From Phycisphaerae bacterium (GTDB taxonomy: Bacteria > Planctomycetota > Phycisphaerae > UBA1845 > PWPN01): DNA of 64,000 nucleotides. Where the stretch lies: positions 62,001-126,000 of the forward strand of contig JAGNEZ010000011.1 of assembly GCA_018003015.1 (NCBI GenBank), in the 5' to 3' direction. This document shows, one piece after another, positions 1 to 64,000 of this stretch; position 1 is the first letter of the stretch; every line of letters starts with the position of its first letter. The position numbers and the translations under genes are program-made. The notes beneath the pieces are model-generated. The model was not told where the DNA came from. It was given only the letters and a program-made list of their open reading frames with translations, and did not search any database.

Positions 1-222
1 CAGGGTCTCGAAGTTGCGGCCGGAGGCATCGCCGTTGAACGGCCGCCGGCTGCGATCGGCCCCCAGCCGCCCGGGCGCTTCGCCGATGAAGAGAACCTTG
101 GGCGTGAGGGTGCCGTTGAGCGGCCCCAGCACCGCTCGCCGGGAGGCCATTCGCTGGCAGGCCCGGCATCGGGCGGCGTCGTTGCAGAGCTGTTGGAAGA
201 GCCGACTTCGAGAACGCGGCAC
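1..222 (-). CDS. Uracil-DNA glycosylase superfamily protein, N-terminal part (cut by window edge)
   Basis: Only the first 74 codons lie in the window, and the gene continues past position 1. The translated start has a CRAC cysteine pair (typical of the iron-sulfur cluster ligands of family 4/5 glycosylases). It is followed by a strand and the motif FIGEAPGRLGAD, then RPFNGDASGRNF, which is the uracil-binding GEAPGxxED / PFxG signature. Members excise uracil from DNA. The canonical Glu-Asp after the Gly-rich loop is Gly-Ala-Asp here. The GTG start at 222 is preceded by GAGGGG with a 6-base spacer. The start lies 10 bases after the stop of the DUF6807 gene, so the two are probably cotranscribed. 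Confidence 0.75.
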   Translation of the reverse strand, partial: MPRSRSRLFQQLCNDAARCRACQRMASRRAVLGPLNGTLTPKVLFIGEAPGRLGADRSRRPFNGDASGRNFETL

Positions 223-232
223 GACGTGCCCC

Positions 233-1516
233 TCACTGGACGGTCTTGGGCTGCTCGCTGTACAGCCGGTACTGGTCGGCCACGCGGGCCTCCTGGGTAT
301 CGCCTTTGTGAATCAGGATCCGGTAGTTGAACTCCGCCTTCTCGCCTTTTCTGAAGGTCTGCGAACCGTTCTTGCTCTTGTCGCCGGTGAAGTCCTTGAG
401 GGCGAAGGGGTTGACCGCGTACAGCCCATACTCGCGGATGTGCCAGCGCGGCGGATGCCTCATATTCGTCGGGGCGTCGAACACGGCGATACCGACCGTC
501 CGGTCGTTGACCGGTCCGACGTAGTCACACCACTCGGCCGGCTGGCCCCAGCATTCCTTGGCTCCGACCTTGCCTGCGGAGTTGGTCATGTGGCCCTTGC
601 CGGGCTTCTTGCCTTCCAGGGCCTGCTCGTCCATAGAGGTTGCAACCCGCAAAGAGAGTATACCGGCTTCCTTGGTGTCCTCGAAGGTCACGTCGCCGTC
701 GTCGAAGTGGAACACGTTGCCCACGTCGATTACCCGGGTGTGGTCATCGCCCCTGAAGAAGGTGTAGGTCCGGGTCTCGCTGAACTCCCGGATGCCGCCG
801 GCCGCCGTCCAATCGATCTCGGCCACGATCCGGCCGAAGACCGGCCCGCTCACCGCCGCGGTCACCTTGCGGACGATCTGGCGATCCTGCTTGTCGAGCG
901 TCTTGGCCTGGGCCCAGTAGTTGGTGATCCTGCCGGTCTTCTCGGAGCGGATCTCGCCCCATGCCGCCCAGATCGAGCGATGGTGAATGTGGTCCTTGCG
1001 CTCGCCGGACTGGTCCTTCATCGGATACGCCCGGGTGACCGGGTCGCCGGTCGGCCCGATCACCGGCCAGAGGTAGGGTTTGGCTTCTTTCGGGGCCAGG
1101 TTGAACGTGGTGAAGGGCTTGCCGTCCAGGGTGACTTCGTACGCATCCGCACTGGTCTGCTTGACTTGGACGACGGCCAGGTCGGGGCGATCCTTGATCG
1201 CGCCCCGCAGCCTGGCCTGCCAAGTGGCGGTCTTGCCGGCCTCGATCGCCGGGGTGTACCACCACAGCCGCCCCTGCTGATCGACCTGCCCGGGGCATTC
1301 CCGGCCGACCGTGTCTGTGAGCGCGTAGACTGCCCCGGCCTCGCTCGCTCCGGCCAGCCGGCAGTGGACGAAGCCGGCGGGCAGACCCTTGTCCCCGCCA
1401 CTCAACCGGACCTCGAGCCCGTTGTCGGCGCCAGATGCCCCGGCTGCCGAGATCAGGAACAGAGCTGCGCACAAGGGCATCTCCCGGATCCGCTGGACAG
1501 GTGTCGTCAAACGCAC
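233..1516 (-). CDS. Exported DUF6807 (PmoA-family) protein
   Basis: A 427-residue protein with an N-terminal signal peptide (hydrophobic stretch PLCAALFLISAAGASG) and the DUF6807 fold, often called methane oxygenase PmoA in databases although no such activity is shown. Visible family features are the KPYLWPVIGPTGDPVTRAYP block and the DHIHHRSIWAAWGEI histidine motif, which may bind metal or sugar. The GTG start at 1516 has GAGGAG six bases upstream. Planctomycetes carry many paralogues beside sugar isomerases and oxidoreductases, as here, where a TIM-barrel isomerase gene lies 86 bases upstream. A role in periplasmic carbohydrate catabolism is inferred; the substrate is unknown. Confidence 0.85.
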   Translation of the reverse strand: MRLTTPVQRIREMPLCAALFLISAAGASGADNGLEVRLSGGDKGLPAGFVHCRLAGASEAGAVYALTDTVGRECPGQVDQQGRLWWYTPAIEAGKTATWQARLRGAIKDRPDLAVVQVKQTSADAYEVTLDGKPFTTFNLAPKEAKPYLWPVIGPTGDPVTRAYPMKDQSGERKDHIHHRSIWAAWGEIRSEKTGRITNYWAQAKTLDKQDRQIVRKVTAAVSGPVFGRIVAEIDWTAAGGIREFSETRTYTFFRGDDHTRVIDVGNVFHFDDGDVTFEDTKEAGILSLRVATSMDEQALEGKKPGKGHMTNSAGKVGAKECWGQPAEWCDYVGPVNDRTVGIAVFDAPTNMRHPPRWHIREYGLYAVNPFALKDFTGDKSKNGSQTFRKGEKAEFNYRILIHKGDTQEARVADQYRLYSEQPKTVQ

Positions 1517-1602
1517 GATTTTCTCCTCATATAGTGCAATGAGGCCTCAGGCCTGCGTCACTCCGTCTCCGCTCCGCGCTGTCGACCCGGCACCCACGGG
1601 CA

Positions 1603-2448
1603 TCACTTCCCGACGGCCGCCAACGCCTCTCTCAGCGTTCGGATCGCGGTCCGGGCCACGGTTGTCGGATCGGGCTTGTAGTCGAACGGCTCCACCGAGA
1701 CCCAGCGGTCAAAGCCGGACTCGACCAGGGTCTTCATGACGGCCTTGAAATCGAGGCCGGCCGGTTCGCCCTCGCCGATGGGCATTCCCACGCCTTTGCC
1801 GGCCGCTTCGTTGGCGTGAAAATGCTTGGCTCGTCTGCCGAACCGCCGGATGGTGCCGATCACCCCCTCGGGCATCGAGGACATGGCCTTGCAGTCCAGC
1901 ATGATGTCGATGTTGGGGTGTCCGATCTCGTCGGCCATTCGCGCCGCTTGTTCGATCGTGTTAATGAAGTTGGTTTCGGCCGGAGCCAGAGCCTCGAGGC
2001 ACAAGGTCACCCCTCGGGCCGCCAGCGTGTCGCCGGCCGAAGCCCACACCTCCTTGGCCCGCTTCCAGCCCTCCTCGAAGGTCACCGGCGGCTCAATGCT
2101 CCGCTGCTTGGGCGAACCGAAGACCATCACCGTCCCGCCGACGTCTCCGCAGAAGTCGACCAGGGCTTTCAGGTAGTCCGCGGACCGCTGGCGAACGGAC
2201 GCGTCGGGCGTCGTCAGGTGCAGCCCCTTGGGCGAGACGAACAGCCAGTGCAGGCCGACGATCTCGACCCCGGCGTCGCCGGCCGCCTTCACGATCTGCT
2301 TTCGCCGGCTGGGCGGAATCTCGGCCACATGGTCGGCCATGGTGAACGGGGCCAACTCGACGCCGTCGAAACCGATCTCGGCCGCGGTGGCGAAAACGTC
2401 TTCGATCGCCGAATCACGCCACGGTTCGCTGCAGGTCGCAAGTCTCAT
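1603..2448 (-). CDS. Sugar phosphate isomerase/epimerase (xylose isomerase-like TIM barrel)
   Basis: A 281-residue AP endonuclease 2/xylose-isomerase-like barrel. It starts with RLATCSEPWRDSAIEDVFATA and carries the family strands GFDGVELAPF, VEIVGLHWLF, VTLCLEALAP, IDIMLDCKAM and RWVSVEPFDY. The Glu, Asp, His (AKHFHANE) and final Glu residues match the usual divalent-metal site. The start at 2448 was chosen because AAGGAGCG lies eight bases upstream; an upstream in-frame start at 2493 lacks a ribosome site and adds an unlikely leader. There is no signal peptide, so it is cytoplasmic. It is first gene of the DUF6807 operon. The exact sugar cannot be told. Confidence 0.85.
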   Translation of the reverse strand: MRLATCSEPWRDSAIEDVFATAAEIGFDGVELAPFTMADHVAEIPPSRRKQIVKAAGDAGVEIVGLHWLFVSPKGLHLTTPDASVRQRSADYLKALVDFCGDVGGTVMVFGSPKQRSIEPPVTFEEGWKRAKEVWASAGDTLAARGVTLCLEALAPAETNFINTIEQAARMADEIGHPNIDIMLDCKAMSSMPEGVIGTIRRFGRRAKHFHANEAAGKGVGMPIGEGEPAGLDFKAVMKTLVESGFDRWVSVEPFDYKPDPTTVARTAIRTLREALAAVGK

Positions 2449-2720
2449 CCGACGCTCCTTCCGGCAAGGGCCAACCTGACCACCGCGCATCATACCGCTG
2501 GATCGAGCCGGTCGGTAGCTGGTCGATCGGTCCGTTCGATTCCCGGCCGCGGGGTCCTATCCTGACCGCACCCACTTGAACGCGGAGCCGGTGCGGTCAT
2601 AATAGCGGCCTGGCGCGATCATTCTGGGACAAAACGGGCACGAGGGCGTCTGGTTCCTTGGCAGGAAGCTACCTTCACTTTTGTCTGGCCGACTGGGTCT
2701 TGGGCAGCTGGTGGCAGTAC

Positions 2721-3806
2721 ATGGTCCGCAACTGGGCCTTGTTCTCCTTTGCCGCCACGGTAGTTGTTCTCATCGTCATCGCCTGGCTGGTGCTGCGCAA
2801 GTACGTTAAGATCATGCTCAACATCATCCGGGACACGCCGCCTCCCCTGGCCATGGGCCCGCGTGATTTCGAGCGGATTGACGGCAAGCCGGCGACCTTC
2901 CGGGCCTTCGACAACCTGAATCTGTGCGGCATGTTCCTTCAGGGCCACCACGGCGGGCGGCCCAAGGGCATGATCATCTTCGCCCACGAGTTCTCCAGCG
3001 ACATGTACAGCTGTGCCCGGTATTGCCGACCGCTGCTGAAGACGGGATACGATATCTTTACCTTCGACTTCAGCGGTCATGGCGAGTCGAGCTGCGAGCC
3101 CGGATACCAGCCGCGCCAGTGGCCCACCGATCGAGAAGTGGACGACATGCTCGGGGCGATCGCCTTCGTCGAGGACTGGCTGGAGGAGCACCACCGCCCG
3201 GCGGCAATCGGTCTGTTCGGCATCTCTCGCGGGGCCGGGGCGGCCATCCTGGCGGCGCGGCACAATCCAGCCATCAAGGCCATCATTACCGACGGGGCGT
3301 TCAGCTCGGACACCACGCTGGAACATTTCATGAAACGGTGGGCGTACATCTTCGCCAAGGTACGGTTCGTCTATGAGAACCACCCTCCGCAGTTCTGGCG
3401 GTTCCTTCGCTGGCTGCTCTTCCGCGAATGCAGGCGGAAGCTGCACTGCAACTTTCCCTCGGTCTTGAAGGCCCTCCGACGAATGCGACCGGGACTGCCG
3501 ATCCTGTTCATCCACGGCGAGAAGGACAGCTATATCCCGGTTGAGCAGTCCCAGCTCCTCTATGATTCCGCTCCGCCACCGAAATGGCTCTGGGTGGTGC
3601 CCAAGGCCAAGCACAACCAGTCCGTGGTGATCTGCCCGGAGTACTACGCGGTGCGAACGACGGCCTTTTTCGATGAGCATCTGGCGCCGGTGTCGTCGCA
3701 GCCCGCGGTCACGGCCTTCACCGCAGATCCGGCTCAAACTCAGCCGGCCGGGGATGCCGCCTCGCCCTCCTGCCCGACACCCTCGCCGATCAGCGCCAAC
3801 GGATGA
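2721..3806 (+). CDS. Membrane-anchored alpha/beta hydrolase
   Basis: The protein begins with one membrane segment (LFSFAATVVVLIVIAWLVL) followed by a cytoplasm-sized or periplasmic hydrolase domain. The nucleophile elbow is GISRG in IGLFGISRGAGAA, the acid is likely Asp in FIHGEKDSYIPVEQ, and the base is His in PKAKHNQS. FDFSGHGESS matches the oxyanion region of the serine aminopeptidase/BAAT-type hydrolases. The substrate is unknown. The ATG at 2721 gives a compact anchor; a TTG at 2658 in the same frame would add 21 residues and has a GAGGG eleven bases upstream, so the start is uncertain. The C-terminal 30 residues are Ala/Pro/Thr-rich and look unstructured. Confidence 0.8.
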   Translation: MVRNWALFSFAATVVVLIVIAWLVLRKYVKIMLNIIRDTPPPLAMGPRDFERIDGKPATFRAFDNLNLCGMFLQGHHGGRPKGMIIFAHEFSSDMYSCARYCRPLLKTGYDIFTFDFSGHGESSCEPGYQPRQWPTDREVDDMLGAIAFVEDWLEEHHRPAAIGLFGISRGAGAAILAARHNPAIKAIITDGAFSSDTTLEHFMKRWAYIFAKVRFVYENHPPQFWRFLRWLLFRECRRKLHCNFPSVLKALRRMRPGLPILFIHGEKDSYIPVEQSQLLYDSAPPPKWLWVVPKAKHNQSVVICPEYYAVRTTAFFDEHLAPVSSQPAVTAFTADPAQTQPAGDAASPSCPTPSPISANG

Positions 3807-3957
3807 CCCCTCGACTATGGACGCATCCTTCCCGATCGTATAGTGTCTCGAATCGGGGCGGGCGGTGCGAACCCGGGATCAAGGCCAGGGCGTCCGGATA
3901 CCGTGGTTGCGTCTGCGGAAGCCGCGCGGCAACGCGTGTTACGCCAGCAGGTGAGAC

Positions 3958-5151
3958 ATGGCCTCGGTGTGCTTCTACTTTCAGGTCCATCAGCCCTATC
4001 GCTTGCGGCGTTACAGCGTTTTCGACACCGGGACGAACTACTTCGACGAGGCCCGCAACGCCGAAGTGTGCCACAAAGTGGCCCGGAAGGCGTATCTGCC
4101 GGCCAACCGGCTTCTCCTTGAACTGATCAACAAGCACGCCGGCAAGGTCCGGCTGGCCTTCTCGCTGACCGGTACGGCCATCGCCCAACTGGAGAAGCAC
4201 TCCCCGGAGGTCATCGACTCCTTCCGCGAACTCGCCCGCACCGGCTGCGTCGAGTTTCTGGCCGAGACCTACTACCATTCGCTGAGTTTCCTTTACTCGC
4301 GCCGCGAGTTTGCGGAACAGGTCCGGATGCAGCAGGAGGCCATCGAGGGCCTGTTCGACTACAAGGCCGCGGTCTTTCGCAACACCGAGCTGATCTACAA
4401 CAACGACGTGGCTCATTATGTGGAGAGCATGGGTTTCCGCGGGATCATCACCGAAGGCGTGGACCGGATCCTGGGCTATCGCTCGCCGAGCTACCTGTAC
4501 AAGCCGCCGAACGCTCCCCGAATTGTTGTGCTGCTGAAGAACTACCGGTTGAGCGACGACATTGCCTTCCGGTTCTCCAACCGCGGGTGGAACGAGTACC
4601 CGCTGACCGCGGAGAAGTTCGCCCGCTGGGTGGACCAGGTCAACGGCAACGGATACACGGTCAATCTGTTCATGGATTACGAGACCCTGGGAGAACACCA
4701 GTGGGCCCAGTCGGGGATCTTCGAATTCCTCGCCGAACTGCCGGACCTGATCCTGGCCAACCCGGACAACGACTTCATGACCCCGTCGGATCTGCTTCAG
4801 GCTTACCCGGTGTCGGGCGAGTACGATGTCCCGCACATGATCAGTTGGGCGGACAGCGAGCGGGACCTGTCCGCATGGCTGGGCAACGCGATGCAGTCGA
4901 ACGCCTTGCACGAGCTGTACCGGATGGAGGGGGAGGTTCGGAATTGCGGCGACCCTAAGATTCTCCAAGACTGGCGTAAGCTTCAGACCTCAGACCATTT
5001 CTACTATATGTGCACGAAATACCTGGCCGACGGCGCCGTGCACGAGCACTTCAACCCTTACGAGTCGCCGTATGATTCCTATATTAACTTCATGAACGTG
5101 TTGGACAATTTGCGTAGTCGAGCCACCGGTCGATCGGGGCGGGGGCGGTGA
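3958..5151 (+). CDS. Glycoside hydrolase family 57 (alpha-amylase type)
   Basis: A 397-residue GH57 barrel. The first strand FYFQVHQPYRLR carries the family HQP motif. The catalytic nucleophile is expected at Glu144 in FRNTELIYNND, and the acid at Asp240 in LFMDYETLGEH, the hallmark MDYET motif of GH57 amylases. The conserved AETYYHSLSF block is also present. Such enzymes cut alpha-1,4 (sometimes alpha-1,6) glucans by a retaining mechanism. There is no signal peptide, so it probably acts on intracellular glycogen or malto-oligosaccharides. It starts at ATG 3958 after CAGGTGAGAC. It stands alone on the plus strand, 150 bases after the hydrolase. Confidence 0.92.
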   Translation: MASVCFYFQVHQPYRLRRYSVFDTGTNYFDEARNAEVCHKVARKAYLPANRLLLELINKHAGKVRLAFSLTGTAIAQLEKHSPEVIDSFRELARTGCVEFLAETYYHSLSFLYSRREFAEQVRMQQEAIEGLFDYKAAVFRNTELIYNNDVAHYVESMGFRGIITEGVDRILGYRSPSYLYKPPNAPRIVVLLKNYRLSDDIAFRFSNRGWNEYPLTAEKFARWVDQVNGNGYTVNLFMDYETLGEHQWAQSGIFEFLAELPDLILANPDNDFMTPSDLLQAYPVSGEYDVPHMISWADSERDLSAWLGNAMQSNALHELYRMEGEVRNCGDPKILQDWRKLQTSDHFYYMCTKYLADGAVHEHFNPYESPYDSYINFMNVLDNLRSRATGRSGRGR

Positions 5152-5691
5152 CGTTTTTTCGTCAGGCGTCATCAGGGCTGATTTTGGCGGCTTTTTCTAT
5201 TGTGAGGCGGGCTTTCGGGCGATAAATGTCCAAAGGTGTATTCTCGGACGACGCTGCCAAGTCGTGCGGAAAAATAGCGAAAAGGGCGCTTGACAAGACG
5301 GTGGTAAGTCGTAAGATTGGCGCGGGTTAAGGATCTGTGGAGAACCTGGCCGCGTCACCTCGAAGGATGGGGATGGAAGCGGTTGGAGGTTTGAAGCCAT
5401 CGTGCCGACCGGCGGTTCAAGGCGCAGAACCGTGGGCGTTTCTGGCGCGAAGCCTATGATGATGTGGGAATTGCGGCAATCTTGAGCATGTTGCCGGGTT
5501 GGACATGTCGGCCGGAGCCGGCGTGTTCTGCGTTTCTTTTTTAGGAATAGTCTTCTTCGCAGGGACGCGATGCAGCGGCCTCGGTCGATTCGCGAGGCTC
5601 AGCCGGGGGCGGCCCCCGGGCGATCACGTCTGACCGAGGTATCGGGAGTCGAAGACGCCAGTTTGTGTTGCTCTTTTATGGAGGCCCCAGA
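5152..5691 (+). other. 540-base intergenic region with long leader of the surface-protein gene
   Basis: No coding region was found here. A good -35/-10 pair at 5290-5317 would make a leader of about 365 bases before the surface-protein start at 5692. Inside the leader, a small GC hairpin (5511-5522) and a T-rich run (5533-5542) are separated by ten bases, too far apart for a standard terminator. The long leader could hold regulation or give mRNA stability, as for other S-layer genes, but no known riboswitch was recognised. Confidence 0.4.
5290..5317 (+). promoter_or_regulatory. Candidate sigma-70 promoter for the S-layer-like gene
   Basis: TTGACA at 5290-5295, a 16-base spacer, then TAAGAT (4 of 6 consensus) at 5312-5317. 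The next coding start on this strand is at 5692. Confidence 0.45.
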
Positions 5692-8600
5692 ATGAGTAGG
5701 ACTAGCAGACAGAGACGTTTCATCCGCGCTGCGGCATTGCCTGCGGCTGTTGCGTGGGTGGGGATGCTGGGCGTGGGTGGCGTGCTGATGCAGTCGGGCT
5801 GCCCGTTCTTCCCGATTCCTACGCCTCTCTCGGTCAGTGCGACCGCGGTCCCGGCGACCGGCGTAGCCGGTTCGTACACCGTGACCCTGGCTGCCACCGC
5901 GACCGGCGGGACTACGCCTTACACCTATGCCTGGACGGTGGCACCGGACGTGACCATCACCAACGCCACGGCGGCCACGGCGAGCGCGGCCATTACCACC
6001 GCCGGGACCTACACGTTCACCATCCTGGTGACCGACTCGGCGGGCGGGACCGCCAACACGACGGTGACCGCAACCGCCTCGGTGCCGCCACTCGTGGCCA
6101 ACGCCGGCGTTGACCAGAGCGTCACCCGGACCACGGCCGTCACCCTGACCGCCACCGGCACCGGCGGGACCGGTGCCCTGACCTACGCCTGGACCAAGGT
6201 CAGCGGCGTGAACGGCGATCCGGACACCCCGGCCGCCGCCAGCACGACCGTGCCGACCACCGCTCTGGGCCAAACCACCTACCGCATTACGGTCACTGAT
6301 TCGGCCACCCCGGCCGTCACCACGACCGACGACGTAGTCGTGACCGTCACTCCGGCGGCCCTGGCCGTGGCCGCCGACGCGGTACCCGACGAGTTGGCCT
6401 ACCCGGCGACCGCGACGCTGACCGCCACCCCGACGGAAGGTACTCCGCCATACACCTTCAGCTGGCTGCAGACGAGCGGTTCGCCCGCCACGCTGGGGAA
6501 CGCTGGTGCTCAGAACACCGTGGTCACCTTCCCGCTCCTCAACAGTGTGGGCGCGTACACCTTCACCGTGACCGTGCAGGATAGTGGTTCACCGGTTCAG
6601 ACGGTGACCAGCGCCACCGTGACCGCCAACGTGACCAGCACCAGCCTGGCCTTCACGACCTCGCCGCTGGATAACCTGGTTGGCTCGACCGGCAACGACA
6701 CCTTCACCGCAAGCGACGGCCAGCTGCAGGGCAGCGATAAGGCCGATGGCGGCGACGGCACCGATACCCTGATGATCAGCCTCACGGCTGCTCTGGCCGC
6801 ACCGGCTCCAACGCTGTCCAATCTCGAAACCATCAGTATCACGGACACCGCCGGCGGCTCGATCCTGAATGCGGCCAACATTACCGGCTTGACCACGTTG
6901 AACTTCCTGGCTCCGGCCGGCGCCGAGACGGTCAACAACCTGGGCTCGATTCCGGCGGTCAATGTGACCAGCACCGCTCAAGACGTCACCCTGGGCTTCC
7001 AGGCCACCACGGTTCAGGGCACGGCTGACGCTCTGACCCTCGCCCTCAGCGCTGTCACCGGCGGCACGTACACCATTCCGGGTGTCGAGACGATCAGTGT
7101 GACTTCAAGTGGCGCCGCCAACACCATGGCGGCCCTGACCGCTGCGGCGCTGGAAACCCTCAATATCACCGGAGACCAGGATCTGACCATCACCGCTGCT
7201 CTCGGCAACACCGTGGAGGGAGTCGCCGCCGGAACTGCGACCGGGGCTATCACCCTCACCACCGGTGCACCGACCGCAATCTCGGTGACCACCGGCTCCG
7301 GCGATGATACGGTCACGGTGGGCAACACCGCGGCCACCCTGACGCTCGGGGCTGGCGACGACACCGCGATCTTCGCTGACGGCCAGTTCGTGATTACCGC
7401 CGGTGCCACTCTTGACACCGTCGCCGGTGGCGAAGGCACCGATACGCTGTCGTTGTCGAGCGGCGATGCCGATGCCGCCGCCGCGGCACTCACCAACGTG
7501 ACCGGCATTGAGGCCCTGACGATCAGCAATGCGATGACGGGTGACATCACCGCCACCTTCTTCGGCACCATTGCGACCGTCAATGTGCCCGAGGGCATCG
7601 ACGGCGGCAACACGCTGACCGTTGCCACCGGCACCACGGTCAACGTGAATGAAAACTCGACCAGTACGGGTGCTGCGGTCATCCAGGTGGCAGGAACGGC
7701 GACCACTGACGCCGTGACCTTCGCATTCGCCGGGGCTAACGCCATGGCGAGCACCACCGACTTCTCCAAGATTGAGAACGTCACGATCGACACGAACACC
7801 GCCGCGGGCACCTTCACCGGTGCCGTGACGGTGAACACCGCCGGCAACACCCGCAACGTGACGGTCGTCGGTGATAATGACCTCACTTTTGCTGCCGCCG
7901 TGACCGCCAATGCGATCAATGCCTCGGCGCTCACCGGCAACCTGACCATGAGTGTCACCACGGTCGCGCCGCTCGGTGCGACGATCACCGGTGGTGAGGG
8001 CGATGATGTGCTCATCGGGTCTGCCACCGCCAGCGTCGGTGATATCCTCACCGGTGGCGCGGGTGCCGACACGATCCGGGGCGATGGCACCGTAGACGGT
8101 ACCGTCACTGCGGGCGCGGATGAGATCTACCTCGGCACCGGCGACGCCGTCGACACCGTCGTATTGACGACCGTCGCGGCCTCCTCCGCAAACGCCGATA
8201 GCGTCACCGATTTTGTGACCGGCGACGCTGCCGACTTTGGCGATCAGTTCGACCTCGACCTGAGCGCTCTCGAGACCGCTGGTGCGGTCAGAGGCGGTGG
8301 TGTGATCAACTTCGTCGAGTTGCAGGACGGCTCGGCGGTGGCGGCTGCGGATGCCACCAGCATCCAGGAGATCAGTGCTAGCGGCGGGACTGCGGTTGCC
8401 GCGAATGCCAATGTTATCGTGCTGGTCGGAGCGACCTTCGCCAACACGGGCGCGGTCGAGACCGCCCTCGAGGATGGCGGTGATCGCGAGTTGACCATTG
8501 CTGCCGCGGGTGGCAATGCCAACAACGCCTTCGTCGTCGTCTACAGCGACGGGACCGACACCTACGTTGCGGTCGCCTACGCCGCTGCTGAAACCACCGA

Positions 8601-8715
8601 CGACACGGTGTTCGATGCCACCGATCTGACGGTGGTTAATGTTGCGAAGATTGTCGGCAAGACCTCGATTGCCACCGGCGACTTCAGCAACGACAACTTC
8701 GATTATGTTGACTGA
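5692..8715 (+). CDS. Large secreted Ca-binding/S-layer-like surface protein with Ig-like repeats
   Basis: A 1007-residue, Ala/Thr/Gly-rich, very acidic protein. Residues 1-37 form an export signal ending in MQSGC, possibly a lipid-anchored cysteine although the lipobox is imperfect. Three PKD/Ig-like domains follow (about 45-320; repeated PYTYAWT, LTYAWTKVSG and YTFSWLQTSG). The rest is a chain of RTX/RsaA-like segments: GSTGNDTFTASDGQLQGSD, GGDGTDTLMISL, GSGDDTVTVGN, GAGDDTAIF, GGEGTDTLSL and GGEGDDVLIGS, ending in a VTDFVTGDAADFGDQFDLD motif typical of type I-secreted calcium proteins. The start at 5692 has GGAGG eight bases upstream. It probably coats the cell or mediates adhesion; no catalytic domain is seen. 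It is monocistronic with its own terminator. Confidence 0.8.
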   Translation: MSRTSRQRRFIRAAALPAAVAWVGMLGVGGVLMQSGCPFFPIPTPLSVSATAVPATGVAGSYTVTLAATATGGTTPYTYAWTVAPDVTITNATAATASAAITTAGTYTFTILVTDSAGGTANTTVTATASVPPLVANAGVDQSVTRTTAVTLTATGTGGTGALTYAWTKVSGVNGDPDTPAAASTTVPTTALGQTTYRITVTDSATPAVTTTDDVVVTVTPAALAVAADAVPDELAYPATATLTATPTEGTPPYTFSWLQTSGSPATLGNAGAQNTVVTFPLLNSVGAYTFTVTVQDSGSPVQTVTSATVTANVTSTSLAFTTSPLDNLVGSTGNDTFTASDGQLQGSDKADGGDGTDTLMISLTAALAAPAPTLSNLETISITDTAGGSILNAANITGLTTLNFLAPAGAETVNNLGSIPAVNVTSTAQDVTLGFQATTVQGTADALTLALSAVTGGTYTIPGVETISVTSSGAANTMAALTAAALETLNITGDQDLTITAALGNTVEGVAAGTATGAITLTTGAPTAISVTTGSGDDTVTVGNTAATLTLGAGDDTAIFADGQFVITAGATLDTVAGGEGTDTLSLSSGDADAAAAALTNVTGIEALTISNAMTGDITATFFGTIATVNVPEGIDGGNTLTVATGTTVNVNENSTSTGAAVIQVAGTATTDAVTFAFAGANAMASTTDFSKIENVTIDTNTAAGTFTGAVTVNTAGNTRNVTVVGDNDLTFAAAVTANAINASALTGNLTMSVTTVAPLGATITGGEGDDVLIGSATASVGDILTGGAGADTIRGDGTVDGTVTAGADEIYLGTGDAVDTVVLTTVAASSANADSVTDFVTGDAADFGDQFDLDLSALETAGAVRGGGVINFVELQDGSAVAAADATSIQEISASGGTAVAANANVIVLVGATFANTGAVETALEDGGDRELTIAAAGGNANNAFVVVYSDGTDTYVAVAYAAAETTDDTVFDATDLTVVNVAKIVGKTSIATGDFSNDNFDYVD

Positions 8716-9099
8716 TGAAGCGGCAAAGTTGACCTGACCTGTGTCCCTTCGGCACAGGGCCTGGTTGGATCAGAGAGCCCGGCGGGATAACTCCCACCGG
8801 GCTCTCTCTTTGGTTTGACGGGGATGAGGTCGCCGGCTCGACACACGGCGTGGCCGGTACCCGGCATCACTCAAGTCTCAAGAACCACGCCTTCTCGGGG
8901 ATCTGGGCGGCCGGGGCGCCGGCCGTGAGTGGCATGGTGGCGACCGGGCGATTGCGTCGTCAGCGTCTCCTCGGTGCTTCCTGGTGGTATACGAGGTCTG
9001 GGCCTCGGGCAGAAGTTGAAGCCACCGGCTCGGTCGCATAACATGCCTCGCTGCAGGACTTGGGTTGTCTCTCTGAGTCTACTGGGGATCGGCACGCTC
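8716..9099 (+). other. Intergenic region between the surface-protein gene and lpxA
   Basis: It holds the terminator of the upstream gene (8773-8815). A possible extended -10 element follows (TG at 8985-8986, TATACG at 8988-8993) that could drive lpxA, but no matching -35 was found. In-frame codons upstream of the lpxA ATG, including an ATG at 9043, do not resemble the family. Confidence 0.35.
8773..8815 (+). terminator. Rho-independent terminator of the surface-protein gene
   Basis: A 15-base-pair stem (8773-8787 with 8792-8806, one C-A mismatch) with a four-base loop is followed by TCTTTGGTTT. It begins 58 bases after the stop codon. Confidence 0.9.
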
Positions 9100-9915
9100 A
9101 TGGCCATTCACCCGACCGCCGTCATTGATCCGAAAGCGGAGATTGACCGCACCGCGGACATCGGCCCGTACGTTTCCATCGAGGGGCCGGTCAGGATCGG
9201 GCCGCACTGCCAGGTCAAGGCTCATGCCTTCCTTTCCGGCTGGACGGAACTTGGCGAAGGGACCGAAGTTCATCCGTTCGCTGTGGTCGGGCATCTGCCG
9301 CAGGACTTTCACTATGAAGGGCAGCGCAGCTACTGCCGAGTGGGTCGGCGGGTGGTGATTCGTGAAGGGGTCACCGTGCATCGCGGCACGCAGCCGGAGT
9401 CGGCCACGATCATCGGTGACGAGTGCTTTCTGATGGCCTACTCCCATGTCGGCCACAACTGCGTTCTGGGCACGGGCACCAAGGTGTACAACCTGACTCT
9501 CCTGGCGGGGCATGTTGAGGCGGACGAGCGGGTCATCTTTTCCGCGTCGTCCATGGTTCATCAGTTCACCCGGGTGGGCAAACTGGCTTTCGTCGCCGGG
9601 GGTGCGCGGATCACCTGTGATGTGCCGCCCTTCATGACCGCATTTGGGATGAGCACCATTGTCCAGTACAACGTGATCGGGATGAGGAGGGCCGGCTACG
9701 ACAAGGCGGCGATTGACGAGATTCACGACGCTTTCCGCGTTCTCTACCGGGCGGGCCTGCCCCGGCGCAAGGCCGTCGATCGGCTGGCGGGGATGGTCAA
9801 GACCGACGCCGGGCGAGCCCTTCTGGAGTTCATCCGGGTGGACAGCGCCCGGGGCTACTGTGCCGCCGGCTCGGGTCACCGCCGCCGCGGGGAAGCGCCG
9901 CCGGTCGTGGCTTGA
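9100..9915 (+). CDS. lpxA: Acyl-[ACP]--UDP-N-acetylglucosamine O-acyltransferase
   Basis: LpxA catalyses the first step of lipid A synthesis. The 271-residue protein has the left-handed beta-helix hexapeptide pattern from IHPTAVIDPKAEI onward and the family block HLPQDFHYEGQ. The catalytic His is at 119 within YSHVGHNC (equivalent to E. coli His125), followed by FSASSMVHQFTRVG and a C-terminal helical domain. The ATG at 9100 aligns with the normal LpxA start MIHPTA. No other lipid A gene is nearby. In planctomycetes lpxA occurs apart from the fabZ-lpxD cluster seen in proteobacteria. The last 15 residues are a basic tail unlike the family. The gene ends three bases from the convergent ppk2 gene. 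Confidence 0.93.
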   Translation: MAIHPTAVIDPKAEIDRTADIGPYVSIEGPVRIGPHCQVKAHAFLSGWTELGEGTEVHPFAVVGHLPQDFHYEGQRSYCRVGRRVVIREGVTVHRGTQPESATIIGDECFLMAYSHVGHNCVLGTGTKVYNLTLLAGHVEADERVIFSASSMVHQFTRVGKLAFVAGGARITCDVPPFMTAFGMSTIVQYNVIGMRRAGYDKAAIDEIHDAFRVLYRAGLPRRKAVDRLAGMVKTDAGRALLEFIRVDSARGYCAAGSGHRRRGEAPPVVA

Positions 9916-9918
9916 GAG

Positions 9919-10722
9919 TCAATCCACGCGGTATGCCAACGGGTCAAACGCCGGTTTCGGGAAAGCCATATCCAGGTTCTTGAGGGTCTTGACCAGCACC
10001 TCGGCCACGACCAGGTTGCGGTACCACTTGCGGTTCGCGGGTACGACGTACCACGGGGCCCACTCGGTGCTGGTTTTCTCCAGTACGTCCTCATAGGCCT
10101 TCATGTAGTCGGACCAGAGTTTGCGCTCCTCGAGGTCCGCGGCGTTGAATTTCCAATTCTTCCGGGAGTCGTCGAGCCGCGACTGGATCCGGGCCTTCTG
10201 CTCCTCAAGGTCGATGTGCAGATAGAACTTGCGGATCACCGTGCCCTCGTCGGCCAGCATTTGCTCGAAGGCGTTGATGTGCTCGAAGCGCCGCGACCAG
10301 ACCTCCTTGGGCACGAGCTTGTGCACCCGGGCGATGAGCACGTCCTCGTAGTGGCTGCGGTTGAAGATGGTCATCTCGCCCTTGGCCGGCACTTTCAGGT
10401 GGACGCGCCAGAGGTAGTCGCGGTCGAGTTCGAAAGGCGTCGGGCCCTTGAAGCTCGCGACCTTGACACCTTGCGGGTTGACGCCGTGGAAGACGTCGCG
10501 TATGGTGCCGTCCTTGCCGCCGGTGTCCATGGCCTGCAGGATGATGAGCAGCTTGTGCTTGTGCTCGGCGTAAAGCAACTCCTGAAGGTGGGCCAGTTCG
10601 GTACCCAGGTCGGCCAGCCGTTGCCGGCCTTCGGCCTTGCCTCCGTCACAATCGTGGGTCTGGTTCGCGTCCCACTCCTTCAGTTTGATGTGCTCTCCCG
10701 GTTTGACGCGGTAGCGATTCAT
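9919..10722 (-). CDS. ppk2: Polyphosphate kinase 2 family protein
   Basis: A 267-residue one-domain PPK2. The Walker A loop is QAMDTGGKDGTIR, followed by the GVNPQGVKVASFKGPT block. The lid-module motif is FNRSHYEDVL and the arginines of VIRKFYLHIDLEEQKAR are present. These enzymes move phosphate between polyphosphate and nucleotides; the single-domain form with this GVNPQG motif is typical of class I/III members that phosphorylate AMP and ADP or GDP. The ATG at 10722 has GGGGAG upstream. An in-frame extension to 10794 was rejected because it lacks similarity. It is cytoplasmic and convergent with lpxA. Confidence 0.9.
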   Translation of the reverse strand: MNRYRVKPGEHIKLKEWDANQTHDCDGGKAEGRQRLADLGTELAHLQELLYAEHKHKLLIILQAMDTGGKDGTIRDVFHGVNPQGVKVASFKGPTPFELDRDYLWRVHLKVPAKGEMTIFNRSHYEDVLIARVHKLVPKEVWSRRFEHINAFEQMLADEGTVIRKFYLHIDLEEQKARIQSRLDDSRKNWKFNAADLEERKLWSDYMKAYEDVLEKTSTEWAPWYVVPANRKWYRNLVVAEVLVKTLKNLDMAFPKPAFDPLAYRVD

Positions 10723-10857
10723 CCTGCTGCTCCCCGGTAACGAAGCCGCCACTTGGTGCACCGCTGACCTGATCCGGTGCCGGGTGTGGCCCAAGCACCG
10801 GCGGCCGCTGGGCTGATCTCGGACCGATCCCGGAGATGGTCACAGGGCGGACGCGAG

Positions 10858-11544
10858 TCACTGAGTTGCGGTGCCGCGGACGGCCGGCTCGCCCTTGGTC
10901 GTCGGGGTCATCGCGAAGATCTGGACGCGGCGGTTCTGTTGGCGGGAGGCGGCGCTGGAGTTGGCCGCCACTGGGCGATGCTCGCCCCAGCCGCAAGCCG
11001 CCATGTAGTTCGCGTCTCCCTGGGCGCGGAGATAGCGGACCACGCTCAGGGATCGCTCGCAACTCAGCTCGTAGTTGTCGGTCCAGCTGCTCTTGCGGAT
11101 TGGTTCGCTGTCCGTGTGGCCGAAGACATAGATTTCGGCCCCGGGATACTGGCTCTTGATCGTGGCAGCGACCGCGTTGAGCGTGGTCTTGCCGCCCGGC
11201 TTCAGGATCGCTTTGCCGGAGTCGAACAGGACCGTGCCTTCAATCGAGATCATGGCTCCGCCCGGCACGGGGGTCCAACCCTCCGCTACCTTGGTTCCCT
11301 TGCTCAGTTCCTGGTTGAGCCGATCGATCTCGGCCTGCATCTGATTGAGCCGGTTGCGGTCCGCAGCCCAACCGTTCCGGACTTCGGCCAGGTCTTTCTG
11401 TAATTGAGCGATGCGCTCAGCGGCGGCGGCCGCATGCTGGTCAACGACGGGCTCGGTCTTCGCCTTTGGGTCATTGCAGCCCGCGCCCGCGATGAGCAGG
11501 CCGAGGGTACCAGCCAACAGCTGGCACTCCATCTTGCGAAACAT
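10858..11544 (-). CDS. OmpA-family peptidoglycan-binding lipoprotein
   Basis: A 228-residue protein with lipoprotein signal LLIAGAGC (Cys23). A coiled-coil segment follows (about 38-85; ERIAQLQKDLAEVRN, LNQMQAEIDRLNQEL). The C-terminal OmpA domain has VLFDSGKAILKPGGK, the VFGHTDSEP loop, and NYELSCERSLSVVRYL and NRRVQIF motifs that bind diaminopimelate-containing peptidoglycan. It would tie the membrane to the cell wall. The start at 11544 is preceded by AAGGAGG. It is 20 bases downstream of a small membrane-protein gene, with which it is probably cotranscribed. The presence of the domain fits peptidoglycan in this planctomycete. Confidence 0.9.
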   Translation of the reverse strand: MFRKMECQLLAGTLGLLIAGAGCNDPKAKTEPVVDQHAAAAAERIAQLQKDLAEVRNGWAADRNRLNQMQAEIDRLNQELSKGTKVAEGWTPVPGGAMISIEGTVLFDSGKAILKPGGKTTLNAVAATIKSQYPGAEIYVFGHTDSEPIRKSSWTDNYELSCERSLSVVRYLRAQGDANYMAACGWGEHRPVAANSSAASRQQNRRVQIFAMTPTTKGEPAVRGTATQ

Positions 11545-11564
11545 GATGATCCTCCTTTGGCTGA

Positions 11565-11948
11565 TCACGCCTGCTCCCCCGGTGCGTCGTCGGAAATGGA
11601 GCGGCGGATCTTCTCGTCGATACGTTTCTCGCGTTCGGCCAACTCGGCGGCCATACGTTGTTGATCTTGGGCATGACGCTGGGCTTGCTGGGCCTGCTTC
11701 AGTTCCTTGAAGTCGCGCCATACGGTGTACAGCTTGCCGACGCCCCACCAGCCGATGATCGCGCACACTGCGGTGATCAGGATGAGCCACAGGACGCCGA
11801 CGTCTTTGTACTCGTGGAAGAACCACACATTGGCCGTCAGCCCCAGGTTCTTGAAGACCACCAGGGCAATCAGCAGGACGCTGATGGCCGTCGCGCCGAA
11901 TTTAACGTAGACCTTGACACGTTGGAGGGCAAGGGTCATGGCGAACAT
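11565..11948 (-). CDS. Small two-helix membrane protein with coiled-coil tail (LapA-like)
   Basis: A 127-residue protein. Two hydrophobic segments (about 16-34 and 50-70) are followed by a charged, Gln/Arg/Glu-rich helix (KELKQAQQAQRHAQDQQRMA). The organisation resembles the LapA/DUF1049 family, with an Asn-containing motif between the helices (FKNLGLTANVWFF), but identity cannot be settled by eye. It lies between the prepilin-peptidase gene (16 bases downstream of its stop) and the OmpA lipoprotein gene, so a function in envelope assembly is inferred only from context. Confidence 0.6.
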   Translation of the reverse strand: MFAMTLALQRVKVYVKFGATAISVLLIALVVFKNLGLTANVWFFHEYKDVGVLWLILITAVCAIIGWWGVGKLYTVWRDFKELKQAQQAQRHAQDQQRMAAELAEREKRIDEKIRRSISDDAPGEQA

Positions 11949-11964
11949 GATAACACGGCCGGTT

Positions 11965-13578
11965 TCACTCGAACAGCCAGCGGATTCGCAGGTGCTTGAG
12001 GAGGGTATCCTGGAAGATCAAGGCGATGAAGAAGCCCAGGGCCAGCCACGGGCCGTATGGCAGGGCCCGGGCCTGACGGCGGATGGCGATGACCACCAGG
12101 GCCAGCAACGCCAGCGGGGCGGCCAGGAAGAAGCCGAGGAAGACCACTGGCCATCCGGCGACGGCGCCCGCGGCGGCCATGATATGAACGTCGCCCATCC
12201 CCAGGGCTTCCTTGCCGAAGGCCAGGGTGAAGAAGATCCGCGACAGCCAGCCGATCGCCCCGCCGATCACCCATCCCACCAGGCCGGTCGCCAGGCCCCA
12301 CAGCGGTTGCCACTGCCCGATCGGTTGCCAGTGGAGCAACTGGAAAACTCGGGATTGCGAATCGCGGCCGCCGGAGAACCAGGTTGCCGTGAGGGCCAGC
12401 AGTCCCAGGAGGATGGCCGGTCCGAGCAGGCGCAATTCGTCGATGGCCATGGCCCGGGCGCTCGGGGCCTCGCCCCAAATGGCGTCCACGATCTCGGAGT
12501 CGGCCTCTGGCTGCGGGTGGCTGGCGGCCAAGCTCAGGCCGACAAAGCACGCCAGCACCCCGAGGACTAGGTGGAGCACGCTCGCTTGAAGCATGGGCTG
12601 GAGCAGACGCCCGATCCAGGGCCAGTCGCCCATCTGGGCCAGCCTGGTCTTGAACGCTGTGGAGGGCTCCATGAGCATCAAGACGACGTAGGCCACCAGG
12701 AGGCCGGTCAACGGAATCAGCCCGAGCCACCGGTAGTTGCCGGACGTGGGGAGAGGCTGGGCCGTACCCTGGGCGGGACGCGGCGGCACATCCTGCACCG
12801 GCAACGGCGCCTGATCCTGGCCTTGAGGCTGGCTCTCCTCCAATACACCCTTCTCAAGAGGGGGCCCGGCGAGGTCCGAGGGGATGTCCCGGAGGGGAGT
12901 CGGTGGCTCCGCCTGGGTGGCGTCCACGTGTTCCTCCGCGACATCCAAGTGTCTTCCACGAAGGTAGATGAACCAGCCGATCGCCAGTCCGACCGCGACC
13001 GCGAGGGCCATGGCCGCCTGGCTGGTCTCCGGTCGTATCCATCCTCCTTGGCCGCCCAGATCGAAGTCCGTAGCCCCGGGATACGGCTGGCTGGCTCGAG
13101 GCGTCCAGAAGGCGTGGCCGAGAATGCCGACGAGCGAGACCAGCCAGGTCAGGTTGATGTCCACGATGTAGCTTTCGAGGTCCATCACGGACAGAGCGAT
13201 GAGCCCTGCCGCGAGTACCAGGTGAGCGATGAGCAACGGCCAGTCGGCGCTGACTTCACCCACGCCCTCGCGCAAGCTGGTGACAAAGAAGGCGTCGTAG
13301 ATGATCAGGAATGCCAGGGCGGTGGCCAATTCGACCAGTGGATACTGCAGTGAGATGGGGCGATGGCAGTGCCGGCAACGGCTGCGAAGGAGTATGTAGC
13401 TGAGGACCGGGATGTTGTCCCGCCAGCGAATCGGGTGCTCACAGCTGGGGCAGAATGAGCGGGATGGGTGGCGTGTGGAGATGCCTCTCGGCCAACGGTA
13501 GATGACCACATTCAGAAAGCTGCCGATGCATCCACCGACGGAGAGGACGAGCACCGAACAGTACAGGGTGAAATCCAT
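11965..13578 (-). CDS. Prepilin peptidase (A24) with large central insertion
   Basis: A 537-residue polytopic membrane aspartic protease that removes leader peptides of type IV pilins/pseudopilins. The N-terminal part has GSFLNVVIYRWPRG and two zinc-binding pairs (FCPSC and CRHCH). The catalytic aspartates are in SVMDLESYIVD and GKEALGMGDVHIMAAAG. Family members are usually 230-290 residues, but here some 220 residues are inserted between the two aspartates. The insert carries a Gln/Pro/Glu-rich stretch and two or three extra membrane helices (IPLTGLLVAYVVLMLM, VLHLVLGVLACFVGL). The ATG at 13578 starts the normal domain; a longer frame upstream is Arg-rich and unlikely. No pilin gene lies nearby. 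Confidence 0.88.
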   Translation of the reverse strand: MDFTLYCSVLVLSVGGCIGSFLNVVIYRWPRGISTRHPSRSFCPSCEHPIRWRDNIPVLSYILLRSRCRHCHRPISLQYPLVELATALAFLIIYDAFFVTSLREGVGEVSADWPLLIAHLVLAAGLIALSVMDLESYIVDINLTWLVSLVGILGHAFWTPRASQPYPGATDFDLGGQGGWIRPETSQAAMALAVAVGLAIGWFIYLRGRHLDVAEEHVDATQAEPPTPLRDIPSDLAGPPLEKGVLEESQPQGQDQAPLPVQDVPPRPAQGTAQPLPTSGNYRWLGLIPLTGLLVAYVVLMLMEPSTAFKTRLAQMGDWPWIGRLLQPMLQASVLHLVLGVLACFVGLSLAASHPQPEADSEIVDAIWGEAPSARAMAIDELRLLGPAILLGLLALTATWFSGGRDSQSRVFQLLHWQPIGQWQPLWGLATGLVGWVIGGAIGWLSRIFFTLAFGKEALGMGDVHIMAAAGAVAGWPVVFLGFFLAAPLALLALVVIAIRRQARALPYGPWLALGFFIALIFQDTLLKHLRIRWLFE

Positions 13579-13722
13579 TGCCAGACACCAGGATCGCCGT
13601 CTGAACCTCCAGGGTCGCGGAGCCTGCCGGTGTGCACAGCCATGCGCAACCCGGCGGTTCCCCACAGAACCTGAATCCGTGGATCGTGGTCGTCCTCGGT
13701 CCTGAGGGCCGCGACGCCGGAA

Positions 13723-14268
13723 TCAGTCGTACGAGAGCACGCAGTGCAAGGGCCACTTGGCCAGTTTCTTGCGCCCCGCCAGGTCCGCCAGCTCGATCAG
13801 CACTGCGACGCCGACGATATCGCCGCCGAGTTGTTCGACCAGGTCGCAGCAGGCTCTCATCGTTCCGCCGGTGGCCAACAGGTCGTCCATCAGCAGAACC
13901 CGCTGACCTCGCTCGACGGCATCGGCGTGGATCTCGAGTTTGTCCTGGCCGTACTCCAGGTCGTAACTCATGCTCCGCTTGGCCGCGGGTAGCTTGCCCG
14001 GCTTGCGGATGGGGACGAATCCGGCCGACAGGTTGCGGGCTACGGCTGTCCCGAAGATGAACCCTCGCGACTCTGCCCCGACCACGATATCGACATGCTT
14101 GTCCCGGAACGGCTGGGTCATGAACTCGACGGCCAGGGACAAGGCTCCCGGATTACGGAGAAGGGGCGTGATGTCGCGGAACAGAATGCCCGGCTTGGGG
14201 AAGTCGGGGATATCGCGAATGAATCGGCACAGCTCAAGGCTGCCCGGCGTGGTGGTATGCGCGGCCAT
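13723..14268 (-). CDS. apt: Adenine phosphoribosyltransferase
   Basis: A 181-residue type I phosphoribosyltransferase that converts adenine and PRPP to AMP (purine salvage). The conserved blocks are FRDITPLLRN, VVGAESRGFIFG, FVPIRKPGKLP and the PRPP-binding loop VLLMDDLLATGGTM. The length is normal for the family. It is cytoplasmic and stands alone on the minus strand, 144 bases before the prepilin-peptidase start. Confidence 0.95.
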   Translation of the reverse strand: MAAHTTTPGSLELCRFIRDIPDFPKPGILFRDITPLLRNPGALSLAVEFMTQPFRDKHVDIVVGAESRGFIFGTAVARNLSAGFVPIRKPGKLPAAKRSMSYDLEYGQDKLEIHADAVERGQRVLLMDDLLATGGTMRACCDLVEQLGGDIVGVAVLIELADLAGRKKLAKWPLHCVLSYD

Positions 14269-14525
14269 TGGTCCTCTCCAACAGGGTTCGTTGCGCCACC
14301 AGGCGCCACGCGTGAGGGGGCGATCTTAGATCATGCCCACGGCATCCGCAAGGCGGTTCGCCGGAAGCCAAGAGGTGCGCTCCCGGAATGCTCCTGAAGG
14401 CGCAGGTTCGCCCCGGCGCGGGGATCGGCCGGCCGGGGCTTGATGAGAACCTTGTTCTTCTTGGAGGGGATCTGGGGGAAAGCGGCCGGGGTGGCGGCCA
14501 GGGCACACCGCCCCGGCGAGTAAAC

Positions 14526-14750
14526 TCAAACCTCGACCAGGACGGCGTTGCCGTCGGAGATGTCGCTCCCGCTGAGCCGGCTGACGCGGCTGTCATTGAA
14601 GGACGACGATAGGGCGGGCCGGACGACATCGACTGACCGGAACGTCTTGTAGACCTCGCCGCACTGCCTGCAGTACAACACCTTTCCGCGCCGGCTGGCT
14701 GTGATCACCCGAGGATGCTCACAATGTGGACATTGAATATACAGAGGCAC
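14526..14750 (-). CDS. Small zinc-ribbon protein
   Basis: A 74-residue protein with two cysteine pairs (CPHC and, 20 residues later, CRQC) in a rubredoxin/zinc-ribbon pattern: YIQCPHCEHPRV and KVLYCRQCGEVYKTF. The C-terminal half is Ser/Asp-rich and unstructured. The GTG start at 14750 was chosen because GAGGAAGGTAGGA lies just upstream; a longer ATG start at 14801 is possible. Such ribbons bind zinc and commonly act in nucleic-acid or protein contacts, but no function can be assigned. It has no operon partner. Confidence 0.6.
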   Translation of the reverse strand: MPLYIQCPHCEHPRVITASRRGKVLYCRQCGEVYKTFRSVDVVRPALSSSFNDSRVSRLSGSDISDGNAVLVEV

Positions 14751-15193
14751 AAGAATCCTACCTTCCTCGCTCAGAACCCGCTCACGACACCGGTCTTCCA
14801 CTCGGTCGCCCCCGCTGCGGCCAGCGGGTCGCTCAGGCGGGCTCGCTCTCGGAGCCTACATCCCATTTGACACCGACCGGCAGCCGAGGTTGCAGTCCTC
14901 CGTCCGATTTCGCCGACAGCCCTTGATCGACTGTAAAACGTTTTTCTGCAAGTACTTATGTTGAATGAGGTTGTCGCCGCCCGGGCTGCAGATGCTGGAA
15001 TTCCGCCAAGCTCAGGAACGACAATCGGTTGCGAAAGCCGCCGCCTTACGTCAAGGGGATGCGTCCGATAATGACACACTTCGGTGCTCAGGAGCCGGAA
15101 AGGAGCGGCGCCGAGCCCTTCGGCAATAGGGTACACGAGCTGGTGCGGCGGGGTGGGTCTGACGGCTAGGTGCTTTCGATTTCGTTGACTGCC
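14751..15193 (-). other. 443-base region with no recognised gene
   Basis: This lies between the zinc-ribbon gene and the ExoD gene. No frame on either strand shows family-like sequence. An AT-richer patch at 14930-14965 may hold the promoter of the zinc-ribbon gene, but no convincing -35/-10 pair is seen. Confidence 0.3.
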
Positions 15194-15883
15194 CTACCAG
15201 AGCCTGGCAACCCAGGTCAGCCCTTCCGCGATACGCTGGTGGACCAATTCCCAGAACACGGCGCCGAGGGCGATCATTCCGGCCGTGATGATGTGCCCGG
15301 CCAGGATGAGAGCCCCGTCGTCCTCCAACAGTCCGATGCCATAGATCAGGATGGGCACGATGAACGCCCAGTTGGATGCCGGGATCGGTATCGGGAAGGC
15401 CAGACCGATGCCCTGCAGGATCAGTCCGATGCCTACCAGCGTCCAGAACGGCCCGCGCGCGAACCAGACCAGTCGGGGCCGGATGAGTCGCTCCAGGCCG
15501 TGGGTCCAGCGGGTCACCTTGCGGCCGATCCAATCGATGGTTGACATGGCGACCACCCGTCGGCGGAGCCGTCGTGGCAGCCAAGGCCGGTCCTTGCCGG
15601 CCACCATCTGGATGCCCAGGAACGCAATGGCCAGGCCGAAGGGGAGAGACAGGCCGGTGAATGGGATGGCTACCAGAGCCAGGAACGCGGTCAGGAAGCC
15701 GAAGCCGGCGTGGGCGGTTCGATCGATGATATCGCCGAGGGTCAAGTTCGAGCGGGTCTTGGGCTGGCCAGCGGGAGGGGGCGGGTCCGCGTTGAGTTGG
15801 GGCGCCCCCGGTGGATCCGCCAGGGGATGGGCCTGCTGACACAGGGAGGTGAGGATTGAGGACAAACGCAGTTGGCTGGCCAT
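15194..15883 (-). CDS. ExoD-family exopolysaccharide synthesis protein
   Basis: A 229-residue integral membrane protein with the ExoD signature. It has LGDIIDRTAHAGFGFLTAFLALVAIPFTG, then PFGLAIAFLGIQMVAGKDRPWLP, then SNWAFIVPILIYGIGLLEDDG and three hydrophobic helices at the C-terminus. ExoD is required for exopolysaccharide production in rhizobia, but its biochemical role is unknown. The N-terminal 40 residues are Pro-rich. The ATG at 15883 was chosen over an upstream frame to 15934. It lies 96 bases after the radical SAM gene and could be cotranscribed. Confidence 0.88.
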   Translation of the reverse strand: MASQLRLSSILTSLCQQAHPLADPPGAPQLNADPPPPAGQPKTRSNLTLGDIIDRTAHAGFGFLTAFLALVAIPFTGLSLPFGLAIAFLGIQMVAGKDRPWLPRRLRRRVVAMSTIDWIGRKVTRWTHGLERLIRPRLVWFARGPFWTLVGIGLILQGIGLAFPIPIPASNWAFIVPILIYGIGLLEDDGALILAGHIITAGMIALGAVFWELVHQRIAEGLTWVARLW

Positions 15884-15979
15884 GACGAGCGAGTGTAGTC
15901 GTGGGACGGCTGCGTGGGAAGGTACGCGGATCAAGGGCAGTGCGGGTGCGGTACGGCAGGCGGCCGGGGCGAGAGACCC

Positions 15980-16858
15980 TCATCCCCCGAAAACCGCGAC
16001 GGGCGCGCTGATGCGTGCTCGCACTCGGTCGGCGATGGTGTTCAACTCCGCATCGGGCAGGGGGCTGACGTACGGCTCGGCGGTCTGGCGGGCGACGGTG
16101 TAGATCTGAATGAGCGAGAAGCGACCGCCCTGGTCGAGGATGGTTTTTAGCCGGTCGGCGAAGGCCTCGATTTCAGTTGCGGGCGGGGCTTGGCCGTGGA
16201 TCCTCATCCACAGCGACTGGATCACCACGGGGCGAGCGCGGGCGGCGTCGCGGATATTGTCCAGAATGGTCTGCAGCGGCACGCTGGCCCGGTTGATCAA
16301 TCGGAAGCGTTCGTCGGTTCCGGCGTCGAGCTTGGCCCAGATTTCGCCGTTGTTGGCGTCGAGGATCGCCAGGGCTTCCCTGACCCGCGGTTTGTTGAGA
16401 TAAGCCGCGTCCGTAATGACCCGCAACTTGACGTCATCGAGGCCGTGACGTCCGCGAAGGCCGGCGGCGAGTTCCAACGCTTCGAGGAACACCGGCGAGG
16501 CGGTCGGCTCGCCGTCGCCGGAGAAAGCGATGTCCCGAATCGACCGGTGCGAGTTGGGCGTAGTTGCCAGGGGGCCGCCTGAGAAAAGCTCGCCGCCGAC
16601 GGCCGATTGGATCATCTGATCGAGTTCCTGGCTCAACCGGTCGAGGTCCACCTTGCGAACGGCCGGGGGAACGGATCGGTCCACCTGGCAGTAGACGCAG
16701 TCGAAGTTGCAGGCCTTGTCTGGGTTGAGGTTGATCCCGATGGACAGCCCGCCGCTTCGGCGACTGATCACCGGGTAGACGTACAGGTTGGCACTCCAGT
16801 GGCGGGAGTGATCGGCGAACAGATGGTTCAGCGACGTCGGGGGCTGATCCGGGCTCAC
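15980..16858 (-). CDS. Radical SAM protein of unknown function
   Basis: A 292-residue protein with a canonical radical-SAM cluster site CNFDCVYC near residue 50, preceded by GLSIGINLNPDKA. It has the SAM-binding glycine-rich strand DIAFSGDGEPTASP and the conserved KLDAGTDERFRLINR and VVIQSLWMRIHG strands of the barrel. This matches the widespread subgroup next to MoaA-like enzymes; the substrate is unknown. It is cytoplasmic. The gene is followed by ExoD and preceded by TolC on the same strand with short gaps. Confidence 0.85.
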   Translation of the reverse strand: MSPDQPPTSLNHLFADHSRHWSANLYVYPVISRRSGGLSIGINLNPDKACNFDCVYCQVDRSVPPAVRKVDLDRLSQELDQMIQSAVGGELFSGGPLATTPNSHRSIRDIAFSGDGEPTASPVFLEALELAAGLRGRHGLDDVKLRVITDAAYLNKPRVREALAILDANNGEIWAKLDAGTDERFRLINRASVPLQTILDNIRDAARARPVVIQSLWMRIHGQAPPATEIEAFADRLKTILDQGGRFSLIQIYTVARQTAEPYVSPLPDAELNTIADRVRARISAPVAVFGG

Positions 16859-16944
16859 TTCTTGCTTCTCACTTCCGATCCCCGGCCACCCATCGCCCGG
16901 ATCACCCGCGTCATCTGGGGCTTTGATCGAGTCTCGTCGTCCGT

Positions 16945-18852
16945 TCAGCGTGAGGTCGGCTGATAGGGTTTCTCGTAGCTCTTGTCGTCCACGCCGCGGA
17001 TCACGACGTTGTTGTACTGGAGCAGCGTGCCCTTCTGTTTCTCCAGGTTACTGAGGGCGATGTTGTAGTTTGCCAGAACCTGGAGCAGGCTATCGCGGGT
17101 ACTGGCCAAGGTCTCATGGGCGTCGAGTTCGACCTGCAAGGAGGGGGGGTCGAGCTTCTCCTGCCGGGCTCGGGTGGCTCTCAGCTGGTCGAGGGACGCC
17201 TCGGCCGCCCGCAGGCTTGGCCCGATCTGCTCGTAGCCGGTGTTCAGGTCGCGGACTGCCTGTCGGACCTCGCGGATGGCGTTCTCGATCTGGGCCCGGT
17301 GGCTGGTGATGGCCTGAGCCTGCTGGAGCCGCGCCCGGCGCAAAGCCGCCTCCGGGCCACGGTCGCCGATCGGATACTCAAACTCCAGGCCGACCACGTA
17401 CTCGTTGAAGCGGTTGTCCCACATCTGGCTGAACGCCCCATGGGCATCCGAGCCCATACCGTCGATCAAGTAGCGGAAGATGACGTCCAGCTTGGGCAAG
17501 GCCTGGTTCTTGGCGACGCCGATGGCCAGCTGAGCTTGCTCGATGGCGTGCTTGGCCTGGTGCAGTTCCGACCGGTAGGTCAGCGCCGCGGCCACCTCGC
17601 CGAGTTCGTCAACCACGATCGGCTCGAGTGACATGGTATCGACCGGGATCACTTCGTAGTCTTCGGCGAGGTTCATCTCCGGATCATTCATCAGGGCGAG
17701 CAATGCGGTCTCGGCGTTCTTGACGTCGTTGCAGCGGCGAATGAAGTCAGCCCGTCGCTGCTCGATGCGGCTGGTGGTGAGGTTGAGTTGAACGCCGTAG
17801 ACGTCGTAGCCTGCCGCCTTGCGCTGTTCGAGCCGCTGCAGAATCAGCTCCAGGTTGGTCAGGAGCCGGGCGGAGATGGCGACTCGCCGGCGGGCCTGGG
17901 CCAGTGTCCAGTAGGCCTGCTCGGTGTTGTGAATCGCGTCGATGATGTCCTTCCGGAGCTTCTCGATGCTGATCGCCCGGTCCAGCTTGCGGATTTCGAT
18001 CTGCGACCGGTTCACGTCCAGTCCGAAGCCCTTGAGGAACGGCTGGCGAAACTCGACCGCGAAATCGTCGGCGTAAGACGGGTTGAGTGTCTGGTAGGTC
18101 AGGTTGGTCCAGGTTCGCGACAGGGCATAGCTGACCTGAATCTGCGTGCCGGTAGACAGCAGTTTCTTGACACCGGTCTCGAAATCGCGCTGGTCGCTCT
18201 GGCTGCTCACCAGAGCGGAACTGGTCGGCCGGTCGAGGCGGCTGTAGTTGGTCTTGCCGAAGTAGACCGCGTCGAACTGAGCTTCGGCCTCGACGATCTT
18301 GGTCGTCTCGATGGCCGGGTCATAGGCCCGAACTTGGATGGCGTAGTTGCTCTGCAGGGTCCGGCGGATGACGTCCGCCAAGCGGAGCTCGACCTGCTTG
18401 GGCCGGCGGATCACCCCGGACTTGGCCAGGATGTTGTCGTGGAACCGGGCGTAGAGGGTGTTGATTTCCCGTTCCTCGCGCTGGCGGTCCTCAGCACTGA
18501 GCACACGCTGAGCGAGCAGACCGAGCTCCTTGTCCTTCTCCTGGTTGAGGACGGTCTCGATGGCGGTCGGATCAGGGATCTGGAAGCTGATTTCGGCCCC
18601 GGCCTTGGCGGGCCGGGTGTCGGCGGGCTTGACCGGGCGAGAGGGGAGGTCTTGCGGCTGAGCCGCCGGGCCGGTGTCCTGGGCCAGTTGGGCGGAGGTG
18701 GTGCCATCGCCCCGGTGAAGGTTTGCGTAGCGGCGGCCCGCTCCGACCTGGGAGACGCCGCTGCCCATTTGGGGAGTGGAATCACAAGCCAGCGCCGCAA
18801 CGAGAACCGCGGCGGCAAGCCATCCGGTGTGCCGAGAATGCTGCCATGCCAT
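16945..18852 (-). CDS. TolC-family outer-membrane lipoprotein
   Basis: A 635-residue outer-membrane efflux/secretion channel. A lipoprotein-like signal (AAVLVAALAC) is followed by a long Pro/Ala linker. The TolC body starts around residue 170 with RLADVIRRTLQSNYAIQVRAYD, and contains EVALTYRSELHQAKHAIEQA-type coiled-coil segments and repeated RAxxxxxxAEAQ patterns. It exports toxins, drugs or proteins with an inner-membrane pump that is not in this window. The start is either 18861 or 18852: a good promoter (18860-18887) overlaps the first, so 18852 is preferred. Confidence 0.85.
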   Translation of the reverse strand: MAWQHSRHTGWLAAAVLVAALACDSTPQMGSGVSQVGAGRRYANLHRGDGTTSAQLAQDTGPAAQPQDLPSRPVKPADTRPAKAGAEISFQIPDPTAIETVLNQEKDKELGLLAQRVLSAEDRQREEREINTLYARFHDNILAKSGVIRRPKQVELRLADVIRRTLQSNYAIQVRAYDPAIETTKIVEAEAQFDAVYFGKTNYSRLDRPTSSALVSSQSDQRDFETGVKKLLSTGTQIQVSYALSRTWTNLTYQTLNPSYADDFAVEFRQPFLKGFGLDVNRSQIEIRKLDRAISIEKLRKDIIDAIHNTEQAYWTLAQARRRVAISARLLTNLELILQRLEQRKAAGYDVYGVQLNLTTSRIEQRRADFIRRCNDVKNAETALLALMNDPEMNLAEDYEVIPVDTMSLEPIVVDELGEVAAALTYRSELHQAKHAIEQAQLAIGVAKNQALPKLDVIFRYLIDGMGSDAHGAFSQMWDNRFNEYVVGLEFEYPIGDRGPEAALRRARLQQAQAITSHRAQIENAIREVRQAVRDLNTGYEQIGPSLRAAEASLDQLRATRARQEKLDPPSLQVELDAHETLASTRDSLLQVLANYNIALSNLEKQKGTLLQYNNVVIRGVDDKSYEKPYQPTSR

Positions 18853-18859
18853 GCCCGGC

Positions 18860-18887
18860 ATTCTAGTTGGGTGGTGGCCGGTGTCAA
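18860..18887 (-). promoter_or_regulatory. Promoter of the TolC-family gene, possibly leaderless
   Basis: TTGACA at 18887-18882, a 16-base spacer and TAGAAT (5 of 6) at 18865-18860. The A of the ATG at 18852 lies eight bases after the -10 box, which is where transcription should begin. The mRNA may therefore start at its initiation codon. Confidence 0.5.
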
Positions 18888-18969
18888 ACCATCGGAAGGC
18901 TGGCCTCGGACGCAAATCCGGGTAACATAGGCTGGACTTTGAGGGATCCTTGTGAGGTGAGGCTACCCC

Positions 18970-20637
18970 GTGCCTGAACGCCAAGGTCAGGAAGGCTACT
19001 ATCGCTTCTGCCCGGGCGAAGAGCGTTTCAAGCTCTCCGACGCGGTCTGTCGTGGTCGTCGCCGGGGCCACTATCCCAAGTGCAAGGGCTGTCAGTTCAA
19101 CGAGGATGAACGTGTCGGCGGTCCGCGGGCGTCGACAGCTGCGACGGGTGCTGCCGCACTTCCGTCGCCGCCCCCCTCAGCTGCCGCCGCTCCGACCGCT
19201 CGTCCGGCCTCTCCGAAACGCGACCAGATCGAGACGCTGTTCAAAGCCAATGACATCCGCGGGGTCTATCCCGATCCGCTCAGTGCCGAGTCGGCCTGGC
19301 GGATCGGCATGGCCATCGCCCAGTTCCTTCGTTCCGAGCTTCGAGGCTATGATCGCGGGCGGCCGGACAAATCCACGGTCATCGTCGGCCGGGACATGCG
19401 CAGGAGCTCTCCGGACTTGGCCGAGGCCCTCATCGGTGGCCTGCAGGCGGGTGGGGCGGCGGTGATCGATATTGGCATGGTTGACACCCCGCAGCTCTAC
19501 TTTGCCGTCAACCGGCTGGTCTGCTGCGGCGGGGTCCAGGTTACGGCGAGTCATAACCCCGGCAACTACAATGGTTTCAAGATTTGCGGGCAGAAGGCTC
19601 GGCCGGTCAGCGCCGACACCGGTCTGAGCAAAATCGGCAAGATCGCCAAGAATACACTGCGCCACTCCGGCACCGCCCAGGCCGGCCGGGAGGCGCGCGA
19701 CCTCACCTCTGACTACAAGGCTTTCGTGCGGGCGTTTCTGAAAGAGGAGGGTCACCTGGTGAATGGTGACCGGCCGTTCCAGGTCGTGGTTGATGCCTCC
19801 AATGGCATGGCCGGCCGCTGGTTTCCGGTTCTGTTCGGCGATATCGACTGGCTGGAGGTCGTTCCGCTGAACTTCGAGCATAACGGCGAGTTCGTGCACG
19901 AGCCCGACCCGATCGATGAAGCCAACCTGGCCCAGCTTCGGGATCGCATGGTTCGCTCCAAGGCCGATCTGGGCATCTGTTTCGACGGTGACGCCGACCG
20001 CTGCATCCTGGTGGACGGCCAGGGCAACCCGGTGCGCGGCGACCTGGTGACCGCCCTCCTGGCCCCGTATTTCCTTCGCGAGTTTCCCAACTCGACGGTG
20101 GTGTACGATGTGCGCTCCTCGCGGGTGGTGCCCGAGGAGATCCGCAAAGGCGGGGGACAGCCGCGGCGCGAACGCTGCGGCCACGCCTTCGTGAAGAAGA
20201 CCCTGGCCGACACCCGAGGTGCGTTCGCCGGCGAGCTGAGCGGGCACTACTATTTCCGAGAGAACTTCTTCTGCGATTCGGCGATGATCGCGTTCGCCGA
20301 GGTTCTGAACCTGCTGAACCTGACCGGGCAACCGCTCGGCGAACTGATCGCTCCGCTTCGTCGTTACGCCAGCTCCGGGCAGATCACCTTCCGCTGTCAG
20401 GATCCAAAAGCCACCTTCAAGCACCTGGCGCGCGAATATGCCGACGCCGAGATCGACTACCTCGACGGCATCACCGTTCAGTATGAGGACTGGTGGTTCA
20501 ACGTGCGCCAGACCATTACCCTGGACGAACCCGTGGTCCGCGTGAGCGTGGAGACTTTCGGCCAGAAAGCCCTGGATGCGCGAATCGAAGAGGTCTGTCG
20601 GAAGATGGAGGAAGCGGGCAACGCGAGATTGAGCTAA
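18970..20637 (+). CDS. Phosphomannomutase/phosphoglucomutase with N-terminal zinc module
   Basis: A 555-residue alpha-D-phosphohexomutase. The catalytic serine is about Ser194 in VTASHNPGNYNGFK, and the magnesium loop is D339-G-D-A-D-R in FDGDADRCILVDGQG. The sugar-specificity region is FAGELSGHYYFRENFFCDS. It interconverts glucose or mannose 1- and 6-phosphates for polysaccharide synthesis. The first 45 residues carry four cysteines (C14, C27, C38, C41 in KCKGC), followed by an Ala/Pro linker; this looks like a small zinc-binding domain not found in ordinary family members. It starts at GTG 18970 with GTGAGGTGAGG upstream. The gene overlaps the downstream M16 gene by one base (TAATG), so translation is coupled. 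Confidence 0.9.
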   Translation: MPERQGQEGYYRFCPGEERFKLSDAVCRGRRRGHYPKCKGCQFNEDERVGGPRASTAATGAAALPSPPPSAAAAPTARPASPKRDQIETLFKANDIRGVYPDPLSAESAWRIGMAIAQFLRSELRGYDRGRPDKSTVIVGRDMRRSSPDLAEALIGGLQAGGAAVIDIGMVDTPQLYFAVNRLVCCGGVQVTASHNPGNYNGFKICGQKARPVSADTGLSKIGKIAKNTLRHSGTAQAGREARDLTSDYKAFVRAFLKEEGHLVNGDRPFQVVVDASNGMAGRWFPVLFGDIDWLEVVPLNFEHNGEFVHEPDPIDEANLAQLRDRMVRSKADLGICFDGDADRCILVDGQGNPVRGDLVTALLAPYFLREFPNSTVVYDVRSSRVVPEEIRKGGGQPRRERCGHAFVKKTLADTRGAFAGELSGHYYFRENFFCDSAMIAFAEVLNLLNLTGQPLGELIAPLRRYASSGQITFRCQDPKATFKHLAREYADAEIDYLDGITVQYEDWWFNVRQTITLDEPVVRVSVETFGQKALDARIEEVCRKMEEAGNARLS

Positions 20638-21884
20638 TGTCCACCTTCGACGACATCACCCGTCACCGTCGCCTCACGTGCGGCATCGATCTGGTCGTGC
20701 AGCCGCTGCCCGGGCGCCCGGTCGCGGCCTTGGAGATCCGCCTGCCTGCGGGTTTCGCCTTCGAGCGGACCGAGTATCTCGGCGTCGCCCATGTGCTGAA
20801 CGAGGCTATTACCAAGGGCACGGCCAAGCGCGACGCCCGCGGGGTCAACGACGCCTTCGATGCCATCGGGGCAAGCCACGATTCGTATGCCGGCCGGGAG
20901 ACGGTGGGCTTCGCCAGTCTCTGCCTGCCGGAGTTCGTCGAGCAGGTGATCACCCTGTACGCCGAAATCCTGCGCACGCCGACGTTTCCGGAGGAAGCTT
21001 GCACGGTGGCCGTGAATCTCGCCCGCCAGTCGCTGGCCGCCCTCAAGGACGACCCGGACGAACTGGTCCGCAAGTTGATCTGCCGGCAGGCCTACGGCGA
21101 ACCGCTGGGGCGTCATGCGCTGGGCGATGAGGAGAGCCTGGGGCGAATCGGTCGCCAGCAGATCGTCGCCCACTGGCGCCGGCTGTTCTCCTCCCGGCGG
21201 ATGCAGGTCGCGGTGGCCGGTGCGGTTGACTCCGAGCGCGTGGCCGACCTCTTCGAGCGCGAGTTCACGGGATTCAGCCCGGTCGAGGGAGAGGGCGAGG
21301 CGGCGTCGCCCTCGCTGCGGTTCAATCCCGGCCGATCGCACCACCACAAGGAACTCGAGCAGGAGCACGTGGCCATCTGCTTCCCGGGCCCGGCGGTCAC
21401 CGATGCCGATTTTCCGGTGGAGCTGGTGCTGGTCGGCGTACTGTCCGGAGGCATGAGCGGGCGGCTGTTCACCGAGGTTCGGGAGAAGCAGGGCCTGGTG
21501 TACTGGGTCGGTGCGTGGTCCGATCACCCCCGGACCGGCGGCATGCTCCACGTCGGCGCCTCCACGACGCCCGAACGTCTGGACCAGACTTACGCCACGT
21601 TGCTTCGCGAGATCAATCGGCTCAGCGAGGACCTGACCGAAGAGGAGGTCCAGCGAGCCATCACCGGCCTGGTGGCCCAGGTGCGCACCCGCGGGGACGT
21701 GACCCGCTCACGAGCCAGCCGCCTGTCCGACGACCTCTTCTTCCATGGTCGCCCCATCCCCATCACCGAGAAGCTCGCCCGCATCCAGGCAGTGACCGTA
21801 TCGGATATTCGCGGTTTTCTCGCTCGCCATCCGCGTGATCGCCTGAGCGTGGTCACGCTGGGGCCGAGGGAACTGGCTGGGTAG
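20637..21884 (+). CDS. M16-family peptidase homologue lacking the zinc site
   Basis: A 415-residue protein with both M16 halves. The first half keeps the fold (PAGFAFERTEYLGVAHVLNE, RETVGFASLCLPEF) but the HxxEH zinc motif is His52-Val-Leu-Asn55-Glu56, so the catalytic Glu and second His are absent. The second half keeps the substrate-binding Arg/Tyr of GRLFTEVREKQGLVYWVGAW. Processing peptidases often pair an active and an inactive subunit, but no active partner is in the window. It may be a non-catalytic partner or chaperone-like protein. It is translationally coupled to the phosphomannomutase gene. Confidence 0.85.
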   Translation: MSTFDDITRHRRLTCGIDLVVQPLPGRPVAALEIRLPAGFAFERTEYLGVAHVLNEAITKGTAKRDARGVNDAFDAIGASHDSYAGRETVGFASLCLPEFVEQVITLYAEILRTPTFPEEACTVAVNLARQSLAALKDDPDELVRKLICRQAYGEPLGRHALGDEESLGRIGRQQIVAHWRRLFSSRRMQVAVAGAVDSERVADLFEREFTGFSPVEGEGEAASPSLRFNPGRSHHHKELEQEHVAICFPGPAVTDADFPVELVLVGVLSGGMSGRLFTEVREKQGLVYWVGAWSDHPRTGGMLHVGASTTPERLDQTYATLLREINRLSEDLTEEEVQRAITGLVAQVRTRGDVTRSRASRLSDDLFFHGRPIPITEKLARIQAVTVSDIRGFLARHPRDRLSVVTLGPRELAG

Positions 21885-21953
21885 AAACGGAGTCACATCA
21901 AGGCGAGCCCGACGCAGCCCAGTCATGAGGTGAGGAAGCCGCCATGAAATGAA

Positions 21954-22000
21954 GAAGGCAGCCTATGGCCCCCTTGGGGGGTGGCCGAGAGGCTGCCTTC
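21954..22000. terminator. Hairpin between convergent genes, possible bidirectional terminator
   Basis: An 11-base-pair stem, GAAGGCAGCCT (21954-21964) with AGGCTGCCTTC (21990-22000), encloses an inner GC hairpin. On the minus strand it is followed by a T-rich stretch (TTCATTTCAT). It separates the M16 gene from the discoidin-like gene. Confidence 0.6.
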
Positions 22001-22077
22001 CTCATCGCTGCACCATGAGGCTGCGGCCTGTGGGGGTCGGGCCTCGTGGCGCGGATCTCGTCGTCAACGGGTGCCGA

Positions 22078-25032
22078 TCAGGGCACGCAGTTGGGCTTCG
22101 ACTCCTGAGTCCATGGGATCGCGGGTCCGGTCACACAGTACAGGAACGCCGCGAAATCCAGCGTATCGACGTCGGTATCCTTGTCGCGGTCCACACATCT
22201 GCACTCGTGGCTCGTGGCCACACCACCCTGGCCGGTGAAACAGAGCTGGAACGTGGCGAAGTCAATCTGGTCCACGTCGCCGTCGCCGTCGTTGTCGGCG
22301 AACGGTTTGTTGCAGGCCACGCCGATGGTCCCATAGAACTGGACCTCGCCAAACTGCATCGAGTTGGCTGCCACGGCATCTCTCACGCTGGTGAACACCA
22401 TGCGGTAAGCCTTGTAATCCGCCGTGTTTTCGAACTCGACGATCGACCCGGCGGACTGCCGCGCGGTCGGCAGCGTCATGGTGCCCGAGGAGATCAGCGT
22501 CCAGTTCTCGAGGTCCCCGTGGCCGTTGTCGGCGGAGACGATCGTGTCGTTGGTGCCGTAGAGTGCCCAGCCGGCGGGGTCCCGCTCCGGGGCGTCATTG
22601 GCGGTGATGAACTTGAACGAGGTCACGACGGTGGATCCGACGGACGGCTGGACGATGAACCCGGAGTTGTTCTCGCCGAAATTGAGGTACTTGGCCGGGG
22701 TCGTCCGATCGATGGCGTTTGCGGGGCTTTCGGCCGCCGGGTAGGAGCTGGACGGTACGACATCGGCGTCGATGGCCAGGACCGGGCTGCCGGCGACGAG
22801 CACGTTGGTGCCGGCTCCGTCCGGCTGGGTGAACAGGGCCACCTCGGCGATCTGCATGGAATTGGTTGCCGCCGCGTCCTTGAGCGTTGGGAAGAGCAGT
22901 TTGTACGACGCGTAGCTGGCCGCATTGTCAAAGCTGACGGGCGCTCCGGCGGTGAACCGGGTGTCTGGAAGAGCCAGCGGGCCCTCTGCGATCAGGGTCC
23001 AGTTCTCGGCGTTACCGAGGCTGTTGTTCGTACTGACGATCGCGTCGTTCGTTCCATACAGCGCGAACGAGGCGGGATCGCGCTGGGCCCAGTCGTTGGC
23101 CGTGGTGAGCACCAGGCTCCGAACTGCCGACGGCCCGCCACTGGGTGTGACGATGAGGCCGGAGTTGCTCATGGCGAAGTTCAGGTACTTCGTGCCGGTA
23201 TTGTTGTCAAAGGCCTTGGGAGGATCCTCATTGGCAGGATAGTTGCTGCCACTGCTGTCAGGATCGAGGTCAAGCGCGATGATGAAGTCGCCCGGGCTCA
23301 GCAGCTGATCCGGCATCTGGCTGATGATGGTGCCAAAGAGCTGGACTTCGGCCATCTGCATGGAGATCGCGGTCGAGGCATCGCGGAGATTCGTGAACAG
23401 CATGCGATAGGACGTGTATGCCGTCGTGTTGGTGAAGGCGACGACCGGGCCTTCGGTCAAGCGCTCGGCCGGAAGGTCCACAGTTCCGGAAGCGATGGCC
23501 GTCCAGCTCTCTTGGTCGCCGGCGCTGTTATCGGCACTGACGATCGGTTCGACCGTTCCGTAGAGCGTCCATTCGGCGGGGTCGTTCTCCGGGGCGGTGT
23601 CGGCGGTGGTGATCTTGAACGAGGTCGCAATGCTCAGCCCGGCGGAGGGCGTTGCGATAAAGCCCGAATTGACGCCGCCGGTATTCGTGTACTGGGTGAG
23701 TGTGCTGCCATCGATGGCTTGCGGCGGCGCGACGGCGGCCGCGTAGGCCGATTCGGACCTCAAGTCGGGATCGACGGCCAGAACGACGCCGCCACTGGCC
23801 AGGACATTGGATCCGGTTCCGTCAGTCGACTCGTACATCGCGACTTCCGAGATCTGCATCGAGTTCGCCGTGACCGCAACCCCGTTGACATCCATGTCCC
23901 TGACGGTCGGGAAAAGCACCTTGTACGAGGTGTAGGCAGTCGCGTTGGTGAAGCTGACCACCGGTCCCCACGTGAAGTTGGTTAACGGCAGCGAGAGCTC
24001 GGCTGCCGCAATCAACGTCCAGTTCTCTGCAGAGCCCGCGCTGTTGTCCGTGCTGGTGATAGGGTCGTTCGTGCCGTAGATCTCGTAGGAGGCTGGGTTG
24101 CGCTCCGCGTAGTCCAGGACGTCATTGGCGGTGCAAATCGCCATGCTCTGCACGGCGGTGGCGCCGCGCGCCGGCGTGACGATGAAGCCCGACTTGTCTC
24201 GGCCAAAGTTAAGGTACTTCGAACTCGGCATGCCGTCGAGGATGTTGGCGGGGTTCTCAGAGGGAACCGGGTACGAACTGGCCGAGTTGTCATCGACGGC
24301 CAGGACGACGCCGCCTTCGCTGAGAATGTTGGGGCTGGTGCCGTCAGTCGTCTCGTACAGAGCCACTTCGGCGACCTGCATCGAGTTGGCGGCCGCGGCG
24401 TTCTTGACCGTGGGGAAGAGCACTTTGTATGCGGTATAGGCGGTCGTATTGGTGAATCCCACGACCGGGGCGGCCGTCTGTCGCTCCACGGGGAGCGCGA
24501 GCGAGCCCGAGGCGATGAGCGTCCAAGTCTCACCCCTGCCGTCGCTGTTGTTGGCACTGACGATCGGCTCATTCGTGCCGTAGATCTCGTACGTCGCCGG
24601 ATCGCGTTCCTCGGCGTCGTTGGCCGTGGTGAGCATCATACTCTGCACGGTCGAGGAACCGTGTGCCGGTATGACGATGAAGCCCGAGTATTCCTCGCCA
24701 AAGTTCAGATACTTCGTGTCAACAGCCCCGTCGAGGATCATCGCCGGGCGCTCGTCGTTGCCCCCCGTCGGGTAACTGCTCTCGGAGACGAGGTCGGTGT
24801 CGATGGCGATGATGAAGTCACCCAGGGTGAGAAGGGCGTCCTCGGCGCGGAGGCCGGGTACGCAGATCAGCACGACGGCCAGGCTGACAACCATGGCCTG
24901 CAGGGTCAGAGCGCCGGATGGCGCACGGCTGGAGACTCCAAGCGGGTGGCGAATCAATCGTCCCCAACCGGCTGTCGGCTGGGTCTGACTGCCACGGTGT
25001 TCCGGGGATGGGCGCTTCGATAAGGTGCACAT
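22078..25032 (-). CDS. Secreted protein with five discoidin-like repeats and dockerin-like tail
   Basis: A 984-residue secreted protein. A long N-terminus with a signal segment (MVVSLAVVLICVPGLRAED, residues ~47-65) precedes five tandem repeats of about 165 residues. Each has a start like GDFIIAIDTDLVSESSYP, the KYLNFGE..SGFIVxPA block, then TANDxxERDPAxxxIYGTN, ENWTLIA and NSMQxAEVALY. The pattern resembles F5/8-type (discoidin) carbohydrate-binding domains. The tail has two EF-hand calcium loops (DNDGDGDVDQIDF and DRDKDTDVDTLDF), each ending in CFTG or CVTGP, as in planctomycete dockerin-like modules. There is no catalytic domain. The start at 25032 has GGAGGACGAAGGA upstream. Confidence 0.8.
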   Translation of the reverse strand: MCTLSKRPSPEHRGSQTQPTAGWGRLIRHPLGVSSRAPSGALTLQAMVVSLAVVLICVPGLRAEDALLTLGDFIIAIDTDLVSESSYPTGGNDERPAMILDGAVDTKYLNFGEEYSGFIVIPAHGSSTVQSMMLTTANDAEERDPATYEIYGTNEPIVSANNSDGRGETWTLIASGSLALPVERQTAAPVVGFTNTTAYTAYKVLFPTVKNAAAANSMQVAEVALYETTDGTSPNILSEGGVVLAVDDNSASSYPVPSENPANILDGMPSSKYLNFGRDKSGFIVTPARGATAVQSMAICTANDVLDYAERNPASYEIYGTNDPITSTDNSAGSAENWTLIAAAELSLPLTNFTWGPVVSFTNATAYTSYKVLFPTVRDMDVNGVAVTANSMQISEVAMYESTDGTGSNVLASGGVVLAVDPDLRSESAYAAAVAPPQAIDGSTLTQYTNTGGVNSGFIATPSAGLSIATSFKITTADTAPENDPAEWTLYGTVEPIVSADNSAGDQESWTAIASGTVDLPAERLTEGPVVAFTNTTAYTSYRMLFTNLRDASTAISMQMAEVQLFGTIISQMPDQLLSPGDFIIALDLDPDSSGSNYPANEDPPKAFDNNTGTKYLNFAMSNSGLIVTPSGGPSAVRSLVLTTANDWAQRDPASFALYGTNDAIVSTNNSLGNAENWTLIAEGPLALPDTRFTAGAPVSFDNAASYASYKLLFPTLKDAAATNSMQIAEVALFTQPDGAGTNVLVAGSPVLAIDADVVPSSSYPAAESPANAIDRTTPAKYLNFGENNSGFIVQPSVGSTVVTSFKFITANDAPERDPAGWALYGTNDTIVSADNGHGDLENWTLISSGTMTLPTARQSAGSIVEFENTADYKAYRMVFTSVRDAVAANSMQFGEVQFYGTIGVACNKPFADNDGDGDVDQIDFATFQLCFTGQGGVATSHECRCVDRDKDTDVDTLDFAAFLYCVTGPAIPWTQESKPNCVP

Positions 25033-25621
25033 TTCCTTCGTCCTCCGAGCAACAATGAAAAAGCAAGGCTTCGCAGACAGGCCTGCCCGGCTACGTTACC
25101 GGGTTGTTCCCCCATTGTAACGTGATTGCACCGCCGCGCCAATCCCGGTTTGCGATCCCTTTCGGTCCTTCGGTTTCAAGCCCCCCCACCGGGTATGCCA
25201 TGGGTGCGATTATGAGTCCTTTGCCTTTTATGATGTCGAGGGCTCGGGTCGCGGAACGCACCAGCGGTGGCCCCGCGTAGACGACTTCACGCCGCCCGTC
25301 CCACTCCCCGCCGTGGGGCGGGTTTCGTCGGCGTGCCGATTCGCTCGATTCGGGTGGCGGGTCGCACGATCGGTTCGCCTTGCCTGTCCTCGGATCACGG
25401 GAGTTACACCGACGCAACGATGCTGTGCGTGCGCTCCGGCAGGGGCGTCATCTTCATGTTGCCTTAAGGTTGACAAAGGGATAATTAGCGTTTCTTGCGC
25501 GAGCACTACGGGAGCACGACCCTCGTCGTTCCGTGGCTGATCGCGCGACCGAGGGCTCGACCGTCCGGTGATGAGGTGGTGTCGCCGGCTTGGAGGCAAC
25601 GAGACAGAGAGGACGGGCGTC
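25033..25621. other. 589-base divergent intergenic region
   Basis: It lies between the discoidin-like gene (minus) and the CotH gene (plus), so it should hold both promoters. No coding frame was found. The strongest plus-strand element is a lone TTGACA at 25470-25475 with GATAAT at 25480-25485, too close together to be a pair. Promoters are therefore unassigned. Confidence 0.35.
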
Positions 25622-29818
<4,197 letters not shown>

Positions 29819-29841
29819 GCCGCAGGTTCCGGGCAAATATG

Positions 29842-29851
29842 ACGTATACGT
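29842..29851. promoter_or_regulatory. Candidate MarR operator palindrome
   Basis: ACGTATACGT is a perfect 10-base palindrome, 24 bases upstream of the MarR start, just downstream of the predicted transcription start. Confidence 0.45.
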
Positions 29852-29867
29852 ATGAGACGCGATCTGG

Positions 29868-29896
29868 AGCGTATTCGACCGGCGAACCGGTGTCAA
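29868..29896 (-). promoter_or_regulatory. Candidate promoter of the MarR-esterase operon
   Basis: TTGACA at 29896-29891, a 17-base spacer and TACGCT (3 of 6) at 29873-29868. The predicted start is near 29860, close to the palindrome at 29842-29851, consistent with autorepression. Confidence 0.4.
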
Positions 29897-29946
29897 CCTC
29901 GCTGAAGGGAGACCGTCTCGGAACGACGAAAGGAGAATGGAGAAGG

Positions 29947-31317
29947 TCACTTGCGGCGCAAGAGGGGGAAACCCCGGCGCTTCAGGTTGTCGAACAGCAC
30001 CGCGCCGAGGATGACCAGGCCGAGAACGACATTCTGGGTATAGCTCTCCACGCCGGTGAGGTTCATTCCGTTCTGAATGACCGCAATGATCAGGGCTCCG
30101 ACCAAGGTGCCGAGGATGCGGCCTTCGCCGCCGGAGAGGCTGGTTCCGCCGACCACGACGGCGGTGATGACGTAGAGTTCGTAGAGCCGTCCGTAGGTAG
30201 GCGATCCGCACCTGAGCTGGGAGGCCGTGACCACGCCGCCCAGGCCGGCCATCGCTCCGCAGACGGCGTAGACAATGAGCAGGACACGCTTCACGGGCAC
30301 GCCGGAGAACCTGGCCGCGTCACGGTTGCCGCCGATGGCGTAGATGCGCCGGCCCAGCGTCGTGCGGCTCATGAGCAAATGAGCCAGAACGTAAAGGACG
30401 AGGGCGAGGAAGACAGCGTTGGGGATTCCGAGGACACTGGCCCCGCGCCCCAGCCAGACGAAGGATGCCGGAATCTGATAAACGGCCTGGCCCTGCGGGA
30501 GCAGGTACGCGAGGCCGCTGGCGACGAGCATCATGCCCAGCGTGGCAATGAACGGAGGAACGGCGAAGACCGTGACCATGAGCCCGGAGAACAGGCCCAT
30601 CAGCCCGCACACCAGGATGCCGCCGGCCGAGCCGAGAATCATGCCCGCGACCGAAGCTTGCTCGGCACCGGCCAAGTCGCGGATCAGCAGGGCAGTCACG
30701 ACTGCAGAGAGGGCGATCAGGCTGCCGACGGAAAGATCAATGCCCCCGGTGATGATGACCAGGGTCATGCCGACGGCCAGGATGGCGATCACTGCGATCT
30801 GGTCGGCCACGTTGAGGAGGTTGTCCGCCTTGAGGAAATTGGGCCATCGGTAGCTCTGGGGCATGATCACCTCGGCGCCCGCGAGGATGGGAAAGGCGGT
30901 CCTCAAGTCGCCGAAGACCGCCCAGTTCGCCGTGACGTGGTTGCCGGCGATGATGTCCAGCCTCACGCCCTGCCTGGAGATCCGCTCGAGTTCGCGCCGA
31001 GCGTCCACGGGCTGGCCGCGAACCGTGGCTTCTACGGAGAAGCCCGCGTTACCAAGGCTCGCCTCGAGCGCATGGGTGAAGAGGACGTCTTCGGGAATAT
31101 CCCGGCCAACGATCAGTACCGAGGCCGGCTTCTGGAAACGTTGGAGGATCTGCTGGGTGAGGGCCCGGGCCCCTGCCTCGCCGACGGGATGCTGCTCGTC
31201 GAGCGTGACCCAGCTGTAGTAGCCGCACAACAACAGGAGTACCAGGACCATCCCGTAATCGGAGAAGGCTCTCGAGAACGCTGTTCGCATCTCGCTGCTG
31301 TGGTCCGTCGTAAACAT
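29947..31317 (-). CDS. Ribose-type ABC transporter permease with extra-membrane insert
   Basis: A 456-residue permease of the RbsC class. The core has VGMTLVIITGGIDLSVGSLIALSA, PPFIATLGMMLVASGLAYL, GRRIYAIGGNRDAARFSGVPV and VVVGGTSLSGGEG. Between the first membrane helix (~21-37) and the second, residues 40-158 form an extra soluble alpha/beta domain (KPASVLIVGRDIPEDVLF, RRELERISRQGV, ANWAVFGDLRTAFPIL). This is not in canonical RbsC, where the loop is under 30 residues. It may be a second sugar-handling domain. The start could also be the ATG at 31290. It follows the binding-protein gene; no ATPase gene is present. Confidence 0.88.
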   Translation of the reverse strand: MFTTDHSSEMRTAFSRAFSDYGMVLVLLLLCGYYSWVTLDEQHPVGEAGARALTQQILQRFQKPASVLIVGRDIPEDVLFTHALEASLGNAGFSVEATVRGQPVDARRELERISRQGVRLDIIAGNHVTANWAVFGDLRTAFPILAGAEVIMPQSYRWPNFLKADNLLNVADQIAVIAILAVGMTLVIITGGIDLSVGSLIALSAVVTALLIRDLAGAEQASVAGMILGSAGGILVCGLMGLFSGLMVTVFAVPPFIATLGMMLVASGLAYLLPQGQAVYQIPASFVWLGRGASVLGIPNAVFLALVLYVLAHLLMSRTTLGRRIYAIGGNRDAARFSGVPVKRVLLIVYAVCGAMAGLGGVVTASQLRCGSPTYGRLYELYVITAVVVGGTSLSGGEGRILGTLVGALIIAVIQNGMNLTGVESYTQNVVLGLVILGAVLFDNLKRRGFPLLRRK

Positions 31318-31344
31318 AAGCGCCCTGTAGGGTATCTGAATGAG

Positions 31345-31412
31345 CCTTGTCGGACAGGTTTCCAGCCGGTCACGTCTGACCGGCAAGATGCCGGTCCCAC
31401 ACCATGCCGGTT
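31345..31412. repeat. Palindromic interspersed repeat (REP-like)
   Basis: A perfect inverted repeat, ACCGGC-AAGAT-GCCGGT (31379-31395), lies in a block with further GCCGGT copies and a GTTTCCAGCCGGT stretch. On the minus strand it reads as the well-known GGCATCTTGCC core of repeats scattered through planctomycete and cyanobacterial genomes. It sits between two genes of one operon. Only one copy was noticed in this window. Confidence 0.5.
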
Positions 31413-31418
31413 CCACTC

Positions 31419-32414
31419 CTACCGGATGGCCGGATCCGCCTGGGCATCTCTCTGGCGGTAGAGGGCCGTCGGGATCAGGATTTCGGGTGGAACGGTCTCG
31501 CCGGCGAAGTGTTTCACGATGGTCTGAGCGACCTCCCGTCCAATCCGGTCAGGAAACTGGATCGGGTCGGCGTAGATCTTGCCTTCCCGGATCGCCTTCT
31601 TGCCTTCGGGTTGGCCGTCGAAGCCGATGATCTTGATCTGATCGGCCTTGCCGGCGTTCTCGAGCGCCGCCCGCACCCCCAGTGCCGAGGGGTCGTTAAC
31701 CGCGAAGATGCCAGCCAGATCCGGGTGGGCCTGCAGCAGGTCTTGGGCGACCCTGAAGCTCCGTTCCCGGGCTCCGTAGCCAGGCAGCCTGGCCACGATC
31801 TGAATGCCGCCGCCGGCCTTCTCGTTTTCCTGGGCAATTCTCTCCTCGAAGCCCTGGACCCGCATCATGGCGGACTCAACTTCGGGATGATGCACGATGG
31901 CCACCTTGCCCTTGCCGCCGATGGCTTCGATCATGGCCACGGCCGCTTCAATTCCGCCGCCGTGATTGTCGGTGGCCACGTGGGTGACCACCTTGGCCGC
32001 CGGGTCGAGGCAGGCGATGTCAGCGGTGAAGACCGGGATGCCCTCCTGGTTGGCTTCCTGGATGATCGGCCCAATGGACTTGGAATCGCATGGGGTCAGG
32101 ACGATGGCGGCGACCTTCCGCACGATGAAATCCTTGACCTGGTTGCCTTGCCGGGCCGCATCGAGTTCACCGCTCACAACGATGGCCTCGTAGCCGTGGC
32201 CGGCAGCCTCGCCGCTGAAGCTGTCGGCGAGCTCCTTGAAGAACGGGTTGGTCAGGGTGAGCACCGACAGGCCGATGGTCCCCCTGGATGCCGTGACGGG
32301 CTTGCTGGTGGCTGTTTCCGGCTGTGCCGAACCCTGATCGCCGCTCTGCTTGCACGCCGTTAGAACGTATGGAAGCAGGGCCATTCCCAGAACCAGGCTC
32401 TTTCGCGTGGTCAT
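31419..32414 (-). CDS. Sugar ABC transporter substrate-binding lipoprotein (RbsB-like)
   Basis: A 331-residue periplasmic binding protein. Lipoprotein signal LPYVLTAC (Cys21), then IGLSVLTLTNPFFKELADSF, IVLTPCDSKSIGPIIQEAN, VFTADIACLDP, HVATDNHGGG and IFAVNDPSALGVRAAL in the order of type I periplasmic-binding proteins. It should bind a monosaccharide; the Asn/Asp/Arg binding positions cannot be read with certainty. The start at 32414 has GGAGGATCGAC upstream. It is followed 101 bases later by the permease with the insert. It is second of two binding-protein genes in the cluster. Confidence 0.9.
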   Translation of the reverse strand: MTTRKSLVLGMALLPYVLTACKQSGDQGSAQPETATSKPVTASRGTIGLSVLTLTNPFFKELADSFSGEAAGHGYEAIVVSGELDAARQGNQVKDFIVRKVAAIVLTPCDSKSIGPIIQEANQEGIPVFTADIACLDPAAKVVTHVATDNHGGGIEAAVAMIEAIGGKGKVAIVHHPEVESAMMRVQGFEERIAQENEKAGGGIQIVARLPGYGARERSFRVAQDLLQAHPDLAGIFAVNDPSALGVRAALENAGKADQIKIIGFDGQPEGKKAIREGKIYADPIQFPDRIGREVAQTIVKHFAGETVPPEILIPTALYRQRDAQADPAIR

Positions 32415-32498
32415 GTCGATCCTCCGTGAGCACGGGCCTGCTGCGGCCGGCGAACGCGGCCACCTCCGCCGGTGCAGCTGATGGTAAACGTGCGCAAG

Positions 32499-34616
32499 CT
32501 ACTTTGCCAGCGGGCGGATCTCGATTTGACTAAAGGTGACGTGGATGCCTTCCGTGAAGAAGACCAGGCAGTCTCGTGCCCCGGAAACGCTTCGCCCGAC
32601 GAGCGTGTTCCGGTTATCGAGGCATGCATCCACGATGTCGTTCTTGAGGATGAGGTCGACGGCGATCGGCCGATCCAGGTCCTCCAGGGATTGAAGCGCG
32701 ATCGCCTCCTTGCCCAGGCTGACCTTTCGTTCCTGCGGCTCGATTCTCAGCGCGCAGGCCGGTTTCCCGCCGGCGCTGGGGCGGACACCGAAGCCGCCGG
32801 TCTGTCCGGGCCTGCCCCCGGCGGAAACCCGGAAGCGGACGTGGGCGTTCGCTGGCAGAGCGAGGAGCGTCGCCGTCGGGCGGCCGGACGGCCCGAGGCT
32901 CACCGAGTCCCGGCCGGCGGCAACCTCACCACTCTCAACCTCCCAGACGTTCCTCAGGAGCTTGCCGCTCGCCGGGGTCAGTTCGGGCACGAATCGTGTG
33001 CCCAGTGTCCCGTCGGAGTTCTGGAAGAGTTCCCTGAAGATGAAGTCGCCCCCCCATCCAACGTCCGAAAGCCAGGAGACGTAGATTCTTCTTCCACCTG
33101 TGAACTGTGCCGTCTTGGGCACGTAGAGGACATCCAGCCGGTTTGGCTTCGGTTCGGTCCAGGGGCCGAACGGGCTGCGGGACATCCAATACACGTGCTC
33201 CGCCAGGAGGTAGTGCCGGTTATTCCAGGCAAAGTAGTTGGGGCAATCGGTGACCCGCCCAGGCACGAGCAAGGGGTCCTTCAGCGCCCATTCCTTGAGG
33301 TCCGTTGATTCGAGGTGGGCGATGCAGCCGTCGCGTCCATCGACGAACCGGGCCGTGACCAGCATGTGAAAGCGGTGGGTGCCTGGATCGTGGAAGACCT
33401 CCGGATCGCGATAGTGCATCGGATCGTAACCGGGTTGCGGGAGGAGGATGGCTTTGGCGTCGCCCTTGTCAAAACGGACGGCGTCAGTGCTGATCGCGTG
33501 GTAGATGCTCTGCCGGTCGTCGAGCGCCCGGACGGCATAGAAGGCATGGTAGGTGCCGTCGTGAAAGAGGACCGACCCAGTGCAGATGGAGCCTTCCTCC
33601 TGCCGGGTGATGGGAAGGGCCATGGGTTGCTGTTGCCAGCGGACCAGGTCGCGGGTGGAAAGGTGAGCCCACTGATGGGCACCGAGGCCCCATTTGCTGT
33701 GGTGATGCCGCCGGTCGTAGAGATAGAAGAGGTGGAACGTGCCCTCATGGAAGAAGGGCATGCAGTCGCCCGCGTGCACATTCAAGCCGGGCGGACGCTG
33801 GTAAGCCGGGCTGATTGATGGCCGGCCGATGATCGCTGTCTGTCGCGCCGCGACGGCTTCGTTTCCTCCGGAGAGAGCGACAACCTCAGCATCGCCAAGG
33901 GCCCGGTTCCAGAGTGCGGCGTGATCCACCATGCCGCGAAACCTGCATTTGACCTGGCCGTTGATGGACTCCGCGCCGATGAGGCACGGTTCCGGATTCT
34001 CCGTCCGCAGTGAGCCGATGGGCCATTCCTCGTCCACCAGGACGCCGTCGATGGACAGGTCGAGACGGGCATCGTCGAACCGGGCGATGACATCATGCCA
34101 CGCCGTAGCTCCGATTCGCGACAGCGGCGCGCTGAGCTGCAGGGGGCGATCGTTCCAGGTGGTGCCGAGTTCGAAGCCCATGGCCGGGCCGGCTCCCAGG
34201 TCGGTGACGAAGAGGTTGTAGCTGAGACGGCTGTGGCCACCATGCTTCGAGAAAAGAGGGGTGTCGTTCTCGCCCGTAGGGTCACGATAGCGGAGCAGAA
34301 GGGTCATGGTCTTCCCGCTCAACCGCAGCTCGCCGTCGGCGCCCTGGCCTGCATTCAGCCAGCCGCCGCGGAAGAGAGCGGCTTTCCCATCGCCACCGCG
34401 GGCCAGGGATGCCGCCCGGTCCTCGCCCTCGAGGGGGACCCCGAGCTCGACATCCCCGTCGATGGTCAGAACGCTGTTTCGGCTGGACGCGTCGCTGAGG
34501 TCGTTCATATGCCAGATGGCGACCGCATCATCCATCGGGCCGACTGCCCGGAGTGATTGTGCTGCTGCGGCAAGTGCGAGAAGAAAGACGATCTTCGGAT
34601 GGTGGTTTGTACTCAC
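32499..34616 (-). CDS. Secreted GH32-like beta-propeller with LamG domain
   Basis: A 705-residue exported protein. After a signal peptide (FLLALAAAAQSLRA) comes a LamG/concanavalin-like domain (about 25-250) and a five-bladed propeller. The catalytic trio of clan GH-J is visible but modified: the nucleophile is Asp284 in HAGDCMPFFHEG, the stabiliser is Asp404 in MHYRDPEVF (RDP motif), and the acid/base is Asp457 in TDCPNYFAW where GH32 has Glu-Cys. A C-terminal beta-sandwich follows. It probably cleaves fructose- or arabinose-type glycosides in the periplasm, with altered catalysis. The start GTG 34616 has GGAG upstream, 11 bases away; a longer frame to 34703 exists. It lies between two binding-protein genes. 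Confidence 0.8.
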   Translation of the reverse strand: MSTNHHPKIVFLLALAAAAQSLRAVGPMDDAVAIWHMNDLSDASSRNSVLTIDGDVELGVPLEGEDRAASLARGGDGKAALFRGGWLNAGQGADGELRLSGKTMTLLLRYRDPTGENDTPLFSKHGGHSRLSYNLFVTDLGAGPAMGFELGTTWNDRPLQLSAPLSRIGATAWHDVIARFDDARLDLSIDGVLVDEEWPIGSLRTENPEPCLIGAESINGQVKCRFRGMVDHAALWNRALGDAEVVALSGGNEAVAARQTAIIGRPSISPAYQRPPGLNVHAGDCMPFFHEGTFHLFYLYDRRHHHSKWGLGAHQWAHLSTRDLVRWQQQPMALPITRQEEGSICTGSVLFHDGTYHAFYAVRALDDRQSIYHAISTDAVRFDKGDAKAILLPQPGYDPMHYRDPEVFHDPGTHRFHMLVTARFVDGRDGCIAHLESTDLKEWALKDPLLVPGRVTDCPNYFAWNNRHYLLAEHVYWMSRSPFGPWTEPKPNRLDVLYVPKTAQFTGGRRIYVSWLSDVGWGGDFIFRELFQNSDGTLGTRFVPELTPASGKLLRNVWEVESGEVAAGRDSVSLGPSGRPTATLLALPANAHVRFRVSAGGRPGQTGGFGVRPSAGGKPACALRIEPQERKVSLGKEAIALQSLEDLDRPIAVDLILKNDIVDACLDNRNTLVGRSVSGARDCLVFFTEGIHVTFSQIEIRPLAK

Positions 34617-34888
34617 GGGTCGATGGCTCCGGTCTGGAGAGTGCTTGCCATCGGGCGAAACACAGGTGCGGATTCGCTGCCCGGCGAGGGTATCGGGTGG
34701 CAATCACGAGGTCAATATCGCGGCACGATCGCTCCTCGATTCAGCGGCCGCGCGGTGGAGGGGCTCAGATGGCCGACGCCGACAACCAGGTGCTCCCTCG
34801 AACCACGAGTGGACGCCGGAAGCTGGAGTATCTCCCCAGAGTCGCCGATCGCAGTCCGGGCGCTCGGTGTGCCGAACGCGACGGACTC

Positions 34889-35866
34889 TCACTGACCCTG
34901 CACATCCTTGGCAGTCACCAGATCGGTGGGCACCGGTGTCTCCGGTGGCAGGGTGGCACCCTTGGCGACGGCCACGGCTGCTTCGACGCCCAGCTTGCCC
35001 ATCTTGTCGGGATGCTGCTCGATGGTGGCGTGGAGTGTGCCCGCTCGGATCGCTTCACGGGCGGCGGCGAGGTTGTCGTAGCCGGCCACGTAGACTTGGC
35101 CCGTCTTGCCGGCCGAGGCGATGGCCTGGATCGCGCCCAGGGCCATCATGTCGTTGGCGCAAAACACGCCCTTGAGCCCCGGGTTCGTATTGAGGATGCT
35201 CTCCATCTTCTTCAGGGCCGGCTCGGTTGCCCACTCGGCGGTGTCCATGGCCGCGATCGTGACCTTGCCATCGGTCGCCTTGACCGCCTGCTCGAAGCCG
35301 CGTTTGCGGTTCTCGGCATTGTCTACGCCGCGAATGCCCTCGAGCATCGCCAGCTTGCCCTCGCCGCCGATCTTGGCGATCAGGGCTTCGGTGCTCTTGC
35401 GGGCCCCCTCGGCGTTGTCCGGCCCGATGAAGGTCTCGATCTTCAGGCCCGCGTCCTTGGCCGCAGCCGCGTCAATCCGGTTGTCGAGATTGATGATCTT
35501 GATGCCGTGAGCCTGGGCGTTCAGCAGTGGGGCGATGATCGCCTTGGAGTCGGCCGGTGCGACCAGGATCACCTTCGAGCCCTTGCCGATCGCGGTCTCG
35601 ACATGAGCGGCCTGCCCGGCGGTGTCGGTTTCCTTGTCCACAGCCATGACGTCGAGCTGGACGCCGTGTTCCTTGGCCGCCTGCTCCGCGCCGGCGGCCA
35701 TCTTCTCGAAGAACGGGTTGGTGCGGGCCTTCATCAGCAGTGTCACCCGCAGGACCGATCCCGACGGCTTGGTGGTGCTCGATGACTGCCCTTCCTGCTT
35801 GCAGCCGACCAGGAACAGGGAAGTCACTGCCCAGAACGACGTCACGATGATGGCCTTGCGCATCAT
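34889..35866 (-). CDS. Sugar ABC transporter substrate-binding lipoprotein (RbsB-like)
   Basis: A 325-residue periplasmic binding protein. Lipoprotein signal SLFLVGC (Cys22), then LRVTLLMKARTNPFFEKM, VILVAPADSKAIIAPLLNA, INLDNRID, IGPDNAEGARKSTEALI, FCANDMMALGAIQAI and VYVAGYDNLAAAREAI. It is the ribose/galactose type. It is the second gene of the minus-strand cluster, 112 bases after the permease at 35979-37010. GAGGAGT precedes the ATG at 35866; the adjacent ATG at 35863 is possible. Confidence 0.92.
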   Translation of the reverse strand: MMRKAIIVTSFWAVTSLFLVGCKQEGQSSSTTKPSGSVLRVTLLMKARTNPFFEKMAAGAEQAAKEHGVQLDVMAVDKETDTAGQAAHVETAIGKGSKVILVAPADSKAIIAPLLNAQAHGIKIINLDNRIDAAAAKDAGLKIETFIGPDNAEGARKSTEALIAKIGGEGKLAMLEGIRGVDNAENRKRGFEQAVKATDGKVTIAAMDTAEWATEPALKKMESILNTNPGLKGVFCANDMMALGAIQAIASAGKTGQVYVAGYDNLAAAREAIRAGTLHATIEQHPDKMGKLGVEAAVAVAKGATLPPETPVPTDLVTAKDVQGQ

Positions 35867-35978
35867 GTCAAGTCACTCCTCGAACCGCCACGGACGGCGG
35901 CTACCCACGTGATGAATCGGTCTCACTCTCACCGCTCGCTTCCCAGTTCCCGAAAACAGCAGGCCGCAGCAGTCGGGC

Positions 35979-37010
35979 TTACATCGCCACTGCAGTCGTT
36001 CCCTGGCTACGCCGGCTGTCAATGTACGCCGCCACGACCAGAACGCAACCGACGATGATCTTCTGCGTCGACTCGTGCACGTTCGCGGTGTTCAGCCCGT
36101 TGGCCAGGACGGCCATGATCAGCGCCCCGATGAGCGTTCCGACCACCGATCCCTCTCCGCCGGCGAGCCGCGTACCGCCGAGTACGACGGCGGCGATAGC
36201 GTACAGCTCAAAGCCCTCCCCTGCCGTGTAGCTGCCGGTCGCCACCCGCGACCAGTAGATCATGCCCGCCAGCCCGGCGCAGAGTCCGCTGAAGGCAAAG
36301 CACATGATCCGCACCCGGCCGGTCCGCACGCCTGAGTATTCGCAAGCCAGCAGGTTGCCGCCTACGGCGTACACCCTCCGGCCGGCGACGGTGGTCGCCA
36401 GGAACAGGCCCCCGGCCGCGACGGCCACAATCGCCACCAGGATCGGAATCACCGAAGCCATGGTCGGTGTGCAAGCCAGGAGCTCGGTTTCTCCCCCGCT
36501 GACCCAGTAGGCCAGACCGCGAATGACCAGCAGCGTGGCCAGGGTCACGATGAAGGAGGGAATTCGCAATCTCACGGAAAGCCACCCGTTGCCCGCCCCG
36601 CAAGCCAGTCCCACCGCCAGTGAAGCAGCCAGTCCGATCGCCACCATGCCCCAGGTCGGTGGCCCGGAAGGCCTGCATGATTGAACCACGGCCACGAAGA
36701 CGACGTTGCACAGGGCCACCGCCGAGCCGACGGAGAGGTCGATCCCGCCAGTCAGAATGACGAAGGTCATACCCACCCCGAGGGTCAGGTTGATGGCTGC
36801 CTGCTTGAGGATATTGATCTGGTTGGTGTCATTGAAGACCCAGGCGTTGTCACGCTCGATCACGAGGAACTGGGGTATGCCCAGCCGCCACTTCGTGGGG
36901 TCCAGCGGCTGGCCCTGCGTGTCCAGGGCGGACAGCAGGATCATGGCTGCATAAACGCCCAACAGGGCAACAAGCAGGTGGCGGTAATGGCGGAGACCGC
37001 TGGTCATCAT
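35979..37010 (-). CDS. Ribose-type ABC transporter permease
   Basis: A 343-residue RbsC-type permease with the typical VGMTFVILTGGIDLSVGSAVAL, RIPSFIVTLATLLVIRGLAYW, GRRVYAVGGNLLACEYSGVRTG and VVLGGTRLAGGEGSVVG motifs and eight to ten hydrophobic helices. The loop after the first helix is of normal length, unlike the permease at 29947-31317. The ATG at 37010 follows AAGGAGGAGCGCGACAG. It is the first gene of the cluster. It diverges from the DUF4091 gene at 37238. Confidence 0.92.
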   Translation of the reverse strand: MMTSGLRHYRHLLVALLGVYAAMILLSALDTQGQPLDPTKWRLGIPQFLVIERDNAWVFNDTNQINILKQAAINLTLGVGMTFVILTGGIDLSVGSAVALCNVVFVAVVQSCRPSGPPTWGMVAIGLAASLAVGLACGAGNGWLSVRLRIPSFIVTLATLLVIRGLAYWVSGGETELLACTPTMASVIPILVAIVAVAAGGLFLATTVAGRRVYAVGGNLLACEYSGVRTGRVRIMCFAFSGLCAGLAGMIYWSRVATGSYTAGEGFELYAIAAVVLGGTRLAGGEGSVVGTLIGALIMAVLANGLNTANVHESTQKIIVGCVLVVAAYIDSRRSQGTTAVAM

Positions 37011-37237
37011 CTGTCGCGCTCCTCCTTGGCGGATAGCATAACTCCCGAGGTGCATACCGCAATGTCGGGGTTTGCCTGGCGGCTTGCGGCCGCGTAGCAT
37101 GTCGGCGGCAAGGAGCCTATCCCCCTCGGCCCGACACCCAGGTGTCCCGCATCGGTCCTTGCTGGCGAGACGCCCGTGCCACACTTATGGGGACACGTTC
37201 TATGTGCTGTTCAAATGCCCTATCGAGAGGTGACGTC

Positions 37238-38929
37238 ATGCCAGGCCGGTTGTACCTTACCCGAGTCGCCCTTGTGGTCATGGGTTTCGTTTCCGGTGCC
37301 GCTCTGGCCGAGCCACCCAAGCTGGAGGTCTGGCCGGTGGACCCGCTGGTGAAGGTGTTTCGCGACGGGCGTCCGCTTCAGCCCGGCGAAGCCACGACGG
37401 AGGTCGCCCGGGGCGAATACGCCAGCCTCCAGGTCGTGGCCCGCTGCGAGAAGGCCCTCCAAGGCTTGCGTGCGATGCTCGATCCGCTCACCCCGGAGGG
37501 TGGCAAGGGCGGCTCATTGGCAATCGGCTCGATTCGTTTCGTCGGCTACGTGCCCGTGGACCGGCCGATGCAGACACCCTCCAAAGACCAGCTGCGCAAG
37601 CCGCCGGCCGACTACCCGGATCCGCTTCTCGAGCGGGCGGAAATCGACGTCGAGGCAGGCCAGGCCCAACCCATCTGGTTGACGATCCCGGTCAAGATGG
37701 ATACGGAGCCGGGGCTCTATCGGGGTACGCTCAGAATCACGGCATCCGCAGACGGGCAGAGCGCGTCCGCGAGCGCGCCGGTGGCGGTGATGGTGCACAA
37801 GGCGACGGTCGGGCGTTCGCGGTTGTGGGTGACGAACTGGTTCCAGATGACCTCGGCGCACATGAAGAGCAAGCCCGGGACCGATACGCCGGCCTATTGG
37901 GAATTGCTGCGCCGCTATGCCCGCAACATGGCCGCTCATCGTCAGAACGCGGCCCTGATCGCCCCGTTGTCATCGGCGGCCTACAAGGTCGGCGCGGATG
38001 GGAAGCTCGAGGCCGACTTCACCCCATTCGATCGTTGGGTGGAGATCTTCATCCAGGAGGGCGTGATCGGCCGGATCGAGGGCGGGCACATCGGCGGTCG
38101 GGTCGGCGGATGGGATTCACAGTTCGTCGTCCAGATCCGGCAGGTGAAGGACGGCAAGGTGACGTCCGCCTCGGTCGATCCCAAGAGTCCGGAGGCCGAG
38201 ACGTTCTACGCATGGTACTTCCCGACCTTGCTCAAGCACCTGGAGGAGAAGGGCTGGCTGGACCGGTACGTTCAGCATCTGGCCGACGAGCCCATTCCCG
38301 GCAACATCGAGAGCTACCGCGCCATGGCCGCCCTCGTTCGCAAGCATGCCCCCAGGCTCAAGACCATCGAAGCCTGCCACACCAAGGACCTCGTGGGAGC
38401 GATCGACATCTGGGTTCCCCAGCTCAACTTCTATCACCAGGACTACAAGCACTACACCCAGCGGCAGAAGGCCGGCGATGAGGTCTGGTTCTACACCTGC
38501 GTCTTCCCGCAAGGCGAATACGCCAACCGGTTCATCGAGCAGCCGCTGATCAAGACCCGACTGCTGCACTGGATCAACTACCGCTATGGCGCGACGGGAT
38601 ACCTGCACTGGGGCTACAACTGGTGGACGGATCAGGATCCGTTCAAGATGACGACTCGTCCCCACGGCGGACCGGAGTACTTGCCGGCGGGCGACGCCTG
38701 GATCGTCTATCCGGGAGCCGACGGCCCGCTGGACTCCCTCCGCTTCGAGGCCATGCGCGACGGCATCGCCGACCACGAGTTGCTCAGCATGCTGGGTGAG
38801 CGCGACGCCGGAGCGGCGGAGAAGCTGGTCGGTACGCACGTCCTGGCCTTCGATCGCTACGATTGTGACGCGGCCACCTTCCGGGCCACGAGGCACGCGT
38901 TGCTCGAGCAGCTCGACCAGGCCCGCTGA
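37238..38929 (+). CDS. Secreted DUF4091 / GH123-like protein
   Basis: A 563-residue exported protein. The signal peptide ends near FVSGAALAE. An N-terminal Ig-like domain (LEVWPVDPLVKVFRDGR ... PVAVMVHKATV, about 30-200) is followed by a DUF4091 catalytic barrel with WFQMTSAHMKS, the acidic pair Asp350-Glu351 in HLADEPIPGN and WGYNWWTDQDPF. The Asp-Glu pair matches the substrate-assisted site of GH123 beta-N-acetylgalactosaminidases. A glycan-cleaving role is likely but unproven. The start at 37238 has GAGAGG upstream. It is divergent from the sugar ABC cluster and may share its regulation. Confidence 0.85.
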   Translation: MPGRLYLTRVALVVMGFVSGAALAEPPKLEVWPVDPLVKVFRDGRPLQPGEATTEVARGEYASLQVVARCEKALQGLRAMLDPLTPEGGKGGSLAIGSIRFVGYVPVDRPMQTPSKDQLRKPPADYPDPLLERAEIDVEAGQAQPIWLTIPVKMDTEPGLYRGTLRITASADGQSASASAPVAVMVHKATVGRSRLWVTNWFQMTSAHMKSKPGTDTPAYWELLRRYARNMAAHRQNAALIAPLSSAAYKVGADGKLEADFTPFDRWVEIFIQEGVIGRIEGGHIGGRVGGWDSQFVVQIRQVKDGKVTSASVDPKSPEAETFYAWYFPTLLKHLEEKGWLDRYVQHLADEPIPGNIESYRAMAALVRKHAPRLKTIEACHTKDLVGAIDIWVPQLNFYHQDYKHYTQRQKAGDEVWFYTCVFPQGEYANRFIEQPLIKTRLLHWINYRYGATGYLHWGYNWWTDQDPFKMTTRPHGGPEYLPAGDAWIVYPGADGPLDSLRFEAMRDGIADHELLSMLGERDAGAAEKLVGTHVLAFDRYDCDAATFRATRHALLEQLDQAR

Positions 38930-38936
38930 CAAGGCC

Positions 38937-39110
38937 CTACTTGAACACGAATCACACTTCCGCGTCAACCATCCGTGGAACCTCGACGTCGTTCAGGAAC
39001 GCCGAGCCTCCCTCGAAGTGGTGGGAGTCGAGCAGATTGCGGACGCCCACCGCAATCGAGGCCTGCTTCTTTCAGAATTCACACTCGCTGCCGCCGATCG
39101 TCTGGCACTC
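38937..39110 (-). pseudogene. Decayed duplicate of the TonB-receptor 3' end
   Basis: On the minus strand, starting 38 bases after the receptor stop, the sequence repeats the last ~45 codons of the receptor. It can be read as GVRNLLDSHHFEGGSAFLNDV (intact copy GVRNLLDPDHPEGSTAFSNH), VPRMVDAEV and FVFK, with a stop at the Trp codon (TGA for TGG) and another TGA near the end. The same terminal FK-stop is kept at 38937. It looks like a tandem partial duplication that has decayed. Confidence 0.75.
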
Positions 39111-39146
39111 TCTCTCGGCACAAGGCTCGGTCGTGGGGCATCCCTT

Positions 39147-41165
39147 CTACTTGAAGACCAGCCGTACCTCCGCGTACACCATGCGCGGGGCCTCCCCGTG
39201 ATTCGAGAACGCCGTGCTTCCCTCTGGGTGGTCGGGGTCGAGCAGGTTGCGCACGCCCACGGCCACCGAGCCTCGGTCTTTCCAGAACTCGTATTCCCCG
39301 CGCAAGTCGAGCCGGAAGTAGGAGTCAAAACTCTGGCGGAACTGGGGAAACAGCGGGCTTACCGCTGAGACCGAATCGACGTAGTAGAGATGGGCGGAGA
39401 GGTGCACTCGATCGAGCGGGCTGTATCGCGTGCCGACCATGAACTTATGGCGGGGCTGACTGATCTCGTCGATGTAAGCCCCGCGGTATGAACCGTTGGT
39501 GTCGAACCGCTCGAAGGTGTAGTTGCCCAGCAGCGTCAGCTGCGGGTTGACGGGGTACCGGGCATCCAGCTCGGCCCCATAGGTCCAGCCTCGGACACCG
39601 TTCTCGAAGTACTCCTGCAGCAGGCCGGGCGGGCCGGGGCGCAGATGACCAATGTACATGTTGTCGGTCTGATTGCAGAACAGGTTGGCGTTGGTCTGGA
39701 GCCGCTTGAAGAACTCGCCTCGATAGCCCAGTTCATAGGCGATGACCTGTTCGGCGTCGACGTCCTGGTCGGACGTCATGTGAGCTAGCCCGCCGAGCAT
39801 CGGTATTTGCATGAACCGGATGCCCAACGGCGGCATCTGGAAGGCCCGGGCCACCGCCGCGTAGACGAAGGAGGTATCCGAGAGCTCGCGGGACAGGGCC
39901 ACGCGCCCGCTGGGCTCGAACCCGCCATAGAATTCGTAGTCGATCCTGGCGCCCAGATCGAGCCTCCACCGGGGGGCAAACTGCCATTCGTCGTTGACGT
40001 ACAAGCCGATGATCGCCGTGGAGGCGAAATCCTTGCTCATCAGATAGGGGTCCGAGTTGGAGGCATCAAGTAGGTCCGTTCGGGTGTCGAGCCCCCAGGT
40101 GAGCGTGTGGCCGTCCCGGTTCTTGATCGTGTCAGTGAATTGAAGGGCAATCTGCTGATAGCGGTAGTCCACCGAGCGGGTGCCGTGGCACGCGTAGTAG
40201 TCGTTGACGTAGGCGTTCAGGGCGAATTGGTTGTCCGGGGCAACCTGGTGTTCCCACTTGCCGAGAATGAAGGAAGCCTGAGCCGTGGGATTCTTGGAGC
40301 TGAAGAGCTTGGCCAGCGGCGCCACCGAAACGCCGCCGTCCGTCAGCCCGTGTCCGCCGGAAAGGGTGATCTTGTCGGCCGGCCCGGCGTCGTAGATCGC
40401 GTGCACCCCGGAACGTCCGATCTTGAGGTCGTCCTCCAGGCCGGCCAGGAGCGAGCCGCCGCGACGGAAACCATCGCTGCCTTCATATTCGCCGGAAACG
40501 CGCAGCCGAAGCTTGTGGTCGGAGAAACCGTACCCGAGGTGTTCCTTCTGAGCACCGCGCGAACCGCCGCCTCCGGTCACCGTCAGCCCTTGCTGCTCGG
40601 CAGGATCCTTGGTGATGATGTTGATCACCCCGTAGACCGCGTTGGCTCCCCAGGTCACGCCGCCTGGGCCGCGGATGATCTCGATTCGAGCGATGTCCTC
40701 AAGCTGGAACGGCCAGTTGCCCCACAGCGTTCCTCCGAAGAGCGTGTCAAACACCTGGCGACCGTCCACCAGTACCAGCGTCTTTCGGGCGAGAGCGCCT
40801 TGCCCTCCGCGGGGTGACACGGCCGCGATGTTGTAGGTGATGTCGGCCACATCGACACCGGCGGCCAGCCGCAGCGCGTCCGGGACGTTTCGGGCCCCCG
40901 AGGCTCGGATGTCCTCGGCGGTAATGATCGTCGCGGCAAACGGGAGGGTGTTGATCTTCTGTTCATGCCTCGATGCGGTCACGACGATAGGGACTTCCAG
41001 GGTGAGCAGGTCGATGTCGTCGGTGGTGAACTCATTCCCGGGGGCGCTGGCCGGCTGACTGGCCGCCGGGGCAGCGGAACCGTGCGTCAAGGTCTCGTTT
41101 CCGCTCGTTTGGCTGGCAGATCCGCAGATCAGGGTAAGAAAGAAGGCTGTGCGTGTCATCAGCAT
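39147..41165 (-). CDS. TonB-dependent outer-membrane receptor
   Basis: A 672-residue receptor. After a signal peptide there is a TonB-box-like segment followed by a plug domain (VVTASRHEQKINTLPFAATIITAEDI, ARIEIIRGPGGVTWGANAVYGVINIITK) and a 22-strand barrel ending in EVRLVFK, with the C-terminal aromatic-rich strand of the family. It is closest in motifs to siderophore/cobalamin and vibriobactin-type receptors, but the substrate is unknown. The start at 41165 follows a GTGGAG; an upstream extension to 41273 is unlikely. The ABC_sub_bind protein gene lies 94 bases upstream and the histidine kinase gene is divergent from that. Confidence 0.92.
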   Translation of the reverse strand: MLMTRTAFFLTLICGSASQTSGNETLTHGSAAPAASQPASAPGNEFTTDDIDLLTLEVPIVVTASRHEQKINTLPFAATIITAEDIRASGARNVPDALRLAAGVDVADITYNIAAVSPRGGQGALARKTLVLVDGRQVFDTLFGGTLWGNWPFQLEDIARIEIIRGPGGVTWGANAVYGVINIITKDPAEQQGLTVTGGGGSRGAQKEHLGYGFSDHKLRLRVSGEYEGSDGFRRGGSLLAGLEDDLKIGRSGVHAIYDAGPADKITLSGGHGLTDGGVSVAPLAKLFSSKNPTAQASFILGKWEHQVAPDNQFALNAYVNDYYACHGTRSVDYRYQQIALQFTDTIKNRDGHTLTWGLDTRTDLLDASNSDPYLMSKDFASTAIIGLYVNDEWQFAPRWRLDLGARIDYEFYGGFEPSGRVALSRELSDTSFVYAAVARAFQMPPLGIRFMQIPMLGGLAHMTSDQDVDAEQVIAYELGYRGEFFKRLQTNANLFCNQTDNMYIGHLRPGPPGLLQEYFENGVRGWTYGAELDARYPVNPQLTLLGNYTFERFDTNGSYRGAYIDEISQPRHKFMVGTRYSPLDRVHLSAHLYYVDSVSAVSPLFPQFRQSFDSYFRLDLRGEYEFWKDRGSVAVGVRNLLDPDHPEGSTAFSNHGEAPRMVYAEVRLVFK

Positions 41166-41259
41166 CGGGAATGCTCCACGGCTCACCGTCAACGTCTCGA
41201 CCCGGACCCGCTTGCGCGGTCGTCGTGGCGGTGTGCTGCCTGAACAGCTCGGATGGCGG

Positions 41260-42321
41260 TTACTCGTTGCCATAGCGAATCGTCGTCTCGTTCAGGACCG
41301 GGCCAGGAATCGTGAGGCCGATCATGCTGGCCGTACGCTCGTTGACGGCTTTCTGGATCTGGTCGGGATACTGCAGACCGATCTTGGACGGCGCCTCACC
41401 AGCAAGGACGCGCATCGCGACACGGGCCGTCTGCTGACCAATTGACTCGTAACTGGTGTAGCAGCCGCCCAGTGCGCCGCTCTTGACGAAGTTCTCGGAG
41501 AACGCCCAGACCGCCTTCTTCTGCCTCAAACCCCACAACAAGGCGGGTCTGACGGTATCCTTGGTATAAACCTGGGCGTCCGCGATCATCAGCAGTGCAT
41601 CGCAGTTCCTGCGAGTGAGCTCCTCGATGCCCTTGGCGAACTCGTCTCTGGAGGTCTCGATGAGGGCGATGCTGAGACTGGTCTCGGTGCCGGCCCGATG
41701 GATGGCCTCCGCCGTTCGCTTGGACCGGAGACTGTACAGGACCCCCACGCTCCGGACTTGGGGCTGAACCTTGCCGATCCACTGGAGCTGGGTTCTGGGC
41801 AGGACGTCCGTGGTCACACCCGCAACCCGGGAGTAGTGTGTGTTGCTCCTCTCGGTCATGGGGAAATCAGAGGCGTTGGTGATCATGCCGTAGACCACAG
41901 GAACAGCCTTGATGTTCTCCAGGGCCGCCGAGGTAGCCTGCTCGCCAATCGTGATAATCACGCTCGGCCTGACTCCTTCCACCCGCTTGAGGACATCGAA
42001 GAGGTCGGAACTGGCCGCCGGGGGAGCCCCGGGTTGAGACGCGGTTCCGGTGGTGACGGATGGGCCCTGACGAGGCAATTCGTACAGTTTGACTTCATGC
42101 CCCTTGTCCCCGAGGGTCTTCTCCGCAGCGATGGCCGCAGACTTGTAGGCGTCGTGCGGGGCCAGCAGAATCGCGATGGAAGCCGCCTCGACCTTGGCCT
42201 GGGCGAGTGCGATCGTCCCAAGGGTCATCGCAAGGGAGAGGATCCCGCAGGTGAGGCGAGACTGTCTCGGGGACAGGATGTGGACTTGTGGACCGCTCGT
42301 CGCCATCAGGGCATTCCGCAC
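41260..42321 (-). CDS. ABC_sub_bind (PF04392)-type periplasmic protein
   Basis: A 353-residue protein of the ABC_sub_bind (TrpX-like) family, a periplasmic-binding fold. After a signal segment (GILSLAMTLGTIALAQAKVEA) come IAILLAPHDAYKSAAIAAEKTL, VIITIGEQATSAAL, VPVVYGMITNASDFP, GVTTDVLPRTQLQWI and LLMIADAQVYTKDTV. In other genomes these proteins bind amino acids or serve as sensor inputs. It starts at GTG 42321 behind GGGGACATAA. Directly upstream of the TonB receptor on the same strand, it probably belongs to the same operon and may deliver the imported compound or inform the kinase. Confidence 0.85.
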   Translation of the reverse strand: MRNALMATSGPQVHILSPRQSRLTCGILSLAMTLGTIALAQAKVEAASIAILLAPHDAYKSAAIAAEKTLGDKGHEVKLYELPRQGPSVTTGTASQPGAPPAASSDLFDVLKRVEGVRPSVIITIGEQATSAALENIKAVPVVYGMITNASDFPMTERSNTHYSRVAGVTTDVLPRTQLQWIGKVQPQVRSVGVLYSLRSKRTAEAIHRAGTETSLSIALIETSRDEFAKGIEELTRRNCDALLMIADAQVYTKDTVRPALLWGLRQKKAVWAFSENFVKSGALGGCYTSYESIGQQTARVAMRVLAGEAPSKIGLQYPDQIQKAVNERTASMIGLTIPGPVLNETTIRYGNE

Positions 42322-42548
42322 TTATGTCCCCGACTCAGAGGTGCGGATCCAGCTTCGGATCACGAAACCCCTTGATCCCTGGACCACCGTAGAGCACGGA
42401 TGGCCGCAAGCAGGCTTATTATCGGCATCCTGGCCCCTTACTGAAGGTAAAGCGTGGTCGGTCTTCCCGTTTCCGGTCATTGGGACGATCCTCCAACAGG
42501 CAATCTGAGCTTGTCGTGTGATGGAAATCCGCCAGGCAGCACCTACAC

Positions 42549-44753
42549 ATGTCGGGTGTCTCAAAGGCCGATGTAATGACAGGCTGGGGTCTGGGGACAA
42601 GAACGACCGACGTGCTGGGTCGGATGAGGAGTAGTCCACACTTGGGTCTCAAGGGACGGGCGTTAATCTTCTGTGTTTTGTTGCTGGCCGGCACCGTCGG
42701 CACGCTGAGCACGTCGCTCAGCTACCTGCATCACCGCACGGCCGTCCGGAATGTCCACCAACAAGCGATGATCCAGGCGAAGTCCATTGGACGAACTGCC
42801 GAGCCGGACATCCTGTTGAACGATGCGAAGGGTCTTCAGCGGCTTCTGCAGGCGACTGGGGAGGCTGGCCAGTTCCGACTTGGCCAGATTACGGATCCGG
42901 AGGGCAAAATCCTGGCTCGGTCCGGGCAATCTCCGCCTGGGGGCGAGCCTGAGCTTCCCCCGGTCAGCGTCCGCCCGAGACAGCCGGATGCGTTCCTGGT
43001 GACCTCCGAGAATGAGGAGGTCATCGTGTGGGTGCCCGTATGCTGGCGGGCCAACGATCTGGACCTCGGCCCGCTTCCTGCGGAGGAGAGCGAGGACCCC
43101 AAGACCGGCGTCGGCGTCCCGATCGGCTATGTGTGCCTGAGTTACTCGATGGCTCCGCTCCGTGCCGAGATGTGGCGGCACCTCATGCTCAGCGCGGTGA
43201 TATCGGGTGGGGTCATCCTGATCGGCCTGCTGGTGACGTTCGGCGTGGTTCGCCACGTGTTGACTCCGGTCGAAGACCTGGCCCGTACGGCGGCGGCTAT
43301 TGCCGACGGCGATCTGTCCAAGCGGGCCAGCGAGGATGCGATCGGAGAGATCGGGACGCTCGCCGAGTCCTTCAATCACATGGCCGAGACCATCCGCCAG
43401 TACACTGAGAGCCTGGAGGAGCAGGTTCACGAGCGGACCATCGAGTTGACCGATGCCCTCCGGCGGGCCGAGGCGGCGACCCTGGCCAAGAGTGAATTCC
43501 TGGCCAACATGAGTCACGAGATACGCACTCCACTCACGGCCATCATGGGCTACACTGACATTCTGATTGAGGAGAGCTACAGCCGGGCGGCCCAGGAACC
43601 GCTGGGGATTGTCAAGCGCAATGGGCAGCATCTGCTGCAGATCATCAACGACATCCTCGACCTGTCCAAGATTGAATGCGGCAAGATGGAGATCGAGCGT
43701 GTTGCGATGCCGTTGGTCGGTCTGATTGCCGAGATCAAGTCGCTGATGCAGATACGCGTGGAGGCGAAAGGTCTGAGCTTCCGCATCGAGTACGCGGGTG
43801 AGATTCCGGAGACCATTGAGAGCGATCCGACCCGCGTTCGCCAGATTCTGATCAACCTGGTCGGCAACGCGATCAAGTTCACGGAAGCGGGCGGCGTCCG
43901 GCTTCAGGTGCGGTTTGTCGAAGCCGCCGGGCCGGACATTGTTGAGCAGGTGTCGGTCACGCTGGACAGCGAGGGCGAAGCCGGCGCCCAGGTCCGAATC
44001 AGGCCGGGGGATCCTTGCCTTGAGATCCAAGTCATTGACACGGGGATCGGCATGGACAGCGAGCAGATCGGTCGTCTGTTCCAGCCGTTTTCTCAGGGGG
44101 ACACCTCCATGACCCGCCGGTTTGGCGGTACCGGTCTCGGCCTGGCCATCAGTCGTCGTCTCGCCCAGCGGCTGGGGGGTACGGTCACGGTTCGAAGCGA
44201 GCTGGGCAGGGGAAGCACGTTCACGTTGCTTCTTGCCACCGGTCCGCTGGAAGGGGTACGCCGGATCGCGAAGCCCGACGACGTGATCATCACCGAGTCG
44301 GTGGTCGAACGTACGACCGAGCCACCAGCGGAGCCCAAGGACCTGGGCGCTCGAATCCTCCTGGCCGAGGATGGGCCGGATAACCAGCGTCTGATTTCCT
44401 TCGTGCTGAAGAAAGCCGGTGCCGCCGTTGTCGTGGCGGAGAACGGGAAGGTAGCGGTCGAGATGGTGCGAGCGGCCCAGCGGGAAGGTCGGCCGTTCGA
44501 TCTGGTGCTGATGGACATGCAGATGCCGGTTCTCGATGGTTACGGTGCGACCGGTCAACTTCGCAGGATGGGTTGTTCGGCGCCGATCATTGCCCTCACT
44601 GCCCATGCCATGGCCGGTGACAAGGACAAGTGTCTATCCGCCGGTTGCACGGACTACGCGACGAAGCCGATTGATCGCAGGGTGCTCCTCGATGTCATCC
44701 GGCGGTGTCTTGGGAACGCAGCCTCCACGGCCCAGGCCACCCCATCGGTTTGA
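42549..44753 (+). CDS. Hybrid sensor histidine kinase
   Basis: A 734-residue membrane kinase. A first membrane helix (ALIFCVLLLAGTVGTLST) is followed by a periplasmic domain (~60-200), a second helix (VISGGVILIGLLVTFGVV), HAMP, coiled coil, HisKA (His323 in SHEIRTPLTAIMG), HATPase_c (N-box NLVGNAIKFTEAGG, DTGIGMD, GTGLGLAISRRL) and a receiver domain with phospho-Asp656 in VLMDMQMPVLDG. Its partner regulator is not visible. It is divergent from the TonB/ABC_sub_bind genes, suggesting it responds to the same ligand. The true start is uncertain (42549, 42576 or 42624); none has a strong ribosome site. Confidence 0.9.
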   Translation: MSGVSKADVMTGWGLGTRTTDVLGRMRSSPHLGLKGRALIFCVLLLAGTVGTLSTSLSYLHHRTAVRNVHQQAMIQAKSIGRTAEPDILLNDAKGLQRLLQATGEAGQFRLGQITDPEGKILARSGQSPPGGEPELPPVSVRPRQPDAFLVTSENEEVIVWVPVCWRANDLDLGPLPAEESEDPKTGVGVPIGYVCLSYSMAPLRAEMWRHLMLSAVISGGVILIGLLVTFGVVRHVLTPVEDLARTAAAIADGDLSKRASEDAIGEIGTLAESFNHMAETIRQYTESLEEQVHERTIELTDALRRAEAATLAKSEFLANMSHEIRTPLTAIMGYTDILIEESYSRAAQEPLGIVKRNGQHLLQIINDILDLSKIECGKMEIERVAMPLVGLIAEIKSLMQIRVEAKGLSFRIEYAGEIPETIESDPTRVRQILINLVGNAIKFTEAGGVRLQVRFVEAAGPDIVEQVSVTLDSEGEAGAQVRIRPGDPCLEIQVIDTGIGMDSEQIGRLFQPFSQGDTSMTRRFGGTGLGLAISRRLAQRLGGTVTVRSELGRGSTFTLLLATGPLEGVRRIAKPDDVIITESVVERTTEPPAEPKDLGARILLAEDGPDNQRLISFVLKKAGAAVVVAENGKVAVEMVRAAQREGRPFDLVLMDMQMPVLDGYGATGQLRRMGCSAPIIALTAHAMAGDKDKCLSAGCTDYATKPIDRRVLLDVIRRCLGNAASTAQATPSV

Positions 44754-44927
44754 CGGGCATTGATTGGATCTGGGGCTCGCCCGCGCGGCGGGTTCCGGGC
44801 GCGGTTCATGGTCTTCTTGCAGCTTCTCTTTTGCAGCAGGGGATTCGGTGATTCGCATCTTCCCGGACAGCTGGATGAGGAGGCGATCCTGTCCCGTCGG
44901 GGGCATGCCGGCTGAGCGGATACTGGC

Positions 44928-46112
44928 TTAGAGCAGCTCCGTCAGGGCATCGGCGAGGCGATCGTACTGCCCTGCGTTGTTGTACACCTGGGCGGCGACG
45001 CGCAGCATGGCCTGGCGTGGTGCCGGCCAGTAGAACACGGGGACCTCGATCGAGAAGCGATCGGCCAAGATCCGGCCCAGGCGGGGCAGGGGCACGGGTG
45101 CGGCCGGGTCGGCGGGCTCGGTGGCGGCGGGCACGTCCGGCAGCCTGACGGCGGCAATTGAGCCGATCATCTCTTCCGAGCACGCCGGCTGGGTGCCGAG
45201 TCGATGGCAGAGCATCCGCCGCGCGGCCAGGACGGTCTCGCGGTTGTGCCGCATCAGTCCGTCGAGGCCGCTGGGCACCAGGGTTGACACGAACCGGATG
45301 GCCTGGCCCACGCAGAGCCAGGCGGTGGGATCGTCCGTACCTTGCCAGTCGAAAGCGTCCTGGAAGCTGGTGTAGCCGAGCCGGGGCTGGTTGTAGCCGT
45401 GGCTGATGATCGGCGGCTGGATGCCCTCCTGCCGGTCGGGCCGGACATAGAGGAATGCAGATCCTTTTGGTGCGCATAGCCACTTATGGCAGTTGCCGGT
45501 GTAGTAGGCTGCCCCGAGCTGATCGAGATCCAGCGGCAGCATCCCGGGGGCGTGAGCCCCGTCCACGAGGACATCGACGCCGCGTTCGGCCAGCCGCCGG
45601 ACCAGTTCCTGGATCGGGAAGACAGCCGCGGTCGGGCTGGTGACGTGGTCGAGCACGGCCAGCCGCGTTCGGTCGGTCACGCAGCCGAGAACGGCATCCA
45701 GAACCTCCTGGGGCGATTGGATCGGGACGGGCACTTTGGCGACGACCGCTTCGGCGTCCTGGCGCCGGGCGACATATCGAACCACGTTGGAGCAGGCGTT
45801 ATAGCCGTGATCGGTCACCAGCAGCTGGTCGCCTGGTCGGAAGCGAAGTGATCGCACGACCGCGTTGACGGCCGCGGTGGCGTTGTGGACGAAGACCAGG
45901 TTTTCCGGTCGGCCGCCCACGAGGCTTGCCAGGCATCGCCGGGACTCGTCCAGGAGCGGGAACATATCGCGTACCAGGAAGGGGACCGGCCGCTCCTCCA
46001 TGCGTTTGCGCAGCCGGGCCTGCAACTCCAGCACTGGCCTGGGGCAAGCCCCGAAAGCGCCGTGGTTGAGCATGACGATAGACGGATCGAGTAACCAGGT
46101 AGGCTTGGTCAT
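44928..46112 (-). CDS. Class V aminotransferase (isopenicillin-N epimerase-like)
   Basis: A 394-residue PLP enzyme. MLNHGAFGACPRPV is the entry motif. FVHNATAAVNAVVRSLRF, VLVDGAHAPGMLPLDLDQLG (Asp for PLP) and GNCHKWLCAPKGSAFL (lysine in HKW) are typical of the CefD/isopenicillin-N epimerase-like subgroup. It could be a racemase, epimerase or cysteine-desulfurase-like enzyme; the actual substrate is unknown. It is cytoplasmic and stands alone on the minus strand. Confidence 0.88.
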   Translation of the reverse strand: MTKPTWLLDPSIVMLNHGAFGACPRPVLELQARLRKRMEERPVPFLVRDMFPLLDESRRCLASLVGGRPENLVFVHNATAAVNAVVRSLRFRPGDQLLVTDHGYNACSNVVRYVARRQDAEAVVAKVPVPIQSPQEVLDAVLGCVTDRTRLAVLDHVTSPTAAVFPIQELVRRLAERGVDVLVDGAHAPGMLPLDLDQLGAAYYTGNCHKWLCAPKGSAFLYVRPDRQEGIQPPIISHGYNQPRLGYTSFQDAFDWQGTDDPTAWLCVGQAIRFVSTLVPSGLDGLMRHNRETVLAARRMLCHRLGTQPACSEEMIGSIAAVRLPDVPAATEPADPAAPVPLPRLGRILADRFSIEVPVFYWPAPRQAMLRVAAQVYNNAGQYDRLADALTELL

Positions 46113-46533
46113 GGATGTTGGGGTGCGGTGGAAAACGGGTCGTGGGGGGTCGGCGGTGTCCTCGTTTTGGCAGGAATCCGCGTTACCGCCCCGCGAGTAC
46201 CCGGGCGACCCGTGTCACGGCTCGGTATTCACCATTCACATCGCGGGTACTCGGTGCGACGGAAGACCATCAAGCACGCGGCCCGAGGCTTTGCGGGACA
46301 CCTGCGGCTGGCAGGTCATCAGCGAGGCGTTCGGGTTTCGCGTGGGAGCTATTCTACCCGGGCTGGTGGAAGTGGCAATCTGGCATCACCTGGATGGAGG
46401 TGTTGAGTTTCCCTCGGGGTGTCTTCGCGTCCGGCGCGTCCGGTTCTTTACTTGCCGGCCGGGTTGGGCCACAATTCGGCAGGGTGCTGGACGGATGGGT
46501 GGCCACCTCCGGCGACTCGCTAAGGAATTGGTG
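46113..46533 (+). other. 421-base intergenic region upstream of purD
   Basis: An open plus-strand frame runs into purD but shows no family-like sequence. An inverted repeat, GAGTACCCG (46195-46203) with CGGGTACTC (46244-46252), is present, with a 40-base loop. No known riboswitch was recognised. Confidence 0.35.
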
Positions 46534-47805
46534 ATGAAGGTTCTGGTGGTAGGGAGCGGCGGGCGTGAGCACGCCCTGGTCTGGAAGGTCGCGCAATCCA
46601 AGCGGGCGAAGCGTCTGTTCTGTGCGCCGGGGAATGCGGGCACGCTGGCCCTGGCCGAGAACGTGGACCTCAAAGCCAACGATGTTCCGGCGATCGTCAG
46701 CTTTGCCAGGAAGGAGAAGGTCAACCTGGTGGTGGTTGGGCCGGAGGATCCGCTCTGTCTGGGGCTGGTCGATGCCCTGAGCGAGGCGGGCATCCGGGCG
46801 TTTGGTCCCACGAAGGCGGCGGCCAAGATCGAGGCGGACAAGGCGTTCTGCAAGCAGATCATGCAGCAGTCCTCGGTGCCGACGGCCGATGCCCGGGTCT
46901 TCACCCAGTTCCGCGACGCGCGGACGTACGTTGCGACCCGGGATGCCGGAATCGTGGTCAAGGCGGCCGGCCTGGCACAGGGCAAGGGTGTGATCGTCTG
47001 CGATGACCCGGCGGACGCGATTCTAGCCCTCGAGCGGATCATGGTCCGGCGTGAGTTCGGGGCGGCGGGTGACATCGTCGTGGTCGAGGAGAAGCTGGTT
47101 GGCACGGAGATCAGCGTTCTGGCCTTTGTTGACGAGCACACGATCTACCTGATGGAGAACACGCAGGACCACAAAGCTGTTGGAGAGGGGGACACCGGTC
47201 CGAACACGGGAGGGATGGGGGCTTACAGCCCGACGCCGCTGCCGGACGACAAGACTCTACGACAGATCGAAGCGGAGATCCTCGTTCCGGTGATCGACGC
47301 GCTGAAGCGAGAAGGTGTCACCTACCGGGGGCTGCTCTATGCTGGTCTGATGTTGACTCCCGGGGGACCGAAGGTGCTGGAGTTCAACTGCCGATTTGGC
47401 GATCCGGAGACCCAGCCGCTGATGATGCGGCTCAAGACCGACCTCATCAGTGTCTTTGAGGCGGTGATCGACAACAAGCTTGATGGGGTATCGTTGGAGT
47501 GGGATCCTCGCCCGGCGGTGTGCGTGGTGATGTCGTCCGCCGGTTATCCCGGGGCTTACGAATCCGGCAAGGAGATCTTGGGCTTGGAGGAGGCCGGCCG
47601 GCTCCCCGATACGGTAGTTTTCCACGCCGGCACGCGCAAGAGTGGGGACAAGATTGTCACTTCGGGGGGCCGTGTCCTGGGCGTGACCGCGCTGGGGGAT
47701 ACGCTTCAAGAGGCACGCGACCGCTGCCATCGAGCCATAGACATGATTCGATTTGACGGGGCCTACCATCGTCGTGACATTGGCCACAAGGCGTTGGCCA
47801 AGTAG
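46534..47805 (+). CDS. purD: Phosphoribosylamine--glycine ligase
   Basis: A 423-residue GAR synthetase, which performs the second step of purine synthesis (ATP-grasp fold). Conserved blocks are VLVVGSGGREHALVWKV, VVVGPEDPLCLGLVD, GPTKAAAKIEADKAFCKQ, VVKAAGLAQGKGVIV, GDTGPNTGGMGAYSP and LEFNCRFGDPETQPLM. The start at 46534 has AAGGA seven bases upstream. It is a single gene; no other purine gene lies close. Confidence 0.96.
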   Translation: MKVLVVGSGGREHALVWKVAQSKRAKRLFCAPGNAGTLALAENVDLKANDVPAIVSFARKEKVNLVVVGPEDPLCLGLVDALSEAGIRAFGPTKAAAKIEADKAFCKQIMQQSSVPTADARVFTQFRDARTYVATRDAGIVVKAAGLAQGKGVIVCDDPADAILALERIMVRREFGAAGDIVVVEEKLVGTEISVLAFVDEHTIYLMENTQDHKAVGEGDTGPNTGGMGAYSPTPLPDDKTLRQIEAEILVPVIDALKREGVTYRGLLYAGLMLTPGGPKVLEFNCRFGDPETQPLMMRLKTDLISVFEAVIDNKLDGVSLEWDPRPAVCVVMSSAGYPGAYESGKEILGLEEAGRLPDTVVFHAGTRKSGDKIVTSGGRVLGVTALGDTLQEARDRCHRAIDMIRFDGAYHRRDIGHKALAK

Positions 47806-48278
47806 CAGGCTGGGGGTGTCACGAGCGGTCCGGCTGCGGGGGACGTTGTCTATGCCGGCCGTCGGGTGTGTCTCACGGCCAGGGCGATATGTTTCCCGTG
47901 GCGAGTGGGCCGGAGCCGCTTGTCCGACCTGGCTGGGCAGCGGTTGCGGCGGCGAAACGAAGCCATTGCCGGGCTGGGTGAACCGCCTTGGTGACCTCGC
48001 CGGGGCGGTTTCGGGGTGTGCATGGGTGAAATGTCCGGCGCCAAACGAAGCCAAAGTTGGGGTGGGGCGTCGCAGGCGGGGGGTGTCTTTTCGGTTGTCA
48101 AAGAGCTGGGAGGGCGGGGCTGGGCGTTTCCCCTATCGATATCGTGTTGGGTGTTCCGGTGGGTGATGGTTGGACGGGACGGGGGGCGGCGCCGAGTGGT
48201 GGGGCGATAGCCGGCGGGTGGACCTGCGGAGTACTGCAGAACCGTCTGCCCCACATTCTGGTCTGCAGGCGCCGGGAC
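47806..48278. other. 473-base region without recognised gene
   Basis: It lies between the convergent purD and phosphate-transporter genes. It is G-rich on the plus strand (GGGGCG and GGGACGGGGGG runs around 48000-48200). A 134-codon minus-strand frame is Arg/Pro-rich and unlike any family. No terminator was found. Confidence 0.35.
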
Positions 48279-49310
48279 TCAGAGCAGGGGTTTGACGATG
48301 AGGCAAACCAACCAGTAGGCCAAGGCGCCGACAGCTGCTGAGCAAGGGAGTGTGAGGATCCAGGCGGTCACGATTCGCTGTCCCCAGATCCAGCGTACCG
48401 AGCGGATGTTCCGGGCGCTGCCGACCCCGAGGATGGCGCCGGTGATGGCGTGGGTTGTGGACACCGGGATGCCCCAGAGGGCGGTGCCGATCAGGGTGCT
48501 GGCTCCGGACGTCTCCGCGCAGAATCCTCCGATGGGCTGCAGGCGGGTGATTTTGTCGCCCATGGTTTTGATGATCCTCCAGCCGCCGAAAAGCGTGCCC
48601 AGGGCGATGGTGATATTGCACGAGAAGACGATCCACCAGGCGATTTCGTGGTGAATCCCGAAGAGTTGGTACTTGCCCGTGGCCCACGCTTCCTGACCGG
48701 CGGTGACCAAGAGGGCGACGATGATGCCCATGGTTTTCTGAGCGTCGTTGGCTCCGTGCCCGAGGCTGTACAATCCTGCGGAGACGAGCTGCAGACGACG
48801 GAAGAGATGATCGACTTTTCGCGGCTTGGCATGTCTGACCAGGTGGGCGGTGACCACCATGTTGAACATGCCGAGGATGAAGCCGATCACCGGAGACAGG
48901 ATGAGGAAGAGGAGCACCGGCCACCAGCCGCTGAGGATGAGCGTATCGAAACCGGCCTTGGCGATAGCGGCTCCTGCATACCCGCTGATCAGGGCGTGGG
49001 ATGAGCTGGTTGGCAGGGCCAGCCACCAGGTCAGGAGGTTCCAGAATATTGCGCCAATCAAGCCCGCGCAGACGACGTATTGGTCGATGGTGTTGACGTC
49101 GACCAAGCCTTTTCCCACGGTGTGAGCGACGGGGGTACCGAACACGAACACGGCGAAGAAGTTGAAGAACGCGGCCCAGACGACGGCCTGGAGAGGAGAC
49201 AGCACGCGGGTGGAGACGATGGTGGCGACGGAGTTGGCCGCGTCATGGAAGCCGTTCAGGAAATTGAAGAAGAGGGCGAGACCGATCACGACAATGATGA
49301 ACGTCAACAT
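48279..49310 (-). CDS. Inorganic phosphate transporter, PiT family
   Basis: A 343-residue integral membrane symporter. It has the two PiT signatures, NGFHDAANSVATIVSTRVLSP near the start and SLGHGANDAQKTMGII in the middle, with ALPTSSSHALISGYAG and WGIPVSTTHAITGAILGVG repeats. It takes up phosphate with H+ or Na+. The ATG at 49310 is favoured; a GTG at 49337 in frame is possible. No PhoU-like gene accompanies it in this window. Confidence 0.93.
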   Translation of the reverse strand: MLTFIIVVIGLALFFNFLNGFHDAANSVATIVSTRVLSPLQAVVWAAFFNFFAVFVFGTPVAHTVGKGLVDVNTIDQYVVCAGLIGAIFWNLLTWWLALPTSSSHALISGYAGAAIAKAGFDTLILSGWWPVLLFLILSPVIGFILGMFNMVVTAHLVRHAKPRKVDHLFRRLQLVSAGLYSLGHGANDAQKTMGIIVALLVTAGQEAWATGKYQLFGIHHEIAWWIVFSCNITIALGTLFGGWRIIKTMGDKITRLQPIGGFCAETSGASTLIGTALWGIPVSTTHAITGAILGVGSARNIRSVRWIWGQRIVTAWILTLPCSAAVGALAYWLVCLIVKPLL

Positions 49311-49602
49311 GGGTGTCAGCCGGTTACGGGTCCCCACTTACGAACACTTTGGATCGACCGACGCCTCAGCCGGGTCGATTGCTGGGGGCGCGACATACCG
49401 GCGGTCACATGGTCCAAGCCGAATTCACGGAACCCCAACGCCTTGTTCCGAGAACGAGAGCCGATGCTATCCCGGTGTTGCCATCCCAATTCCCACATGT
49501 GCTCCAGCGAGTCACGGAGCGTAGGGTGGATTCTACCCTGGCCCGATGGGGACGGCAATCCGGGGGGGGTGGAGGATGCGGGTGTTGGGTCTATTCGGCC
49601 GG

Positions 49603-51222
49603 CTAGGCCTTGGCGGTCTTTTTTCTGGGTTTCTGCCGCTCCTCGTCGGAGATGAGCTTGTACTCGATGCCGTCCGCGAGGGCGATCCAGGAGGCGGCGA
49701 TGACGTTTTCGCTCACGCCGACGGTGCCGAAGATTTCGTGGCTCTGGTCGTCCATGAACTCGATGGTGACGCGGACCCTAGCCGCGGTAGCCGCTCGGGG
49801 GTTGATGACCCGGACCTTGTAGTCGATGAGCCGGACGTGTTCGACGTTCGGGAAATGTGGCTTGAGTGCCCGGATCAGGGCATGAGCCATGGCGTCGACG
49901 GGGCCGTTGCCATCGGCCACGCGGTGCTCGTCGTGTTGCCCCACGGCCAGCCGGACGATGGCCTCGGTTTTGGGTGTTGGGCCTTGGCCGGAATCCTGGG
50001 CTACGCTTCGCCAGTAGTTCAGTTCCCAGAATGGGTGATAGAGTCCCAACTCGCGCCGGCAGAGCAGCTCGAAGCTCGCCTCGGCTGATTCGTAGACGTA
50101 CCCTTGGTCTTCGCATTCCTGCAATCGCTTGAGCAGTTTGCGCTGCAAAGGCTTGTCTTGAGCGACGTTCAGCTTGCGGCCGATCTTCTCGGCCACGCCG
50201 CTGGAACCGCTGAGTTCGCTGATGAGGACGCGGCGCGAGTTGCCGACCCGCTCGGGATCGGTGTGCTCATAGCTTTGGGTTACTCTGCGGATGGCATGGA
50301 CGTGCATGCCGCCCTTGTGGGCGAAGGCGGCGTGGCCGACGTAGGGTTGCCGGTCCTCGGGGATCAGGTTGGCGATCTCGTAGACGTAGCGGCTCACCTC
50401 GGTGAGGCGCTGGAGTCCCCCTGGGGCGAGGACGTCCTTGTTGAGCTTGATGGCGAGGTTGGCGGCCACGGTGGTGAGGTCGACGTTGCCGCATCGCTCG
50501 CCGATCCCGTTGATCGTACCCTGGGCCTGGGTTGCGCCATGCTGGATGGCCGCCAGGGTGTTGGCCACTGCCAAGCCGCCGTCGTTGTGGGTATGGATGG
50601 CGATCTGAATTGAGAGATAGGGTTTGATGGCGTCGATGGCCCCGCCGATTCCCTCGGGGAGCGAACCGCCGTTGGTGTCACACAGGCAGATGCAGGCAGC
50701 GCCGGCATCCTGGGCGGCCAGGAGGGTCTGGAGGGCGTACTCCGGGTTGGCCGCGTAGCCGTCGAAGAAGTGTTCCGCGTCGTAGATAATCTTCCGCCCC
50801 ATCTTGGCGCAGTAGCGGATGGAGTCGGCGATCATGGCCAGGTTTTCCTTGTCGCTGACCTGGAGGACCTCGCGCACGTGCAGATCCCAGGTTTTGCCGA
50901 CGATGGTGACCACGGGGGTCTCGGCCGACAGGAGGGCCTTCATGCCCTCATCCTGCGGTGATTTGGAGTCTTTTCGCCGAGTCATGCCGAAGGCGACGAT
51001 CTTGGCGTGTTTGAGCTTGGCCGCCCGGATTTCCTTGAAGAAGGCCTCGTCCTTGGCGTTGCTCAGCGGGTAGCCGCCCTCGATGTAGTCGATGCCGATT
51101 TCGTCGAGCTTAGCTGCAATGAGGAGCTTATCTTGGAGGCTGAGATTGACGCTCTGGGCCTGGGTACCGTCGCGGAGGGTGGTGTCGTACAGCTCGATGC
51201 GTGGCCGGTTTGTGGGGGACAT
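49603..51222 (-). CDS. cimA: Citramalate synthase
   Basis: A 539-residue alpha-isopropylmalate-synthase-family enzyme. IELYDTTLRDGTQAQSVNLS, DYIEGGYPLSNAKDEAFF, IYDAEHFFDGYAANPEYAL, CLCDTNGGSLPEG, IHTHNDGGLAVANTLAA and GHAAFAHKGGMHVHAIRR are characteristic of CimA, which condenses acetyl-CoA with pyruvate for isoleucine synthesis. The C-terminal regulatory domain begins about residue 410. The start at 51222 sits 14 bases downstream of a strong terminator on the same strand (51236-51263), so regulation by attenuation is suspected. Confidence 0.95.
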   Translation of the reverse strand: MSPTNRPRIELYDTTLRDGTQAQSVNLSLQDKLLIAAKLDEIGIDYIEGGYPLSNAKDEAFFKEIRAAKLKHAKIVAFGMTRRKDSKSPQDEGMKALLSAETPVVTIVGKTWDLHVREVLQVSDKENLAMIADSIRYCAKMGRKIIYDAEHFFDGYAANPEYALQTLLAAQDAGAACICLCDTNGGSLPEGIGGAIDAIKPYLSIQIAIHTHNDGGLAVANTLAAIQHGATQAQGTINGIGERCGNVDLTTVAANLAIKLNKDVLAPGGLQRLTEVSRYVYEIANLIPEDRQPYVGHAAFAHKGGMHVHAIRRVTQSYEHTDPERVGNSRRVLISELSGSSGVAEKIGRKLNVAQDKPLQRKLLKRLQECEDQGYVYESAEASFELLCRRELGLYHPFWELNYWRSVAQDSGQGPTPKTEAIVRLAVGQHDEHRVADGNGPVDAMAHALIRALKPHFPNVEHVRLIDYKVRVINPRAATAARVRVTIEFMDDQSHEIFGTVGVSENVIAASWIALADGIEYKLISDEERQKPRKKTAKA

Positions 51223-51233
51223 GGGTTCTGCTC

Positions 51234-51323
51234 TCAAAAAACCCCGGGCAAGCCTGCCCGGGGTGTGCCGTCATTCAGGTCTTTTAGCATTTTGGGGCTT
51301 AGCTGACAAGCGGTTGTGGCCAT
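51234..51323 (-). CDS. Possible leader peptide of cimA (29 codons)
   Basis: An ATG at 51323 opens a 29-codon frame that crosses the terminator and stops with TGA 11 bases before the cimA ATG. It contains leucine codons including two CTA, which are rare in such high-GC DNA, but no run of isoleucine codons. Similar leaders control leucine and isoleucine genes by attenuation. There is no convincing ribosome site, so it is speculative. Confidence 0.3.
   Translation of the reverse strand: MATTACQLSPKMLKDLNDGTPRAGLPGVF
51236..51263 (-). terminator. Terminator/attenuator immediately upstream of cimA
   Basis: On the minus strand, CCCCGGGCA, loop GGCT and TGCCCGGGG form a nine-base-pair GC stem followed by six T's (51241-51236). 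It ends 13 bases upstream of the cimA start codon, and no minus-strand gene lies upstream for over 800 bases. It is therefore more likely a conditional attenuator than the end of a gene. Confidence 0.75.
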
Positions 51324-51342
51324 GGTCGGGGCGGGCTACAAT
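51314..51342 (+). promoter_or_regulatory. Candidate promoter of coaD
   Basis: TTGTGG at 51314-51319, a 17-base spacer and TACAAT (5 of 6) at 51337-51342. The coaD ATG is at 51400. Confidence 0.5.
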
Positions 51343-51399
51343 CCGCCCTATCCGTGCCCAGGCCGGCGGCCGGGCCATGATCCCTCTGGCGAGCTCATC

Positions 51400-51903
51400 A
51401 TGTCAGCACACAAGAGTAAGAGAGGCGTTTTTCCGGGTACGTTTGATCCGCTCACCAACGGGCACCTGGACGTCATCAAGCGAGGTCTGAACCTTGTGGA
51501 CGACCTGATCGTCGCGGTGGGGCACAATCCGGAGAAGCAGGCCCTGTTCACGCCCGACGAGCGCATGGAGATGCTCCGCGAGCTGACCAAGGACCTTGAG
51601 CGGGTGCGAATCCAGTCCTATCAAGGTCTGACCGCCGAGTTTGTACGGAGTGTGAAGTCCGACGTGATCATTCGCGGCATTCGCGACAACGTGGATCTGC
51701 ACTACGAGCTTCAACAGGCCAACATCAATCTGGCCATTGGGGGTATTGAGACCATCTTCCTGTTGGCCCGCGACCAGTTTGCCATGACCAGCAGTACCTA
51801 CATCAAGCAGATCGTGGAGCTGGGCATGGTCGACATTGACCGTCTGAGCCGGCTGGTGCCCCACCCGGTGGCTGAACGACTGATTGCCAAGTTTGGCAAG
51901 TGA
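51400..51903 (+). CDS. coaD: Pantetheine-phosphate adenylyltransferase
   Basis: A 167-residue nucleotidyltransferase of coenzyme A synthesis (4'-phosphopantetheine plus ATP to dephospho-CoA). It has GVFPGTFDPLTNGHLDVIKRG with the TxGH-type motif, LIVAVGHNPEKQALF, IIRGIRDNVDLHYELQ and AMTSSTYIKQIVE. Its length is normal. The ATG at 51400 aligns with the family start. Confidence 0.95.
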   Translation: MSAHKSKRGVFPGTFDPLTNGHLDVIKRGLNLVDDLIVAVGHNPEKQALFTPDERMEMLRELTKDLERVRIQSYQGLTAEFVRSVKSDVIIRGIRDNVDLHYELQQANINLAIGGIETIFLLARDQFAMTSSTYIKQIVELGMVDIDRLSRLVPHPVAERLIAKFGK

Positions 51904-52029
51904 ACGAGTCTGGCCGGCAGATTGGTGGGGGTCACCGGTGTGATGGCGGGAGGGGAGCGCACACCGATACCCCTACCGAGAGATGAGGCTCGTGAGAGCG
52001 GGGGTACGGCCTGTGGGGCCGGGGCGAGG

Positions 52030-52194
52030 TCAGCTCCCGCCGGCGCTTGCGTTGACCAGAGACAGGGCCAGGGTGGCCGACGCGCCGATAATGTCGACGG
52101 TGCTGCCATAGTCGTAGGCGACGACTTTCTCTGTCAAGGGCATGCCGACGAGGAAGGCGACCAGCCCGGCCATAAGGAGACGCGTTCTGCTCAT
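52030..52194 (-). CDS. Small exported protein of unknown function
   Basis: A 54-residue protein. Residues 1-27 form a signal peptide (MSRTRLLMAGLVAFLVGMPL then KVVAYD). The mature part is a short Ala/Ser/Gly-rich peptide (IIGASATLALSLVNASAGG). An AAAGGAATCCAGG ribosome site precedes the ATG at 52194, and a promoter lies upstream. It is convergent with coaD. No homologue was recognised. Confidence 0.6.
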   Translation of the reverse strand: MSRTRLLMAGLVAFLVGMPLTEKVVAYDYGSTVDIIGASATLALSLVNASAGGS

Positions 52195-52252
52195 CCTGGA
52201 TTCCTTTCGCTGAGCGTTCGAGGCGACGTTAGTCCTTGCGGCGTCATGCCAT

Positions 52253-52280
52253 AGTATATCGGAGCCCAGGCTGGAGACAA
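52253..52280 (-). promoter_or_regulatory. Promoter of the small exported protein gene
   Basis: TTGTCT at 52280-52275, a 16-base spacer and TATACT (5 of 6) at 52258-52253, giving a leader of about 55 bases. Confidence 0.5.
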
Positions 52281-52461
52281 GGAGTTGGTTTTGGCTCGAG
52301 CCGGTCCCGGCTGTCGCTGCCCGGGTGTGGTTGGCGAGTTGTCGCCCGGGCTGGGGTGGGGCGGTGGCCATGGTGGGGTGGGGCTGCTCTCGACCGGCCG
52401 ACGGTCTGAGGACTTGCCAGGGGCGAGTTGGAGAGGTAATATGCACGCGTTCGACGGGATC

Positions 52462-52535
52462 GGGCGATTAGCTCAGTTGGTTAGAGCGCACGGATCACAC
52501 CCGTGAGGTCACAGGTTCGAGTCCTGTATCGCCCA
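52462..52535 (+). tRNA. tRNA-Val (anticodon CAC)
   Basis: Acceptor stem GGGCGAT pairs with ATCGCCC, the D arm is GCTC/GAGC, and the anticodon stem CACGG/CCGTG closes a seven-base loop ATCACAC (anticodon CAC). The T arm is ACAGG-TTCGAGT-CCTGT with discriminator A. CCA is not encoded. Its 3' end is followed by an integrase remnant. Confidence 0.93.
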
Positions 52536-52643
52536 GTGATCTAACACACGACGAACGCTTGACTTAGCGTACCTGCCTGCGTGGGCAGTGCGGTTCAGGA
52601 CTCCAAGAGACTTGGTAGTACTGCCGAGCCTGAAGGCCGCACA

Positions 52644-52930
52644 ATGCCCAGACGGCACCTGTCTCCCCCTCGATACGGGCTACATAAGGCGACGGGGCAA
52701 GCCCACGTGATCCTCAACGGGCGGACGCACTAGCTAGGCCGGTACGGGACCGACAAGAGCTGGCATGAGTATGAGAGGCTTGTTCGGGAATGACGAGCCA
52801 ACGCGCTCGGCCCCCGGTTCGAAGCGCCTCCCAATTCACCTGTGACGGTCGTTGAACTGATGCTCTTGTTCCTACGTCATATCGAAACCTACCACGTCAA
52901 GAGCGGTTATCCGCCAGAGGTCGGGTTTGG
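52644..52930 (+). pseudogene. Broken site-specific integrase N-terminus next to tRNA-Val
   Basis: Reading from ATG 52644 gives MPRRHLSPPRYGLHKATGQ, AHVILNGRTH, stop (TAG where family members have Tyr), LGRYGTDKSWHEYERLVRE, stop (TGA for Trp), RANALG. In a different frame from about 52838, TVVELMLLFLRHIETYHVKS follows. This is the DNA-binding N-terminus of planctomycete tyrosine recombinases, cut by two stops and a frameshift. The catalytic domain is absent. It lies 108 bases after the tRNA, a typical integration site. Confidence 0.75.
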
Positions 52931-53313
52931 GTACCACTCCGAATACATCGAGGTGCTGGTTTTGGGCGGACACGATCGTCCAACCGCGCGTCTTCAGGCC
53001 GTGATCGCGCAGTCGCCCTGCGGGGAGGTCGATGTCCCACAGAACGGTGTAGGACAAGATGACGTCCATGGCGTGTGTCGCCCAATTCAGATACCGCTGG
53101 TCGCGGGTTGAGCCTCTTGTTCGGGGGTTTCCCTTTGCATAGAATGGGGATGTCAAGTTGTGTATTCTCCGGCCGATTGCTGGGGTGGGCGGGCTGGAGC
53201 GTTCCTTCCCGGCCGCAGGATTTTCGCCGTGTCGGGTGACGGCGTGCACGCGGTGTGGCCGCGTTATCGATGGGTCTGTCCGCTACCTCTGTCGGGTCGA
53301 GAGGAGGAGGGCC
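52931..53313. other. 383-base region downstream of the integrase remnant
   Basis: No coding region is supported. A minus-strand open frame (52872-53249) and the plus-strand extension of the response-regulator frame lack family-like sequence. The RBS GAGAGGAGGAGGG of the next gene is at 53300-53312. Confidence 0.35.
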
Positions 53314-54399
53314 ATGGCCGGAATACTCGTGGTTGACGACGAGCGCGGTTACCGGGAGGAACTCGCCAGTCTCTTCTCCTTGGAGGGTTACGAGGTTGCT
53401 GCGGCGGGCAGCGGGAGTGAAGCGATCGAGATCGGCGTGTATCAGCGTCCGGAGGTGCTGGTGGCCGACTGGATGCTCAGGGGCCAGATCCACGGTCTGC
53501 ATGTGGCTGAAGTGCTGCGGATGGTCCGGCCGGATATTCGGGGGGTTCTGATCACCGGCTTCAGTTCGCGCGACTTGCGGGAGCAGGCGGACAGGCAGCA
53601 GGTTTCCGATTTCGTCGAGAAGCCGTTTGACCAGGATCGCATTCTCGGGGCGGTGACCAAGGCGCTTCAGGATGAGCCTCCCAAGGCCTCTTCATGCAGC
53701 GTTGCGGTGGTTGAGGTCGGTTCCGACCACGCCATCCGGTACGCCAACAGCAAGGCCCGGGGCATGTTTGCCGAGACGCTGGCCGGTTCCGGGGCCGAGT
53801 CGCTGGAACGGGTGCTGGCGACGACGTCGCTGCACGATCTGGCGGCGGTCGAGGACCGCTGGGTGCGAGTGGCGGTACGTGGTCGGCGGCCCTTGACCTG
53901 GCTGGCCAGGGCGCGGGCCCGCGGCCCGGGCGGGCGACGCCTGATGGTGCTTCTGGACATGGAGCAGCAGCACTGCCAGCACTATCCCAGTGTGGGCATG
54001 CTTCTGGGCTTGAGCATTCCCGCTCATACGCACTGGCCGTTCGGTGGCCGGGCGTTGATTGTCGATCGCGAGCCGCTGGTTCGGCGGATGTTCGTGACCG
54101 CGTTCGAGCACCTGGGTTGCACCTGTCACGCAGCAGGCACCGCTCAGGAGGCCCTGCAGCTGTATCTGGCGGACGACGGGATCTCGGTGACCATTCTGGA
54201 CTATGACGTTGCCGGCGAGGGTACCGCCCAGTGGCTCCAGACGCAGCGTGGCATTCGGCCCTGCACGCTTATCGGCACCAGCGCCGTCGAACGCGGGGCC
54301 GAGTTCGCGGCGTTGGGTGTCGAGCATTTCCTGCCCAAGCCTTTCACCGTCGGTGACGTGGTTGAGATGTTGACCCGGCACACCGAGCAACTGCAGTAG
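53314..54399 (+). CDS. Double-receiver (REC-PAS-REC) response regulator
   Basis: A 361-residue protein. The N-terminal receiver has ILVVDDERGYREELASLF, phospho-Asp52 in VADWMLRG and Lys103 in VEKPFD. A PAS-like middle domain (VAVVEVGSDHAIRYANSKAR, about 130-220) and a second receiver (RALIVDREPLVRRMFVTAF, Asp296 in TILDYDVAGEG, and LPKPFTV) follow. No DNA-binding or enzymatic output is present, so it probably works by protein contact or phosphate relay. The start at 53314 has GAGAGGAGGAGGG upstream. CheW follows on the other strand. Confidence 0.85.
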   Translation: MAGILVVDDERGYREELASLFSLEGYEVAAAGSGSEAIEIGVYQRPEVLVADWMLRGQIHGLHVAEVLRMVRPDIRGVLITGFSSRDLREQADRQQVSDFVEKPFDQDRILGAVTKALQDEPPKASSCSVAVVEVGSDHAIRYANSKARGMFAETLAGSGAESLERVLATTSLHDLAAVEDRWVRVAVRGRRPLTWLARARARGPGGRRLMVLLDMEQQHCQHYPSVGMLLGLSIPAHTHWPFGGRALIVDREPLVRRMFVTAFEHLGCTCHAAGTAQEALQLYLADDGISVTILDYDVAGEGTAQWLQTQRGIRPCTLIGTSAVERGAEFAALGVEHFLPKPFTVGDVVEMLTRHTEQLQ

Positions 54400-54481
54400 A
54401 GACTCTCCCGCATTCTGGTCGGCACAGCGGGGCGATCTGCCTTGGAGGGCCGCTGACGGGAGCCGTGCGTCAACAGCGAAG

Positions 54482-54519
54482 GGCATGACCACTCGCGGCA
54501 GAACGCGAACGGCCATGCC
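54482..54519. other. Long stem-loop between convergent regulator and cheW genes
   Basis: GGCATGACCACTCGCG (54482-54497) and CGCGAACGGCCATGCC (54504-54519) form a 16-base stem with a six-base loop. It pairs fully when transcribed from the minus strand (counting G-U pairs). On the plus strand it has three mismatches but is followed by TCTTGTTTC. It may terminate one or both transcripts. Confidence 0.5.
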
Positions 54520-54576
54520 TCTTGTTTCGCCCGATGGGGGCAGGTTCGCTTCGGCCTGTCCTGCTGTCTTGCCCGC

Positions 54577-55113
54577 TCAGCTCGCCCCGGCAGGCTCGGG
54601 ATCACTCGCCGCGACACAGGCCTCGATGATCTCGTCGCTGGTCAGCACCTGATCGATGTTGAGCAGGATCTTGACCGCCTCTGCGACCTTGCCCATACCG
54701 AGGATGAAGGAGGTGTTGACTGCCGCCCCAACGGAGGGTGGCGGTTCGATGTTCGCGCCCGGGATGTCAAGCACTTCGGATACCGTGTCCACGATGATGC
54801 CGATCTCCTTGCCCACGTTGACCACGATGATGCAGGTCTGATCGGTGTGAGCCAGCTCATCGAGCCCGAACTTGAGTCGAAGATCGATGATCGGGATGAC
54901 CTTTCCGCGCAGGTTGATCACGCCCTTCATGTCCCGTGGCATCTTCGGCACAGTGGTGATGTCCATCACCCCGATGATCTCACGGACCTTGAGAATCTCG
55001 ACGCCGTACTCCTCGTTGGCCAGCTTGAAGGTCAGGTACTTGCCACCCTTGTTACAGAGGGGCTGGTTCTCGGGGGCGACCGTTCGAGTCTGGGTTGCGG
55101 TTGTGGAGGCCAT
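54577..55113 (-). CDS. cheW: Chemotaxis coupling protein CheW
   Basis: A 178-residue CheW-domain protein. YLTFKLANEEYGVEILKVREIIGV, VPKMPRDMKGVINLRGKVIPIIDLRLKFGL and GIIVDTVSEVLDIPG are the two-subdomain motifs. CheW couples chemoreceptors to the CheA kinase at the membrane. No cheA or receptor gene is in this window. The start at 55113 has GAGG upstream. The C-terminal 20 residues are acidic and Ala/Pro-rich. Confidence 0.93.
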   Translation of the reverse strand: MASTTATQTRTVAPENQPLCNKGGKYLTFKLANEEYGVEILKVREIIGVMDITTVPKMPRDMKGVINLRGKVIPIIDLRLKFGLDELAHTDQTCIIVVNVGKEIGIIVDTVSEVLDIPGANIEPPPSVGAAVNTSFILGMGKVAEAVKILLNIDQVLTSDEIIEACVAASDPEPAGAS

Positions 55114-55494
55114 GATCGTACCTCAATTGACTGGTTCAGAGACTAATCGGATTCCCGCCTGTGGCGTCGTCCCCGTCGAGTACGAGTGACTCGTCGGCGC
55201 CGCCCTGTCCCTTATCGGTCGTGGCACGAACCGGTGGGGCGGCCGGTTCTGTGATGTCGGCCGGAGTGACCAGGGTCTTAAGCTGCTTTCGCCGGCCGCG
55301 ACCGGGGTGCGCGTTACGTTGTTTTATCGGACGGCTTGCGGAGCCGGTTGGTTGGGTGCGTCGATGGCCGACATGAGGAACACCGGTCGGGGGATCCGGC
55401 GTCTCCCGGTGTGCGGACTCGGCGAAGCGGCTGGTCCCGGCTTGGCGGATCACATCACCAGCGATACACTCCCCTTGTGCCCAGGGAGGAGACC
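55114..55494 (+). other. 381-base divergent intergenic region
   Basis: It lies between cheW (minus) and the phosphodiester glycosidase gene (plus). It contains the candidate promoter at 55442-55470 and no coding region that I could support. Confidence 0.4.
55442..55470 (+). promoter_or_regulatory. Candidate promoter of the phosphodiester glycosidase gene
   Basis: TTGGCG (4 of 6) at 55442-55447, a 17-base spacer and TACACT (4 of 6) at 55465-55470. The start codon at 55495 follows. Confidence 0.45.
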
Positions 55495-56562
55495 GTGACC
55501 ACGCAGGATTATGGATCGAGGGCAGTCCGCGACCGACTCCCGCCTCGCCTGCCGACCGACGTGGAGGGGGTCGAGGCCGGTCCTCGTGGAGGGAGCCCGC
55601 GTCGTGACGCGGTGATGGGACTGCGGCCGCTACGCCGTCTCGGTCGGACCGCCTTTCCGATTCGCCTGATCGTCCGGCTGATGATTGCTCTTCTCGTGCC
55701 GGCGCCGGGTTGCGCGAAGGAGAGCCCGGAGGGCACGGCTTCGGCTCCCGCCGCCTCCGAACCTGCGGTCTTGGAGATCGTGCAGGATGTCCGGATCGCG
55801 CCGTGGAAGCCGATCTTCACCGGGATCGAGCTCTGCCAGGCTTCGGCTGTCACTCCCCGTCCTCAGCGGATTCACGCTGCCCGCATCGACCTGACAGCCG
55901 CAGGAATTCGGTTCTTGGTCACGCCGTCCAACGGGGAGCTTCCAGGCGAGGTCAACGGTCGCCAGTCGCTGAAGTTCCTCTCTGAGTTCAAGTGCCAGTT
56001 AGCCATCAACGCGTCCTTCTTCGCCGGCCAGTTCAAGGTGGGCGCGCCGTTGGACATTGTTGGCCTGTCGGTGTCCAACGGTGATGTCTACTCGCCCGCC
56101 AACGAGTTCGCTGCGCTCCTGATCAGCGAGGACAACCGGGCCCGAGTCTCGGCGCCGCCGTTCGATCTCGCGAAGGTGTACAACGCGGCCGCCGGCGACA
56201 CCCTGCTGCTCAAGGACGGGCGGATTGCGGTTGACGCGAGTCTGCGGAATAGCATCACCGTGAACCGGCACCCGCGTTCAGCGGCGGGCGTCAGTCGCGA
56301 TGGCCGGTACCTCCTCCTCATGGTGATTGACGGGCGGCAGCCCGGGTACAGCGAGGGTGCAACCAAGGTGGAAACCGCCGAGTGGCTGCGCAAACTTGGC
56401 GCCTGGGAGGCGGTGAACCTTGACGGCGGATACAGCAGCAACCTGGTGATCGAAGGGTCTGACGGCCGGCCGGAGCTGCTCAACCACCCGGGTCCGGCTT
56501 TCCTCCGACCCGTCGCCAACCACATTGGGGTGTATGCCCGATCCCTGGTCTCCAAGAACTGA
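55495..56562 (+). CDS. Phosphodiester glycosidase (NAGPA domain) protein
   Basis: A 355-residue protein of the phosphodiester glycosidase family (uncovering-enzyme fold). An N-terminal membrane segment with a cysteine (LMIALLVPAPGC) suggests a lipoprotein. The domain has LAINASFFAG, YNAAAGDTLLLKDGRI, HPRSAAGVSRDGRYLLLMV and AVNLDGGYSSNLVIEG, where the DGGYSS motif is characteristic. Members remove N-acetylglucosamine or similar groups from phosphodiesters; here it probably acts on surface polymers. The GTG start at 55495 follows AGGGAGGAGACC and is preferred to the internal ATG at 55616. Confidence 0.85.
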   Translation: MTTQDYGSRAVRDRLPPRLPTDVEGVEAGPRGGSPRRDAVMGLRPLRRLGRTAFPIRLIVRLMIALLVPAPGCAKESPEGTASAPAASEPAVLEIVQDVRIAPWKPIFTGIELCQASAVTPRPQRIHAARIDLTAAGIRFLVTPSNGELPGEVNGRQSLKFLSEFKCQLAINASFFAGQFKVGAPLDIVGLSVSNGDVYSPANEFAALLISEDNRARVSAPPFDLAKVYNAAAGDTLLLKDGRIAVDASLRNSITVNRHPRSAAGVSRDGRYLLLMVIDGRQPGYSEGATKVETAEWLRKLGAWEAVNLDGGYSSNLVIEGSDGRPELLNHPGPAFLRPVANHIGVYARSLVSKN

Positions 56563-56945
56563 GGATGTGCGGCCGAGGAATCGTTACGCCGACGGATGCT
56601 TCGGGTGACGGGGGCGGCCTCCTTCTGCCCTGCGTGCGGACGGTGTTGGACGCTTGGCGGCGGAGGCGATCCGGCGGTGTACACTCGAGCGCGCCGCCAA
56701 GGACCGCGCTTGCGTTGTTGGGGTGCGGGCCGGTTTGGGCCTTTATAGGGACCTTCCCGGCCTCCTTGGAGGGTGACGGCGTTTCCGGGCTTCCGGCGGG
56801 TGCTCGCGTCCCGCGTGAACGGCTTTCGGCCGAACGTGGTATACTGGGCCTGGATGGCCCGGAGGACCGCCCCGGGTCGCCGCAGAGTCGCGTCGCGGGG
56901 TGTACGCGCCCCGGATGATGGGAATGGACCCCTTGGAGAATCGTG
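56563..56945 (+). other. Upstream region of the GH2 gene
   Basis: No coding sequence was recognised. An extended -10 element (TG, then TATACT at 56840-56845) lies 100 bases before the start; no clear -35 is seen. Confidence 0.35.
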
Positions 56946-59900
56946 ATGAGTATGGCCGCCGTACCCTGTCCTCCAACCCTGCACCCCGGGGCCAGCGACC
57001 CCCTTGCGCTCGCACTCGGTCGTTCGGCATCCCTATACTGCCCGCCGACCTCGAGCCGGGTTTTGATCTCCGGTGAGCGGTCCCGCGCCCACGGTGGTGG
57101 GCGACTGATGCTGTGCCTGATCGCCTCGGCCTGGATGCCCAGCCTGGCCGCGGCGTGGGAGCTTCAAGAGGCCCCGATCATGACGCCCTGGGCCGAACTG
57201 GTTGACCCCGGCAACCCGCTGCCGGAGTATCCACGCCCCCAGATGGTGCGCGACGAGTGGATGAATCTAAATGGTCTCTGGCAGTTCCAGGCCGGCGCAA
57301 TCGGTGAGGCGGTTCCCACGAACCAGGTACTGGCCGGCGAAATCCTGGTGCCGTTCCCGATGGAGTCGGCCCTGTCCGGGGTCATGCAGCATCATCCCCG
57401 GTCCTGGTATCGTCGAACGTTCACCGTTCCGGCGGACTGGAGCGGCAGGCGCATCTTGCTGCACCTCGAGGCCGTGGACTGGGAATCGGAAGTCTTCATC
57501 AACGGTCAGAGCGTGGGGCTTCACAAGGGCGGCTACGATGCGGCCACCTACGACATCACCTCCTTCCTCAGCGGCAGCGGCCCGCAGGAGCTGATCGTGC
57601 GGGTCTACGACCCCACCGACGACGCCGGCCAGCCGCGCGGCAAGCAGACGCTCTATCCCGGCGGAATCATGTACACTTCCTGCAGCGGCATCTGGGAGAC
57701 GGTGTGGCTCGAGCCGGTGCCCGAGACGAGCATCTCGAGCCTGAAGCTCGTTCCCGACATCGACGCCCGGCAGCTTGGCACGACGGTGAGCATCCGCGGA
57801 CCGGCCAGCGGCATCACGGTCACGGCCGTGGCTCGCATTGGGACCGAAGTGGTCGGTACCGTCTCCGGGGCCCCCGGCGTCGAGCTGCGGCTCCCGCTTC
57901 CGGATCCGATCCTCTGGTCTCCCACCCATCCGTTCCTCTACGACCTAGACCTCACCCTCACGCACGGGGCGACCGTCGTCGACACGGTGACGAGCTACTT
58001 CGGGATGCGCAAGATCAGCCTGGGTACCAAGGACGGCTTCGTGAAGATGCTGTTGAACAACGAGTTCGTCTTTCAGTTCGGCCCGCTCGACCAGGGCTTC
58101 TGGCCCGACGGGATCTATACTGCGCCGACCGACGATGCCCTCAAGAGCGACATTGTCGAGCAGAAGACGCTCGGCTACAACATGGTCCGCAAGCACATCA
58201 AGGTCGAGCCCGCCCGCTGGTACTACTGGGCGGACCGGTTGGGTATTCTGGTGTGGCAGGACATGCCCAGCGCCAATTCGTATACCAGCAATCCCCAGCC
58301 GCTGGACGAACCGCAGTTCGAAGCCGAGTTGACCCGAATGGTCGAGAGCCACTGGAACCACCCATCGATCATCTCCTGGGTCATATTCAACGAGTCCCAG
58401 GGCCAGCACGACACGGCATCGTTGGTGCAGATGGTCAAGGCGCTCGATCCCTCGCGTCTGGTCAACCAGGCCAGCGGCGGAAGCCACTACGGGGTGGGAG
58501 ACATTCTTGACACACACAGCTATCCCAACCCGAGTTGCCCGACCAGTTCCAGCCAAGCGGTCGTCTGCGGCGAGTTCGGCGGCGTAGGGCTGAGTATCGC
58601 CGGCCACATCTGGGCCGCCGGTTGGGGTTACATCTCGGCCACTGATGGCTCGGATCTGGCTGCGAAGTTCGAGAATTTCTGCTACGAGCTCTCGAGCTAC
58701 GTGCAGAATCGGGGGTTAAGTGCGGCCGTTTACACCGAGATCACCGACGTGGAGATCGAGCACAACGGCTTCCTCACGTATGACCGCGAAGTCCGCAAAC
58801 CGGACGTCGACCGCATTCGGGCGGCGATCGCCTCGGTCACGGCAACAACCACGTTGACCACGGTGGTGCCCACTTCCCAGGCCCAGGCTGAGCTCTGGCG
58901 CTACCGTACGACGGAGCCGTCCTCAGACTGGATGGAGGCAGCCTACAGTGACAGCGCATGGACTCAGGGCCCCGGTGGCTTTGGAGGGAATAACCCGCCC
59001 AACACGACGGGACTCATCCGCACCGCGTGGAACACCTCGGATATCTGGCTGCGGCGCACCTTTAACCCCGGCAGCCTCACGTCGGAACAGATCGGCAATC
59101 TGTTTTTCAGTGTCTATCACGATGAAGATGTGGAGATCTACGTGAACGGAGTGCTGGCCGGCAGCGCCACGGGATACACGACCAGCTACGGCTTGCTGCC
59201 CGTGTCCGAGGCTGGGCGGGCGGCCATCCTGCCCAACGCCCTCAACGTACTGGCCGTCCACTGCCATCAGACGATCGGCGGCCAGTACATCGACGTGGGC
59301 CTCACGATCTGCACAACCGAGCCGATCGATCCGCGGCCTCCGGCGACCACGCCCACCGGTCTGCGCGCGGTGGTTGGAGCTTTGGGCGTATGCCTGGGAT
59401 GGGATTCGTCGGCCAACGCGACCGAATACCGCGTCAAGCGGTCGGCGGTGAGTGGCGGCCCCTATGCCAACACGGTGGCAAGCTCGCCGGTCAACGCGGC
59501 GACAGACTCTACTGTCGGTGCCGGCACAACCTACTACTACGTGGTCTCGGCGGTCAACGCATCCGGCGAGAGCGGCCATTCCGCCGAAGTCAGCGTGACC
59601 ACCCCGGTGCGGCCGCCCCCCGAACTCGCCGCCTGGTTCAAGGCCGAGGACCTCAGCGGATTGGCCAACGGGGCCGCGGTGTCCACTTGGCCGGACGCCA
59701 CCGACCACGGCTATGACGCGAAGCAAGAGACCTCGAGCCGAAAGCCGACCTATGTGACCGGAGCCATTCACGGACTGCCCGTGGTCCGTTTCAATGCCGC
59801 CAACAGCACTTACTTGGCGTTTCCTCGCCCGGTACAGGATGATTTCACCATCCTCTTCGTTTATCAGAGCAGCCAAGGCCGCGGAACGGGCACGCACTTC

Positions 59901-60647
59901 TACCAGGGGGCCGGCCTGGTGAACGGTGAAGTAGCCAATGTCGTCAACGACTTCGGCATCAGTCTCAACGCCAGCGGCAAGCTGCTTGCCGGCACCGGTA
60001 ATCCGGATACGACCATCGCCTCCAGCAATTCCGGCTTCAACGACGGACAGCCGCACCTGGTAGTCTTCAAGCGAACGCGGAGCACGGGAATGCTGGAGCT
60101 CTATGTGGATGGTCTGGCTCAAGGTGCCGCCACCGGTGGCACGCAATCTCTGACGGCGCCGCTGCAACTGGTTCTGGGTGCTCAACAGACCCTGCTCTAC
60201 CACCTGACCGGCGATATCGCCGAGGTGAAGATCTACGCCGGGGCGCTCAGCGATCCCGACCGCATCGCGGAGGAGAAGGCCCTGCGGTGCAAGTACGGGC
60301 TCTGGAGCGGGACGCAGGAGTTTGACTGCAACGCCAACGGCGTGCCCGACGAGTGCGAGGCGGACAGCGACGGCGACAGCGTCATTGACACCTGCGATAA
60401 CTGCCCGGTGGTGTTCAATCCTGGTCAAAGCCGGCACGCCCTGGATTTCGATGGTGATTGCGACATCGATATCGACGACGTGCGCGTCCTCGTCGCATGC
60501 GTCTCCGGCCCGCACATGCCCGCGATCAGCGCGTGCCTGAGCAAGGACACGGATAGAGACGGCGATGTGGACCAGGACGACTTCGGTGTGCTCCAGCGCT
60601 GCCTCGCGGGGCCTGGCGTCGCGCCTGATCCGGAGTGCGACCACTGA
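56946..60647 (+). CDS. Secreted multidomain GH2 glycosidase with FN3, LamG and dockerin-like tail
   Basis: A 1233-residue exported enzyme. After a long leader and signal (MLCLIASAWMPSLAAA) there is a GH2 sugar-binding domain (WMNLNGLWQFQAG ... WYRRTFTVP), an Ig-like domain and a barrel with the acid/base Glu483 in WVIFNESQG and nucleophile Glu543 in VVCGEFGG. A jelly-roll module (ELWRYRTTEPSSDWMEAAYSD), an FN3 domain (TPTGLRAVVGALGVCLGWD), a LamG domain (~890-1095), a TSP3-like CDNCP stretch and two EF-hands (DFDGDCDIDIDDV, DTDRDGDVDQDDF) with CVSGP/CLAGP complete it. It could be a beta-galactosidase, glucuronidase or mannosidase. The true start may be the ATG at 57108 where the signal begins. 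Confidence 0.88.
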   Translation: MSMAAVPCPPTLHPGASDPLALALGRSASLYCPPTSSRVLISGERSRAHGGGRLMLCLIASAWMPSLAAAWELQEAPIMTPWAELVDPGNPLPEYPRPQMVRDEWMNLNGLWQFQAGAIGEAVPTNQVLAGEILVPFPMESALSGVMQHHPRSWYRRTFTVPADWSGRRILLHLEAVDWESEVFINGQSVGLHKGGYDAATYDITSFLSGSGPQELIVRVYDPTDDAGQPRGKQTLYPGGIMYTSCSGIWETVWLEPVPETSISSLKLVPDIDARQLGTTVSIRGPASGITVTAVARIGTEVVGTVSGAPGVELRLPLPDPILWSPTHPFLYDLDLTLTHGATVVDTVTSYFGMRKISLGTKDGFVKMLLNNEFVFQFGPLDQGFWPDGIYTAPTDDALKSDIVEQKTLGYNMVRKHIKVEPARWYYWADRLGILVWQDMPSANSYTSNPQPLDEPQFEAELTRMVESHWNHPSIISWVIFNESQGQHDTASLVQMVKALDPSRLVNQASGGSHYGVGDILDTHSYPNPSCPTSSSQAVVCGEFGGVGLSIAGHIWAAGWGYISATDGSDLAAKFENFCYELSSYVQNRGLSAAVYTEITDVEIEHNGFLTYDREVRKPDVDRIRAAIASVTATTTLTTVVPTSQAQAELWRYRTTEPSSDWMEAAYSDSAWTQGPGGFGGNNPPNTTGLIRTAWNTSDIWLRRTFNPGSLTSEQIGNLFFSVYHDEDVEIYVNGVLAGSATGYTTSYGLLPVSEAGRAAILPNALNVLAVHCHQTIGGQYIDVGLTICTTEPIDPRPPATTPTGLRAVVGALGVCLGWDSSANATEYRVKRSAVSGGPYANTVASSPVNAATDSTVGAGTTYYYVVSAVNASGESGHSAEVSVTTPVRPPPELAAWFKAEDLSGLANGAAVSTWPDATDHGYDAKQETSSRKPTYVTGAIHGLPVVRFNAANSTYLAFPRPVQDDFTILFVYQSSQGRGTGTHFYQGAGLVNGEVANVVNDFGISLNASGKLLAGTGNPDTTIASSNSGFNDGQPHLVVFKRTRSTGMLELYVDGLAQGAATGGTQSLTAPLQLVLGAQQTLLYHLTGDIAEVKIYAGALSDPDRIAEEKALRCKYGLWSGTQEFDCNANGVPDECEADSDGDSVIDTCDNCPVVFNPGQSRHALDFDGDCDIDIDDVRVLVACVSGPHMPAISACLSKDTDRDGDVDQDDFGVLQRCLAGPGVAPDPECDH

Positions 60648-61366
60648 GCTCGGCACCTGCGTGCTGGCGGCGCCGTACGGGCTGGGCGTGAGCGTGCGGC
60701 GGCGGCGTGCCGGGGTGCTGGCCGAGCGGGCGGGGCGCATTCCGCGATCTCTCGGGCTTGCTGGGGGAGGGCCGCATCGCCGCAGAGGCCGGGGTGACGG
60801 GATACGGCCTCAGGTCCTTCTCGGTGGCGTCAGGCACGGCCTGCGGTCCCGGACCCCGTGGTACGCCGGGTGCTATGGCCAATGGTCGGGGTCGTTCGGG
60901 CACTGATCCGTCGCCGCGAGGGGAGGCCTCTTTCCCGTCCGATCAGGGTTAAGGTCCTTATCCCCAGTGAATTAGGGTCCTGCGGCCCGGGAGCTCAAGC
61001 CTCGAATCCGCCGAGGCGAGTCCGGAGGACGCCTAGGTAAGTCCTGATTTGACAAACACTTCCATGGGTTTAGACCGGCTTTCGTCGAGGTCACCCGGGT
61101 CGTCGAGGAGTCCCTCGATCCCGAGAAGGCGGGGTTCTCTGTGTCTTGGTGAGCGGATCGGTACACGTCTGGCATGTCCTGCTGGAGCAGGCTCTCCTGG
61201 GGACCGATAAGTACGTACGCAAGGGCGTCCAAGGCGGGTCCAGCGAACGCCGGGCTGTGGCCGCCCGAAGCCGACGCGGCGACAGGGTCGCCACCGGGGA
61301 GTTCAACGACATCTTCGTGGATGAGGCGAGGGCCATCACGAAGGAGAACACAGAGGACATACTCCG
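60648..61366. other. 719-base gene-poor region
   Basis: The GH2 gene ends at 60647. The following GC-rich 350 bases contain open frames on both strands, none resembling a family. From 61045 to 61366 the plus strand has short coding-like stretches in two frames (VTRVVEESLDPEKAGF and GEFNDIFVDEARAITKE) that end exactly at the ATG of the lipoprotein gene (ATGA), possibly a decayed or frameshifted gene. Confidence 0.4.
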
Positions 61367-61552
61367 ATGAAGACAGGACTGCTGATCGTTCTGCTGGCGA
61401 CCATCTTGGCGATAGGCGGGTGCTCTAATTCCCACTGTGATGCCCGGGGATGTGTCGATCCCTCGCTCACCAGGGCGGACAAAGAGAGGATCTGGCGCGA
61501 GTACGCTCTTGACCTGAGGACATCCAAGTACCTCCGAGTCGCGAAGCGCTAG
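61367..61552 (+). CDS. Small lipoprotein of unknown function
   Basis: A 61-residue protein with a clear lipoprotein signal (LLATILAIGGC, Cys19) and a short cysteine-containing, charged mature part (SNSHCDARGCVDPSLTRADK). AGAGGA lies about 10 bases upstream of the ATG. No homologue was recognised. The TGA of the preceding open frame overlaps its ATG. Confidence 0.55.
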   Translation: MKTGLLIVLLATILAIGGCSNSHCDARGCVDPSLTRADKERIWREYALDLRTSKYLRVAKR

Positions 61553-61875
61553 GGGGTACCTCGAAAGCGCGGCGGTCTCCCCCAGAGACTCGAACCTCCT
61601 CCGAGGGAATTGCGGTTACGGTCGGGGTGGTGGTTTCCAGCCGCGGAAGATTTCAGCCTCACGACGTCACCTGGACTCATGGTGTCGAAACGGGGCACCT
61701 TACCTCCAAGCCGTTGCTCGACGCAGAGGCTATCCGGCCAGACTCCACGACTCGCCGCCGGGCCATGCGGTGATCTGGCGGACACGGAAGGCAAGGCAGG
61801 CAAGCCGGAATCGACGAACGCGGGCGACAGGGCCCACGGTGCCTGGAGAAACGCCTTGAACGTCGCACTCTTCCC
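61553..61875 (+). other. Intergenic region between the lipoprotein and GxGYxYP genes
   Basis: No coding region was recognised. It separates two genes that converge. Confidence 0.35.
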
Positions 61876-63588
61876 TCACCGTCCCTTAACCCTCAATGAC
61901 TCCTTATACAGGTCTCCGATTACTTCAGGGGTGATGACATTGTAGCCCCTCTGAACCAGCCCATCTCCCAGCTGGTTCAGTCTATCCGCATTGAAATCCC
62001 AGTTGAAAAGAAAGACGTTCATGAAAAGCGGCCTGGGCAGCTTGCCCGCCCATGAATCAACCTCTTTGATCATCTTGTCCACGGGACTGGTGTTGACCAT
62101 GGTGTGGAACACTGGGACCCCTTCCACTAGCTCATTGGCCTTGGTCCGGTCAGCAGTTCCGTCATGCTGTCCCATGTGGTAATCCGCCGACCCGTATCCT
62201 CCCATGATCGCCTTCATCCCATTGATCCTGGCATAGTACTTCAGGAAAGGACTGCCCACGCTCCCATATCCCATGACCCACGCCCATTTCTCATCCATGC
62301 GTTTGATATACGTTTCGGTGATGTTTACGAAATCGGCGAGAACATCCTCACGATACGTCCCGAACAGGCTGGCATAGTGCTTGAGATAGAGGTACCCGAT
62401 TCCTGAAACGGCGCACCCGATCGAGTCATTTGGATGGATCCCGTCAATGACCTCGTCAGCCATGGGCGGCAGCAGGTCATAGATCGACGGACCCATCGTC
62501 CAGCTGACTCCATACTTCCTCTCCTTCGGCAGCGACCTTCGCATGTCATTGAAGAATCCCTGCCAGGTGTTCAGATTATCCCCGTCCGACATCAGGAGCG
62601 AGACATAGACCCCGTTCTGATCCAATGCCATCGATTTCGGCGTCGGCTGCTTATAGGTTTTGCGGTTGGTGTAGGAAGTGAGGATCGTCAGGTTGCCCGT
62701 ATGATCCGTCGGAACGAGGAACTTGCCGCAGCTTGAAAGGAAAGTGACCCCAGGTCCTTCCCCGCAGCCATACCCGTTCCCGCACCAGGGATATCCCAGA
62801 ACAGGAATGTTGACAGGGAACTTCGTGGCGAGTAGGGACTTGAAGAATTGCCGCTCTCCGAAGGTGTCCGCACCGGGAAAAGAACCGTCCACCTGGCCGG
62901 TAATCCACATGGTAAATATGTTCTTGGCGATCAGGTAATCGCGCAACGGACAGAGATTGACATTGGGTCCGACGAAGGCGAGCACCGTCTTGTCAAAACG
63001 GTCATAGTACTTTTCAGTCACCTCCTGATACGCATCGACGATGTTCGGCCAACGCCCCCTGAGGTCGATCTTGACATTCAGCCCATATTTGTTTACCAGG
63101 GACAGGTCCGCCGCCAGAAGGACATCCTCCATGCCCGCGATCATGGTGGCGATGTTGATCGACCCATAGAGCTTGTCATCGACGAGGACTGCGTTCTTGA
63201 AACCATATTTGTCAAGCAGTTCATGGGCGGTGGAGACTACCGTATATCCCTGGATCCACGATTTCTCCTTGAGGTACTCGAGCCAAGCTCTCCAGTTTCT
63301 TCCATGGATGAGATACAGCTCCGGAGGCCTGGACTTGTTGACCAGACCCTGCAGGCTCGCGAACAGCGTGCGGTCCTTGCCTTCCATCTCGTGCTTCTCC
63401 AGATCGAAGACCACAAGCTCCCGTGCTGGATTGCCGCATTTCGGGTAGAGCCACGGCCTGTTGGCCAGGAACATCGGCTTGACCGCGACCTCGTGCTTCG
63501 ACTCAATACTCGCCTTCTCACTCTGGGCGAGCACGTCCAACCCTAATCCTAAAAAGAAGACCAAGGAAGCAAGTAGATGCACCTTCAT
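61876..63588 (-). CDS. Secreted GxGYxYP-domain protein (putative glycoside hydrolase)
   Basis: A 570-residue exported protein. The signal peptide ends near LGLDVLAQ. The N-terminal domain (PMFLANRPWLYPKCGNPARE ... LVNKSRPPELYLIHGRNWR) and C-terminal domain (VYVSLLMSDGDNLNTW, WTMGPSIYDLLPPMADE) match the GxGYxYP_N and GxGYxYP families. The name-giving motif is GIGYLYL, with Leu at the proline position. The family occurs in glycan-utilisation loci; activity is unproven. ATG 63588 has GAGGAGAC upstream. Base composition is clearly lower in GC than neighbours (52% in one 60-base line, 62521-62580), suggesting transfer from elsewhere. Confidence 0.88.
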   Translation of the reverse strand: MKVHLLASLVFFLGLGLDVLAQSEKASIESKHEVAVKPMFLANRPWLYPKCGNPARELVVFDLEKHEMEGKDRTLFASLQGLVNKSRPPELYLIHGRNWRAWLEYLKEKSWIQGYTVVSTAHELLDKYGFKNAVLVDDKLYGSINIATMIAGMEDVLLAADLSLVNKYGLNVKIDLRGRWPNIVDAYQEVTEKYYDRFDKTVLAFVGPNVNLCPLRDYLIAKNIFTMWITGQVDGSFPGADTFGERQFFKSLLATKFPVNIPVLGYPWCGNGYGCGEGPGVTFLSSCGKFLVPTDHTGNLTILTSYTNRKTYKQPTPKSMALDQNGVYVSLLMSDGDNLNTWQGFFNDMRRSLPKERKYGVSWTMGPSIYDLLPPMADEVIDGIHPNDSIGCAVSGIGYLYLKHYASLFGTYREDVLADFVNITETYIKRMDEKWAWVMGYGSVGSPFLKYYARINGMKAIMGGYGSADYHMGQHDGTADRTKANELVEGVPVFHTMVNTSPVDKMIKEVDSWAGKLPRPLFMNVFLFNWDFNADRLNQLGDGLVQRGYNVITPEVIGDLYKESLRVKGR

Positions 63589-63674
63589 ATGGAAGTCTCC
63601 TCGTTCATCTTGGTTGCACATCAGTGCGATCGTGGCGGCCGAATCGGGAATATGGACAGGTCCCTGATGGCATC

Positions 63675-63703
63675 ATCCTACAGCTTGTGTGTGGCCAAGA
63701 CAA
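63675..63703 (-). promoter_or_regulatory. Candidate promoter of the GxGYxYP gene
   Basis: TTGTCT at 63703-63698, a 17-base spacer and TAGGAT (4 of 6) at 63680-63675, about 85 bases upstream of the ATG. Confidence 0.4.
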
Positions 63704-63780
63704 GTCCTTGGATCATGCACGGTCGAGGATGCGCGGGGTCGGCCTGGCTCCGTTTCCGTTCATCCAACCGATGCAACTGG

Positions 63781-63919
63781 GGTGGTGTTCTCCAAAACCC
63801 GGTAGATGGTGGGCGGGTGGGCCGGTGATACGGGCAATACGGGCAACGCGGTGACCGTGGGCGGCCATGGAACTGATGGTCTCCCGCTGTGCGGGCGTCA
63901 GCGTGAGAAGACCGAGCTT
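63781..63919 (-). pseudogene. Frameshifted helix-turn-helix recombinase/transposase remnant
   Basis: On the minus strand 63919-63830 reads KLGLLTLTPAQRETISSMAA then HGHRVARIARIT, and after a one-base frameshift PPTIYRVLENT. This is the helix-turn-helix (ARIT..PPTIYRVL) found at the end of serine recombinases and in some transposases. The rest of the gene is not seen. The remaining 80 bases to the window end are Ala/Arg/Gln-rich and may be its linker. Confidence 0.5.
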
Positions 63920-64000
63920 CGTTCAGCCTCTACGGCTCCCCGGGTTTAGGCGGCGGTTTGGCCAGCTCGGGCTCGCTTGGCCCGGGCCTCGGTTTGGTCA

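Follow-up and report, generated by a model that had tools for sequence, protein, structure and literature searches.

The decayed 3' end of a former tandem copy very probably lies behind an intact TonB-dependent receptor gene in a Phycisphaerae bacterium

Pseudogene remnants of tandem duplicates, which in bacteria reflect gene birth and death in arrays, lie next to the parent gene, on the same strand and in register with its end, and are marked by internal stops, truncation and absence from a sister genome. A second kind of partial copy, situated near an expressed surface-protein gene, is the silent donor cassette of antigenic variation, as in pilS or vlsE. For the TonB-dependent receptor family, defined by the plug (PF07715) and β-barrel (PF00593) domains, a literature search on tail remnants returned nothing. 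Here we describe a remnant of this kind within a window of 64,000 nucleotides (the whole stretch of DNA analysed) from a Phycisphaerae bacterium. Judged on sequence comparison, it is very probably the leftover of a second tandem receptor gene, which would have been functional for a long time and truncated and decayed later. It shows no difference of substance from the tandem-duplicate remnants, the piece kept here being the 3' end.

The features of the locus are listed in the table below. The ABC transporter gene lies upstream of the receptor and overlaps its start, and the GH123 gene, which converges on the receptor from the other side, marks a flank held in common with a genome of the same genus, where it is 95% identical (locus L033). 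A genome-wide protein-versus-DNA search found a single full-length receptor copy in the source genome; the tail of this 708-residue protein reads GEYEFWKDRGSVAVGVRNLLDPDHPEGSTAFSNHGEAPRMVYAEVRLVFK* in translation.

Features of the receptor locus (positions in the window)
Feature	Position	Strand	Support
Glycoside hydrolase family 123 (GH123) gene, convergent	37142..38929	+	PF13320 (3.8e-57)
Pseudogene remnant, last ~51 codons of a probable second receptor copy; two in-frame TGA; ends FVFK-stop	38937..39091	-	72% identity to 39147-39301
Non-homologous spacer, receptor stop to remnant	39092..39146	-	No match beyond chance
Intact TonB-dependent receptor, 708 aa	39147..41273	-	Pfam Plug PF07715 (1.3e-16) and TonB_dep_Rec_b-barrel PF00593 (2.7e-30)
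ABC transporter substrate-binding protein	41260..42321	-	PF04392 (5.5e-21)

A repeat search aligned the remnant with the end of the receptor gene without gaps and in register (111/155 nt), the two copies being spaced exactly 210 bases apart. The local alignment score of 101 compares with 31 for the best of 2000 base shuffles, and a tblastn-type search with the receptor recovered the remnant at E 1.1e-9, with 62% amino acid identity and both TGA codons. Its translation reads SECEF*KKQASIAVGVRNLLDSHHFEGGSAFLNDVEVPRMVDAEV*FVFK*, in which the two in-frame TGA stand opposite receptor residues Trp and Arg and the terminal FK-stop is that of the receptor itself. A preliminary description of this DNA had proposed that the 3' end of the receptor is repeated here as a decayed tandem copy, with two stops on the minus strand, SHHFEGGS in place of PDHPEGST and a common FK-stop, all of which we confirm. 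The repeat it had put at ~45 codons is present and extends over ~51. The interval it had given, 38937-39146, is homologous to the receptor as far as 39091; for the 55 bases that follow, no receptor similarity was found (a score equalled by 78% of shuffles), nor any match beyond chance to any other fetched locus. The idea that this spacer is the leftover 5' end of the second copy was discarded, as it has no similarity to the receptor. By homology, the remnant corresponds to the final ~50 barrel residues (receptor residues ~659-708 of 708, or ~7% of the protein), and the match does not extend to the plug domain or a complete barrel. Lacking both and interrupted by two stops, it differs from members of the receptor family and, as read from its translation, would be unable to make a receptor.

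The age of the remnant was gauged against one other genome of the same genus, compared at locus L003/L033, which is the same locus as L084 (JAKLEZ010000011.1, a Planctomycetota MAG). Rough estimates from 48 usable codons, in which a dS near 1 is imprecise, gave dS 1.24 and dN 0.215 between remnant and receptor and dS 0.95 and dN 0.22 between remnant and same-genus receptor, compared with dS 0.197 and dN 0.026 between the two orthologous receptors. The remnant-receptor dS is thus five to six times that between the orthologs, so the duplication predates the separation of the same-genus genomes several-fold, and a recent duplication of the tail was rejected on this ground. Since the divergence predates the split, the remnant would derive from the end of a different and older copy of the gene, and would be neither a fresh duplicate nor a displaced end of the present receptor.

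The divergence is also of a coding type. The dN/dS between the remnant and the receptors is about 0.17-0.23, and mismatches between remnant and receptor fall at third, first and second codon positions in the proportion 24/13/7. If the remnant had been released from selection ever since the duplication, its own branch would show dN approaching dS and far more amino acid change than is seen, which indicates that most of the divergence accumulated while both copies coded and that decay came later; the remnant thus evolved as coding sequence in the past. These data bear on the possibility that only the 3' end of the receptor was duplicated in tandem and that a non-coding copy has drifted ever since. 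Although only the 3' end is present and the spacer contains nothing recognisable as the 5' part of a second copy, neither the codon-position bias nor a dN well under dS fits a copy that never coded, and the duplication is older than the genus split, several-fold in dS; we regard this account as unlikely.

In the same-genus genome, whose receptor is 95% identical to that of the source genome, the 210 bp are missing, and the receptor stop joins directly the flank that is found here after the remnant stop (7/120 nt differ between the two flanks). Given a duplication older than the split, loss in that genome is the simplest reading. Gain of the remnant by horizontal transfer after the split would likewise agree with its absence from the one same-genus genome compared, but a tandem copy is expected to lie where the remnant does, right behind the homologous gene and in register up to the same stop; furthermore, the tails nearest to the remnant by path in a DNA tree are those of the receptor pair, and the genomes of the order hold no close match to it, the best outside the pair being 76% over 129 nt. 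Such a transfer has next to no probability. As for how a tandem copy might have been lost from the same-genus genome, crossing-over between the two tails would be a fair guess, for which the sequence evidence is weak. At the 44 positions of the last 155 nt that differ between receptor and remnant, that genome is receptor-like at 36 and remnant-like at 3. Its receptor differs from the source receptor at four positions in the last 21 nt, two of them remnant-like (P 0.03, post hoc), and similar clusters of differences also occur elsewhere in the receptor gene. As proof of such a crossover, the idea of a chimeric tail in that genome was therefore set aside.

The residue pattern places the remnant on the same time scale. 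When compared with 56 other family tails from the order, the remnant carries the family-majority residue at several sites whereas the receptor carries a rare one: L (35 of the 56) against S (0), D (30) against H (0), V (44) against A (2), A (49) against G (1) and G (31) against S (4). Other residues of the remnant are foreign to the family and were read as decay, namely the stops at W and R, D at Y/F and S at A/G. The same-genus receptor, which is identical to the source receptor over its last 65 residues, carries the same rare residues, which indicates that the remnant split off before the receptor gained them. In the DNA tree of tails the remnant forms an outer branch to the receptor pair with moderate support (93/70, not starred); in a protein tree of 50 columns, too short to resolve the remnant, the remnant and the two receptors were not grouped, and such a group was not rejected (p-AU 0.22).

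The preliminary description had gone on to suggest replacement or shuffling of the receptor's C-terminus, and had asked whether the fragment is its ancestral end. Under such a replacement the remnant would be the receptor's former end, displaced by recombination with another paralogue, and the several family-consensus residues that it retains and the present receptor tail lacks would be accounted for. We consider this most improbable. The receptor tail and the remnant are equally similar to other family tails (mean identity 59.3% and 59.0%), and in the DNA tree the intact tail sits in its expected family neighbourhood, in a weakly supported group with the tail of same-family genome G008 and the remnant. 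The same-genus ortholog also has a tail with the same amino acid sequence, and the fragment split from the receptor long before the two genomes parted, which speaks against its being the ancestral end. The preliminary interpretation is in this sense partly supported.

The reading that we favour, an old second copy, can be set out as a series of steps. An ancestor of this planctomycete lineage would have had at least two tandem receptor genes, A followed by B, and copy B would have remained for a long time under protein-level selection alongside A. Copy B would then have lost roughly its first 93% and decayed, acquiring two stops and off-family residues, so that its last ~51 codons were left, flanked by A and the convergent GH123 gene; in the same-genus relative the remainder of B would have been removed entirely. 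That a full-length copy B once stood at this spot, and the route by which it was deleted, we infer.

Full-length tandem receptor arrays of two and three genes are found in several genomes of the order (G005, G053, G058, G068, G078, G085 and G103), receptor copies with stops in G053, G076 and G093, and tail-only or internally deleted copies in G058, G068 and G079. Among the genomes compared, many of them fragmented draft or metagenome assemblies, none was close enough to reveal copy B intact at this very locus. Tandem growth and loss appear to be the normal life of this receptor gene in the order. It is very unlikely, in our estimation, that the conserved tail serves as a handle for recombination, through which arrays grow, shrink and exchange ends, and which would explain the recurrence of tail-only and internally deleted copies.

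Several individual copies may be recorded here. A full-length tandem copy at L038 3165-5150 (G053:C11) has two in-frame TGA and adjoins an intact copy, and perhaps represents an earlier stage of the same decay. At L071 5665-6540 (G079:C319), a 291-aa open frame runs from the receptor N-terminus and plug (residues ~71-233) straight into the last 40 residues without a change of frame; the entire intervening barrel is missing, either through internal deletion or as an assembly artefact. At L039 8887-8585, on the minus strand (G058:C153), a short N-terminal stretch continues in frame into a receptor tail, immediately behind an ABC substrate-binding protein gene and upstream of two full-length tandem receptors. 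At L068 2778-2617, also on the minus strand (G068:C307), a tail-only copy lies in a 137-aa frame, past an unrelated open frame and downstream of two tandem receptors.

A regulatory role for the remnant was considered and dismissed: no promoter-like or terminator-like site was found in 38700-39400, and there is no unusual RNA fold, the folding energy equalling that of shuffles (z -0.04). Most likely the remnant does nothing now. From the silent donor cassettes, which it resembles as a partial surface-protein gene copy near the expressed gene, it differs in being single and decayed with no clear sign of exchange with that gene, whose encoded tail has the same amino acid sequence in both genomes of the genus. 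When held against tandem-duplicate pseudogenes, it has the homology, the broken and truncated frame, the signs of a coding past and the dispensability expected of them, the last seen in its absence from the same-genus genome. The remnant is real and well explained, and is a case of ordinary gene decay of a known kind. For annotation, 38937-39091 is a pseudogene remnant, neither a gene nor evidence of receptor shuffling. While of little import beyond the locus, it is an example of outer-membrane receptor turnover in uncultured planctomycetes, and would record that the receptor, now single here, once belonged to a tandem pair, as it still does in relatives.
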